This document shows positions 1 through 64,000 of a stretch of 64,000 nucleotides of DNA, in pieces. The stretch spans positions 68,504,984 to 68,568,983 of the forward strand of contig NC_057919.1 of the NCBI RefSeq assembly GCF_018873765.1, in the 5' to 3' direction. Every line of letters starts with the position of its first letter. Position 1 is the first letter of the stretch. This stretch comes from Telopea speciosissima. Its lineage: Eukaryota; Streptophyta; Magnoliopsida; Proteales; Proteaceae. The position numbers and the translations under genes were made by a program. The notes beneath the pieces were generated by a model. The model searched no databases. It saw only the letters and a list, made by a program, of their open reading frames with translations, and was not told the origin of the DNA.

Positions 1-1249
1 AAATAATATGGCTTATTTTATCTTTCTTATTTGTTTTTATAGCATTCTATTACTTAAAGGAGGAAAGCCAGTGAACCTGGAATTTAATACATGCTGCATC
101 TGAAGCAAGGATGGGGACAATCAGCGACAAGCTAGAAAGTCCATGTACACATCACAGTATCTGTAGTGTCCCGAGGGGTACCATCCATTATCACATGGTG
201 CTCAAAGTAGGCTCTGCTCCGGCTTCCGACTCGGGATCAAGAGGGCCCAGAGCAAATATCTGCATTTTTGCTAGGGTTTCGTCACAGAACAATATTCATA
301 ATCCTCGAAAAGTAGAGCAGGGCAGACTATTTTATCAAGAATGAAAATGCCCGTCAAGAATTACAATGGAATGTGGATTGGATCAAGTTAGGAGCCATCC
401 ATATTATTCTGCTGATCCTGTGAAACTTAAAAAATCGCGGCAAATCAAAGTTGGTCAGGAAATTGGTTTGCTTTTATACAGATATGACAGTGTGTTTGTC
501 ATGATTCGATATTTTGTAATATTATCAGTTTACAAGATCCAATTGATTTACAAACCAAACAAACCTCCCCCCTCCCCCTCTCTTTCCAGATCTCACCTTC
601 TTCTGATTGAACCACTTGACTTAGAACTGATTTCAAGATTTCCGCTTACGATTGAGCTTAAATCAGCGTAGCCATTGACCTGCTCATTGGCATCCTCGTC
701 GAGGTGCCATTTGCAGAAAAAAAAAATCCATCTTGGGGAAGAAAATTGAGCAATGACAGGTGGGCTTTCTTGATGATGAGTTGAGTTGTCGGGTCGTGAT
801 TAGGCCGTTTTCCCAATTTAACCTGTTGTGGTTCCCTGGGGTTCTTTTCTTTTGCAGGCCTTTGCCTCCCTCTTTGTAAAAAACAGGGTAGGATAATAAA
901 ACTTTTGTTGAACATGGACTGATCTGATTGGACATCTGAGAACAGATGATAAAAAAACTAGAGAAGACAAAAAAAATTTGCCATTTTGATCGGCCCATAT
1001 CAAAATGCACATGCGGATCTACTTTTAGGTGAGCATGCTGGAATATTTTTCTTTAATTTAAACCAATAGTAAAGCATCAAGCTAAATACCTGGCGTTACA
1101 GCATTTATCATGTAGTTAGCTTGATCTATCATCCAATTATAGATTAAGGTTTTACGCCAAAGAGGTATAAAATCAGCTTTTCAAAGCCGAATTTGATCAT
1201 TCTGCCAAAAACAAAAGCAAAGCAAGACAGTTCGGACTCTCCTCGTCAA
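1..1249. other. Unassigned left-edge stretch
   Basis: No recognisable protein, RNA or repeat. A polypyrimidine-AG acceptor-like site near position 40 is followed by a short frame ending in Cys-Cys-Ile and a stop at about 101-103. That could be the last exon of a plus-strand gene whose body lies left of the window, followed by 3' UTR. The frame is too short to name and the idea is weak. Short open frames on both strands up to 1250 match nothing I recognise. Confidence 0.2.
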
Positions 1250-1563
1250 TCAAAACATGGCGCCATAGTACAACCAAGTCTCTACTTCGAATGTAATGTT
1301 ACCCATAGTTTGTCCTTTCAACAAAATCGTAACTCCAAAAAACTTGGATTCAGAATTGAAGACTAAATTAAGTTCTAAAATATTAAATTGTTTTATCTTC
1401 TCTGGAACATAAGATATAGATGAACAAACAACAGAACAGGGTGGAAAAGGGGGGAAATTTGATAATAAGTGCACCAAAAACCAACTTTTACGGATGAGAG
1501 CCATTCCTGGATACCCAAAAATACAGTCTTCAACAGTCATTTATCCTCCTTCAACTTGATTTC

Positions 1564-4547
<2,984 letters not shown>

Positions 4548-4620
4548 CGCGTCGCCCAGTCGTTGTCTTCCTCCCTCGCCGTTGCAGAACGAGAAATGCA
4601 GCGAAGAAGGGAAGAGATTT

Positions 4621-4629
4621 CCTTTTATA
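4621..4629 (-). promoter_or_regulatory. TATA box of RPL19
   Basis: TATAAAAGG reads on the minus strand about 75 bp upstream of the RPL19 ATG, the right place for a plant core promoter with a short leader. Just upstream are telo-box-like pieces (AACCCTGA near 4675 and TACCCTAAC near 4650), and a TGGGC element lies in the leader near 4558. Telo boxes and TGGGCY elements are known from plant ribosomal protein promoters. Confidence 0.5.
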
Positions 4630-4849
4630 TTCAGAAGCTAACTCGTTAGGGTATCCCGTAGCGTGTGAGGGACTTTCAGGGTTTTGCGACTTATGAAAGT
4701 TGGATTCCAATCTGACGAACAAAACATAAATAATCTCTTGCATTAGAGATCGTTTCTTGTATGACCGACGGGAGGATGGAAAATATATTCTTCCACTGCA
4801 GATTTTCCAACACTGGATGAGGTTGCCTGGGAGGATGCAAGTTTGTCCC

Positions 4850-5350
4850 TGACAGCCCGAGCCCGCCTGAACTCAAATAGGGCCTGGGTTGAGATACCTT
4901 GGCTCTGAGGGGAGGTTAGAGTTGGGAATTTTCGACCCTGAGTCAGGGTTGGGTCGGGTTAGACTTAAGATTAAGGCCTTAGGCTGAGCTTGGCCCGGCC
5001 CAACCTGACCTTCTCTTCATCTCTTGTTCTTTAGTTTTTTTGTTCTACTTCTCCCTCTTATTTCTTCTGCCTGGCCAGCCTATGCATCTCCCCCCCCCCC
5101 CATGGTCAGGTCCAGTCAGGGTTAGTCCGACCCAAACCTGAGGGCAGGTTAGGGTTGGATTTTCTGACCCTAAGTTAGAGTCAGATTAGACCTGGGCTTA
5201 GCCAAGGCGACTTAGGGTTGGGCTGAGGTTTGAAAAGGCCCAGCCCAATCCGATGGCTTATTAACAGCCCATTTATAACCCAATTAACCTATTTAAAGAC
5301 CAATTATAGTCCGATTCACTTGACCTTAATTATGAACCAATAACTGTCTG
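4850..5350. repeat. GGGTTGGGTC-type degenerate repeat
   Basis: Interspersed short units such as GGGTTGGGTCGGGTTAG, GGCCCGGCCCAACC and their complements, together with C-runs at about 5090-5100. Composition matches the hAT-type element that follows at 5404-5825 and the block at 18916-19457, so this is probably an older, eroded relative. No clear ends or target duplication were found. Confidence 0.45.
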
Positions 5351-5403
5351 ACCGAATATAAATGTGGCCACTCCTAACGTATGAAGTTTCGTTAACTAAA
5401 TAA

Positions 5404-5825
5404 TAGGGTGTCAAAAAAAAAACTCGGCCATCCCAACCCAACCCTAACCTGCCCTAAAGCCCGGATAGGGCTGGACCGAGCCCAGGGATAAGTAAGGGTT
5501 GGGCTGGGTTTCACAATTGCTAGGCTTTGGCCAAGCCCGGCCTGAGTTGAGGCCTCGGCCTTGGTAGGGCTAGCCTGATCGTGTATTAATGTATTATATA
5601 ATATATAATACATCAAATAGTGGGCTATGATGCCATGGTGGGCTTTGTTAATTTCACTATTCAATGGACTATCAATGCTAATCATGGACGTGCCGGGTTT
5701 GGGAACCCTGCTAGGATCGAGCTGGATTGAGGGTATCTTGGCGGATCAGGCTAGGCTTGGGTTTAAGTTAACGCTTCTAGGATTGGGTTAGGGTTAAGGC
5801 CAAGACTGGCCCATTGACACCCCTA
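5404..5825. mobile_element. hAT-type MITE, TAGGG family
   Basis: Starts TAGGGTGTCAA and ends TTGACACCCCTA, giving short terminal inverted repeats. It is flanked by a near-perfect 8 bp target duplication, CTAAATAA (5396-5403) and CTAAATTA (5826-5833). The 422 bp interior is a degenerate array of GGGTTGGG/GGCCTAGG-like motifs without coding potential. An 8 bp duplication with TAGGG ends is typical of hAT elements; a non-autonomous member is inferred. Confidence 0.7.
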
Positions 5826-6262
5826 CTAAATTATGCCGGATCAGCCGAAGATTAACCTTAGAAAAGGCTTATAGATTAGCCGCTCCGGATCAACTAAGAT
5901 TGGGATCGGGCTCGACCTATTCTGATCCAAATCGACGGATCCGATCCCGATTCTTGAAACCGTGATCCAAAATTGCTATACATGGAAACGGATTGATTGA
6001 ATTAGCACACAATTGGAGTGGAGTGTGGGACGCGCGTTTTCAAAGTTCTAAACTTGCAGAGTTCCAGTTGACTTCTCTATCAATGAACCTTTTGTTTGCG
6101 TTGCATTAAGACTTTCTTAATCAGGGGAGAGGAAGAGATTGAGAATTTCCCTTTTTCTTCTTCGGAAATTGGAATCTTGTAAATTCCTAATCTCCGTTGA
6201 ATTTTCTGAAACCCTAATTGCCTTTCAGAAATTGTAGCAATTTAGTATCTGTGCCTGAAATA

Positions 6263-6832
6263 ATGGAGGTCTTCGCCATCGCCGATGCTGTTGCAGTGGC
6301 AACGACCCATAGTATAGGGTTTGCCAATTTCATCCTTCGGCGCCATTGCTTTAATTGTTTCGGCAACTCCTCTATTCTCTGCGGTTCCTCGTCTGAAACG
6401 TCGTATACCACCGGAGTTGCTGGAATTTCGGCCGTTATTGCTCCGCCAGCAGTCAGATCGTATACCTATAGACCCGCTCCCCGGACGTTCACTAGACAGC
6501 AGAGGCGTACGAGGAGAAGACCTTCCACGGGAGACCCTGAGGACGGCGGGGAGGATGGATTCTTCGGCGATGGCAACGATGGTCCTTTTGGCGGGGGCCG
6601 TAGCGGGGGCAGCGGTGGAAGAGGATGGAATTTTGACGGATATGGGGGGTTTGATTGGGAGGAGTCTTCTTATTCATCTTTTTCTGATCATGCTCTCGAT
6701 TTTTTCTACGAGGTAATTTGCTGGGTTGCTTTCTCTAATTGCTTGCACTTCGCGTTCAAGAAGCTCGTTAGAATTGTAGCAGCTGGGATTGGCGATCCTT
6801 CTAGGGATAAAGTTCCAATGAGATTGGTATAG
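6263..6832 (+). CDS. Small glycine-rich predicted protein, possibly plastid
   Basis: A single open frame of 189 residues from the ATG at 6263 (upstream in-frame codons have no ATG). I do not recognise a named family. The N-terminus (about residues 1-60) is rich in Ser, Ala and hydrophobics and could be a transit peptide. Residues about 70-95 are Arg/Pro/Thr-rich. Residues about 97-135 are Gly/Asp-rich (GGGRSGGSGGRGW), followed by an acidic-aromatic patch. A likely membrane segment (FFYEVICWVAFSNCLHFAF) follows, then a basic tail KKLVRIVAAG ending RDKVPMRLV. This layout resembles uncharacterised chloroplast glycine-rich plant proteins I have seen. Codon use and the orderly layout favour a real gene. 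It is alone between transposons, and no splice evidence is needed. An additional 3' exon cannot be excluded, because GTATAG follows Leu at the end. Confidence 0.6.
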   Translation: MEVFAIADAVAVATTHSIGFANFILRRHCFNCFGNSSILCGSSSETSYTTGVAGISAVIAPPAVRSYTYRPAPRTFTRQQRRTRRRPSTGDPEDGGEDGFFGDGNDGPFGGGRSGGSGGRGWNFDGYGGFDWEESSYSSFSDHALDFFYEVICWVAFSNCLHFAFKKLVRIVAAGIGDPSRDKVPMRLV

Positions 6833-8408
6833 ATGTGCTGAAGTGGATATGTTGCCTCGAATATTTTTTTTACAAGAGCAATCGAGGATAGTCGGGGTTT
6901 TTATTTGTCAATTTAGGTCTTGAACTTTGATAATTATCCTTTCGATTATAGTATATATGTATATATCTTCTCACTCGCACTGTAGATAACCCTTTTATGA
7001 TTTGTGGCTGTACAGAGTCTACAGACAGTAGCTTTATTGTCTATTTTATAAATTCAAAATTAAGTATAAATTGATTGTTCTGGAGATGCTGAACCCTGAA
7101 ATTTTGTGATTTTGTTATGTTCATCTGGCGATTAGTAACATGCCTTGTAATTTGATTTATTTATTAAATTTAAGCTACTGAAACTGCTCGTTGCAACAAA
7201 TGGATTATAGGATCTTTCACAACAGAGAAAAAATTGATTGGAATGAGCTTTGATAAATCAGACAACAGATAAATAGGTCTCTTTGGTATATAGGTTATCT
7301 AGAAGATTAGGGTCTATATGAGGTAATAGGATTTTGGAAGGGTGAGGAAGGTTATTATGGTAGGAGTTTGAGTGCGAAGCCATACAGCTTATGGGAATAG
7401 ACAATAGTTTATGGTTGCATTTTTTATGTGTGAGGGAATGTAATTGGTGAAAAGTCTCAAGAATGGTGCTACAGCTGTGTATTTGAATGGGATTGTCGGA
7501 ATTGTTGTCATTAGTGTAAAAGACTTGAAAAGATTTGATTGAGTAGAATGCTATTGCTGATAGGTTGCAGTTGAGAGATCAGGAGGAGAAATTAATATAA
7601 ATGAAAGCTTGAACAACAAAAATTGGAAGACGAAAAAGTATCAAAATGAGCTTCTTTTTTTAAGGATTGTCTGCATAGCAGTCAGTGTGTTCAGGTCATC
7701 TACCACCATGTTAGGACAACCTGTAACAGTCTAACCTTAAGGACCTATTCTTGGCCCAAAAATGTGCGAGTGTTTCAAATATCTGCTGAAAACAATCTGA
7801 CCATAGTTGATTTATCTGACAACTCAAGTAGTTAAGGCTTAGTTGAGCTGAATTACCACTAAGGAGGCCTGTGAATTAAAACAAGAGCTGATATCTGAAT
7901 TTGTTGAATAGGATTTTTCAGCCATGTAAATTGTAATTAAAATTTGTTGAATAGATGTTAATTGGGACTTTTGACACATCAAAGCTTTTATGTTCTTCCA
8001 CACAAAGGAAGGCATAGTGATGGAAATGAATTTAGGAGGTTGCCTTGTTTAAATTAAAATCAGTTCCCACTTGATTGAATCTAATATAGAGCCTAACACA
8101 AGCCTCATTACGAATCTGACTAGGGTACTACTTTTAAGTCTTGTTTATGTTATTGTTACTGATGTAAATATTATATTGGACCATGAAGAGTCATGAAACC
8201 ATGGCTTACCTTTCCGCTTCTCCTTCTTCGATTGCCAAATAGTATGCATAAGCCTCTGTCACTTCGATCTCTATTGGTCGGATATCAATACCTTCTAGGA
8301 TACTGATCATGGAACCTAGTGTGGCGAATTCCCTACTTGCTGATGAAGAAGCAGTGCATGTAGAAAGAGAGTGAGGTTGGTTCTGGCTAGTACCAATATA
8401 AGCTCAGC
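6833..8408. other. Intergenic, no gene seen
   Basis: AT-rich sequence downstream of the glycine-rich gene. It probably begins with that gene's 3' UTR. No coding frame, RNA gene or named repeat could be recognised. Confidence 0.5.
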
Positions 8409-8417
8409 ATGCTTTAG

Positions 8418-8580
8418 AGGGCGGACCTTGGCACAATGGTAAGGTTTCATTGGTACCTAGTGGTTGCGGGTTTGAGTCAGGAACACCCTCTTCGCGAAAC
8501 GGGGGTTAAGGCTACATACATTATGACCCTCCTTAGACCCAATAGTGGCGAGAGCCTCGTGCACTGGGTACACCCTTTTT
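8418..8580 (+). mobile_element. Au-like SINE, near full length
   Basis: tRNA-derived SINE. The A box region TTGGCACAATGGTAAGG (about 8428) and B box GGTTTGAGTC (about 8468) are followed by the Au body (GGGGTTAAGGCTACATACAT, GACCCTCCTTAGACCC, GAGCCTCGTGCACTGGGTAC) and a T-run end. It is bounded by an exact 9 bp target duplication, ATGCTTTAG (8409-8417 and 8581-8589). The clear duplication suggests a moderately young insertion. The Au family is known from many angiosperms and depends on LINE machinery. Confidence 0.88.
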
Positions 8581-8990
8581 ATGCTTTAGGATGAAAGCAT
8601 GCCATGAGCTTTGTTATGGGAACACCCACTTAGGTGATATATCAATCACACCTTACATCAACTATCTGCCATGTGGCTGCTTAGGTGGGGCCCACATTTT
8701 GTGGACCGGTGATGCATGAACACTTTTCTTGACCGGCCAAAACCCGTTGAGGAGCCCAGATGGGGATGAATCGGATCAAAAGTTGGGTCTTTGGTCCAGT
8801 AGAATATTTTAGGATTTTTAATTTTTTGGAATTCTTTATAATTTTTCATTATATTTTTTTGGAGTTGTAAGTAGGGTCAGAGTTAGAGTTGTAGGAGATA
8901 GGCTAATTTGTTTTGGATTCTACTTTGGTTTTAGAGTTTGAATAGGAGTTTTATTTCCTTTTATTCTTCCATGTATTTGTGCCCAACAAG

Positions 8991-9109
8991 TGGGCGAGCC
9001 TTGCTGCTTTGCGCTATTGCAACCTGTTGGTGGCGGGTTCAAAACTTGGAAACAGCCTCTCATTGTGAAGCAGGGGATAAGGCTGCATACATTTGTTCCT
9101 CCCAGACCC
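8991..9109 (+). mobile_element. Au-like SINE fragment joined to RTE LINE
   Basis: The sequence runs GTTGGTGGCGGGTTC, then GGGGATAAGGCTGCATACAT and CCCAGACCCTG, all Au-like SINE pieces. It stops inside the SINE body and continues directly into RTE reverse transcriptase sequence at about 9110. An open frame (8938-9468) reads through the junction, but that is not evidence of a real fusion gene. Confidence 0.65.
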
Positions 9110-10770
9110 TGCAAAACTATAGAAGCATAAAGCTTATGAGCCACATTATGAAACTTTGGGAGAAGGTTATTGAAGCCTGCTTGAGAAGAGACACTCATAT
9201 TTCGGTGAACCAATTTGGCTTTATGTCAAGTAGATCTACGACAGAAGCTATCTACTTATTGAGGAGACTAATGGAAAGATATAGAGAGAGCAAGAAGGAC
9301 CTACATATGGTCTTTATTGACCTGGAAAAAGCCTATGATCGAGTCCCTAGAGATTTAATCCAGCATGTTCTGCTAAAGAAAGGGGTGTCGAGTAAATATG
9401 TGGATGTAATTAAAGATATGTATGAGGGTGTGGTGACTAGTTTGAGATCTGTGGGAGGTCAGGGCTAGGAATTCCCAATTACAATTGGGTTAAATCAGGG
9501 ATCAGCCTTAAGCCCTTATCTATTTGTGTTTATCGTGGACGACCTAACCATGAGCATCCAAGACAAGGTCCCGTGGTGTATGCTCTTTGCTGATGACATC
9601 GTTTTGGTGGATGAGACAAAAGAAGGGATTAACGTTAAGTTAGAGCTGTGGAGATCAACCTAGGAAACAAGAGGCTTTAAGATTACTAGAATGAAGACGG
9701 AGTATATGATGTGTAATTTTAGTCACACTATGAGGGATGGTGACGAAGGTCGTGCTTGACGCATTGGTCAAGTGCTCACTTGCTGAACGCTTGGTAACGG
9801 GTTCAAGTCCTGGAAACAGCCTGTCTGGAAACAGAGGTAAGGCTGCGTACATCTGACCCTCCCGAGACCCTGCTAAATGCAGGAGCCTTGTGCACTGGGT
9901 ACGACCTTTATGAGGGATGCTGACATGGTGCGAATTGAGGAAAGAGAGATACCGCAAAGCGACTATTTTAGATATCCGGGGTCAAGATGGTGACATAGAA
10001 GATGATGTTTTACAAAGAATCAAGGTGGGATGGATGAAGTGGAGAGGTGCATCCGGAGTGTTGTGTGACCGACGTATTCCCTTAAAGCTTAAAGGAAAAA
10101 TCTATAGGACTGTTTTTCGACCGGTTATGATGTATGGGGCAGAATGTTGGGCGGTCAAGAAGTGTCATATCGAGAAGCTATGTGTAGCAGATATGAGGAT
10201 GTTAAGATGGATGTGCAGGAAAACTAGAAAGGATAAAGTACGGAATGAACCTATTAGAGCTGACTTGGGAGTTGCCCCGATCAATGACAAGCTCCTAGAA
10301 AGTCGTTTGAGGTGGTATGTTCATATTCAACGGAGGCTTAGGGATGCCCCAATAAGGAGGAGTGATATGATTCCGATTGAAGGAGCTAAAAGAGCTAGGG
10401 GCAGGCCTAAAATGTCCATAGGAGAAGTTGTGAGGAAGGACATGATTAGTCTAGGTCTTGTACCAAGTATGACCTTGGATAGAGCCTATTGGAGGGCAAG
10501 GATCCATGTAGCGGACCCCATTTAGCTGAGAGTCTCCTGAGTTGTTGGGTTGTGCCTCTTTCCTCTTACTTTCATCTTTTATCTTTGTTTTGTCTATTTA
10601 TTTTCATTTTTTCTTTTGTCATCTTCCAGTTTTCATTTCTCATCTCATTTCCCATCCCCCCCCCCCCCCTTTTTTTAGACAGTAGTTTTCCCTACTTTGT
10701 TTTGTTTGGATCCATGTAGTTGACCCCATTAAGTTGGGATAAGGCTGAGTTTGTTGTTGTTGTTGTTGTA
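9110..10770 (+). mobile_element. RTE-clade LINE, 5' truncated, broken
   Basis: Non-LTR retrotransposon encoding reverse transcriptase. The reading starts mid-protein at NYRSIKLMSHIMKLWEKVIE, then VFIDLEKAYDRVPRDLI, LNQGSALSPYLF and the catalytic FADD at about 9589. The 3' part (10010-10525) reads GWMKWRGASGVLCDRRIPLKLKG, then YGAECWAVKK and RMLRWMCRKT, a typical plant RTE C-terminus. It ends with the (TTG)n tail at 10751-10770 that marks plant RTE elements. A stop at 9466-9468, a frame change around 9650 and an inserted SINE (9740-9908) show it is dead. Confidence 0.9.
9740..9908 (+). mobile_element. Au-like SINE inserted in the RTE LINE
   Basis: SINE body with B-box-like GGGTTCAAGTCC, GTAAGGCTGCGTACAT, GACCCTCCCGAGACCC and GTGCACTGGGTACGAC. 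It is flanked by an exact 11 bp duplication, TATGAGGGATG (9729-9739 and 9909-9919). LINE coding sequence continues on both sides, so the SINE arrived after the LINE. Confidence 0.88.
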
Positions 10771-12403
10771 GATCATCTTAAGATTCAGGTCGAATGTCAC
10801 TCTTGGCTGGATCCATCAATCCCCAAAAAGTCAGATCCAAGGGTTGGATCTGAAAATATGAACCAGTCCTAAGGATAGGGGTAAATCAGTAAATTCACTG
10901 TTCAGATTGAAATTCAGATGGGAGGAAAATAATGTCCAATCGATTCTGATCAATGGACATAAAATTCAGCAATAATAGATAGTTAAAACCAGTAAATTGA
11001 TTCAATATTCAGATGCACAGAACAGTAACTAAGATATAAGGGCAGAATTGGAAATCAGAAATAAAACCAGATCTGCAGGTCAGATCATGGAGGAATTCTG
11101 GACGAGTTCCTCTTTTAGGGTGTAGAATAACTCCTAAAAATTTGAGAGGATTCTAATGGCTGGATCTTCTTAAATTTAATTTGTGTAAAAAAACCCTTGC
11201 ATATGAATCCCAGATTCAGATCTTGAGTTACAGAAAATTCAGAACTGTACTTGAATAATGGAAAGGAAGAGTGTGACCTTTGGCTTTCCACTAGCAGTCT
11301 TGGATTAGAATCACACTGATTCCAAGGGTTTCTCATCCTTAACTGAGTCTCACAGCATGCATACTTTCTCAGCAACGAAAGAAAAGGCTCAAGCCAAAAT
11401 CTCATTACTCAAATTCGTGTACAAGGCTGTAGTTTCCTTGCAAACTTGTATAGAAGTCTCAAAAACAGACTCAAATACTAAAAGGGAAAGGCCTAATCCA
11501 ATCCTTAACTAATAAGGTAACATAAGTTGACTAAGAAACTAAAATAATGAAAGAAACTGACTCAAAACAGGACTCTAACTAAACTAATGAAGTAAACCCC
11601 GTTTTCCTACCTTCCACCCATATTTTAGGTCCATTAAAGTGGTCCACTACAAAGAAAACCTATGGGATCAAAGACCCAATACCTACATAACCCAACACAA
11701 GGCTTATTTCCAATAAAATAAGCCCTTTAGGTGACTTATCTGCATTACACATTTGATTATTTACCAGATTGCCATCTTCCCTTTGCTACTTCAGTTTATT
11801 TATGGAATTACCATCATTCTTAAATATTAGCTATCACACACTTGGGTGGGCCCATAACCAAACCCAACAGGGTTTTTGAACCCCGGGTTCCGCATCAACA
11901 GGCTTACCCCCTGCCCACATTTCAAGTTTCAGCTCAATCCGAGTTGGCCAAGTGGCCAATCACTCCCTTAATACTCCATGTCGCACTTATTTTCATGCAT
12001 ATTTGTAACCTGATAGAGCTTGCTTCCTATGACCAAAATTTATTCAGGTTGTATCATACTCCAAATAGGGTAGGCTGGGAACCTGCTTAACCATTCCCAA
12101 TTGCAGCCTAGTTAAGCACTTGCCTTCGTCTCTTGGCAAACCTCTGTTTCTTAGCTCCAAATGAGAATTATGTGAATGCATGCAGAGTATTTTAATTGGT
12201 CCTGCTTGGTGATTTATTGAAATCAAAAGCAACCATTGTTTCTCTTCTCTTTAGTAAGAGTACTCTGGCTTAGTCTTGATATTGTTCTCCTGAATTCCCA
12301 TGTCCTTGGGTTTGTGGCAACTAAAGGTTGGAGGCTGGGCCTATTGTTTGATGTGTCCACATTCCAGTTTTGTTGTCTTATGCTAGTCTCTTTGTTTTTT
12401 TTG
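10771..12403. other. Unassigned repeat-like intergenic region
   Basis: Follows the RTE tail. Contains phrases such as CAGATCCAAGGGTTGGATC and many CAGATTCAG-like words. It may be an old retroelement remnant, but no protein domain, terminal repeat or primer site could be found. Confidence 0.3.
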
Positions 12404-14216
12404 GAAATTTACACGTACGTCCCCTGAGGTAAGGGTTAATTACAGAACCACCCGTGAGTTTTGGATATTTATGCGTACCTCCCCTGCTCTCCAAAATAAT
12501 TAGTAAGTAAACCCACTCCGTTAGTTGCGAACAGTAAGAGTTTGTCATTTTATGACCAATATAGCCTTGATAGGGTAGAATGACATTATTGTCCTTCTTC
12601 CTGGTTTGGAAAGGAGGTGAGGAGACTTTCTGGATCTCCGTTTTGGGTGCTCTTTAGTTGGAATCAACAGGCCACGGGATTCCTCTTCCACCTTGCTGAT
12701 CTCTCTATCACTCGACTGCCCTATGCAATTCACCAGCCCTGCTCTGTCCATCGCCCTAGGCATCACACCCCTGCCAGTTGCACCATCGCAACAAGCCGGT
12801 GTCATCGCGCCATGGCACCATCGCTCCAAGCTTCAGCTGTCCAAACTTCACCCCAACCTTGTGAGTAACCCCTGCATCTCCCAAAATCACCAGCCCCTAA
12901 ACACTGTTGCCTCATTATCTGCGATCTGCACCCAGAACCCCCACCCTACACTGCCGCACTTCACCCTGCATCAACTCTGCCCGCCTCACCAAGCCCTACC
13001 AGACAACGTGACCTACCTGCGTTAAATTGTGATCTTAGAATCTCCTGCCTCTGCCTCATCCTGAAACACCAGCCTGACGGATTTGAGAGTTGAGATTGTT
13101 TCACAAGCTACATCTCTGTTTTCAAGTGAAGAAAGCTCCCTTTGCAATTTAAATTCCAGAATTCTTTTAGCTTCGACTATATGTCGAAAAGAAACTAGGG
13201 TTTCTCTGTCGCTGAGATAGCTGGTAAGCATCATCATTTTTTGGCCATAATTACTGCAAGAAACATTTTCTTAGGGTTTAACAGTGGAGTATCTGTTGTT
13301 GAGTTCATGCAACTTTTTAGCATTTATGGGATTGAGTGATTGTGTTAGAAGCTTTGGATTTGTTGTTTTTTTTTCTGCCCCTTCTTTTCACTCCTTGCTC
13401 TGGGTTTCATTGATATTTGAATAATTCTTCTATTTAGAAAAAGAAAGAGTAGGTTGTTGGAAGTTCGATTCTTTTGATACATGTATCATGATGTTTGGGT
13501 GTAAATGATATCTGTTTGAGTTTTGTTTCTAAGCATTGAAAGAGGTTACTGTGAAGGATTGATGTATTTGGAGGATGTTGTGCTGGAATGTAGCTCCAGT
13601 TTTGGGTTGCTTTGGATGAAAAATCATTTCTTTTTGAGATTTTTTTTTTTGTTTTTTGTTTTTTGGGTGTGTTTGAGAAGGCTTGTGAATGAGATGTGGA
13701 ATGGCTGTGATATTTTAGAATCCAACCATGTCCCAGGCATCTCTTCCCAACTGTCTCTTTCATCTTAATAAGAACCATAGCACTAATCTCCTCTGGAACA
13801 AGTTTCATGTTCTTCTACACTTCTTTGTCTTCAAACCTGCCAATACATAAGTTAGTTCTCTAAATGTATGCTTCGAAAAAAATGATAAATACAAAAGTCA
13901 GTGGTGAGCTCTTTGATCGGATTGTGGCGAGGGGACACTACAGTGTGTAGTGGTGAATGTGGCCTGGACAGGGTCTGAAGTTGTTAGGATGTGCGATGAT
14001 CAGAGAGTCATGCAGAGACCTTAAATTCTAACATTTGTAGCAGGAAGGGCAATTTGGTCAATATATGATAAGTTCTAACGCTTTTAGTCCCAGGTTAATG
14101 GAGTGGGTTTACTTACTAATTATTTTGAAAAGCAAGGGAGGTACATGTAAATATCCAAAACTCACGGGTGGATCTATTATTGAGCCTTACCTCAGTGGAG
14201 GTACTTGTAAATTTCT
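12404..14216. mobile_element. Long-TIR DNA transposon, Mutator-like, non-autonomous
   Basis: Terminal inverted repeats of about 145 bp: the left arm 12404-12548 (AAATTTACACGTACGTCCCC, then ACCCGTGAGTTTTGGATATT, then AATTAGTAAGTAAACCCACT) recurs inverted at about 14070-14216. The 1.5 kb interior has no transposase. It has a GC-richer stretch (12600-13020) full of Pro/Ser/His-like codons and a 13020-13240 block resembling a host 5' UTR or exon with a donor site, so a captured host fragment is possible. No 9 bp target duplication could be confirmed next to the T-rich left edge. Assignment to Mutator rests on the long TIRs. Confidence 0.65.
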
Positions 14217-14732
14217 TTCATGAAAGGCCCAACACTAGTCATCTCTAGCTTTATGGCATCCTTTTTGGGCATCTATCTGAACTTTAGAGCCTGTATGAAA
14301 ACTATAGAGCCTGTATTGGAAAGCTTAATATGGCTTATATCAAAATATTCATTTACCAGGATTGTGCTTATTGCTGGCCAAGGTCGTCTTGTTATAGGGA
14401 CATGCAATAATATAATTGGGTTCACAACTTCACATGTATTGTCTAAGCAGGGATATAAACTTCTGGTGGCTACTGAAAACTAGTGTTTCAAAAGGGAACA
14501 TATCTAATGTTCCTTTGCACAGCGAGGTCATTGGATTCCTGCACTGTCAAGTGTCGGATAGAGAAGAGGGCATAGATAAGAGGAATTGGCTTGGGGGGGG
14601 GGGGGGGAAGTGGTTAATGCCTTCTTGTCTCAGAATATGGTATAGAAACCTTAGTTGTTTGTAGTGTTTTCATCTCTCTCTCGTTGGTGGGGTGATATAT
14701 AAATATATAAATATATATATATATATATATAT

Positions 14733-14901
14733 GGGAGAAAGTTCTCTGTCCAGGAGTGTGGCCTACGTCAGCACTCCCATGAGTCTATCTCTCTTCTCCT
14801 TATTTGACAAGACACCTCTACCCCCTTGTTTTAAGGAGGAGAGAGATAGACACATGGGAGTGCTGGCATAGGCCACACTCCCGGACAGAAAACTACTTCC
14901 C
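14733..14901. mobile_element. Foldback MITE in a TA microsatellite
   Basis: The left arm GGGAGAAAGTTCTCTGTCC pairs with the inverted right arm GGGAAGTAGTTTTCTGTCC. The inner arms, including GAGTGTGGCCTA and CACTCCCATG, also pair. It sits between (TA)n runs, so its target duplication cannot be told from the microsatellite. The ends resemble those of the 9-bp-duplicating family at 26225 and 27637. Confidence 0.75.
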
Positions 14902-15349
14902 TATATATATATATATGGAATTTTAGTCAAGTTCCATATGTTATGTGGAATTGATGATGTCTGTCTAAGAGCTTGACACTTGGAAGTTGCGACATCCAGC
15001 GGTGCCGAGCTTGAGAAGAAAGAAAAAGAATTGTCTTGCATCAAACTCGCACTGTTGGATGAAGCTTCTTTCACATGTCGAGCTCTCAGCCTTGCACTGT
15101 AGTGCACCGCAAGATGTCCGCACTGTAGAGGATTTTAATCTCCGATCTTTCATTCAACCTCATTTCGCCTTTATCAGCATTCCAGCACCAACCCGTTAGG
15201 GCTCTGTCTTGACTAATTTTCCAACTTTTTTTTCGTGTTTTTCCCCCCTTAAAATTCAGAGGGATGGCATTCAGGATATTGGGTGGAGCCCTGACCATTC
15301 CACCTGGTGATATCTAGGCTTTGTCTTGGGTTTTTATATGGTAGATTTA

Positions 15350-16316
15350 GGCTGTGTTTGGTATGCATTCCCATTCTTAGAATGCACAATCTCATGCTTA
15401 GAATGCACATTCTCATTCTCAAGATGGAGAATTCATTCCTCATATAGAATGGGAATGTTGTTTGGCACATATCTAAGTAAATTATATTCTTGATTTTCTA
15501 ATGCTGGTGAGACAGTGAGTGTATCACAGTAATGCATACCATTCGTAGGCACGAGGTGGTACATTCATATTAATGCATTTCATCAAACACCTTTCATACA
15601 AGCAACAAACAAACCAATTTCAGTTTAACTTTTCTGAAAATAACAACATGAACAACCGGCTGCGCTCTTGAATAGGGGCCTTAGACACAAACAGAAAAGA
15701 ATATCAATTGGTTGAGAAATATATTATTGGAATGGGTTTATAATTTTGGAACAGAGAAGGGCCTCTAGCTCGATGGATTTCATGGGCAAATCCTTCCCTT
15801 CTGTTGATGCACAACCAACGTATCAGTTCATGGCGACCTGATCTTCTATTTTGTCTCATTTATTTGAATTTTTATTTGCTATTCCCTCTCTTGAGCGGTA
15901 TTTGCAGTCCCAAATGTTTTTAACAGTTCTCCCTCAGATCTGAAATAATCGACTTGAAAATCTGGGATTTGATACTTTTGCTTAAATCGACTCAAAGGAT
16001 TAAATTTGGCCCTCTATGCTCGATTGTTTTGTTAGATTTCAAGCTTCAGATTTGATTCTACCTTTACCGCTAGATCCAAGTTCATGAATTTATTTGTAAA
16101 ATATCACTCCTTTTCTGGTCAAGCATGGGGTGGATTCAAGAGCTCAGGGGTAGAAACTAATGTCGTGTTGCGGCTGCTAGATCAAATCAAAGGAGTTTCT
16201 GACAAAACTCGAGTTGGAGAATGAGAACGTGGAATGGTAAAAAAAGCCCATTCCAGAATAAGCTGCATTCTTCACTGCGTTACAAGGATTTGAGAATGGA
16301 ATGTTTACCAAACACG
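15350..16316. mobile_element. DNA transposon with TGTTTGGTA ends
   Basis: The left end GCTGTGTTTGGTATGCATTC and the inverted right end CGTGTTTGGTAAACATTCC pair imperfectly; the interior has many GAATGCACATTCTCATTC-like words. About 970 bp, non-coding. A related element lies at 49879-50744. The superfamily is unclear because no target duplication was found. Confidence 0.5.
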
Positions 16317-17056
16317 ATTTTCAGTTTCCGTTTGAAAAATGTTTGCCATCAACCAATATCTTCTACTGGGTAAAGAGCGTGATTGAAGAACAATAGGTTT
16401 AGACCAGACCAATCTACCAAAATTTTGGTTCACCCTAGCCTTCTAGTTCAACCTGGTGGATTTTGTGTCTTAGAAAAAAAGTTTTTTCTATGGTCTTTCA
16501 GGTCTTGTTTTATAATGTTTGTTCACGATAGGTACAATTCAGTGTATAGAACCCAATACACATACTGGATGGGGGTGGTAAGTGCACAGGGAAAAATATC
16601 CCCGGCATTATCAGGGGTGGAATGGTCATTTCGTCACCCATGTTAGGGAAGCACATCAATTGTACCAGGCAAGGAACCGCAAGTGATAAAGATCCGTGGA
16701 CAGGGGCCATGTCTGAGCGGAAGGCTAGCGTTCTCTCTCATATTTTAAAGTAAAACAAACTCCACAAGGATCTAAGAAGAATTTTAGGTTTTTGGGGATT
16801 TTTTAGCTTCACTTTCAAGAGTGCAAAGACCAATATCTCCAGTGTATCTTGTTTTGTCTGTGCACAAGGCTAGCCTCTTGTTATTGTTAGAATTTGAGGG
16901 GTTTTTTGTGCATATCTTTCTCTTACACGCTAATAACGTTGCCATTCCAAGAAGCTGTTTTGAAACATTTCTTCAATTCGAGTATTCTGAGATTTGAAAC
17001 AAAAAATCACTTTAAAAGAAAGTTACCAAAGGGACCAGTTCCCTGAGAACCATCCA
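16317..17056. other. Intergenic, nothing recognised
   Basis: AT-rich with scattered short frames. No domain, RNA gene or clear repeat is visible. Confidence 0.4.
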
Positions 17057-17440
17057 ACGGTTGACATTAAAAAAATTTAAGATAATTTGAAAACCACCTT
17101 AATCCCCAAAACAAACCCACCCAATCGGTTCAAACACATTAAACAACACCAATTTCACTCAAACTCATATTCATCTGGCTAGGGTTTCAAATCGTTCAAG
17201 AGAATGAAAATTCCCAAGATCTCAGCAAAACCTCTGCTCCATTCTTCTCTTCCATGACGCAAATGAGAAATTTTGAGAATTTTTGTTTTCCTAAACGATT
17301 TGAAACCCTAACCAATTGAGTGTGAGTTTAAGTGAAATGAATTTGATTTGATGTGTTTGAATCGGTTAGGTTTAAGATGGTTCAAACAAATCTCATGTGG
17401 TTTTCAAATTATTTTGGATTTTTCAATATCAACCGAATAC
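17057..17440. repeat. Long foldback repeat
   Basis: Two arms of about 150 bp in inverted orientation around a spacer of about 80 bp. The left arm carries CGGTTGACATT, AATTTGAAAACCACCTTA, CGGTTCAAACACAT and CTAGGGTTTCAAATCGTT. The inverted right arm carries CGGTTGATATTG, AATTTGAAAACCACATGA and GGTTAGGGTTTCAAATCGTT. This is probably a MITE. Transcripts through it would form a long hairpin. Confidence 0.65.
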
Positions 17441-18630
17441 TCATCAAGAACCTAATTTTTTGGAATAATGTAATCAGCTTAAATACACCTGACTCTCTTG
17501 CCTCCAATCCTTCTCATGCGAGTGAAGATCATTTTGTTTGAAGCTACTTGATCTATAAGAAAATCTCTCAGATAGATCTTGCCTTAGATAGCAAATACAA
17601 CACCTGAACAGGTTAATTTATTTAAAAAGTAACATTAATTTATCCAGAGACCAGTTTAACAGCTTAAAATCCCGCTCCCACATCCAAAGATACATTAGAA
17701 GGTGAAAACGTAGTAAGAAAAACAAATGGAGTTTCTATCCTTGAAAGATGAAGGATAAATCAGATAAACTGAGGTTATACTTCAGTTAAATTTCATAGTT
17801 AGTTTTAAAAATGTCATCAAAAAGACACTAAGAAAGATCGAAAAGAATTTAAAAAATTGAAGAGAGTTCCCTCAGGAGATCAAAAGAATAAGGTTTCATC
17901 AATATACCTCAGAATTAGCATGGTAAAAGATAATCATCACTGGGAACAATACCCCTAAATCAAACGAAAATCTAAACCCAAAAAGCTTTAAAAAAAACAA
18001 AAAACAAAAAAAACAAAAAGTAAAAAACGAATACAAATTAACTTATGCTCAGACGAACGTTATAGAATCTTTTCCCCGACCTTCGGAAACCGAAGGTCTC
18101 ATAATGAGCTGGGATTAACATTTATCATCACCGCATCATCTTTGAAAAATCGAAGAAAAAAATAGGAAAAGAAAATTTCTCATCGAAAACACAGAGATGA
18201 GAGAAACACTATATCATAAAACTACGAACCTTTTAAGATCTTCTGAAATTTCTCATAGAAAAAACCACAGATGAAAGAAAAACGAATCCGTAAGATCTTC
18301 TGAAAGGAAATAAGGGATTATGCATTGGGCATTCAATCCTGAGTGCCGTGACTGTTGAAAGTCTCCAATGGCGAGGAGAAAAGGAAGCTTGCTGCGGGTT
18401 TAAAAAGGTGAAGGATAATAGGGTTAGGGTTTATTTGGGGTTAGCAATGGTTTTCACTTTCATCCTTAACCCTAATCTTCTGCGAAATTACGAACATAAC
18501 CTATAAACAGAGGTTGTAGTTGTGTGACTTGTGATCTCTGAATTTTACGAAAAAAACAGGGCTGCAGCTTGAAGGCCCATACAGAAACCCAAAAAGTGTA
18601 GAAAAGTAACTGGACCAAGGTCTGAGTGAG
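17441..18630. other. AT-rich intergenic region
   Basis: No gene recognised. A-rich stretches occur at 17990-18030. Confidence 0.4.
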
Positions 18631-18900
18631 TAGGGATGTAGACGGATTGGATTTGGCTCGGCTAGTGCTCTATCGGCATTCGCATTCGATTAGGTTTCGG
18701 ACGGATTTGGATAGTACTAAATGGATGCGGACACGGATATGGATCGGATATTTTATCTGTTTACATGTAAATATGGCTTTTCGGATAGCTATAGCCTATC
18801 TGTATCCGTATCCGTTTAGCTTTCAGACGGATTCGGATAGTGCTAAACGGATACGGACACGAATACGGAAACGGATTTTGGCTATTCATTTACATCCCTA
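18631..18900. mobile_element. hAT-type MITE, TAGGG family with CGGATA array
   Basis: Ends are TAGGGATGTAGACGG and, inverted, TAGGGATGTAAATG. An exact 8 bp duplication TGAGTGAG flanks it (18623-18630 and 18901-18908). The 270 bp interior repeats ATTCGGATAGTGCTAAA and GGATACGGACACG-type words around a central palindromic GGATAGCTATAGCC. A second copy is at 56736-56999. Confidence 0.85.
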
Positions 18901-18915
18901 TGAGTGAGTATTACC

Positions 18916-19188
18916 TAGGGCTGCAACAGGGCAGGTTGTGCCGGACTTTATAGAACCCTAACCCAATCTTAAGTCTCCTTAGCTGGGCCCAAGCCCGACC
19001 CAACCTTGACTTAGGGCCTTAATAATCCAACCCTGAACCACCCTCTGGGTCGGGCCGGGTTGACCCTGCTTGGTCCTGGACTAGGGAGAAATTTGTTATG
19101 TATAATAACACTATAATAAAATGTATTATATCATTTGTTATCTTCATATATAATATATTATATAACAAAATGTAGGTAACGTTTAAAG

Positions 19189-19219
<31 letters not shown>

Positions 19220-19457
19220 GTATAACTTAAAACAGGATCAGGCCGACTCATGTTAATTGGACTATAAATAGACCAATATGGCTAATCGTGTTATAAATGA
19301 GCTAACTGGAATAGTCAAATAACGACACCTGTTGGCCTACAACCAAACACCGAGAATGACAAGTCCATAATCGGGTTAAGTCTGGCACCAAGCTATTTAT
19401 TAATTGATCAGTTTGATGTGATGCTTTAACCAGGCAGGCCAACATTTGACACACCTA
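18916..19457. repeat. TAGGG-type GC-rich degenerate repeat
   Basis: Starts TAGGGCTGCAAC and ends TTTGACACACCTA, like the 5404-5825 element, with CCCGACCCAACC and GGTCGGGCCGGG words and a (TA)n run at about 19195-19220. No target duplication found, so only family resemblance is claimed. Confidence 0.45.
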
Positions 19458-19535
19458 CTGTGTGGTGTAATATTATCTACCCTTGAGTTGGGATTCATGG
19501 AGAATAATGGATATTACGGGTCTATAAACAGTCTC

Positions 19536-19624
19536 TGTGAAAACGGGGGTAAGGCTACGTACATTATGACTCTCCCCAAACCCCGCAGTGGCGGGAGCCT
19601 CGTGTATTGGGTACGCCCTTTAGG
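19536..19624 (+). mobile_element. Au-like SINE, 3' part only
   Basis: GGGGGTAAGGCTACGTACAT, then CCCCGCAGTGGCGGGAGCC and GTATTGGGTACGCCC match the Au SINE 3' body. The tRNA-like 5' half is missing. Confidence 0.75.
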
Positions 19625-19990
19625 ATTCTAATAGCAATGTGTCATGAAGGATCTTGAAACCCTTCAGTCTTTGTTTCTCTTTAATTGTTTTTGGTCAAAT
19701 TCCAATCTCAATTTCGGATACTCCGGATAGTTGAATTTGGGTTCCAATGGCTAATGGAATCTTCTCTGGTTAAAACAAGTCTTATCCTTTTGAGGTCTCC
19801 CAACATCAACCCCTTGCTTCTACCTCTAATTTTTAGTTAATAAATACACGTATTTATACATGTATTCGAACATTGAAATCAAAAAAACTTTTGTTGCCGC
19901 ATATTTTCGTATTTTTACTGAACAACGTGTTTTTTAAACGTTCGAGTATTAAATGCATATAATTAGCGTATTATACGGTTTAAATACTTT

Positions 19991-20083
19991 TTAACCTAAT
20001 GCAAAAAAAAAAAAAAAAAAAAAAAAAACACAAACAAAAATATCGGGGTTCATTTCACTTTCCCATTTGCCATTCTCTGTGAA
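19991..20083. repeat. Poly(A) run and flank
   Basis: A 25 bp A-run at about 20004-20028 precedes the leader-like sequence of the CDC5 fragment. It is a possible insertion scar; nothing more can be said. Confidence 0.4.
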
Positions 20084-20446
20084 GTTCGAACGAACCATCA
20101 AACCCTAGCAGCTGCCCCCAAATCTGCAATCATCTTCACCATCTCCGTTCAACAGTCACCGGCGATCATCAAATCCTCGACGGCGACGGCGACGGTGATA
20201 GCGATAGCGACTGCGACGGCTTCTCTTCTCAATCTTGAAGGCTTCACAGTTCTCTTCTCTTCTCAATCTTCAAAAACAAGAGAGATACACAGCAGGTTTG
20301 TATTTTTTCCTTGTTTGATCTCACGATTCCTATGACCCATCTTGCAAATAAAGCTGTTCTTCCTAATTTCGTTTATTTTTTTCTGTTCTCTGTGAATCGA
20401 TTTAACCTTCAAAAACAAGAGAGGGATCGTAGGTCCTATAATGTAG

Positions 20447-20858
<412 letters not shown>

Positions 20859-21204
20859 ACGTTTATTCTGATTTTCTTTTTGTCTTAGTATGTTTTTTTT
20901 TTTAAAAGTATTATTGCCGTCTAGGTCGTATTAAACACGTATTAAATATGTATCATATTATTATCGTATGTATTTTATTAAACTGAATTTTTGAAAAATA
21001 TTATTGCCATCTAATCCGTTTAATTGCCGTACGTATCCGTTCCCGTTCAATTGCCGTTCCTGAGCTTACTAACTAAGCCTCTAATAGCCCCTTTTGGAAA
21101 TGGCTTTGAAGTATCAAATTGCTCTCAAAATAAAGTTATTTTTTATAAAGATGTTGCACTGATTTTCGGGCTGTTAAACAACTCCTCCGGAAAAGGAATT
21201 TAGC

Positions 21205-21510
21205 TTTTTACCCTAATTCACTTTCTGTCTAGGACAAGAGGAATCTATTTTACATGCTTCGGTTTTGTGTCCTTTGTTACCCATTGTTGGACACGCTTCC
21301 CCTATGTTTGCTTGTCAGCTCTTCGAAACTGAGTGTCATGCTATCCTCCCTCCACCTAGGCCTGGCGTATGTGGACTCTTCTAGTCGGATTGCTTCTCCT
21401 CCTCTCCCTCCAGGAGCTACATTAGGCATTACTAATGGTGCATGGAATGCTGCCACTCGTAGAGGTGCCCGAACCATTATTTACGGAACACGAATGGATC
21501 TTTCTTAACG
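21205..21510 (+). mobile_element. LINE tail fragment (zf-RVT and RNase H-like)
   Basis: In one frame QEESILHASVLCPLLP resembles the zinc-binding zf-RVT region of plant L1 LINEs. A later frame gives PPLPPGATLGITNGAWNAATRRGA, the start of the RVT_3 RNase H-like domain (usual form DGAWNxAT). Frames shift between the pieces, so it is a dead fragment. Confidence 0.55.
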
Positions 21511-22725
21511 TCAAAATGTGGAGCTGGTCTTAGTACGAGATGTTATCTTCTTTTTGGCTCTGAGTTTGTCAATCTCCTCCATTGTCATCATCTCGGATTG
21601 TGTTCTGGTTATTCATGCCTTAAACGACATTATGATTTCCCTTAATTGGGTACCATCGTCATTGTAGCTATATAGTTCGAATATTGTCTTGGTCTTTTAG
21701 TTTGTTTTGTTGTTTAGGCCCATTCTTTGGCCTCCTGTGCTTCTAGATCTTGTACCTCTTGGGTTTGGCTTTTTAAAACCCTCTTTCTCTGTAAATCTTC
21801 CCAACAGTCGGAGCTTTTCTTATGCTGATTTTTGGTAATAAATTCGTAGTTTCTGTCAAATAATATATTGTTGGAAATTTTCAAATTAATAATGTAAAGT
21901 CCCACATCGGTTATGAAGAAAGAATTCTTATGGCTTATATGTGCTAGTGGTCATTTATCAGATGTTATATTTAGAAGAGATTCTAAGGTGCACTTACGAG
22001 GACGGTGACCATCCAAACGCATACGTGTACGCGTGCGTGAGGCGCAATGTGGCATTTTGAAGGTGCACTTTGCACTTTGCACGTACGAGCCCAATGGTTG
22101 TGACCCATCCGAACAACCATGTGAGCCCATAAACAGCCCACGAAATCAGTCATTTGTGTATAACATTCTCTCATAGATTTGCTGTAACCCAATGCAGTAA
22201 TTAGGGTGCAAATACTGTCTTAAAGATAGAATGTGTTCGTTCAACTCAGGCAGTCTCACCGTCCTCTCCTTTTTCTAACATATAATAATAATAGTAATAT
22301 TTTTTTGGAGCTTGACTTTGTCACGAAAACTTGAATAGGAAATGTAATTCTCACCTAGATCTAGATGAGAAAAAAAATTTCCCAACTCTTTTTTCCAAAT
22401 TAGGACCATAGGAGAAACAAGAGGGAGAACACTACACATGTTAGAACCCAAAGTTGGGAAGGGCCACTAATGGTGGTATAAGTGGGCTGGGCTTGTATTG
22501 GATGGACAAAGGCCTAGTCTTTGATATGATTATGCTTGGGCTGGCAATACAAGGACTTCGGAGAATGGATCTCTCAAAGGTGTTTAACTTTTAAGCAGCA
22601 AAATTGCAGCTAGAGCCCTCCACGCATTTTAGCTACAAGCTTGCAGGAGTAGAGCAATTCAACCACACACCCCAACTGGAAAAAATAAATTACTCATAAT
22701 TGAAAAAAAAAAAAAAAAAAAAAAA

Positions 22726-22861
22726 GGGGTGCTGTTCTTTGTGCCGTAGCGCAAGCTGCGCCCAGGCGCATGGGGGTGGGCGCAATGACCACCCTACCCC
22801 CTTGAGTGGCTGGCCCATGTGCCTGGGCGCAACCTACGTTGCGGCACAGAGAAATATCTCC
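22726..22861. mobile_element. GGG-TTCTCTGTGCCG foldback MITE
   Basis: The left arm TGTTCTTTGTGCCGTAGCGC pairs with the inverted right arm GTGCCGCAACGTAGG. Inner arms carry GCGCCCAGGCGCATG and CATGTGCCTGGGCGC. 136 bp, next to a 22 bp A-run. Member of the family at 24684, 26225 and 27637. Confidence 0.75.
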
Positions 22862-23526
22862 AAACCGTCGGGTATCATATGCGCCCTTACAAAGATTGGG
22901 CAAGGGTTCTTTGAGCCGCCAAGACATCGTACACCCTCTCACAGAGAATAATTAAATCATTTTTAAAGAATATAAAAATAAATAAAACCTTCTTTGTAAG
23001 GGAAATAGGAAACTCAAATGGTCCTAAAGATATACTTTCCATCAATTTATAGGGTGCAACTTCTTGTCACCAAAGTGATGAATTATAAGAAGTTGTAACA
23101 TTTCCTCCACAGGGCTGGAATATTCACCACACTATCTTAGGTTCACAAACCCCTACAGGTTTTAGCATGTTGCCTAAAATACCCTCTTGATACGTGCATC
23201 TGAACCTGCCATAGTAAATGGATTCTCATTTAGGTTGAAGGAAATTATGTTCGTTTTTTTAATTGCCCCTTATCTTATTTCTAAAAGTTATTTAATACAA
23301 GGGTAAAAAAGGGTTTTCAAAATATTAAAAGTTATTTAACTCAGTGTTTAATGCAATATTTATGTGAAAAAATAGGATTTACCCTCATTGGAAGACACAA
23401 AAAAAAAGAGAGGAAAAATGTGTTATCTTAAAATGGCAAAAAATTAAGGTTACAACTTCTTAGATCACCACTTTCGTTACAATAAAATAATTCCAAACTT
23501 ATATTATTTTTTCTTTCTTCTTAAAA

Positions 23527-23700
23527 AATGAATGGGCAGGAGATCGTTGCCTGCTCGTGTGGCCCATGCACCAACATTGAGGCCAATAAGAGCGGGCACA
23601 TGGGCATCAACATAGATAAGATCTTTGATTTCATGGGAGCGGGGCGTTAATTTTTGTGTGCTCATGTGTTTGGGCCTAGAAGCCACATGACTAAGTAACT
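23527..23700. repeat. GATCGTTGCCTG repeat
   Basis: GGAGATCGTTGCCTGCTCGTG and the far-end GCCACATGACTAAGTAACTCTC recur near 56140-56300, 56405-56580 and 57955-58075. Arms are weakly inverted. Probably an old MITE family. Confidence 0.45.
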
Positions 23701-24110
23701 CTCTTTTTTTTTTTTTTTTTTTTTTGATGATAAAAGAAGGTTCATTAAACTAATGAGTAACCATAGTATGTACATCATCCTGATTATACGAATAGAGTTG
23801 GTGGTGCTCTATGGCATTCCAAGCAAAGCGGGTTAGCCAACCTACGATATAGCTATCATTGTTTTTCGAGATATACAATCCATCCAGAAAAGCAACGTCC
23901 ATCAATCTCCCACGGCCATGGACATGTAGATGGCTGTGGAATATGGTGAATGAGGTCCTTTGTTGAAACTCGAACCTCATGGACCTTAATGCCCAAAGAA
24001 GTAGCACAACCAAGACCAAAAATAAATATATAAATAAAGGGTGAGGGTTTCCCACGGTACAAGCATGAGAAGGAATCTGCACACCACACCAATTAGTATT
24101 CACAAAAAAG
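23701..24110 (-). mobile_element. Possible L1 LINE 3' end
   Basis: On the minus strand a 117-residue frame (24103-23750) runs into ATGAACCTTCTTTTATCATC and an A-run, the typical L1 3' end shape. The frame resembles an eroded RNase H-like tail only loosely. Low certainty. Confidence 0.35.
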
Positions 24111-24683
24111 TATCATTCATGTGAGGCTGACATTTTCAAAATAGATGAAATAAATCTACTTGTTTTTGTAATTGTTGTTTTAATCTAATAGATATAGGAA
24201 ATTGTCCCAATAAAAATAAATACGCTATCTAGTCGCATGCGAGTTCAAAAAGACCGGCACACCATTAGATATTTTTACATTTTCATGGGGCGCAATTGTC
24301 ATTTTGCGTGACTCTGTGTCTAGGCACAAGGGCCGTGTGTTGCACGCAACCAGGTAGCATTTTTTTTCCTAAAAACAATATACTTGTGTGGGATCCTCAC
24401 TTTTTGAGAGAGGGCATATGAAAGAATTTGTATACAAAAAATGTGCCAATCTTTTGCCTTATTTATTGGAGAGAAGGGATTGGATGCCCTAGTGGCTCAG
24501 TAAACCCAAAAAAGAAATATATTCCGAGCCATTAAGATAGGTTACGCTAGCGTCCTCTTTATATCTCTCTTCTCCATGTGAAAGGCTTTCTTACCTATTT
24601 TAGTGCACTCCAATTATATGCTCTTCTAAGCTGCTTGCTCGGACAACAACCATCTCCCTCCCCCCCCCTAAAGTACTAAAAAA

Positions 24684-24826
24684 GGGGGCATTGTTCTCTA
24701 TACTGTAACACATCCTGCACCCAAGCACATGGGGGTGAATAGAATGACCACCCTGCCCCCTGCACAGGCTGCCCATGTGTATGTGTATAAGTGCAGATTG
24801 CACTACGGCATAGAAAACATTCTCCC
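24684..24826. mobile_element. GGG-TTCTCTGTGCCG family MITE
   Basis: Begins GGGGCATTGTTCTCTATACTG and ends GGCATAGAAAACATTCTCCC, with CAAGCACATGGGGGTG and TGCCCATGTG inner arms. A-runs at both sides hide any target duplication. Confidence 0.7.
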
Positions 24827-25439
24827 AAAAAAAAAAAAAATACATTAAGAGCCATGAGGCTGACCTCAAAATGTCTCAAAAATAGATATTTTTTTATAGT
24901 GTATGGATTTGGGGGTAGTTTTTGTGTTGATATGTGACTTTGAGTTTTTCGACAAACACAATAGGCAAGTAAAACAACCGAAAAAGCAAAAGCAGCCAAT
25001 TGGGATTTGGAAATATGGAATGTTTTAGTAGGTGCGATGGCAAAGAGAATGGCCTTTTGCTTTCCAAATGTTGACATCCCCTCCAGGTGTCACATCCACG
25101 GTTCCCATTAGCGCGCACACACACCATCTTCTTTTACCTTCAATTCCTTCTCTTTGTACCCTTCATTTTCTGGCGCGACGTCCTGTGGGGTTAGCAACTC
25201 TATTAACACTCTTTATTGGTTCTAGTTTTCTTCTTTTATTATACAAAATAGAAGAGGCTGGAGAGAGAGTGATATTTGTTGGACCGCAGCCACGTTACTA
25301 CATGCTAACTAACACTACACTTTTTCCCCTCCCTATTTGTCGTAAACCTCCCTATCAGTGCGCATCGGTATCAATATCATGTCGATGGGTGACATTAGTT
25401 GATAGAGGCCTCTTTTGTTGCAAAGTCTCATGAAGATAC

Positions 25440-25771
25440 TGTTGATGGATTGCGAGGTTATTTTTGGGAATTACAATGGGCGTCTTTGAAAGGCATTCTC
25501 TGAGTCTTAGGTCTTATCTTTTGTAATCCAAAATGAAACACTAGTGCAAGCTCGTGAATTAGGAATCACAATTCTTCTTGTTGAATCAGACAATAAGGAG
25601 ATTATTAGTTTTATTGAAGATCGAAACCGTGTTGTACCATTTGATGTTACAGTTGTCGTTGAAGATGTTTGTGAGTTATGCTCAGCTTTTGTATCTGTTT
25701 CTTTTCTTTTTGTTCCAAGGACTATGAATGTAATTGCAGATGTCCTAGCAAGGAAGGCTCTCGTGGCTTGA
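25440..25771 (+). mobile_element. LINE RNase H-like (RVT_3) fragment
   Basis: The frame at 25544-25771 gives ARELGITILLVESDNKEIIS, then VVEDVCELC and LFVPRTMNVIADVLARKAL. The ESDNKEI and VADxLARKAL blocks are hallmark ends of the plant RVT_3 domain. Upstream residues (GNYNG) are in another frame. A remnant of an L1 ORF2 C-terminus. Confidence 0.7.
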
Positions 25772-26224
25772 TGATCTTTGTTTATTTGAAGATACTGGTT
25801 GTACACATGATTCTCATCAGTAAATCTTCTTCGTACAAAAAATAAATAAAAATATAAGATTCTTACAAAAAAAACCCATATACCATTCTTTATCTTTGTT
25901 GTGTCACGTAATTTAGTCCACATATTGCATATGCCTAGATCATAAAATGTCCATATAAATGACGGATAACCTTCATATGACATGACGTTTTTCTAAAACC
26001 GTGCGGTGAACCTTAGCCATAACGGATACTTTCATGATATGTTGGACTTACCGTGGTCTGTGGCACTTTAGACCATTTTACCCTCTCTTGTATCGATACG
26101 ATAGCAATTGGTTCTGTGAGAACATATATGCCCCTCTATTAGGGGAGAGATAGACTCAAAAAACGCCAGCGTTGGCTATACTTCTTGACAAAAAATTATT
26201 TCCTAATTTTTATATTTCATTTTT

Positions 26225-26687
26225 GGGAGAATGTTCTCTGCGCCGCAGTGTAGGCTGCGCCTAGGCCCATCTCAGGGGGGGCAGGATGGTCATTGCGTCC
26301 TCCATGGTTTTAGTGCACGATATCGGAACGGGTATCAGTAACACTCAAAATCGATATAATACCGATACAGTATCAGCCTAGATCGATTTGTATCAGATAA
26401 AATTACCCTTGAAATTCCTTAAAAAATGAGTTTTCTGATCATTTTACCCACCCCCATGTACCTGGGACAATTATCGTCTATGGTTCCCTGATCGATGCGG
26501 TTTCCTAGTTCCTCTCACAAGAGGGGGGTGGGACCACTCGGGGCACCTGACCGAATAGTGTGCCCAAGTGGGATCCACCCTCTTCTTGTGAGAGAAACTA
26601 GAAAACCGCATTGATTAAGGAATCGTAAACGAAAAAAATTTCATGTGCCTGGGAATAGCCTGCGTTGCGGCATAGGAAACAGCCCCC
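26225..26687. mobile_element. Mutator-type MITE with inserted repeats
   Basis: Begins GGGAGAATGTTCTCTGCGCC and ends TGCGGCATAGGAAACAGCCCCC, flanked by an exact 9 bp duplication TTCATTTTT (26216-26224 and 26688-26696). The interior holds at least two foreign pieces. One is a truncated CATGGTTTTAGTGCAC element (about 26304-26450, cf. 53288). The other is a foldback (about 26478-26630) with arms GATGCGGTTTCCTAGTTCCT and its near-inverse. A 9 bp duplication fits Mutator-like elements. Confidence 0.8.
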
Positions 26688-26696
26688 TTCATTTTT

Positions 26697-27627
26697 TCTT
26701 CTCGTGAAAGAATTCTTTTTCGTAAGCGTAGGCTATGCCATGTCATTTGCTCAGAGGCTTTTCCTATAGTGAGGATTCTTTCTAGATGAGATGAAGAAAG
26801 CAAATTAGAAGCTAGTAAAGTTGGAAAGAGGTCCAAAAGCAACACAAAAATCCAAAATCATCATTAAGGAAAGATTCACCAAATTTCATTATTCCTTTCG
26901 CCTAGTTTCTTTCCATCACCTTCTGCTGTGTATCACTTCACCACTCAATTTTGAATTGACATTAATGACCTCTATCCCTTCGTTGCTTTGCCCTCACTCC
27001 TTTGTCTTCGATTCTTTATTGAGAACCCAAAAAAGACGAATCCAATATTATCTCGATCTCTCTTTTTGGTCCCCATCGCCTTCAATTCCCACCATAAAAA
27101 GACTATAGGATCAATCCGCACGGCACACCCTTCAAAAGCGGAAATTCTGAATCAATTATTAAATGTTTCTAATTTTTTGAATTAAAATCAATTAGTAATT
27201 GATTTATTTAAATCAGTTTTTATAAATTTTTGGCATTAAAAGGGTGAAAATCCATCAAATTTGATAGAAACTAAACGTTTGAGAAAAGCTGAGAGATAAA
27301 GACAGAGAGAACAATATCAAAATAGAGACTAGAGAGGGTCAAAACTCTACGTCTCTCTATTAATCATTCCATCTCGCTCTATCCTTGTCATGAAGTGAGT
27401 TTCATGATAAGAAATATTATAATACCTATTCGATTTCTTAGTTTCGATGATTTCTTGATTAAAATCCTAACCAAACTAATTATTAGACTAAAAAGTCTAA
27501 TCCAAAACCAAAACCAAATGATAGCTCAGCTTCAATTTAGAATTGAAACCATTAGTGTAGGGGGAGGGTTTCCACCAATACGGGGAAAATCTCTGAAGCC
27601 ACACCAATGGCAATGTAGAAAATGTTA
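26697..27627. other. Intergenic, no gene recognised
   Basis: AT-rich. Short frames at 26821-27185 show no known domain. Confidence 0.4.
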
Positions 27628-27716
27628 TTAATATAAGGGCTCATGTTCTCTGTGCCGTAGCACAGGCTATGTCGAGACATATAGGCCTGCCACTCAAAGG
27701 GTAGGATGGTCATTAC

Positions 27717-28183
27717 TGTAAGTATAAATTTGTACAGGATCGCATATAGATAGATTAAGAACACAACAAAGTATATGACAAAATTGTTCACGGGAGCGTA
27801 CCTTCTTTAGGATCCATGGAGACGACGAAGAACACAGCGGAATAGATCTTTAGTCTCCCTTGAAGTAAGGATCTTCTCCTCTAAACTTCCCTTTAGAACT
27901 TATTCAATGGTAGAACCTTCAAGTCACCATTTCTCCAGAGTGACGACGCAATATTGTGAATGAATAGGGTTTAGAGGAGGGACCTAGCTTTCATTTTATA
28001 CAGATTCCCATTAGATCTTCCCATTAAAGATCTAACGGTGATCTGTGAGCCTACACTAGTCAGTCCATATTAGATCCCCAAGATATTGTGTATCTACCTT
28101 ATTAGACCAATCCATAGAAATAGTAACTGCCACAATTAATAGAGCCCACCCAAAAAGGTAAGAATATCAGAAATATTCTAACA
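27717..28183 (-). repeat. Copia 3' LTR (left)
   Basis: 467 bp. Shares long blocks with 34290-34705, for example AGGATCGCATATAGATAGAT and CTCCTCTAAACTTCCCTTTA. In sense orientation it begins TGTTAGAATATT and ends CTTACA. The purine tract AAGTGGGAGAA lies just inside at 28184-28194. Confidence 0.92.
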
Positions 28184-28687
28184 TTCTCCCACTTGGACTA
28201 TATTAATTGTAACCAAAGTTAGAAAATCAAAGATTTTTGTTTTCGTTCGAAACAGTTCAAAAACATTTTTGAAAAACTTGCGCGTGCCTTTATGTTGGTC
28301 TAGAGATAACTCTAAAATGATCAATCCTCTCACATAGAGTCTCAAACTCCGGATCATGGTGATAACTGCATCTTTTAAGTGACACAGGACCATCCATAAT
28401 CACGAATGTCCTTAACTCTACTGAAATGGATGCAATATGGTAGTGTAGTAATTGAATAACACTTTACAGATAATCTTTATGTGTCATCTCTTTTGTCAGT
28501 TCAATTCTCTTTCCTTAAGTGACGCAATGACACAATAGAGAAAACTTTATGGTTCCAATGAACCTGTATGTCTTACATCTAGTAACTCGAGTTTTACTTT
28601 ATGTGATATAAGACATATCTTTAAGGCCAATAACTAAGTGCCCTGGCCTTTGCTTAATGTTATCACATACCTTAAGACTTTAAAACT

Positions 28688-28689
<2 letters not shown>

Positions 28690-28736
<47 letters not shown>
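28690..28736. repeat. (AT)n microsatellite
   Basis: An uninterrupted AT run of about 47 bp within the copia 3' region. Likely length-variable. Confidence 0.95.
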
Positions 28737-28738
<2 letters not shown>

Positions 28739-31700
28739 TGTCAATAATTAAAACATTCATGTGTTCAAAAGAAACTATATGCAATAACAACTGATATATA
28801 TAAAAACCAAAGTTTATCACACGGTAAAAAATTCACAGATGAAAAGAAATTTTATTTTATAATGGAGCAAAGAAAATGCACCTGAACCCATGTTTATGAC
28901 ATGTCTTTCAAAAACACAAGGGCGAAGATCTTTGGTTAGGGAATCTGTAACCATATCATCTGCACCAATATGCTCCACTTTATTGTCACATTTCTTTGCT
29001 GTCTCTTTTATGGTCAAATACTTAACCTTCATGTGTTTAGACTCTCTAAGTCTTTTATTGTTGTTGTATAAACGCCACAGTAGAACTGTTATTACAGTAT
29101 ATCTGGATGGGTCTATTCACAAAATCTAAAATAGTCAACTACTTTATGAGATTTCTGAGTCAAATAACCTGAGTAGCAGCTCCATGGCATGCTACAAAAC
29201 TTTATCTATATAGTCGAAGTGGTTACCAATATCTGTTTTATGATACTGCCCTTCCTGCCATCAAGAAAACATAACCAGATGTAGATCTCCTCTCATCCTC
29301 ACAGCCAGCAAGGTCGCAATCTGTATGACCCACTAGCTTGAGTTCAGGAATGTGTCTTTATGTTCCATATAATCTTTTGTCCCCTTTAAGTACCTCAATA
29401 CTTTCTTGACAGCAACCTAGTGGCTAAGACCAGGATCTTACTGATATCTACCAAGAAGACCCATCACAAAGGCAATATCTGGTCTGATACAGACATGATC
29501 ATACATGATACTACCTAGTGCGCTAGCATAAGACACATTTTTTATTTCATCCTTCTCAGTTTCATTTTCTGGATATTGTATTGAGCTCAGTTTGTCACCC
29601 CTTAAAACAGGAATATTCTCAGGTTTGCAATCCAGCATACTGAACCTCTCCTGAATACGATCAACATAAACCCTCTGAGAAAAACTTAGTAAACGGCGAG
29701 AATGATCCATATGGATCTGAATGCCAAGGACAAAAGAAACCTCACCAAGGTCCTTCATGTCAAATTCCCTAGATAATAGTTGCATTGTATTATGCAACAT
29801 CCCTAGGTCATTGCTAGCAAGCAGGATGTCATCCATATAAAATATGAGAAAACAGAATTTGCTCCCACTGACTTTGTGATATATACACTGATCCACTTTG
29901 TTTTCCAACAAACCGAATGAAGTCACGACACTGTCGAACTTCAAATACCTCTATCTGGAAGCTTGTTTGAGACCGTAAATAGACTTCTTGAGTCTACACA
30001 AGATGGTCTGAACCATCCACCGCATAAACCCTCAGACTGAACCATATAGACCTCCTCATCAAGGTTTCCATTCAGAAAGGCAGTCTTCACGTCCATCTGG
30101 TGTAACTCTATGTTGAAATGAGCTACTAATGCCATAATTACCCTGAAAGAGTCCTTCGAAGAGACTGAAGAAAAAAAAAACCCATTATAGTCTACTTCCT
30201 CTCTTTGAGTGAATCCCTTGGCTACCAGTCTGGCTTTAAACCTCTCAATCTTACCTTCGGAATCTTTTTGGTCTTGTACACCCAATGGGCTTACAACCTT
30301 TAGGTAAATCAACAAGATCCCAAACACCATTATGTTTCATCGATTGCACCTCATCTCTCATTACATCTAACCATAAATCTAACTGAGGACTAGAAAACAA
30401 CACCTAAATAAGTAACTGGATCAACCACACAGCCTATGTCATAGTCATGTTCTCCCAGATAGACCTCATAGATAGATAGTATAACTGAATTTCTCTGCCT
30501 GATGGATTTTCGTAATGGTGCTACCACTGTCTCACCCTGAATCTGAGGAATCTCAGCTAAAACTGCATCAATGATATGATCCTAAGCCGCATCCTGATGA
30601 AGAGGAATCTCATCAGGTGCTACATGAATGCCAATGACCGTATCAATATCAGACTCCTGAACTCCAGTAAGTGTACCCAATGGCGTAGTATGCCCCATAT
30701 CCGTCTGAATAGGTAGAAGAACAGGTACTGATGTACTAATCATATCACTATCTTGAACAGTCTGAGAACAATCATTCTTTTCGGCCACATCAAATTCAAG
30801 AAACTACGTTGTCTGTGGCTCCATAATCCTAGTGCCTCCGCAGGGATTATAAAATTTATATCCCTCCGAATGATCTGGGTAGGTAACATAATAGCAATAA
30901 GTAGTCCTGGGATCCAACTTGTTCAAAGTCGGATAATATAGTTTTACTTCTGCAGGGCATCCCCAAACTCTAAGATGGTTTAAACTGGGTTTAGTGGTTG
31001 CATCGTTAAGGATATAAAGGGGAGTTTTCAAAGCCTCTCCCATAAGAACTTAGGTAAATTTGTCCTACTAATCATACTCCTCACCAATTCCATAAGGGTA
31101 CGGTAATGCCTTTCGGCGACACCATTTTGTTCAGGACTTCGTGGCATAGCAAACTGACTAACTATCCCAGAGTCCTCTAGGTATTTGGCAAACGGGCCCT
31201 TAAGCTGTCCAGCATTGCTATGTCTGCCATAATACTCACCCCCACGATCGGATCTAACAATTTTAATAACTTTCCCAGCTGTTTCTCAACTTAAGTCCTA
31301 AAAAACTTGAAATTGTCAAGAGATTCAGACTTATCTTTAATTAAGAACAGATAGCCATATCAGGAATAGTCTTCTGTAAAAGTGATAAAAAAATTTAACA
31401 CAGTGTAGCTGAATAGGGACCACCGATGCCAATATGATTGACCTCCAACAGGTCAGAACTACAGGCTGCAGTTTTCTGCTTTATTTTTTGTCATCTTTTT
31501 CTTACAACAGTCTACACAAGTTTCTAGATCACTTCTGAGAGTAGGTAAGATGTCAGACTTTATCAACCTTTCCACTCTAGCCTTAGAAAAATGACCTAAC
31601 CTCTTGTGCCACACTGTGAAAGACCGTTCTTTAGGTAAGGATCTTTTGGAAACAACGTTTTCAACATTATAGGAGACATAGATTTCATTGGGAGACAAAC

Positions 31701-34289
31701 ACAATCTGTATAATCCATTGGACAAAATGCAGGAACCATACTGTTCTTTATTTCAAAATGATAACCACCAATGTCCAATACTGAAATCGAAATTAAATTT
31801 TGCCTGAAGGACGATACATAAAAGGTGCTCTTTAAAATAAAAATTAAAACTAGAAACTAGTAATAAAATGATATCTCCTACGAATTCTACGTCAACATAT
31901 CCATCGTTCCCTATGACAAGCCTTGATTCATCCTGATTTGGCCTTTTTCGATTTATGAACCCCTTGTATGGTAAAGCCAAAGAATCATTACTTGATGGCT
32001 TCGGTTTTGATAACCAAGTCTTCTATTTGTTGCAGTCCTTCTTTATGTGACCTTTCTTCTTGCAAAAGAAGCAGCGATCACACTCTTTCTTGAAAGAGTC
32101 TTTCTTGGGTTCCAAATTGTTAATACGATCGGACTCTTTATTGATAGATTTTTGAGTATGGTTTTTAGACTTTTTACTCTTATGGGATTTGGAAGTAAGA
32201 AGGGCAGTGATGGGTTTATCTTTCTTTAGTTTCTCTTCTTCAGATACAACCTTAGAAATAAGGTCATTAATACTCCAGACTCCATCTTGGGAAATATAGT
32301 AGGTTTGATTGATGTTAAATTCAGAAGGTAGGGTATCAGGAAGAGGAATGTTCAAAGTCTTGAGTTTAGTGCGGTATTCAACCATTCTAATAATGTAATC
32401 CCTAACACCCCTAGAACCATCATATCCCATATTAAATAACCCTAGCAGAAGCCTCCCACTCTTAGCATTCGATGAAACTTTGTATCTGATGGAAATTGCA
32501 TCTAGCAATTCTCTGACAGTATATTTATCAGGCAGACCACTTTATGATATTCTTTATAGATAATACAGCTAAGTGATTACTCTTTTCCCATGCAGCATGC
32601 ACGGATTTTTCATCTTCAGTACTATCAGTTATTAGGTTTACTGGCCTATCCATTACAAGGGATGTATGCACATTTACCATTTCCATAGCAAACATAAAGT
32701 CATCTTGCCACTTCTTCAAATTTAACTCAGTAAAAATCTCAATGGTTACCATATTATTGTTGACAGAAAAAGTGACAAAAAAATCAAACAATATATATTA
32801 TTAGTACAATGTGAGCAATGTGTAACTTTGAAAACCATATAAGTACACATTTTAGAGAGTTCACAAGCATCACCATGTAAACACTTTTGGGCAGAATTCA
32901 TGATATGCAGTTGTAATACCCCCTCACGCATTAGCGGCCATGAGAATATATTCTAATCCTTGATAATCTATCACCTTTGGGTGTATAGACTTCTTGGGTC
33001 AGTCAATCCTCAATCATATGCTGCATGTGTGACCCTCTAAGAACTAATATACAATCACCACCTTTGGGTGTATAACTATGCATTAGAACCAGAGAAATCC
33101 CATTACCATATGAGACCAATATTCCATGAACCCAATCAAGAGTGTCACTTTGGCGGTCAACCCTTAATTAGATCCACAAAACTCTCTCATATAGGGACAT
33201 ACTTAATGTTACTCACACAAACCATAATGTATGTAATTTTACACTGGATGACAAGGGGCTAAATTGTCCAAAAATTACAACACATGCCAATCACATCGTT
33301 TGAAAAGGTTTGGGATTGCAAAAAACAATCAAACTTAATTAACCAAAATTGCTAGATTACATAAAGCAAACATTCCAATAATATAGAATATGCAAAAAAT
33401 TCCTGAATTAACAAAAAGATTCCAGAAATCATGCAAAAAGATGGAAAAGTAACAAAAAAAACTACTATTATGCAATTTTCACAAATCCTGATGCATCAAA
33501 TATACCAAAATTACCTATCAAAATGTAAAGAATTTCGAGACGAATCCAACGGTACCTGAAACCCCCCAAACGGAGCTCCTACGCTCCCTCACGTGTCGGT
33601 CAAAGTGTACGCGTGCAAACAACGCGCGGTCAAAGATTTCAAAATCAAAGCAGAATCAAACCAGGTTTAGGTCCGGTCCAACCGTGAGTTCGACTCGGTT
33701 CGGTCCAAACGATCCACCCACGTGAACCGGATCGGTCAACCAAGTCACATGTCGACCCAACGGGTCATCAAAAAGGGGTTCATGGGTCGACCTTAATGGG
33801 TCATCGGGTCGGGTTCCCGGGTCGACCCGAATGGGTAAGGGTCTCTTTTTCGGGTTAACCCAAATGGGTCAAGTTCTCGGGCCACGGGTCTGACCTGAAT
33901 GAATCGCGGGTTCGGGCTTACCGGTCCGACCCATATGGGTCAGGGTCACTGGTACCGGGTTGACCCGCAGGTCAGGTAAAAAATGCTTTTTTTTTTTAAA
34001 CCCAGCGAGCAAGTGAGATCACCCGCCGGAGTCCGTCGGCGCGTGAGGGCGCATCCGACGGCGATCCACATACCAGAATGCTCGCGATGCCGAGACCTTC
34101 AACCCCGTATGGTTGGTTTCAATTTTCGCCGGTCGAAAATTTTAACAATGGCCGGAAAACGTACGGATTCAACAGGAAACCCCATAAATTATTTTTTTTC
34201 GACAGATCGATTCAAAACCACAATGAACAGAAGTCACAAATCAATCCATATAGGTTCATAATCAAGTCTATAACCGCTCTGATACCACA

Positions 34290-34705
34290 TGTAAGCACAA
34301 ATCCGTACAGGATCGCATATAGATAGATTAAGAACATAACAAAATATGTGACAGAATCGTTCACGGGAGCGTACCTTCTTTAGAATCCATGGAGCAAAGA
34401 TCTTCTCCTCTAAACTTCCCTTTAGAACTGGCTCAATGGTAGAACCTTCAAGTCACCGTTTCTCTAGAGTGCCGACGCAATATTGTGAATGAACAGGGTT
34501 TAGAGGAGGGACCTAGCTTCCCCTTTATACAGATTCTCATTAGATCTTCCCATTAAAGATCTAACAGTGATCTGTGAGCCTACACTAGCCAGTCCATATT
34601 AGATCCTCAAGATATTGTGTATCTACCTTATTAGACCAACCCATAGAAATACTAACTGCCACAATTAATAGAGCCCACCCAAAAAGATAAGAATATCATA
34701 AATTG
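34290..34705 (-). repeat. Copia 5' LTR (right)
   Basis: 416 bp, the shorter partner of the left LTR. The primer site TGGTATCAGAGCGG (minus strand, 34274-34287) abuts it, complementary to the 3' end of initiator tRNA-Met as in most plant copia elements. Confidence 0.92.
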
Positions 34706-34776
34706 TTTACGCCTAACCCCATGTGTTTAAGTGCAGCCTACGTTTCCGACACAGAGAACATTCTCCCTTAATATAA

Positions 34777-35556
34777 ATCTCACATGCTCAAGATAAGAGA
34801 GAAAATAATAATAAACTAAACTTTCATAGGTGACAATAATACATGATGTCGTGGGAAATTTTTTCCCATTTGTTTATTAGATCATCCCATTATATTTATT
34901 AGGGTAATACAATCGCATGGATCCCATGCCTAGACACATAAAGCATCTTTGGTGACTAGAAATTCTGTCTTTACATGGGTATAAGGCGGTAATTTCCAAG
35001 CCCATAAGGCGCTTTGTTTGTCTAGGCATGAGATCCACGAAGGCGTACGACTGGCTAGCACTATTTTTTTGAATATATTATTTATTAATTAGACAAAAAA
35101 ATTCATTGTAGAGGAATGTAGCATTGAGACAGAGGAAATGAAATGACTGTCACCCTCAATGAAAGATGGAAATCCCACCCCCTATGATACTAAATAGTGC
35201 ATTTTCACTTGCCATCTCTGCCTGCGCAAGCAAGAGCTAGACTCCCCCCACAAAGAACGCCGACCCTGATTAATAAATAGTAAACACACCAATTATCAAA
35301 ATTATCCATAAAAAACAGAATAATGATCTCTTCTTTCTTATTAGCTTTTTCCAAATTGATTAAAGCCTAAGGCCCCTTCCCTCACCAGGAATCTGACACC
35401 ATCCCATTCGTACATCATACAGAGAATCAAACCATCCACCTGGCCTCTCTCACTCAATTTGTGTATAGTATAAATAATCCAGACCCACCTCCTCCATGCT
35501 TCGCCATTGGAGTTTTTCCAATCTGAGTCCAACACTGTAAGTGTAATTAAGAAAGA
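34777..35556. other. Intergenic, upstream of the GRDP-like gene
   Basis: Holds a weak foldback (about 34915-35065) with CATGCCTAGACACATAAAG and TGTCTAGGCATGAGATCCA arms, then sequence that must contain the promoter and leader of the gene at 35557. No clear TATA box found. Confidence 0.4.
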
Positions 35557-38500
35557 ATGTCGAAGCTGAGTAAGGGTATCGAGGTGTCCGACGATGCCTC
35601 GATCAGAAGTCTCAGTGAGATATTGGACGATTCAGCTTCTATCCGATTCAGTATTGATCTGGTCGGCGCAGCCAGAAGACATCTCTCCTTCTTAAGAATC
35701 GTCGACGAGTCTCCATGGCTTCACCACTCCAATACTACCCTCCTCTCCATCCGAAGGTTTGCTTCTTTCGTAAATCCCTAATCTACTCTGCTCTACTTCC
35801 TCAATTAATTTGATCGGATTCGTTTGCTTCTTAGGTATGACGAGCTGTGGATGCCTTTTATCGCTGATCTCACGGTTGGGTCAACAACGCCTCCGATGCT
35901 TCTTCCTCCTTTGGACATTCAATGGGTCTGGCACTGTCACTCTCTGAATCCGGTAAATTAAACAAACAAAATAATGGAGCTCTACATGTTCGATGATTTT
36001 CCCTTTCAGTTGGAAACTCTGAAAACGGGACGATTCCCCATTTCAGGCAAAATACCGGCAATACTGTGAGTCCAGATTCTCGAAATTGGTGGGGAAACCC
36101 GTAATCTTAGACGATGAGAACGAAGAGTACGCTTTGAATAGATGCAGGGATCTCTGGAACCGCAGATACCCGTCGGAACCTTTCGAGCTCGAAGCCGACA
36201 CCATCACCGGAATCGACGATTCCCTTGCCACTACTGTTACGAACGAGGACATCTTCTCCCAAGTTTCTAAGAACAGATCCTTGTATTCCAAGTTCTCCCA
36301 GCCTTACATGTTCGAAATCGTTTATCTGATCGCAGCCAGGCAAAGATACAAGGGGCTTCTGTATCTTCTGCAGAGTTTGCAGAGGTCGGGAGCTGGAGTC
36401 GACGGAGGAGGTTCAAACTCAGTTCTTGTGCCCACATCAGATATTCTGCTGATGTGGTTGACCCATCAGGTGAAATTGTGAGAATATATTCGCCTTTGTT
36501 GCTCCCTTACTTACTCATGAACTATGACTAATCTGGGCTTGGCTTGAAACAGAGCTATCCGTTGGCGTACGCCGGTGACATGAAGGAGATGGAAGGGGAC
36601 CTAGAGAAGGTGGTAGGGGTTTGGGATTCTGTGAAGGAAGAGGACATGGAAGCCACCAAGGAGCTGTGGGAGAAAACGATCGGCCAGCCATACGAGAAAG
36701 CAGGAGCTACCTTGGATCAAACTCCATCTTCGAAATCGCTGGTTTATTGGGAAATCTCAGACTATGACGTCAACAGGAAATACAAGTCCATGGAACCCAG
36801 GTTCTTGTTGGAGGTCTAACCCTGTCTGTGAGACTCAACACTCTGCATTTTTAGATTCTATGGCTTCTAGGTTAGTTTCATTAGCCGCAGGGTGTGCGGT
36901 GCACATCCTGTGGCATAATAGGAGCCAAGTGTGACACGCATGGCACAGTCACACTTGGCCCCTGCCGGGATCTTGATTCTCTACGGCCGAGCAATCAAAC
37001 GATTGTGTGGGGTCTCAGATAGGCAGGAGTGAAATGACCTTCCTACCTACTGCCCGAGTCCATGTCCTACATGTGTGAGGCCGCACAACGATCACTCGAC
37101 TACCTGACCGTAGAGGATCCAAATTGGCCTCTATTGTATGCACCGCATGCTCTGCAGGATAGAGAATTTTTATTTTTTGGTGCCTAAATTTACTTTAACT
37201 ATTTTTTCTTAACTTTTTTGCTTGGCTTCTACTTCAAAAATATTTAAATATCCTTAGTCAATGCGGATCGAAATCGATGATGGTTGGACCTGATTTTGGC
37301 TGTTTTAGGGATGAAATTTTGTTGCTACACTGTAGCGAGAATGTTTTTACTGTATGGCTTGCATCTAAGAAAATGGGATCTTAAAGAGTATTTTAGAAAA
37401 TACTGAAACCTAGGTTGGTTTTTATGAACCTAAAGGGGAAGTGAATTATTCCATTTTCTTGGCTGCTAACCTTGTAGCAGGAACACATTCCTGGGGGCAC
37501 CGATTTTAGTCGATCCAACCCGAATCAAAACCGATCATGGCCAGTCCTCATTTCAGTTGATTTAGAATAGTCAATTCTAGTGTATTTTTGAGATCTGATT
37601 GATCTGGATTGAAATTGACCAATTCGATCCTCAATTTCGAGTTTAAAATCCTTTCATGAAAATAGGACAGCTGGAAGTAGAGGTGGTCAGTTCATTTGTT
37701 GGTTTTTTAAATTGGACACCCCATTACATGGTATCAAAATCGGCTAACTCGGATAGGAATTGATCAAAACCGATCCCAATACTATCTGATTAGGTCGGGT
37801 TGACCCACTTCTAAACAAGTTTTAAACCCTGCCACTGTCTTAATCTTTAGAGAAGATATTAGCATCAACAAACTTACAAACCCAAATGGATATCAATTGA
37901 AAACCAAACAAGCTCATGTTATTGATCTCTAAAGTGATGGTGTCCGTCGCTGATCATGACGGACAGTGTCTTTTTATTCTTTTTTCCTTTTGTATATGTA
38001 AAGGTGGACCCATCTTACCTCATAGAGGTAAAATCAATTTTAAACCATTCATTAACATCAATAGTCGCTTTGGCCGAGTGGTTAAGGCGTGTGCCTGCTA
38101 AGTACATGGGGTTTCCCCGCGAGAGTTCGAATCTCTCAGGCGACGAATTTTTCCTTTTTCCTCCTTTCCGATCAAACTGTGAAATCTCTCTCTCCCTCCC
38201 ACAGGTATGCGTTTTCATAGGGTCGAACCCCAAAGTCAAAGAAGTGGTCAAAGGGGCGAAACACGAGTTCCTGCGTCTCTGCACCATTAAATGCCATAAG
38301 GAGCTAAAGATCGACAAGAGCATCGCCGACGGCGTTTCGTGGAGGAAGACATGGCATCTGTATTGCGAGTTTGGGACGAGAGGTGTGGTCTTCGAACGCC
38401 GGTGCCGGCGCGGCGGAGGTTGTTTCAGAGGAAAAAGTACCCTCATTGACAAAGTAGAATTCCTGTGGAACGACTTACTCCGAGCTCCCTCTCTTACTCT

Positions 38501-39890
38501 GGCAAACAAAATGGAGCTGCAAACGGAACAGTTGAGCCTGAGGGTAGTGGCCTCCATTACTCCACCCGTCCAAGCACCTTACCTGTTGAAGTGCGTTCCT
38601 GACAGGGTCACCGACGACTCCGGCGCCATGATTTCCGACGTGATACTCAGAATGAACAATTATCGTCCGCAGGAAGGACGGTGGTTGTCTCGCACCGTGC
38701 TCGACTATGCTGGTAGGGAGTGCTTCGTTATCAGGATCAGGTACTATAAAACCCATAGCATCTTCTCTCTAGCTACTACCAGTAATAAGTCTCCAATCAT
38801 TTCTTGAATTCCACCAAACAAAAATATTTATTCTGTTTATAGAGTGGCCGGAGGATTTTGGAGGAGAGGTGGAGAAACGCCGGCGGCGGTGAGATGGCAG
38901 GACAGGATCATAGAGATACGTGAAGGTTCTTGGAAGTACGTCGCCGGTTCCATCGGCACCGCTCCAGGTTTGTTTTTTTCAATACCATAACGTACTCTAA
39001 TGGCCTTGTGCATCTTTGTCGGTGCTAACTCAGCTCTGGCGTTCGCACAAACAGAGAAAGTGGTCGGAACTGCAACGCCGGTGGAAGAAGAAGAAGAATC
39101 GAGAGCCAGAAAAGCTTCCTGGCATCTCTCCACGGGAGAAGAGTTAACGATACATTGGGAATCCACATCACCCCTTTTCGTTCTCTCCTTCCACCTTGAA
39201 AACAATAGCTCCCTTGAGCCATCCGAAAAGGTAGAATACAAATTCTTTCATTAATTCTTCTGAGGAGGAAAATTGGGAAAAGAAAAAATTAATTTCGTCC
39301 AATTCATCATTCTATTTCTGTGTTGTAAACTTGGAATGAACGAAATGCAGGTGAGGTTGCTAAAAGGTAGGAAGATGCAGTATCGAGAATCAAAGAAATT
39401 TGATTCAGAGAGAAATCAAGTCCAGGAAGAGGACCAGGAGGAGAACTGCGTGGAAGAAGCAGAAGAAGAAGAAGGTTTCGTGACAGTGGTTCGATTCACG
39501 CCGGAGAACCCGAATGGGAGAGCAACGGCTTTGTTGAATTGGAAGTTATTGGTGGTGGAGTTGCTGCCCGAGGAGGATGCGGTGATGTTATTGCTTTTGT
39601 GCATAGCGATACTCTGGAGCGTATCGGAGAAGACAAAGGAGGACTTTGGGAGACTTTTGGTGAGGAGGAGATTGAAAGAAGCTAAGATTGGAACCAGAGA
39701 TTGGGGTTCTGTCATGCTTCACCCTTGGTGTACCACTTCTTCTCCTTCTCTTCATTCGTCTTACCTTCTTCCTTGGTACTGGAATGCCAAGGCGGTAATG
39801 GCCTCAGTAGATGCTGATCCTGCTTCGAGGTTTAATTACTCTCTGGCTGAAGGTGGTGATAAGCTTTATAAGCGAGAAATTTTGTTCTAA
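35557..39890 (+). CDS. DUF1399/GRDP-family protein, eight exons
   Basis: Exons 35557-35756, 35835-35952, 36047-36469, 36553-36813, 38205-38740, 38843-38967, 39055-39230 and 39351-39890. All have GT/AG introns in consistent phase, giving 792 residues. The N-terminal DUF1399 region shows RYDELWMPFIADLTVG, WVWHCHSLNP (residues 97-106) and NRCRDLWNRRYPSEPFE. It continues with AARQRYKGLLYLLQ and LLMWLTHQ (to residue 247), then RKYKSMEPRFLLE leading to a C2-like segment. This layout matches Arabidopsis At1g56230 and the glycine-rich-domain proteins GRDP1/GRDP2, but no glycine-rich repeat is present; instead there is an acidic Glu-rich patch at about 635-655. Relatives are linked to stress and auxin responses; the biochemical role is unknown. 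Intron 4 (1391 bp) carries a MITE and a tRNA gene. If intron 4 were retained the frame would stop at once after LLEV. Confidence 0.92.
36885..37159. mobile_element. Foldback MITE in GRDP-like intron 4
   Basis: The left arm GCAGGGTGTGCGGTGCACAT pairs with the inverted right arm GCAGAGCATGCGGTGCATAC. Inner arms around TCTCTACGG and TACCTGACCGTAGAGG also pair. Within the intron and non-coding; superfamily not determined. Confidence 0.65.
38064..38145 (+). tRNA. trnS-GCU: tRNA-Ser(GCU)
   Basis: 82 nt class II tRNA. The acceptor stem GTCGCTT pairs with AGGCGAC (one G-U), discriminator G. The D-arm TGGCCGAGTGGTTAAGGC carries the A box, the anticodon loop CTGCTAA gives anticodon GCU (38097-38099) reading AGC/AGU, there is a long variable arm (CATGGGGTTTCCCCGC), and the T-arm GAGAGTTCGAATCTCTC carries the B box. 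T-runs follow at about 38149 and 38153. It lies in sense inside intron 4 of the DUF1399 gene, ending about 60 bp before the acceptor at 38204. It is complete and likely functional as a Pol III gene. Confidence 0.95.
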
Positions 39891-39989
39891 GCCTTCCAAA
39901 GAATTTATTTTATTTTTCTCACTTTAGAACCTGCTTTTTTGTTAATTTTTAGTTTTTGGTTGTTGAAATCTTTAGACCCTGTTTACTAT

Positions 39990-40600
39990 CTCCTTAAATA
40001 TTAGATACAAAAAATGGGAAATAGCAGTGATTTATTAGAACATGCAACAACTCAAGGCATTGAGAGCAAACATATCTCTCCCAACCAAGGAGTGGAAAGC
40101 GGTCAAACAGAGCCCTCCGAGTCAGGGAGTCAGCCACACTGTTTATTTCTCTTGGAACATAACAAAAATTACAAATAACAAACAATGATGACAAATGTAA
40201 AATATCGTCAAGAATCGGACAGATCAGTAACGGTGATGGCTGTGTAACATCAATTAGAAATCTGATTAGGTTGAAATTATCAGATTCTATGATGACTCTC
40301 ATGTGACAATATGCTTGTAGATCCACCAAGCTTTGACGAACCACCATCGCCTCACCAACCAGAATATCATTGAAATGTCGTGGGGATGACATAACCATTA
40401 GTGGGTGCACTTGCATAATCCCACCAGACATAACCATTAACCAATACCACCAGAAGAGCCATCCAAAGTTAGACTTGCATCACAATTGCATTTAATAAAA
40501 TCTGATTACTGTAATTGCCAATGTAGAAGACCATTCATATTTGTAGTAGAAACACTTCGAACAGTAGGAAGAGATCCAATAAAATCCTTTCCGTCCATAT
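39990..40600 (-). mobile_element. LINE RNase H-like (RVT_3) remnant
   Basis: Minus-strand residues include FIKCNCDASL, then VGEAMVVRQSLVDLQ, MRVIIESDNFNLIRFL, YVPREINSVADSLTRRAL, the ordered blocks of the plant L1 RNase H-like domain. The upstream part is in another frame. A dead tail fragment just 3' of the GRDP-like gene, on the opposite strand. Confidence 0.72.
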
Positions 40601-41211
40601 GTTTTTCAAGAAAAGGTTCTACATGCACGTGTCATTGTATGAGTATGGATTAGTGGATCAAAATGTTGATTAATGAGCTTGGTTAGATGGAGCCCAAGAC
40701 ATGAGGTGGTCTCCTTAATGGGTGATGGGTTTTCTAGTTAACTCGCTCTAATGTGTAAAACTGTAAACCTTGTTCCTTTGTGTGAGCCTATAACAACTGA
40801 CCCTATTATGGGAGAGAGTTGAAGCTCCTCTACGCTCGCATCGTCCAACTCATATTCGAAGTCGTATCGTGTGATCTCATGTGCGGCCCTCATTAAGTCG
40901 GGCCTGGGCTGCCTATGGTTACAGAATTGCCCGCAGAAGACGCTATCGCGACTACACCATCCGAGCTATTTCTATGAATCCTCTAAATAGAATGATGGCG
41001 GAAAGAATTTTTATCTAAACATTAATTGATCGTGTCTTGGTAGACGATATATATGGGTCCACGATGGATTGCCACCCGAAATCAAGATTTCGGGATTGGG
41101 CTTGGACAACAACTTAGTTAGTCTCTACTTCTAGTATATATAATATTAGTAATACACATTAGTTGCTAACTCTATCACCTATATGGACAAGGGAGCAAAC
41201 AAGATCAATGG
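40601..41211. other. Intergenic, nothing recognised
   Basis: No domain, RNA gene or known repeat could be identified. Confidence 0.35.
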
Positions 41212-41540
41212 AGGGAGACACAACCTTATCCCAACTAAATGGGGTCGGCTACATGGATTCTTTCAAAACAAAGTAATAGGAATAAAAAATATATATATAT
41301 ATGAAGAAATGAGATAAGTAAAGTGAGAACTAGAAACAAAAAAATGAAGGATGAAAGTAAGAGGAAAACTGACAGCCTAGGAAATCAGGAAAATCTCAAC
41401 GACATGGGGTCGACAACGTGGATCCTTGCCCTCCAATAGACTCTATTTGAGTTCATATTTGACACAAGACCCAGATTATGCATATCATTCTTCACAACAA
41501 AATCAACAGAGGGAGAGATAACGACTATGAAGAATTCATT
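41212..41540 (-). mobile_element. RTE LINE 3' fragment
   Basis: The reverse complement reads CTATTGGAGGGCAAGGATCC, then CATGTAGCCGACCCCATTTA and TTGGGATAAGG, the same order as the 3' end of the RTE element at 10480-10750. The (TTG)n tail is missing and an (AT)n run interrupts it at about 41290. Confidence 0.8.
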
Positions 41541-42704
41541 CAAACGCTAGGAATCTAGGTACGAATTTCTTGTCGAATCTTTTCTATGTAATTTTATGAT
41601 CAATGATTCATCATATCAATCCTATAAATAATTCTTAAAGCATGAACCTGGCACCAAAAGCTTCATCAACTTCTAACTAGAAAATCAGAAACATTAAACC
41701 AAAAGAGCCCTTTTTGTTTTTCTTTCATTGTTTCTGTTCTAGAACAATACAGAAATTATGTTTTTGGATAAATACATAATCAACTTGATACGAGTTCCAG
41801 TTTCACCTGTTCAAGTATGGTAACAAAACAAACTAAACAACAAAGAGTCCCTATTAGCTCAGAGATCTCCGACTTGTTTCGCAAGGAAGAGAGCTGTACA
41901 CTGCTCTACCGGATCTCCAAGACAGGTGACTGCAAAAAATTCTTAGTTCTGAAGTTGAATGAATGATAATAGAATAGTATAAATATAATGAGAAGGGAAA
42001 CTAAAGTTTTTTTTTTTTTGGTGAAGAAAACAAGACCGATCCAGACCGGCGATACGGCTGATCTGGACCGCCGATCTGGATTGGAATTAGCAGTGTCCGA
42101 TGTTGCTTACTAAAATCCTGGTTTAGACTCTGTCACTAGAGTTTTTTTTTTATATTTTTTATATGGCACGAATTCAATTATTTAAGAGATTATCTAGATC
42201 AGCATTCTAAAACAATAAATGAGGGTTGAAGCAATTTTAAAAATTCTTTTTTATTTTCTTCTTAAGTGGCATGATCAATAAATAAGAGAATTAAATAAAT
42301 TTTGTTAAAATAAAAACTAATAGGTGTAAAATAAATTTTAAACCTATTTATATTGTAATTTCAATTCTTACCTAGCGGATCTAGAAATTATCCCTTTTAA
42401 ATTTCTTGTGACCATATTATCGGACACCACAAGCAAATTGCCTAGGAGAGTAGAGGCTAGCAGCAGCCTGGGAAAAAAAGAACATTCCTTGGTTACGCAC
42501 TCCCTAGAAAAATGAAAAAAGACTAAACGTACCCAGTCTTCTCGCGTGCCACTAGGCGTAGGTACACACCGAGCGACGACCGGTGGCTTCATTTTCTCTT
42601 TTTATATTTTAAAAAATTTCTCCTTAATTTGCGTTCCCCAATTAGAGGATCACAAATCATAAAATGATTCTCTAATAATTGTTAACAGTTTTATACGTGG
42701 TAAT
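41541..42704. other. Intergenic with GATCTGGA words
   Basis: Mostly AT-rich. About 42030-42090 carries GATCCAGACCGGCGATACGG-like repeats similar to the GATCGG MITE interiors. No gene found. Confidence 0.35.
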
Positions 42705-43010
42705 ACTTTTTTTTTTTTTTTTTTGGTAAAGAAGAAATTTTATTCAAAGTTTACCAAAGAGAAGTTCTGGACATATGAAGAGAAGGATTTACAATAAAAG
42801 TTGCCAAACTCGGGGAATTTTTAATCTAGAAGACCCAGAAGCTTAAGTAGTCAGCAAAGGTATTTAAGTCCCTGCTTATGTAGCGCAACTGAGCTGATGA
42901 GAAAAATGTCAACTGCGGCAAGTAAGTAAACACGTGAAGTTACAGTATTGCATAAGTTTCCACGCAATAAAATCTGTGGGCGTTCCGCCATCCAGAAACC
43001 GTCAGCCCGC
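42705..43010 (-). mobile_element. L1 LINE 3' end with poly(A)
   Basis: Minus strand: QLRYISRDLNTFADYLSF resembles the end of the RNase H-like domain (usual RxxPRExNxxAD). It is followed by about 150 bp of 3' UTR, TTTCTTCTTTACC and a 17 bp A-run at 42708-42724. Typical plant L1 tail. Confidence 0.6.
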
Positions 43011-43677
43011 CGCAAAGGAATCCGGTATTTCGCGATTCTGGGAGCGCCCATCGTTTTTAATTCGCGATTCCCAAACACTGATGCGTGATCCCGGCATTCC
43101 TCGATCCGTGTCTATCTCTGCGACAGACCATAGACCCAGGAATCGCAGCTCCCTGAGAAGAAACTAATTTGTTATAAAAAAAAAAGAAGAAATTAATCGT
43201 AAAAGCTCTGAAACATATCCATCGCCGAGGTCTGCAAAATCGACTTTCTAGAGGTGAATGGTTCCTTTCCTCTTATTATTCAGAATCATTATCATCGATG
43301 TTGTCTCTTTCTAAAATCGAGCACGACTCTTTACGGTCGAGAGAGAGAATGCATGAAAGAATTCTGAGCAGAAATGGACCATGAGTCTGATCTAATCTAC
43401 GCTATAGTACCAGAGGGGAAGAAAGAAAAAAAAAGAGAGAAATTTCTCTGATACATGCTTGATGATCCCATCGATTGAAGATAAAAAGGGCAGTCGATGC
43501 TTCAGAGACATGAATCACAGTCAAAATGGAGCATACATAAAAACAAATCCAAAGCCTTCCATTAATCTTTCAAATAATGAAGAAGAAAGAGAATCTACCC
43601 TCATCAAATCTTTTTGATAAAATTATTTACAGGACTATCCAATGAAAAAATCAAGCATTTTCCGTTTATATAAACGG

Positions 43678-44420
43678 TTATGATAAATCAAAAGAGGTGA
43701 GGGAAGGAAGAACATCGTCGTCGAAGCTCCAGAGCTCCAACGGAGCGCCACCAACTACGTTTTCCTGAGCGGCGTTCTGCTCATCTCCCCCGTCCAGATA
43801 TGGAATCTGATAGAACTTCATGTATGCCTCGAACGCCATCAGCTCCTCCGACAGCCTCTGCACTTCATTCTCTTCTTCCTTCACTTTAGCTTTCTCATCT
43901 AGTCCAGACAAAGGTGTCTCCTCCTTCGGCATTGGCACCGGCATAGGTGCAGGCGTAACAGCCGCAGGGTCACTTGGGTTGGGATTGGAAGCAGGGCGGC
44001 CATAACACTCCGAAAACGCTCCTATCTGATTCAGATCGCTGGCGAACCCGACATTCGAATCGTTCAAGAAATCAGTACCTGATAATTGATACAAAGGTTG
44101 GGGATCCCTACGAGTAGTAGGCTTTTGGGTATTCTGCAAACACTCCTCTTCTTCATTTGGGAAATTAACCTTGGCTTTCTTACCCCTTATCTTCCTCGCC
44201 TCCCTATCATAAGCCCTCGCAGCCTCTTCCGGGGTGTTGAAGGTACCCAACCAAACCCTAACTCCTTTTCTGGGGTCACGAATTTCAGCAGCCCATTTCC
44301 CCCATGGTCGCTGTCGAATCCCCCTGTACTTATTCTTTCTTCTCCTCTTGACATCCTTCTCAGCCCCACTCTCACTACCTGTTCGAACAAAGTCCAAAGT
44401 TAAAAATCACACACAGAGCG

Positions 44421-44457
<37 letters not shown>

Positions 44458-44625
44458 GGTGATACCTGAAGAAGGGGAAGGCCGTTTCTTAGGTGGTTGT
44501 TGTGGGCTGAAGCAATGGAAATCCGACTTAGCAAAGTGGGAATCAGACCAGAAGAGGTCGGAAGAAGAGACGGAACGACCTCGGTTGCGAGGGATGAGGT
44601 CATGGATAATCGCACCGCCGCACAT
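43678..44625 (-). CDS. Group VII ERF transcription factor, RAP2.2/RAP2.12-like
   Basis: Exons 44466-44625 and 43678-44378 on the minus strand, intron 87 bp, 286 residues. The start [12 protein letters not shown] is the group VII N-degron: after Met removal, Cys2 is oxidised by plant cysteine oxidases and the protein degraded by the Arg/Cys N-degron pathway, so it accumulates in hypoxia. The AP2/ERF domain spans about residues 70-128 ([45 protein letters not shown]) and binds GCC-box or hypoxia-responsive promoter elements. Basic KKRP and KRRRK patches serve for nuclear import. The C-terminal motif [18 protein letters not shown] and the end [13 protein letters not shown] match the RAP2.2/RAP2.12 activation region. 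The intron position after the N-terminal part is conserved in the group. Intact. Confidence 0.95.
44421..44457. repeat. (TA)n(GA)n microsatellite in the ERF intron
   Basis: About 22 bp of TA followed by about 15 bp of GA, filling nearly half of the 87 bp intron and ending 8 bp from the donor site. Confidence 0.95.
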
Positions 44626-44767
44626 GTCCTCAATGGAACTCGGACAATCTCTGGGAAACTTTGATGGAAGTACTGACCACCAAGCAAAGGAAGGAAAAGA
44701 CCGTTTGAACTTTGCTGTTGTCGTTGTTGCTGTGGAATAAGCAAGTAGGCACTAGAGGGGTGGTAGC

Positions 44768-44774
44768 ATTTATA
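44768..44774 (-). promoter_or_regulatory. TATA box of the first ERF-VII gene
   Basis: TATAAAT on the minus strand about 145 bp upstream of the ATG at 44625, consistent with a leader of roughly 110 bases. Confidence 0.4.
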
Positions 44775-45469
44775 TGGTTGTGTGCGGCCAATTCCGGTGC
44801 TTCGCTGGAGCGCATATCGCCAAAGTTTAATTAATTCCACGTCGTGTTTGCCCTGTTTGGAAGTCATGAAAACAAAAGAATGAAAGATTTTACTCCCATC
44901 ATTCTGTTGTGACGTTTGGTTGTTAGGAAAATTTTTCTCTTCAATTCCCTAAAATTGTGTAGTGTGGCAGTTGGGGGTGACACACATGGTAGTTCAGACA
45001 TCCAACGGATCGAGCTTAACAAAAAAAAAAAAAATGAAAGTCAATGTGCTCGGATCGTTGGATATTCAAGCTGCCACATATTGAAATCTCTATTTACTAT
45101 TGCATTGCATAGTTTAGGGAATTAGAGAGGATTAAAATCCAATTGTTTCTAGTGGGATGGAAGAATGAAGGCTCTTTCTTCAAAATTTCAAATTTGTATT
45201 GTTTAAAAACTTTCTCACTCTGCTTCAAAGTAAATTTAGCCAATACAATGAGAAATGTTAATTTCTTGACATGAAAATTTTTGATAAGTTGAGAGAGAAA
45301 GGGAGGGATTTTCTCTTGGATTCCATGGCCCGTACGAGAGAGATTCTTTCCACAGGGAGGGATTTTCTGCTCTTATACGGGATTATGTCAATTGGAAGAA
45401 ATTATACAGAATGTAAATCCATTGTATTCGTTATTTTATTAATATAAACTCTCCACTTTTCCAAACATG

Positions 45470-45767
45470 AATCTACACTGCACTCGTTTTTACACCACTA
45501 TTGGATTCCATTTATGCGAGTCAAGCCATAGAGAATGGTTTGCCTAGCACAGTTGGTGAGTTGTGGTGCTCTTCATGCCCATGCTCACCAAGAGGTCTCG
45601 AATTTCAGTCTCTTACCTACCCCCTCCCCAATTCAACCCCCCCCCCCCCCTAAAGAAAAATATATAAAAAGCTCCCAACTAGTAGAAAAAAAAACTAAGC
45701 TACACTCGCTTTTACACCCCTCTTGGATTCCATTTGTGCGGCTCAAGCCATACGAGAATGGTTCTCA
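45470..45767. repeat. Direct repeat of about 68 bp flanking a SINE
   Basis: 45472-45538 and 45700-45767 share CTACACT, TTTTACACC, TTGGATTCCATTT, TCAAGCCATA and GAGAATGGTT in order, with a few differences. They flank the tRNA-derived SINE at 45539-45640 and its A-rich tail. Confidence 0.8.
45539..45640 (+). mobile_element. tRNA-derived SINE (non-Au)
   Basis: A box TAGCACAGTTGGTGAG, B-box-like GGTCTCGAATTTCAGTC, then a C-run and an A-rich tail. Differs from the Au SINEs elsewhere in the window. Confidence 0.65.
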
Positions 45768-46585
45768 TATGAGAATTGAACCAGCGTCGTAAAAACAAAT
45801 GGGGGAGAGAGAAAAGCACAATGATGCCTGGATCTCGTTGGGCTGAGGGACTCACCTAGTGCCATGATATGAAGTTGATGCTTGATCCTAGCCGTCCATT
45901 TGTCTAAAGTTCGATCTAAGCATTAGTTTTTTTCTTTCTTTTATGGTAATGATCCAAGCATTAGTGACATGGATTGAGGCTGTGTGCCTGTGTGTGTATA
46001 GATTCCTCCATGCACGACCACATACAACAGTCTTAAGAGTCAGTTACTGAATTTTACCAAAAAAAATTCGGTTGCTGAGAGAGATTTTTTTTCTTTTCTT
46101 CTTCACAAACAAACACAACCCTTGGCATACGTCATCCGTGACACGCAATAATTAAGGCTTAAGACGTTCTTCCTTTCTTTATAGAAGGTTTAAGTTACTT
46201 CATTTTTTTTAGGGCAAACACTTACAAGTTACATATTTTATAATCCCCAAAATACCCATTTATATCCTTGTAGGAAAATCATGTCAAGCATTAAACATCC
46301 AGATTCATCCCCTTGTAGACCTGTCCAGCCAATCAGCAAAATCACGGTCAAACTTGGACTTGGTTTTCATCGTCCTTACAATTTCATTAATCACGACCGT
46401 AGAAAAGTTACGAGAAAATCCCTAATGGCCTAATTGGCTATTGCTAATTTGCATTCCATATAACTTCATAAAGATTAAAGAATGCCATACTATTCTCAAG
46501 GTGACTAATTTAGTCATATCCGGTCTTAGGCTTGAACCGATTGAGTTGTACTGGTTCAACCAGCCAAGCAATAGGTGTTGTACTC

Positions 46586-46817
46586 AAGGTTCGTAATCTC
46601 GGTATCGGCTGGATCGGATTGGATCAGGATCGAATCAGGATCGCCCAAACTCGGGCAAATATGACACTTGTCTCAGTTTTTTTTATAAAAATCTGATTTT
46701 TAAACTTTTTTATCATTGTCTGTACAGTTAGATCGGATCAGTATCGAGATCGGTCTCAATCGTATTGATCCTATCCAGCCAAAATCGGCCGATCTAATCC
46801 AAGATTATGAATTATGA
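46586..46817. mobile_element. hAT-type MITE, GATCGG family copy 1
   Basis: 232 bp flanked by the exact 8 bp duplication TTGTACTC (46578-46585 and 46818-46825). Ends TTCGTAATCTCGG and, inverted, TTCATAATCTTGG. The interior is an array of GGATCGGAT/CAGGATCG words, inverted on the other side. Confidence 0.78.
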
Positions 46818-47438
46818 TTGTACTCTTTCCTTATCAAAGTGAGATCATATTATAGGCTTAGAGGCAGGGTTTAACAAAAGAGGAATCGGAATCAATTCAG
46901 TCAGTGCCAATTCCAATCAAAATCGATCGAAATTGATTGGAATCAGTCAGAATTAATTGGAAACTAAGCAAAATCAAAAAGAACCAGCCGGAATGGTTGA
47001 AATCATGTGTAGAATGCTATTTGAGACTCGGATGGCTTCTTCATGTATTACGGTCCCACCCATATAAGCCTCTGTTGCAGGCAGCTTAGGCTTAGTATGT
47101 AGTTAATCAGTTCAGATTTCAGTGTGACCCTCAAACGGTCCGGCCAGAGTCCCAGACCCGGTTCATTTGATACCGTGTTGCAACTTGGAAGTTTGAATTT
47201 TTTTTATTCTCAAATTCCGGAGTTGAAGCAAGTTCACAAGTTGGTGCGGCGGCGGCAGTGGTGGCCAAGTGCCACACTGTCGAGTTGAGTCAAGATTGTG
47301 AGTTGTGAGTTGTGAGTTGTGAGCTGTGATTGGTCAAAGAGAGCTTAGGAAAGCAAAATGACAATTGTACTGTAATATATTGTTCCTCATATGGGTGAGG
47401 CGGTCATAGTTGTGTTCTCTTCAAATTCTGTTGGGGGC

Positions 47439-47899
47439 AAGGTTCAAAATCCAGGTATCGGATTCGGGATCGGTCATGGTCAAAATCTTTTCGGATCAAG
47501 ATCGGATCGGCCCAAATCGATTAAAAAAACCCCCAAAATCATTTTTTTATGGATAGGGTCATCTATCGGCCAGAGTTGGTAGGTGTTGTGATCTCGGGAT
47601 CGGATCAGCCAATATTAATCTGGATCGGATTGGTCAAAATCGGTTGGTATTAGTCAGTATCGGCCGGTATCTATCAAGATAATATAAAAAAATTTAAAAA
47701 AAAAACCTAAAAACTTTGAAAAAAATAAAAAAAATTCTGTTGGATCGGTCAAAGATCGGATCGGATTGGCCGATCCAACCGAGTTGGGCGATCCAATCAA
47801 CGATCCAGTCAAATCTTGTTGTATCGGTCAAATCTCAGGATCGGCCTTGACCGATACTGGTCCTATCCGGCCAATCCAATCCGATACCTCAAACCATGG
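47439..47899. mobile_element. hAT-type MITE, GATCGG family copy 2
   Basis: 461 bp flanked by the exact 8 bp duplication TTGGGGGC (47431-47438 and 47900-47907). The left end AAGGTTCAAAATCCAGGTAT and the inverted right end CCATGGTTTGAGGTATCGG pair imperfectly. The interior is packed with GATCGGAT and GGTCAAAATC words. Confidence 0.78.
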
Positions 47900-47907
47900 T
47901 TGGGGGC

Positions 47908-49878
47908 ATGGTTGTGGGATCGGATCCCCAATTCCAAGTTGACTCGAATCTTGATTTCGTTCCTACCGGACCTATCTTATTCATATTGGATTTCTACTGT
48001 CGATTTCATTTACTTTAACTAAGGTTGTTAGCAAATAATCGCTAACTCGATTGATTGGAGGGATTGTAGGTTGAGTGTATGCCCCCCAAGAGATCAAGGG
48101 ACTGATTCTTTTGGATTGCCATTAAAAGGGCACCCCCGCCCCCTCCCCGTAGTCCTAAGATTCTAGGACTGACCAAATTAGAAAGGAAAAATGCTAAGAT
48201 TGTTAAATGGTTTGGTTTCAATTTGGTTCAAATGTAATAGGGTAAAAACTAAAATCAAATAATTTATTAAATAGTTCCAATATCTCAAAACAAATTCAAT
48301 TACTAAATTGCTTCAATTTAACAATTTTTTTAAATTCGAATTTGTTGTCGATTGGATAAGAGGTAACATTTTTAGGCTCAATTGGGAACAATCCTAAATT
48401 TTAAACCCAATAAAGAAATCTGATGCTGATGGATTCGAACCACGACATCTAGGCTCAAATTGTGATTTTTAAAATAAAAACAAGGAAGATGGATCTACAC
48501 ACTACACTACAAGTGTATAATGGAATTTTATAACTAAAGAGTTATTGATTGTTGGATGAGATGGAAAACATCTCAATCATTTTTTATCGGTTTGTTATGT
48601 ATAACGAGTTCAATAGCAAACTAGTTATAATCGGTTTTAATTGGTTCAAAACGATGGTTAAATGATTTTACATATTAAATCAAACCGGACTATTTAATAT
48701 ACGATTTCATTTCTTATGATCAAAATTGAACATATTAATGAACGACCTATCTGTTCTAATTTAAACCGTTTGATTCAATTTTGTTTAATTATATTAGTTT
48801 GTAATTCACACCCTTAACTAGAACCATGGTTGAGTGTATGATTTGGAATATTGCGTGGAAGGGAATACGAGCAAGATTTTGGTTAAGGGAAGGGATCAAT
48901 AGTAACTTATTAAGATGAGTGTTGTGTCATTAGTAGAGTCCGGATCCTCTACTTTCCTTGCCCTAGCGTCTTGTCCGAGTGGGGGTAAGGTGGTCTTTGA
49001 TCGCCTCGTTGTGTATAGGGTGCACATGAAAATAGAAGCAGACGGAAGTAGAGGATGCCGATTCTCATTAGAACCTCTCAAGAATAATATTACAAGGTGA
49101 TTAAACGCTCTTTCTTTGTCTCCCAAGTGATATGATTAGAATTCATTTTTAATCCACAATTCTTTTGGTTAAAACGTTGAGCGACTTGGTCAAGCCAAAA
49201 AAATTGCCAATTTAATGTTCCAACTCTACCGTGCTAAGTTCTTTACCTTAGGATACTCAGATTTGTGGTCACATAATAGACTCTTGCAGTCAGGAAATTT
49301 CCATTCCAGCTGGAAGTAGAATAAGAAAAGTTGTGTGAACTAACCCTTAGACCTTCGGCTCGGATACAGATTGGATGTGATCGGATCTAGATATTCTCTG
49401 ACCGAATACAAATACCTCTGAACAAATTCGGATGGATTCGGATACTTATTGAATTCGTATTTTTTGACCATCCGTTTACATCTCTACCTTGTGTAACCCG
49501 GATCTTCCTCCTCCTAGTGGATACAATTCACTCTCAATCCATATCTCTTAAACCATGATTCTCTTTTCCTCATATTCTAGAACATGTTGATTCTTCAAAA
49601 ACCCTCAAGATCATTATTTACTTAATTTTTTATTATTAAAAAAAAAACGATATGTGACTATTAATGTGAATATAAAATTTAGCACACAATCAAACATTTC
49701 CTTGTTGGCATGATCCAAGTTTTTTTTATATGATAGCGATCAAAAAAGGATTAGTGCAACTATAGGTATTAAGGGAAGGTTTCTCAGTCATTGAGGCATG
49801 TATCTTTGGCACCTCTTTGCTATAATTAATATTTCGCCCAAGCATCGGTTGGATTGTCACATCATCCACGGGATACTA
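47908..49878. other. Intergenic, eroded repeats
   Basis: No gene. 48950-49060 resembles one arm of the CCTCTAC foldback family. 49365-49490 carries CGGATTCGGATAC and CCGTTTACATCTCTA words like the TAGGG MITEs, without clear ends. Confidence 0.4.
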
Positions 49879-50744
49879 GGGTTGTGTTTGGTATGCATTT
49901 TAGATTTAAGGTGTTAAAAATGTTGTTTGGCATGCATTTTCTAGAACTGGCTTTTTTCCCATTCCACATTCTCGTTCGTTTTGTGATCTAAGTGGGAGTA
50001 TTGTTGGAAAACTTTGATATTACAGATTATAGTTAGGCAAAAGTTTTCATGCACGGTCATGTATGTACCCGACCTGCATTAAATGCAGTCAGATTGGCAT
50101 TTATGCTCATCTAAAATGTCATACAAACTCTTAGACCCCCTATTTGATGGACTTGATGGGAGAATCTCTCATGTATGAATACCTTCCCCTTACAGTTAAA
50201 TTAAGAACAAATGACTCGTGTACTGAATAGGCAGTCTATGACTCATTGCGCAATGCCCTCTTTTTTCAATTCAGATCCTCTACGGTGCGCTGCCCGCAGT
50301 GGCCTGAGAGGCGCAAACACATGGGTGCATGCAATGACCGCCTTACCCCCGCTCAGGTAACGTGCTCGGGTAGGGGTAAGGTGGTAAATGCACGCACCCA
50401 TGTGTCTATGCTGCTCAGGCCGCTATGGACAGCGTGCCATAGAAGATCTAGATCCCTCTATTTTCTTGTCTTTTGTTGGGTCGTTTCTGGATATCAACTT
50501 AGTTGGATGGAATTTTTTTTTTTTTTTATACAGAATGATTGCCCATTTTAACAGGTTTCCACTGTGTTCAATGCATATGAAATTGGAATAGTAGATGTTT
50601 CCCTTGAGATGTTCGATATAATGCCTGAGGCATTCTAAAATAAAATACAAAAAAAGCATTTGAATTGTATCCAAACAATCTTCTCATCCTCAACAAAGAA
50701 TGCATTCTGCATTCTAAGAATGAATGTGTGTATACCAAACACAG
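49879..50744. mobile_element. DNA transposon with TGTTTGGTATGCATT ends
   Basis: The left end GTTGTGTTTGGTATGCATTT and the inverted right end ACTGTGTTTGGTATACACAC match, and resemble the element at 15350. A second MITE (50273-50449) lies inside. No target duplication found. Confidence 0.5.
50273..50449. mobile_element. Foldback MITE nested in 49879-50744
   Basis: The left arm AGATCCTCTACGGTGCGCTG, GGCCTGAGAGGCGCAAACAC, ATGGGTGCATGCA recurs inverted at the right (AGATCTTCTATGGCACGCTG, GGCCTGAGCAGCATAGACAC, ATGGGTGCGTGCA). About 177 bp. Confidence 0.75.
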
Positions 50745-51389
50745 TTAAAGGATTGAGATCTCTCTATCGATATCAGTATGTGCTTGGATCGGTCAATTTT
50801 ATTCTTACTTTTCATTGAAAATAAAAAAATTTACAATTTTATCCTTGATTTGATACCAATACCGATACCGATACTATTATCGGATTCAAGATTGACTAGG
50901 TATCAATATCATTTCGGCCGATCCAATATTGATACTTTAATCCATACCACAGACTAGATGTCCAGTGCCTTAAATAGACAAAGCTAGAGAAACTTTTGCC
51001 TTGTTCATTCAATGATTGATTTTTCATTCACCGAAAGTGAAGTGACCATTTTTATTGGTGTTGAACAAAGGGAGTCTCTGAATGACAAGACACCTCTCTA
51101 AGTATATTTAGAGCTTGACATTCTTTTATTTGCCTCTTGTTTCATTCCCAAAAGATCATTATTATAGGTACATAAACTAGCTTTTAAAATAACCTGAAAG
51201 TGATATATCATTATGTCATTATCAAAAAGAGTTGTTGTCGTGCATATTTTTTCGAATGAAATAACACTATTATCTTTATTGGAAAAAAAAATTTGTATCA
51301 TATTAAAACGGCAAAAAAATAAGATTACAAAATATTTGACACTTTAAGGCAACATTGACACTTCGTACAATATTTACCAAAAAACAAAA

Positions 51390-53168
51390 GATTAAATACA
51401 CGTACCCCCTGTAATGCACCCAATATTCCTCGTACCCCCCTAAGCTTCTAATAAGTCCACATACCACCCCTCAATATTTCACGTGCCACCCCTGCTTTAC
51501 CCCCCTAAAGCCATTTAAGTCCACACCAAATGTTAAATGCTAAAAATGACCAAACTACCCTTCTTCTATCCTTTCTAAAATTTGAAAAGACCTAATTACC
51601 CTGATCTATTTGCTAAAATTTGAAAATACCAAGATGCCCTCATCTTCCCCAAATCATTATCTTCTTTTACATACCCAATACCATTGCCGCCACCACCACC
51701 GCCACCCACCAAATCAAATACTAATTCCTAAACTTGGAGTTCTGGACCTTTCGATCAATAACCTGGCTTCAAGAAGCTACGGAAGCTCAAGTATCTCGAC
51801 ATCTCAACCTGCAACATTTCAGGGAATTCGAATCTCCTATCCAACCTTCTCTCGTTGAAATACGTCGATGTATATGAGAATTCCATGAACGGTAGCTTCC
51901 CTTCTGATTTCCCTCCACTCGATAATCTCAAGTATTTGAATGTCTCAGTAAACAAGTTCACCGGTCGAGTAGACCCAGATAAAGTTAAGAGATTCGGTAA
52001 CTCAGTTTCATCAAGACGAGGATTTTCAATGCTTCAAAGGCCCTAAATCCGATAATTCGAACTCATCCAAGAAAAACTGTCCCTCCCAAATCCCCCAGAG
52101 AACACCACCAACCTGGGGTCCAAAGCAAGAAAAAGAAGAAACCCAATTCAAAACCAAAAGCTCTAGTTCTGGGTTCAATCATTGCAGCTACTTCAATCAT
52201 CTTCGCCATGGCTGTGCGCATAGCCTGCTTGTATAGGAGAAAGAGAGCGAAAAGAAAGCAATGGGTGATCTCAAGACCGACTTACTTAGCAATTAAGATT
52301 GAGAAATCAGGGATGTTTCATTCGAGACCGAGTCAGGGACATGGGTAGCAGACATTAAAGAACCATCGTCGACGCCGGTGGTGATGTTTGAGAAACCGTC
52401 GATGAATCTGACATTTATGGATCTGATTGTGGCCATGTCTCACTTCGGAAAGGAATCGCAACTTGCAGAAGGGAGAGGTGGGCCTGTGTACTCGGCGGTG
52501 TTACTCGGAGAAATCCATGTTGCCGTCAAGGTAGTGGAGAAGAGTAGAGATGTCGCCCTCGAAGATGCCGTGGCATTGTTCCATTATCTTTCTCGGCTAA
52601 AACACCCTAACATCCTTCCTCTTTCCAGTTATTGCATTGCAGGTACTATAATTTTTAAATTGTAATTCATTCTTTTGAGAAAAAAAAATTAGCTTCATTC
52701 TTCTTCCACCAATTCTATTTATTAAAATGGATTCATGGGTTCCGACACCGTCGACGTCACAATCCAACGGAACTGGCGGATCCCAGAATTTCTGCAATGG
52801 AGGTGGTGCTGGAGGTGGGGCTTCACGGTGGTGATGGTGTTAATGGTGGGTGGTGGTGGTGGTGGTGGTGGTGTTATTGGGTATGTAAAAGAAGATAATG
52901 ATTTGAAGAAGATGAAGGCATATTGGTATTTTCAAATTTTAGCAAATAGGTCAAGGCAATTAGGTCTTTTCAAATTTTAGAAAAGATAGAAGAAAGGGTA
53001 GTTTGATCATTTTCTAGCATCTAACACTTGGTGTGGACTTAAATGGCATTAGGGGGTAAAGCAGGGGTGGTACGTGGAATATTGAGAGGTGGTACGTGGA
53101 CTTATTAGAAGCTTAGAGGGGTACGAAGAATATTGGGTGCATTATAGGGGGTACGTGTATTTTACCCC
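51390..53168. mobile_element. Pack-MULE-like element carrying a receptor-kinase fragment
   Basis: Inverted terminal repeats of about 300 bp: 51390-51715 (ACACGTACCCCCTGTAATG, TAAGCTTCTAATAAGTCC, CCATTTAAGTCCACACCAA) returns inverted in 52860-53168 at high identity, down to an inner CAAATCATTATCTTCTTTTA. Between them lies a piece of an LRR receptor kinase (51725-52642). There is no transposase, so it is non-autonomous. Long TIRs plus captured host exons fit a Mutator-type Pack-MULE. A candidate 9 bp duplication (TTCGTACAA at 51364 and TTCATACAA past 53180) would put the ends 20-25 bp further out, but is not certain. Confidence 0.85.
51725..52642 (+). pseudogene. Captured LRR receptor-like kinase fragment (CaMRLK/MEE62-like)
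   Basis: Pieces in several frames are LRR residues LGVLDLSINNLASRS and LKYLNVSVNKFTG, then a membrane segment LGSIIAATSIIFAMAVRIA followed by LYRRKRAKRK (about 52166-52262), then the kinase N-lobe 52378-52642 with [40 protein letters not shown] and [16 protein letters not shown]. These match the order of plant receptor kinases like At5g45800 (recognised from memory). The copy stops at a splice donor (GCAG/GTACTA) and continues into intron-like sequence, so it was taken from genomic DNA. Stops and frame changes between blocks, and the loss of the catalytic lobe (no HRD/DFG), make it a pseudogene. Confidence 0.87.
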
Positions 53169-53287
53169 AAAAAAAAGGGCATTTCATACAATGAGGGTAG
53201 AAATTATGATGGCCCAAGAAATCTCTTCACCTTTCTCCTTCATTTATTATTGTAGTTGAAGGTTGGAGCTTCAGTTTGGTTCAACTC

Positions 53288-53515
53288 CATGGTTCTAAGT
53301 ATCATCGTATCGGGCGATACATATCGGGTTTTTTAGTCACAGATACCGATACTGTGCCGATACTATTTCGATAGCATGATACGAACAAAGAGTAAAATGA
53401 TAGAAAACTCATTTTTAAGAAAATTCAGGGGTAATTTTTATCCGATCCAGGCCGATATCATATCGATATTGTATCGATTTTGCGTGTTGCTGATATACCG
53501 TGCACTAAAACCATG
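53288..53515. mobile_element. hAT-type MITE, CATGGTT ends
   Basis: 228 bp between exact 8 bp duplications TTCAACTC (53280-53287 and 53516-53523). Ends CATGGTTCTAAGTATC and, inverted, CATGGTTTTAGTGCACGG. The interior is rich in CGATAC/TATCGATA words. A truncated relative lies at about 26304-26450. Confidence 0.82.
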
Positions 53516-53991
53516 TTCAACTCTATTCAATCAAAACAGAATGAGGATTGACTAGCCTTGGTCCAGCCCGGCCCAAACCAGGAAAGGCCAGGCCCTAGCC
53601 CAGTCCGACCTGAAATTTTTGGAGCGAGCTGGAAAGGACGTAACTTCCGAACTTTCCCCATCCATAGTGCCCAACGCCAACGGCCCCACTGTCAGTTCCA
53701 TCACCAATAAATAACTCACTTCACGACAAAACTACGATGAAGTCATAATCCCCAGCGCACCACACGAACCATTTATTCACAATAAGAGTTAATGTGATTT
53801 ATTTAAGGTTTAACTGTGATTATTAATGGAAATACGTATTAAGTAAGATAAACAGAAATTAAGTATATTAAACCACACGCGCTCACATATGCGCAAAAGA
53901 GACAAGGAGAATGACTTGAGGAAGAAGCCACAGTGACTCAGCAAGAAGTAGTACCTAGTAGGGAATAGTAGTAGTAGTAGTGACTGAGTTT

Positions 53992-54841
53992 CTAAACGAG
54001 ATCATGAGCAGTTACGAGGACGTCGTCCCACAGCCAAAGTCCATCACCCACTCCATCCCAATGATCTTTAGTGCTCACCTCCGATTCAGAAGACTCGGGA
54101 GGTAGACCCAGAAGCGATTCCAAGCTTGAAATCTGCTCTTTTATCTTCAGCTCAGCATCCTCGCTCGGTTTAGTTACTACTTCCTCTTTAAATGCCGCCG
54201 GCGGTGGTGGCTCTGTTAAGCCCTTCTCGCCATACTCTGGTTCCAGGCAGCGCCGCTTGGCAGGTGCGGCAACTGGAACAGGTGGAGGTGGTTGTGGTTG
54301 ATAAGGTGGTTGTTGTGGGAAGTTCAGCTTTGCCTTATCACCTCGGATTCTCTTTGCCGCTTCGTCATATGCCATGGCAGCCTCTTCGGCGGTATTGTAA
54401 GTGCCCAGCCAAACACGAACTCCCTTTCGTGGGTCGCGCGTCTCAGCCGCCCATTTGCCCCATGGTCTCTTCCTGATGCCTCTGTATATATTCTTCCTAA
54501 CTTTTGCTCCTCCTCTTCCTTTCTCGCTCTTTCCTTTCCCAGCATCTGATGCTTCTGCAACCGAGTTTGTCTTTTCATTTTTCTCAATCGTTTCTGCCAA
54601 AAGAAAAAGATCACGTTAGAAATTCCACATTTAGAAACTCCAGAAACTATATTAACTCACCTTCGGTTCGTTGCTTGGGCTCATCGGCTGATTTAAATTC
54701 AGTGGAGCAGTCGTCTTTTTCACCGAAATCGAAGCCGAGGAGATCGGAGATGGCTTCGAATTCCGATAAGAGGTCTTCCTTCGTCAGCTTCCGGCCATGT
54801 TTTCCGGCGATAAGCTCGGAGATGATTGCCCCTCCACACAT
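53992..54841 (-). CDS. Group VII ERF transcription factor, RAP2.3-like
   Basis: Exons 54661-54841 and 53992-54593 on the minus strand, intron 67 bp, 260 residues. Begins [20 protein letters not shown], the oxygen-sensing N-degron with Cys2, followed by an acidic [12 protein letters not shown] segment. The AP2/ERF domain is at about residues 96-154 ([49 protein letters not shown]). The N-terminal RKLT and [21 protein letters not shown] resemble Arabidopsis RAP2.3 (EBP) more than RAP2.12. A Pro/Gln-rich linker follows, then a C-terminal [15 protein letters not shown] and an acidic-aromatic DGLWLWDDV likely to activate transcription. ATG at 54841 chosen because it gives the N-degron. Same strand as the ERF at 43678, but sequences outside AP2 differ, so this is not a recent tandem copy. 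Confidence 0.95.
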
Positions 54842-54902
54842 TTTCTTCCTTTCTTTGGCTTTGAGATGATGAAGTGAGCGGAGAGTTCCTTCCCACCGCA
54901 TT

Positions 54903-54910
54903 TATTTATA
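54903..54910 (-). promoter_or_regulatory. TATA box of the second ERF-VII gene
   Basis: TATAAATA on the minus strand about 62-69 bp upstream of the ATG at 54841, implying a short leader of roughly 35 bases. Confidence 0.45.
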
Positions 54911-56735
54911 GTGGGTGAGTAATGTATTATTCTAAAACTGACTAAACCGTCTGATGGGTACCTTTTCCTTTTTCATATCATGACGAGTCGATTTGGTGGT
55001 GATGAATGGTGAAGATCAATTCTGTAAAAAGCTAATATTAAAGAGATACGTCATACATGGCCATGTGAGTGTGGATGTGACAATCGACATAGACCGTACG
55101 ATCCTGCGAATTTCGAGAGGGCCTGAAACTGATTGTGGGGCCTACCCGTATTTTGTTATAAGATCTGACAAGTTGGGCCAGAGATATTCACGTGGCAACT
55201 CCTAACTTGAGAGATGGACAAGACTAGTGTTGGGATAGGTGTTTCAGTTTGTAACGCTTTTAGGCTTTAGTTATAAAGCTTCCAAAATATAACGGCCATG
55301 TGCGGCTGCGAGGAAAACGTAATTGGGACCTGCCATTTGGGATGGCCTGAAAATAAATTGCCCCTAACTTCTCCTAAAATATCCAAACTAACTCTTCACA
55401 CCCCCCCCCCCCCCATGCTGTCGTTTACAAAATGTCATCAGGGTAGCCAACACAGCTAAAGATGTAACCGGATATTTGAAACTCCGTATTTGGATCTGTG
55501 TTTGTATCTGTTTAGGAGAATTCGAATTCGTTCGAAACTAATCGGATACTAATATGATAATTTTTCTATTCGATCGATTATTATTCAATTTGTTTAGTAA
55601 TACGATGGTAATAAAATATGTGAAATATATCTCTGTGTCCGTCTATCCTTTTAAGTTACCTTATTGGATTTTTGTTATCTTAATTTTATAATTTTATAAG
55701 TTAAGATAATGTGATTTTTTTTCTATATTTTCTATTGATTTATATATATTGTTTATGGAATGTGATAGATGGAATCATATATCTATGTGAAAAAATAAAA
55801 AACTAAGAAGAGTAGAAGAAAGGATAGTTGTCGAACTCTCAAGTCTCAACCTTAACCCTTATCATAAAAACGGTAAAGATGTCAAGGGATTTTTAAAAAT
55901 TCGTATTCGATCCGCATTCATATCCATTTATGAGAATCCATTTTCAAAAAATCACTATCTGGAACCTATCTGAATCCGTCCGAAAACCGATAAGATATTA
56001 TCCGAATCCGTCCAAATATAAACAGATACGAATATGATAATGCCACTATCCGATCGAATTCGATCTGTTTACATCTCTACACACAGCCCATAGTTCATGG
56101 CCCAGGTCTTTGCCTATATAATCTTTTATCGGCTCTACAGATGCAAGAGATCGTTGCCTGGTTGTGTAGCACCTGCACGAGCATGGAGGTTAATGGGAAC
56201 GCATGCAAGAGTATCAACATCGATGACATTTTTTTTTTATGAGGGTAGGGCGGTACTTTCATGCATTCCTATATTTGGGTGCAAGAACCACATGATGATG
56301 TATATAACATTCTTTTTCTTTAATAATCAAAAAAGAAACAAGTTTTCTCCTACAATAAATTAAAGTGTTGTGGTAATTTTGACCATTTAAATATTTGGTA
56401 AATGGGAAAAAGAATGTCGCCTGGTCATGTGACCCCTATGCTGCTGCACCTAAACACAAGAGCACATGAAATTATCACTTTGCCCCCATGAAAGAAAAGT
56501 CCCACCCATGTTGATGCCCCTATGTGCACTCTCATTCCCCCCTATTGGTACAGAGGCCATGTGACCAAGCAACGATTCTCTTGTCCCAAAAAAATAATCT
56601 TAGATTGGTCAAATTTCAAACTGAAATTCCCATCAATGATATATTCCCTTTATTTTCAGCCGTCAACTTTTTAACAAGAAGAGTCATTTTTATTGGATTT
56701 GTGGAGTTTTATTTTGCCACTTGGCCAGCTATACT
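54911..56735. other. Intergenic with eroded CGGAT repeats
   Basis: No gene. 55455-55590 and 55875-56080 carry ATGTAACCGGAT, AATTCGTATTCGATC and GTTTACATCTCTA words like TAGGG-type MITEs. 56135-56300 and 56405-56580 belong to the GATCGTTGCCTG repeat group. A C-run lies at 55401-55415. Confidence 0.45.
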
Positions 56736-56999
56736 TAGGGCTGTAAACGAATCGGATTCGATTCGGATAGTGCTATATCCGCATCTGCATCCGCATCCGA
56801 TTAGTTATCGGACGGGTTCGGATAGTGCTAAATGGATACGGACACGGATACGGATCGAATATTTTATCCGTTTACATGTAAATATAGCTTTTCGGATAGC
56901 TATAGCCTATCCGTATCCGCATCCGTTTAACTTTCAGACGGATTCGGATAGTGCTAAACGGATACGAAAACAGATTTCGACTATTCATTTATACCCCTA
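56736..56999. mobile_element. hAT-type MITE, TAGGG family, second CGGATA copy
   Basis: 264 bp, ends TAGGGCTGTAAACG and, inverted, TAGGGGTATAAATG, flanked by the exact 8 bp duplication GCTATACT (56728-56735 and 57000-57007). Long internal identity with 18631-18900, including TTTATCCGTTTACATGTAAA and GGATAGCTATAGCCTATCCG. Confidence 0.87.
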
Positions 57000-57007
57000 G
57001 CTATACT

Positions 57008-58884
57008 TTGACTAAAACTTGACAAATGACCATGGCCTTTGGAGTTTGTCTGTCCATGAAATTTCAGCCCTACCGAATCTGCTACGTGATAAATATTTTT
57101 TAAAAATTCCAAAACATGGGGGAACCAATTGTTAATATTCTGATATACTAGTTTGGTATGAGCTGACCTTTTTAAATCGCTTGGCTATTGAGATCCAAGT
57201 CATTAAGCCCAAGCCCAACCATGCGTGGTCGGCCCAACTTCCCTCCATTTAGGATTCAAACGTCATCATATTTGAACATGGTGGAGCTCTTCTTGCTTCA
57301 AAAGATAGGATTTTCATCCTCTCAACTGCAGTGCACTGCCTAGCGGCATCTATTATCCTTTCAATTGTTGGGTGGACGGTTGGATTCTTAAGTGTAGTGC
57401 ACTGGGCGGTGCAAAAAATCATTTTCACTTGGCACTAAAGGGTGGAGAGGGGTTTAACAAAACATAAGTAGCAAAACACGAAAAATCGTCGTCACTTGGC
57501 ACTTATAGGTATGGGCCTACAAAAATAGAGAATAGATCATCTGCCCGTACCAATAGGTGAACGTACATCTCAAAGCCAATCACATTTTAATTTTGTTTCC
57601 ATAAAAACCTCTCCTCCTCTTGTAAATGGCAAAAATAAGACAGGTGATTGGCTCTCACATGTACGTCCTCCTGTAACCGAATTCACAAAAATATTACTTC
57701 TGAGTTTTCTCTCTCTTCTCCCTCCACTTAGCCTATTGCTTTTAGGTGCATAATCTGGGTTATCAAAAAGTTGAAGTCAGTTAACATTTAATACAGTTCT
57801 TATGGGAAATGATATATTTATTCTTATGTTAAAAACCTACATTAAATATTTTTGAGAATAAGACAAGAGATTATTAACGAAAGTATCAAGTTCTTATGTG
57901 TAACTAGCCATCCATAATAATAATAATAAGATGAATTATTACTAGAAAATTAATGAGAGCGTGCAAGCATGGACATTTGTCTAGATGGGATTTTTTATTT
58001 CATGGGGGGATGGTAATTTTGTGCGCTTACATGTTTGAGCACAAGATTCATACGACCAAGCAACTTTCATTTTCCCATTATTATTACATAGGTAGTTATC
58101 CATTTAACGAAGAAAAGCGATTTTTTTAATATCACAAGATAAATATGAACCATTCGTCTCTTCCCTATTAGAATTGGGAGAGTGCAAGATATTGTCTAGA
58201 GTATTGATTACACATGCTTGGACGCACATGAGATACATGCCAATAAAGGGTGGTATTTGATTGATGAACTCTAAAATTTAACATGTGTTTAATCTAGACC
58301 ATGCCTTCTATATCCATTGGTTGGAATGAACGTATCATTTATCCATGTAGTAGATTACATGTTTGTGACAAATATTAAACCCTTTCTACCAAAAAAGACA
58401 AATATTAAACCCTTGTGACGATAATAATTTGCCTAATAAATATTTTATGGTGAGCCATGCTTCTCCTATCTTTTAATCATGTCACAGGCTTTAGCTCAAA
58501 TACATATCAGCAAAAGGGAATTTTTTGTTTTTAATATGGATACTGGTGAAATGCATGAGAAATACCAATACCTTCTAGAGATGAGACGGAATGAGACATT
58601 ACCGACGTAGGCACTACTAATCCATCCATCTCAACGTCTAAATGACCAAGTTAATTTTGCATGATGTAAAAAGCAGGTAACCAAATTTACTGGGAAAAAG
58701 ATTGCTAGGTACATGGTTCTTTATACCTTTTTCCCATAATAAACAGTGGGGTCCAACAAAAAGAAAAAAATAATAAACTGTGGGGTCTCACATTGACACG
58801 CTCTCTCTTTTATTCTCATCTTGTAGGCCTAATGTGAATTCATATGGATGATACCATTTGTCAACTCGTCATCAGTATAGTGAA
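57008..58884. other. Intergenic, no gene recognised
   Basis: AT-rich. 57340-57420 repeats GTAGTGCACTG words. 57955-58075 is another eroded GATCGTTGCCTG-type piece. No coding frame of note. Confidence 0.4.
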
Positions 58885-59607
58885 TAGATGCCTTCTGATT
58901 CTCCTTGCTACGAGGAAACTACCGGCACCGGGGAGGAGGGCAATACCAGGGGAAGGAGTACAGAGAATATGGATTTGCGGACCACGCACCACTCTCTAGC
59001 ACTGTAGGTTCAGGTTGGCGTACAGGCTGGCCGAATGTCAGACATGCCAATCACAGGCCCGACAGGGGTGCCAGAGGACAGAGATATGATGTCTCCCCAT
59101 TCCATGCATGTGGTACCCCATCCATCCCCCAGTCATACGTGTCCAAAGTCCCATAAAGATTATCCCCATCACCATAGCACCTACCCCCATGCAGGCCAAT
59201 CATCCCCGTCCCAAATTTCAAAGCCAATACCTATGCAATCATATTGTACCTCGATGGACCTGCCATACCCCATACATGATTACCTTAAACGGTGTCCCGA
59301 ACATTCCACAGTTGTCATCTCACTACTCCAACACATGGCTGGAGTTTCATTAGCTGCCAATCAACCGAAATCTACTCTTCACCCAATACCGCTCACTACC
59401 CCAGACCATGGCCCACTCGGAATCACCCATCTTACTGCTCCGCACACTGCAACTGTATCTGTGGCCCAAGCCTCTGACCTGAACCATAACATACCTTATT
59501 ACCCTACAACCCAGCCCAGAACTAATGCAACCGGGATGCCTCCACCCCAAAGCCCATCTACCCAGAGGCCCATACCAACTCTCACACACCCAATATCCGA
59601 CCCCCAT

Positions 59608-62454
59608 TGTCACGCCCCTATTCCAGACAAGGAATATAATATCATATAAAGGGTGACTAGGACGACGCGTGTCATCCTACTAAACCGCCCGGATCACAGA
59701 CACAGTGTCCCAACGCACAGTCATAACCAATATTAACACAATATAATATTAGAATGCAGAAAAGAGGAATATTACATTCCAAGGATCAGTAGTATTGCGG
59801 AAGCGTATAAATCGAATAGTTACAAGATGTTCAAAGGCTAGATGATAAATACAATAATTAGTTACATTTCCAATGACCATCTAATAACTATCAAAAACGG
59901 TATAATAGTAAGTATTTCAACATAGGCCTTAGCCTCAAAAGTAAATCAAAAAGGGATCGAGTCCCGAATATCCTCACGGTCCGTAGGCACAATCATCGCA
60001 AGGACACCCGTCGCCATGTTCCTCAAACACGGCCTCCGGTTCCTCCTCACCAATCTCATCGTACCCCGAGGGCTGCACTCCAAGTCCCGCGAGATATCCG
60101 TCACCTGCATCATAATCTAAAACATGTGCGCACGAGGGGGTTAGCTCCACTGAGCCAGTGAGGGGATGGGGATGCACAAACACGCAATTCACATAGTCCA
60201 ATGATGCATGCACATGTTAAGTCCATTTTTCCACCAAACAAACAACTAAGTCAATGGCATATGCTACTGTGACAACTCGGGAGACACTGTGGGTCACTTA
60301 ACTTATCGCCACAATGAAACCTCAATTGTCACGTGGGACCTACGCCGATCGAAGCCTCCAAGACCACTCAGTGGCAGACCCCTGATAACCAATACTACCA
60401 TGATTGGCCTCTCCCACCTCCACAGAATCCGGTGTACTGATTACCCAATACCTAAACCCCTGTTGGTAAGGGTCGTAGCATAAAGGTGTGAAATCCTAGC
60501 CACAATATACTACATGCCAGTCCTATCGTCCCAAGAGGTAATCCGGGCTCATCAACTTTTCATCTGGTTTAGTGCCCGGTTACCAGCGACGCACGCGCAT
60601 ATAGTTCAACATGACATTCAACATAATTTCTTCATAAATGTATATAGTGTTCGGGGTTAAGCACGGCACTCCACCGCACCGAGACCCATCAAGGTACAAC
60701 ATTACCGATCAACATTATAACAATTGTATATAAGAGTATGCAATATGCGCAAACATGCTTATTAATTATAATGATTACATAATATATAATGCAATAATAA
60801 TAACAGGCCCAAACGACCAAACCCACTCACAACGTATACGCCAAGCACCAAGATTATCGGTTGTCGCCTCGATCAAGCAATAAGCCACAAGATGAATATA
60901 TTAACCTAAACAAAGAGTGAAATAAGGTTAAACGAGCGAAGGAAAAGGATCCCCAAAAGGTCTCCCATAATCACTTAAGTATAAGGTTTCAGAAACAAAG
61001 TGGTTGCAGGAGTGGTTTCATGCCCAAATTCTACAACCACATGTAAATCCTAGGAAACCGGGGGTTCGGGACAGTTTTAGTCAAGGTCGGATGCGAGATG
61101 TGGTTTCGAAAACTGAAACCGAGTGTAAATCCGAGCTTCACAGGGCTCAGGACAATTTTAGTCAAGGTCGGATGTGATGTGGTTTTAAACGAAACCGAGT
61201 GTAAATCCGACCTTCACAGGGGCCTTCTCGGGAAGGTAATTTCGGGGTGGTTTCTTGCAGTGCGAAACCACATGTAAACCCTCACACCTTCAGGTCCAAA
61301 ATCCGAAGGATTCTCCTCCAAGGACCCCATTTTCAAGTGGTTTTAAAGCACAAGAACTTCTAGGGAACTCCATCCTAAGCTCATTAGGGTCCAACCTTAA
61401 ATCTCTCAAATGGCAATGAGAACCCTTACATTAGAGCTCATAATGGAGTGAAATAACTCTACCATAGCTTGGGCTTTAATGCTCCATCGACTCCCTAGGT
61501 TCCAAGAGAGATCTAGGTCAATCTCTCCCATTACCCAACCCCTTTTAAAATCCAAAATAGAAGAAGGAAGAAGCTTCAATAGCTTACCTACCCCCAATAT
61601 GAGAGAGCTCCACGATTTATGGCCCAAGAGATGGGGTCTCCACCTTCCTCCAAGCCTCTTCACCTTCCTCTTCCTCTTTCTCTCCTCTTTCTCTCCTCCA
61701 AGATTTAGGGTAGAAGAGAATGATGAAGGAGAAGTAATGTTCTCTCTCTCCCTCATGGACTCATTTATAATAAATGGGTATTTGGGTACCTCTAGACAAA
61801 TGGGTCATGAGGCCTAATGGGTCAACCCATTAGCCCTATGTGGGTAAGTGGATGGAATAACCCATCATTGGGTCAATAGGTTAAATGGGCCTGCCCACAA
61901 CCTTAATTAGGGAAAAGCCCATTCTTAGATGGGTTCATAAGAGATGGGTATAAGTCCCCAATGTACTTCCTAAAGGTACGCGGGACCCGAACTTAAATTA
62001 TTCCCTTCTCTCATGAAATAGCTCGAGCGGTTCAAGCCCGGACCCGCACTTCGAGGTTACCAAGGGAAGAATAATTAATAAGTCTTGAGGCTAGAACTTA
62101 CTTTTCCCCTGTCATGGTTTATTACCCATGACCCCGAACAACTTCGCCATGGCAATGCTAAGCTCATCACCGAACGAATTATCCAACTGAGGTGACGGTA
62201 CAGGATGCTCTCTCCTAAACTCCTCGCTTCCCGGGCTGGTACTTGGAGGGTAGTCGACGAAGTCGCCGTCAACGAACTTTCCCCACTGGCGGTTGAGGAA
62301 TCTTTCCTCCACAGGCAAACCCGTGCTGTGGTCAACGATTTTGTAGCTAGGTTTGACCATCATGGAGAACAGGTCACTAGCATACATGGCAGCGGTATCT
62401 ACACGTCACGAGAAGAAATGATATTTAATTATATCCCGGGGTACGGGTATAACA
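59608..62454 (-). mobile_element. Probable solo LTR of a Ty3/gypsy-type element
   Basis: 2847 bp flanked by an exact 5 bp duplication CCCAT (59603-59607 and 62455-62459). In minus-strand sense it begins TGTTATACCCGTACCCC and ends GGGGCGTGACA, the TG...CA form and GGCGTGACA end common in plant gypsy LTRs. No second LTR, primer site or pol domain is seen inside, so a solo LTR left by recombination is the simplest reading. A tandem array of about 95 bp units (AAACCGAGTGTAAATCCGA) lies at about 60990-61290. In sense orientation a 92-residue frame (62387-62112) lies close to the start; it matches nothing I know. Confidence 0.72.
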
Positions 62455-62750
62455 CCCATGACCCATCAGCCCCTACACCCTAACTCTGAACCCATCCAGA
62501 TACCCCAGCCCATAGAGACTCGCTTAACCAGAGGCCAGAGATAGCCCCAACATCCCAAACATAGGCAGCGACTCACCATTTCGGATCCTTTCAAGACCGT
62601 TAACACGCTAAAGAGAGCCAGACTCGGCTACAAACCTCATGAACTTCCCCTGGAGGGGGATGGAAACAATGGAGGAGCAGACAATGAAGCGGTGCACTTT
62701 TTAACTTCTGGACCCATGGTGACTGGGGTGAAACAATCCCATGGGTTGCC

Positions 62751-64000
62751 ATAAAAATACTTAGTTGGAACTGCCGTGGGTTGGGGAGTCCGCAGACAGT
62801 TCGAGTGTGGCATCACCTCTCCAAGACTGAGAATCCGGATATCATTTTCCTTGTCGAGACTAAGAGCCAAGAGAAGAGAGTAGCTGACATCAGTAAGAGG
62901 CTGCAGTTTGGCAATTACTTTGTAGTTAGTGCTGATGGTCTGGCTAGTGGCCTTGCTTTAATATGGCAGAATCATGTCAAGATCCAGGTAATCTCGGCTA
63001 GCAACCGCATCATAGACTGTAAAGTTGAGTCAGACTATGGGGAATTTTGGTTGAGCTGCATATATGGAGACCCGATTAGAACTCGTCGGGAGGCTGTTTG
63101 GAACCAGATCACTGCCTTTGGCAACACACGGGTAGACCCTTGGTTGTGCGTCGGGGACTTCAACTCATTCTTAGGATGGCACGAAAAGGCTGGGGGCAAT
63201 CGTACAGGGGACAGGGACATTGCCAGCTTTCGCGAAATGGTGCACAATTGTGGTCTTATAGACCTGGGTTCGAAGGGGCCCCAATACATTTGGAACAACA
63301 GGAGGACTGGAGCGACAAATATCAGAATTAAATTGGACCGCGCTTTAGCCAATCTTGCTTGGCAAAGTAAATTTGAAGATGCGGCAGTGTTTGTCAGTCC
63401 ATCTATTTGCTAGGACCACTGCCCGTTAGTTGTTGACACTATAGGGGGCAAGGCGAGGGGGAGGAGACCATTATGCTTCAAGGCGATGTGACTCCGTCAC
63501 AATGGGTGCAAGGACGTTGTGCAACAGGCGTGGAACCAAACTCACTTAGCTCCATCTCCGACACAGTTGACGCAAAAACTGGACACTTGTAAACGTGATT
63601 TGAGGGTCTGGAACCGAGAGGTTTTTGGACATCTTAAGACCAATGTTCAACACTTAAAGCAGAAGTTGGAAGAGTTACAAGATCATCCTGCTGCTTCCTT
63701 CTGTCAGGCCACCGAAGCATAAACTCGCCAACAGCTTGAGGAGGCCCTCTTGAGGGAAGAGATCCATTGGAAGCAAAAGTCAAGAATAGAGTGGTTGCGG
63801 AATGGGGATTCCAATTCAAAGTTCTTCCATGGTGCTACAGTGGATAGACGCCAGCACAATAGGATTTTGAAACTGAAAAACTCTTCAAGGAACTGGACCA
63901 GAGACAGCACTGGGGTGAACTCGGTTCTCTTAACTCATTTTGCTCAGGCTTCCACTTCTGAAGGGGTCAACCAGGAGCAGCTGCAGCAAGCCTTGGTGTC
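62751..64000 (+). pseudogene. L1 ORF2 5' part: endonuclease domain
   Basis: Reads KILSWNCRGLGSP, then PDIIFLVETKS, WLSCIYGDP, PWLCVGDFNSF, RLDRAL-like KLDRALAN and, after a stop, DHCPLV. These are the ordered motifs of the L1 apurinic-type endonuclease that nicks target DNA. The expected start ATG reads ATA at 62751. Stops occur at 63411-63413, 63488-63490 and 63720-63722, so it is dead. The linker downstream (VWNREVFGHLK, WLRNGDSNSKFFH) leads toward the reverse transcriptase, which lies beyond 64000. Confidence 0.92.

Follow-up and report, generated by a model that had tools for sequence, protein, structure and literature searches.

The segment at positions 51389-53167 of the window (the whole stretch of DNA that was analysed, 64,000 bp, C4:68504984-68568983 in an 823-Mb genome; unprefixed positions are those of the window) is a Pack-MULE, a non-autonomous Mutator-like element carrying a colinear fragment of an LRR receptor-kinase gene. 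It is a well-resolved case: the parent gene and both cargo junctions were located, as were five copies, a relative with transposase domains, and traces of the capture that persist in later elements. It is the traceable scar, rather than the element itself, that gives the case its interest. We consider it highly probable that a DNA-level capture was followed by loss of the cargo reading frame, mobilization in trans and later replacement of the cargo.

Extent, arms and surroundings of the element

The element is 1,779 bp long and is given on the + strand, the sense orientation of the captured gene. Its ends, 51389 and 53167, were placed by comparison with relatives and with near-full-length copies elsewhere; the first-pass annotation had recognized the same element boundaries, but with each end one base off (51390 and 53168). 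The left terminal inverted repeat (51389-51711, + strand, from arm alignment and comparison with relatives) is followed on the + strand by carrier sequence up to the cargo junction (51712-51724), the captured exon-1 piece (51725-52642), the captured intron piece (52643-52798) and a right carrier subterminal sequence, GGAGGTGG... (52799-52843), common to many carriers; the right terminal inverted repeat (52844-53167, - strand) was delimited by arm alignment. The arms at 51394-51711 and 52844-53162 were inverted copies with 91.25% identity over 320 aligned columns, a length within the 100-500 bp of long Mutator terminal inverted repeats, and the alignment score was 494 against a maximum of 34 in 200 shuffles. 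This bears out the inverted repeats of about 300 bp that had been noted around receptor pieces, whereas their description as very similar was overstated, the arms being approximately 9% different. Carrier ends and receptor cargo together explain the interior, and the element therefore has no transposase of its own.

The right tip matches the family form GGGTWAARTACACGTACCCCC, and the left tip has two altered bases at its end relative to that form. The 9-bp flanks, AAAAACAAA on the left (51380-51388) and CAAAAAAAA on the right (53168-53176), were identical at 7 of 9 positions; since this match sits in low-complexity A-runs, the target duplication is read as decayed or ambiguous. Probing for an empty site with the left flank revealed no long match besides itself, apart from a dispersed repeat of about 280 bp located just left of the element (51067-51349), which had 72-76% identity to at least 39 places. 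On the other side, a putative AP2/ERF transcription-factor-like open frame (53992-54600, - strand) lies about 0.8 kb from the right end, with its 3' end pointing toward the element.

A second inverted-repeat element was observed in the window at 12404-14215, with arms of 120 bp that were 88% complementary. The two had been proposed to belong to one carrier family, a suggestion not upheld, as BLAST between the Pack-MULE and 12404-14216 gave pieces of 15 bp at most and only a short tip motif, TACACGTAC..CCCCTG, was in common. Between 5 and 20 of 500 block shuffles scored as high as this motif, and homology of the terminal repeats was not supported; judging from the tips, a distant tie is possible.

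Parent gene and captured segment

A search for an intact parent with the same intron identified an uninterrupted LRR receptor-kinase gene on C2 (66430566-66432806, locus L009), not flanked by the element, as expected for the parent of a Pack-MULE (C2:66.43 Mb). The element matches it at C2:66431225-66432343, a place without arms, and no terminal-repeat sequence was found in the 9.9-kb parent locus. The gene consists of an exon 1 of 1,399 bp and an exon 2, separated by a GT-AG intron of 225 bp that contains an in-frame stop; when conceptually spliced, it is open over 672 codons. Both the LRR and the kinase domain were confirmed in it, in agreement with the content first ascribed to the cargo. 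CaMRLK/MEE62, a receptor kinase to which the cargo had been likened, has the gene number At5g45800. HRD and DFG are motifs expected in kinases; the translation of the predicted kinase (L009:4064-6307, - strand) reads HGH in the HRD place and GFG in the DFG place, and this kinase may be atypical or inactive. As a warning for annotation, six loci resemble the L009 receptor and only one of them is the uninterrupted gene.

Alignment of 51725-52798 with the parent revealed a colinear match of 88% identity. In parent terms, the capture comprises 936 bp of exon 1 and runs on for 180 bp into the 225-bp intron that follows, in one colinear piece; in the present copy, the exon part, which covers LRRs, the membrane segment and the kinase N-lobe in a broken frame, is 918 bp after deletions of 16 bp, 1 bp and 1 bp, and the intron part is 156 bp. 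The intron piece starts at the splice donor GT at 52643, and a 21-bp indel adjoining this donor is common to all five copies. Because the intron is unspliced, the fragment was taken as DNA, which upholds the DNA-level capture of an LRR receptor kinase proposed earlier; intron-like sequence past the donor had also been read correctly, but the capture ends 156 bp beyond the donor and not exactly at it. The junctions between cargo and carrier lie at 51724|51725 on the left and 52798|52799 on the right. The 26 bp of carrier ending at 51724 recur in two other carriers, L020 (26/26) and L021 (25/26), whose interiors contain no receptor exon. GC content was 0.470 for the captured exon, 0.477 for the whole gene and 0.434 for the uncaptured first 463 bp.

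Copies of the capture and fate of the cargo

A genome search with the element gave at least 103 matches, and 40 of 1721 candidates were scored, so that copy counts are lower bounds. At least five copies of the receptor capture were found, namely the element in the window and four other places with the same interior, one of which, on C9, is split in two pieces. Perfect 9-bp target duplications flank two copies (L002 and L003) and, as read from its flanks, the C9 copy; the flanks of the C11b copy (L004) are T-runs and little informative in this respect. The five separate places, together with these three perfect duplications, demonstrate mobility of the cargo-bearing element. The C9 copy is interrupted by an insertion of about 10.7 kb (C9:50427073-50437732) flanked by two direct terminal repeats, each about 1.7 kb long, whose sequences are 97.3% alike; this insertion came later than the Pack-MULE copy in which it lies.

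Over the captured region, K2P distances to the parent were 0.067-0.086 for the four unsplit copies; for the C9 copy they were 0.061 and 0.078 in its two pieces. Distances among the copies were 0.029-0.070. In a tree of the five copies with the parent as outgroup, the C9 copy being represented by its right piece and the left C9 piece being left out, C5, C11b and C9 were grouped at 95% support, the other nodes being weak. The capture had been called probably not ancient from the similarity of the arms; this does not follow, because arm similarity is no clock in DNA transposons, and the arms are about 9% different with the copy-parent distances given above. The rice substitution rate is 1.3e-8 per site per year, at which a copy-parent K2P of about 0.085 would correspond to approximately 3 million years, and to more with the slower rates of trees.

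A 1-bp deletion causing a frameshift is common to all five copies, and a stop at parent codon 347 to four of the five. Since one frameshift is shared by all, loss of the reading frame preceded the dispersal of the copies. There were 86 substitutions private to one copy, at codon positions 1/2/3 in the numbers 26/27/33; those of the copy in the window (6/4/13) lean to the third position, which was not so across all copies. The 86 comprise 31 synonymous and 55 nonsynonymous changes (neutral expectation 30%, p=0.24), and the 34 differences common to the copies relative to the parent, which are undirected, comprise 14 and 20, respectively (p=0.19). No coding constraint was thus detected on the 86 private substitutions of the five copies. 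From the shared frameshift and the lack of detectable codon constraint, it follows that the cargo moved as a dead fragment.

Carrier family and candidate transposase source

With as many as 3 mismatches allowed, a 32-base tip pattern matched 323 places in the genome, and its reversed form matched none; a second tip pattern gave 494 matches, which may overlap the set of 323, again with none for the reversed control. Target duplications were compared in 16 elements, a set that leaves out the C11b copy (L004), the split C9 copy (L013, L014) and L028. Ten were perfect at 9 bp (one being a T-run), five, including that of the element in the window, had 1-2 mismatches, and one had 6. Perfect 9-bp duplications were also read for L029 and L047, and the family thus shows the 9-11 bp target duplication of Mutator elements. 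The 13 relatives without receptor cargo in this set are 1.0-2.0 kb long, and a receptor exon was found in none of them.

Other interiors were recognized in the same carrier. Two elements, L019 (C2:29742129-29743099) and L031 (C5:10888192-10889161), have a protein-kinase fragment in common, 93% alike between them; that of L019 also matches, at 93% identity, an armless locus (L050) whose open frame spans 388 aa, and the probable parent lies at C5:58448227-58448997. By sequence comparison, this fragment is a second capture by the same carrier family. The interior of L023 contains a piece of a FAR1 DNA-binding domain.

An element of about 8 kb (L047, C1:78959856-78967840) carries the arms of the family on both sides and is flanked by a perfect 9-bp duplication, TTAAATTTT. 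Two separate reading frames in it contain the domains DBD_Tnp_Mut (5.4e-18), MULE (2.2e-8) and SWIM (1.1e-6), and a MuDR-type transposase is thereby present in a relative with the same ends; based on these domains, L047 is likely a relative of the transposase source and is our candidate for it. A GRF zinc-finger frame was also observed in this element. Two other transposases located near carrier ends were set aside in favour of L047, as at C5:10.89 Mb the element stops before the transposase and at C1:73.37 Mb a single arm was found, with 80% identity.

Scar of the capture in other elements

The 29 bases that span the junction of receptor intron with carrier were matched, with no more than 3 mismatches, at 33 sites in the genome; the reversed control had no match. 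By position, these sites fall into 23 elements, the same-strand sites C2:62962235 and C2:62963726 being counted as one, of which 5 have receptor cargo and 18 do not. For six of the cargo-less elements (L017, L024, L029, L030, L042 and L051), loci of 3-8 kb were read, and for the other 12 about 370 bp around each junction. In 9 of the 18, the junction occurs on both sides, facing inward; for four of these nine (L017, L024, L029 and L051), the reading covered both terminal arms. Receptor homology upstream of the junction extends over approximately 31-80 bp at the 28 non-receptor sites, as estimated by local alignment, and over the full 280-284 bp read, which is the reading limit, at the 5 receptor sites.

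The sequence retained is the intron tail (52725-52798, + strand, in the window), pieces of which are kept beside the same junction in the 18 elements without receptor cargo; a 34-bp deletion lies within the tail at three of the five receptor sites. A 40-base core of the tail was found at 18 sites, one being the receptor intron itself, which alone among them is unpaired with either a carrier junction or an opposite copy. Two of the core sites, C6:343036 and C6:344369, are outside the 33 and are oriented toward each other like two arms. In L024 and L029, the arms are about 460-480 bp with the intron tail included; in L017, the tail is present on both sides and the arm alignment ends before it. 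As judged from these arms, a short stretch of the receptor's intron seems to have been incorporated into the terminal repeats of a daughter subfamily.

A fixed junction with many different truncation points constitutes a record of successive repair events, and the simplest history would be capture of the receptor, repeated truncation and refilling, and copying from arm to arm. With moderate confidence, we suggest that the receptor capture founded a lineage which repeatedly swaps its cargo via subterminal sequence, and that the 31-80 bp of intron at the fixed junction, copied to the opposite arm, now form a host-derived terminal-repeat module in a daughter subfamily. If this is true, nested scars reveal the sequence in which cargoes were captured.

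Proposed history and alternative explanations

According to the account that we prefer, a Mutator-like element would have copied 1,116 bp of the receptor gene now at C2:66.43 Mb between its terminal repeats as genomic DNA, probably via gap repair or replication template switching. The cargo frame would have been lost before amplification, as the common frameshift indicates, and a MuDR-type transposase acting in trans, for which L047 is the candidate, would then have carried the element to five or more places, in which its copies appear to have drifted with no detectable constraint on coding. In daughter elements, subsequent repair events would have deleted the greater part of the receptor cargo and replaced it with other sequence, leaving the scrap of receptor intron adjoining the terminal repeat; the inward junctions of the nine two-sided elements would represent a host-derived extension of the terminal repeats, a pattern that is directly visible, with the order of events reconstructed from it.

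It is also conceivable that the transfer ran in reverse, the 74-bp tail having first been Mutator sequence that entered the receptor intron and later provided homology for copying of the adjacent exon. The GC content of the tail (0.50, compared with 0.26 in the preceding 106 bp of the intron, the last 45 bp of the intron being outside this measurement) and the occurrence of tail pieces in 18 elements without receptor exons are consistent with such an origin. Moreover, two receptor genes of about 40% identity seem to read through the intron position (one with 1443 bp for 481 aa), and the intron is therefore not universal in receptors; these intronless genes are, however, distant paralogues. The reverse course involves one event more than simple capture, and the 9.9-kb parent locus lacks terminal-repeat sequence; the varied tail lengths fit truncation of a longer captured piece, although they discriminate weakly. 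We therefore regard reverse transfer as unlikely and retain capture from the receptor gene.

A further alternative is that the cargo is kept for a function, either by encoding a protein or by regulating the parent through antisense or small RNA. Transcripts and small RNAs of rice Pack-MULEs are described (PMC8277862), and 220 of the 1054 21-mers of the cargo are identical to the parent, with a longest identical run of 71 bp, and the donor GT is intact in four of the five copies. Common 21-mers are nevertheless expected from identity alone, the frame is broken in all five copies by one common deletion, and the private changes carry no detected codon constraint, so that retention for a function is quite improbable; a protein function is unlikely, and small RNAs from the cargo may possibly affect regulation of the parent. 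To a retroposed or processed receptor copy lying between unrelated inverted repeats, or to an inverted duplication of the host, we give almost no weight: no support for either was found, the former is opposed by the retained intron, and a larger host inverted duplication, which had been considered for the arms, is contradicted by their membership in a dispersed mobile family, the same arms surrounding other interiors elsewhere with perfect 9-bp duplications. Capture by a Mutator-like element thus remains the preferred explanation.

Comparison with known systems

A literature search on Pack-MULEs combined with receptor kinases and small RNAs listed work on lectins, and one on Proteaceae Mutator-like elements listed the lotus genome; none of the work listed describes this element. 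Long arms and 9-11 bp duplications are hallmarks of Mutator elements (PMC3310237). For the acquisition of cargo, PMC8277862 gives gap filling and replication switching (FoSTeST) as capture models for Pack-TIR elements of animals and calls the mechanism of origination perplexing, and according to PMC8903248 cargo can be acquired when neighbouring Pack elements fuse. How Pack-type elements acquire their cargo is still unsettled.

Pack-MULEs as a class are well known, and the present element is a clear but ordinary example. Like those of rice, Arabidopsis, maize and tomato, it has long terminal inverted repeats, 9-bp duplications in its family, a gene fragment with its parent elsewhere, and several copies; it differs from them in that the cargo is a mid-gene piece running into an intron and is not markedly GC-rich (0.470 in the captured exon). 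Capture in trans followed by transposition to several copies is also described in PMC8277862 for Pack-TIR elements of animals, which differ in superfamily and host; in our case, the capture step is inferred from sequence. Ferguson and Jiang (2012, PMC3310237) already state that acquired sequence can be incorporated in extended terminal repeats. The arms of L024 and L029, which include the receptor tail, resemble the tandem or extended terminal repeats of the Mutator-like elements treated there. What differs here is that the extension can be assigned to a source gene, whose remnant has been traced to 18 elements with other interiors.
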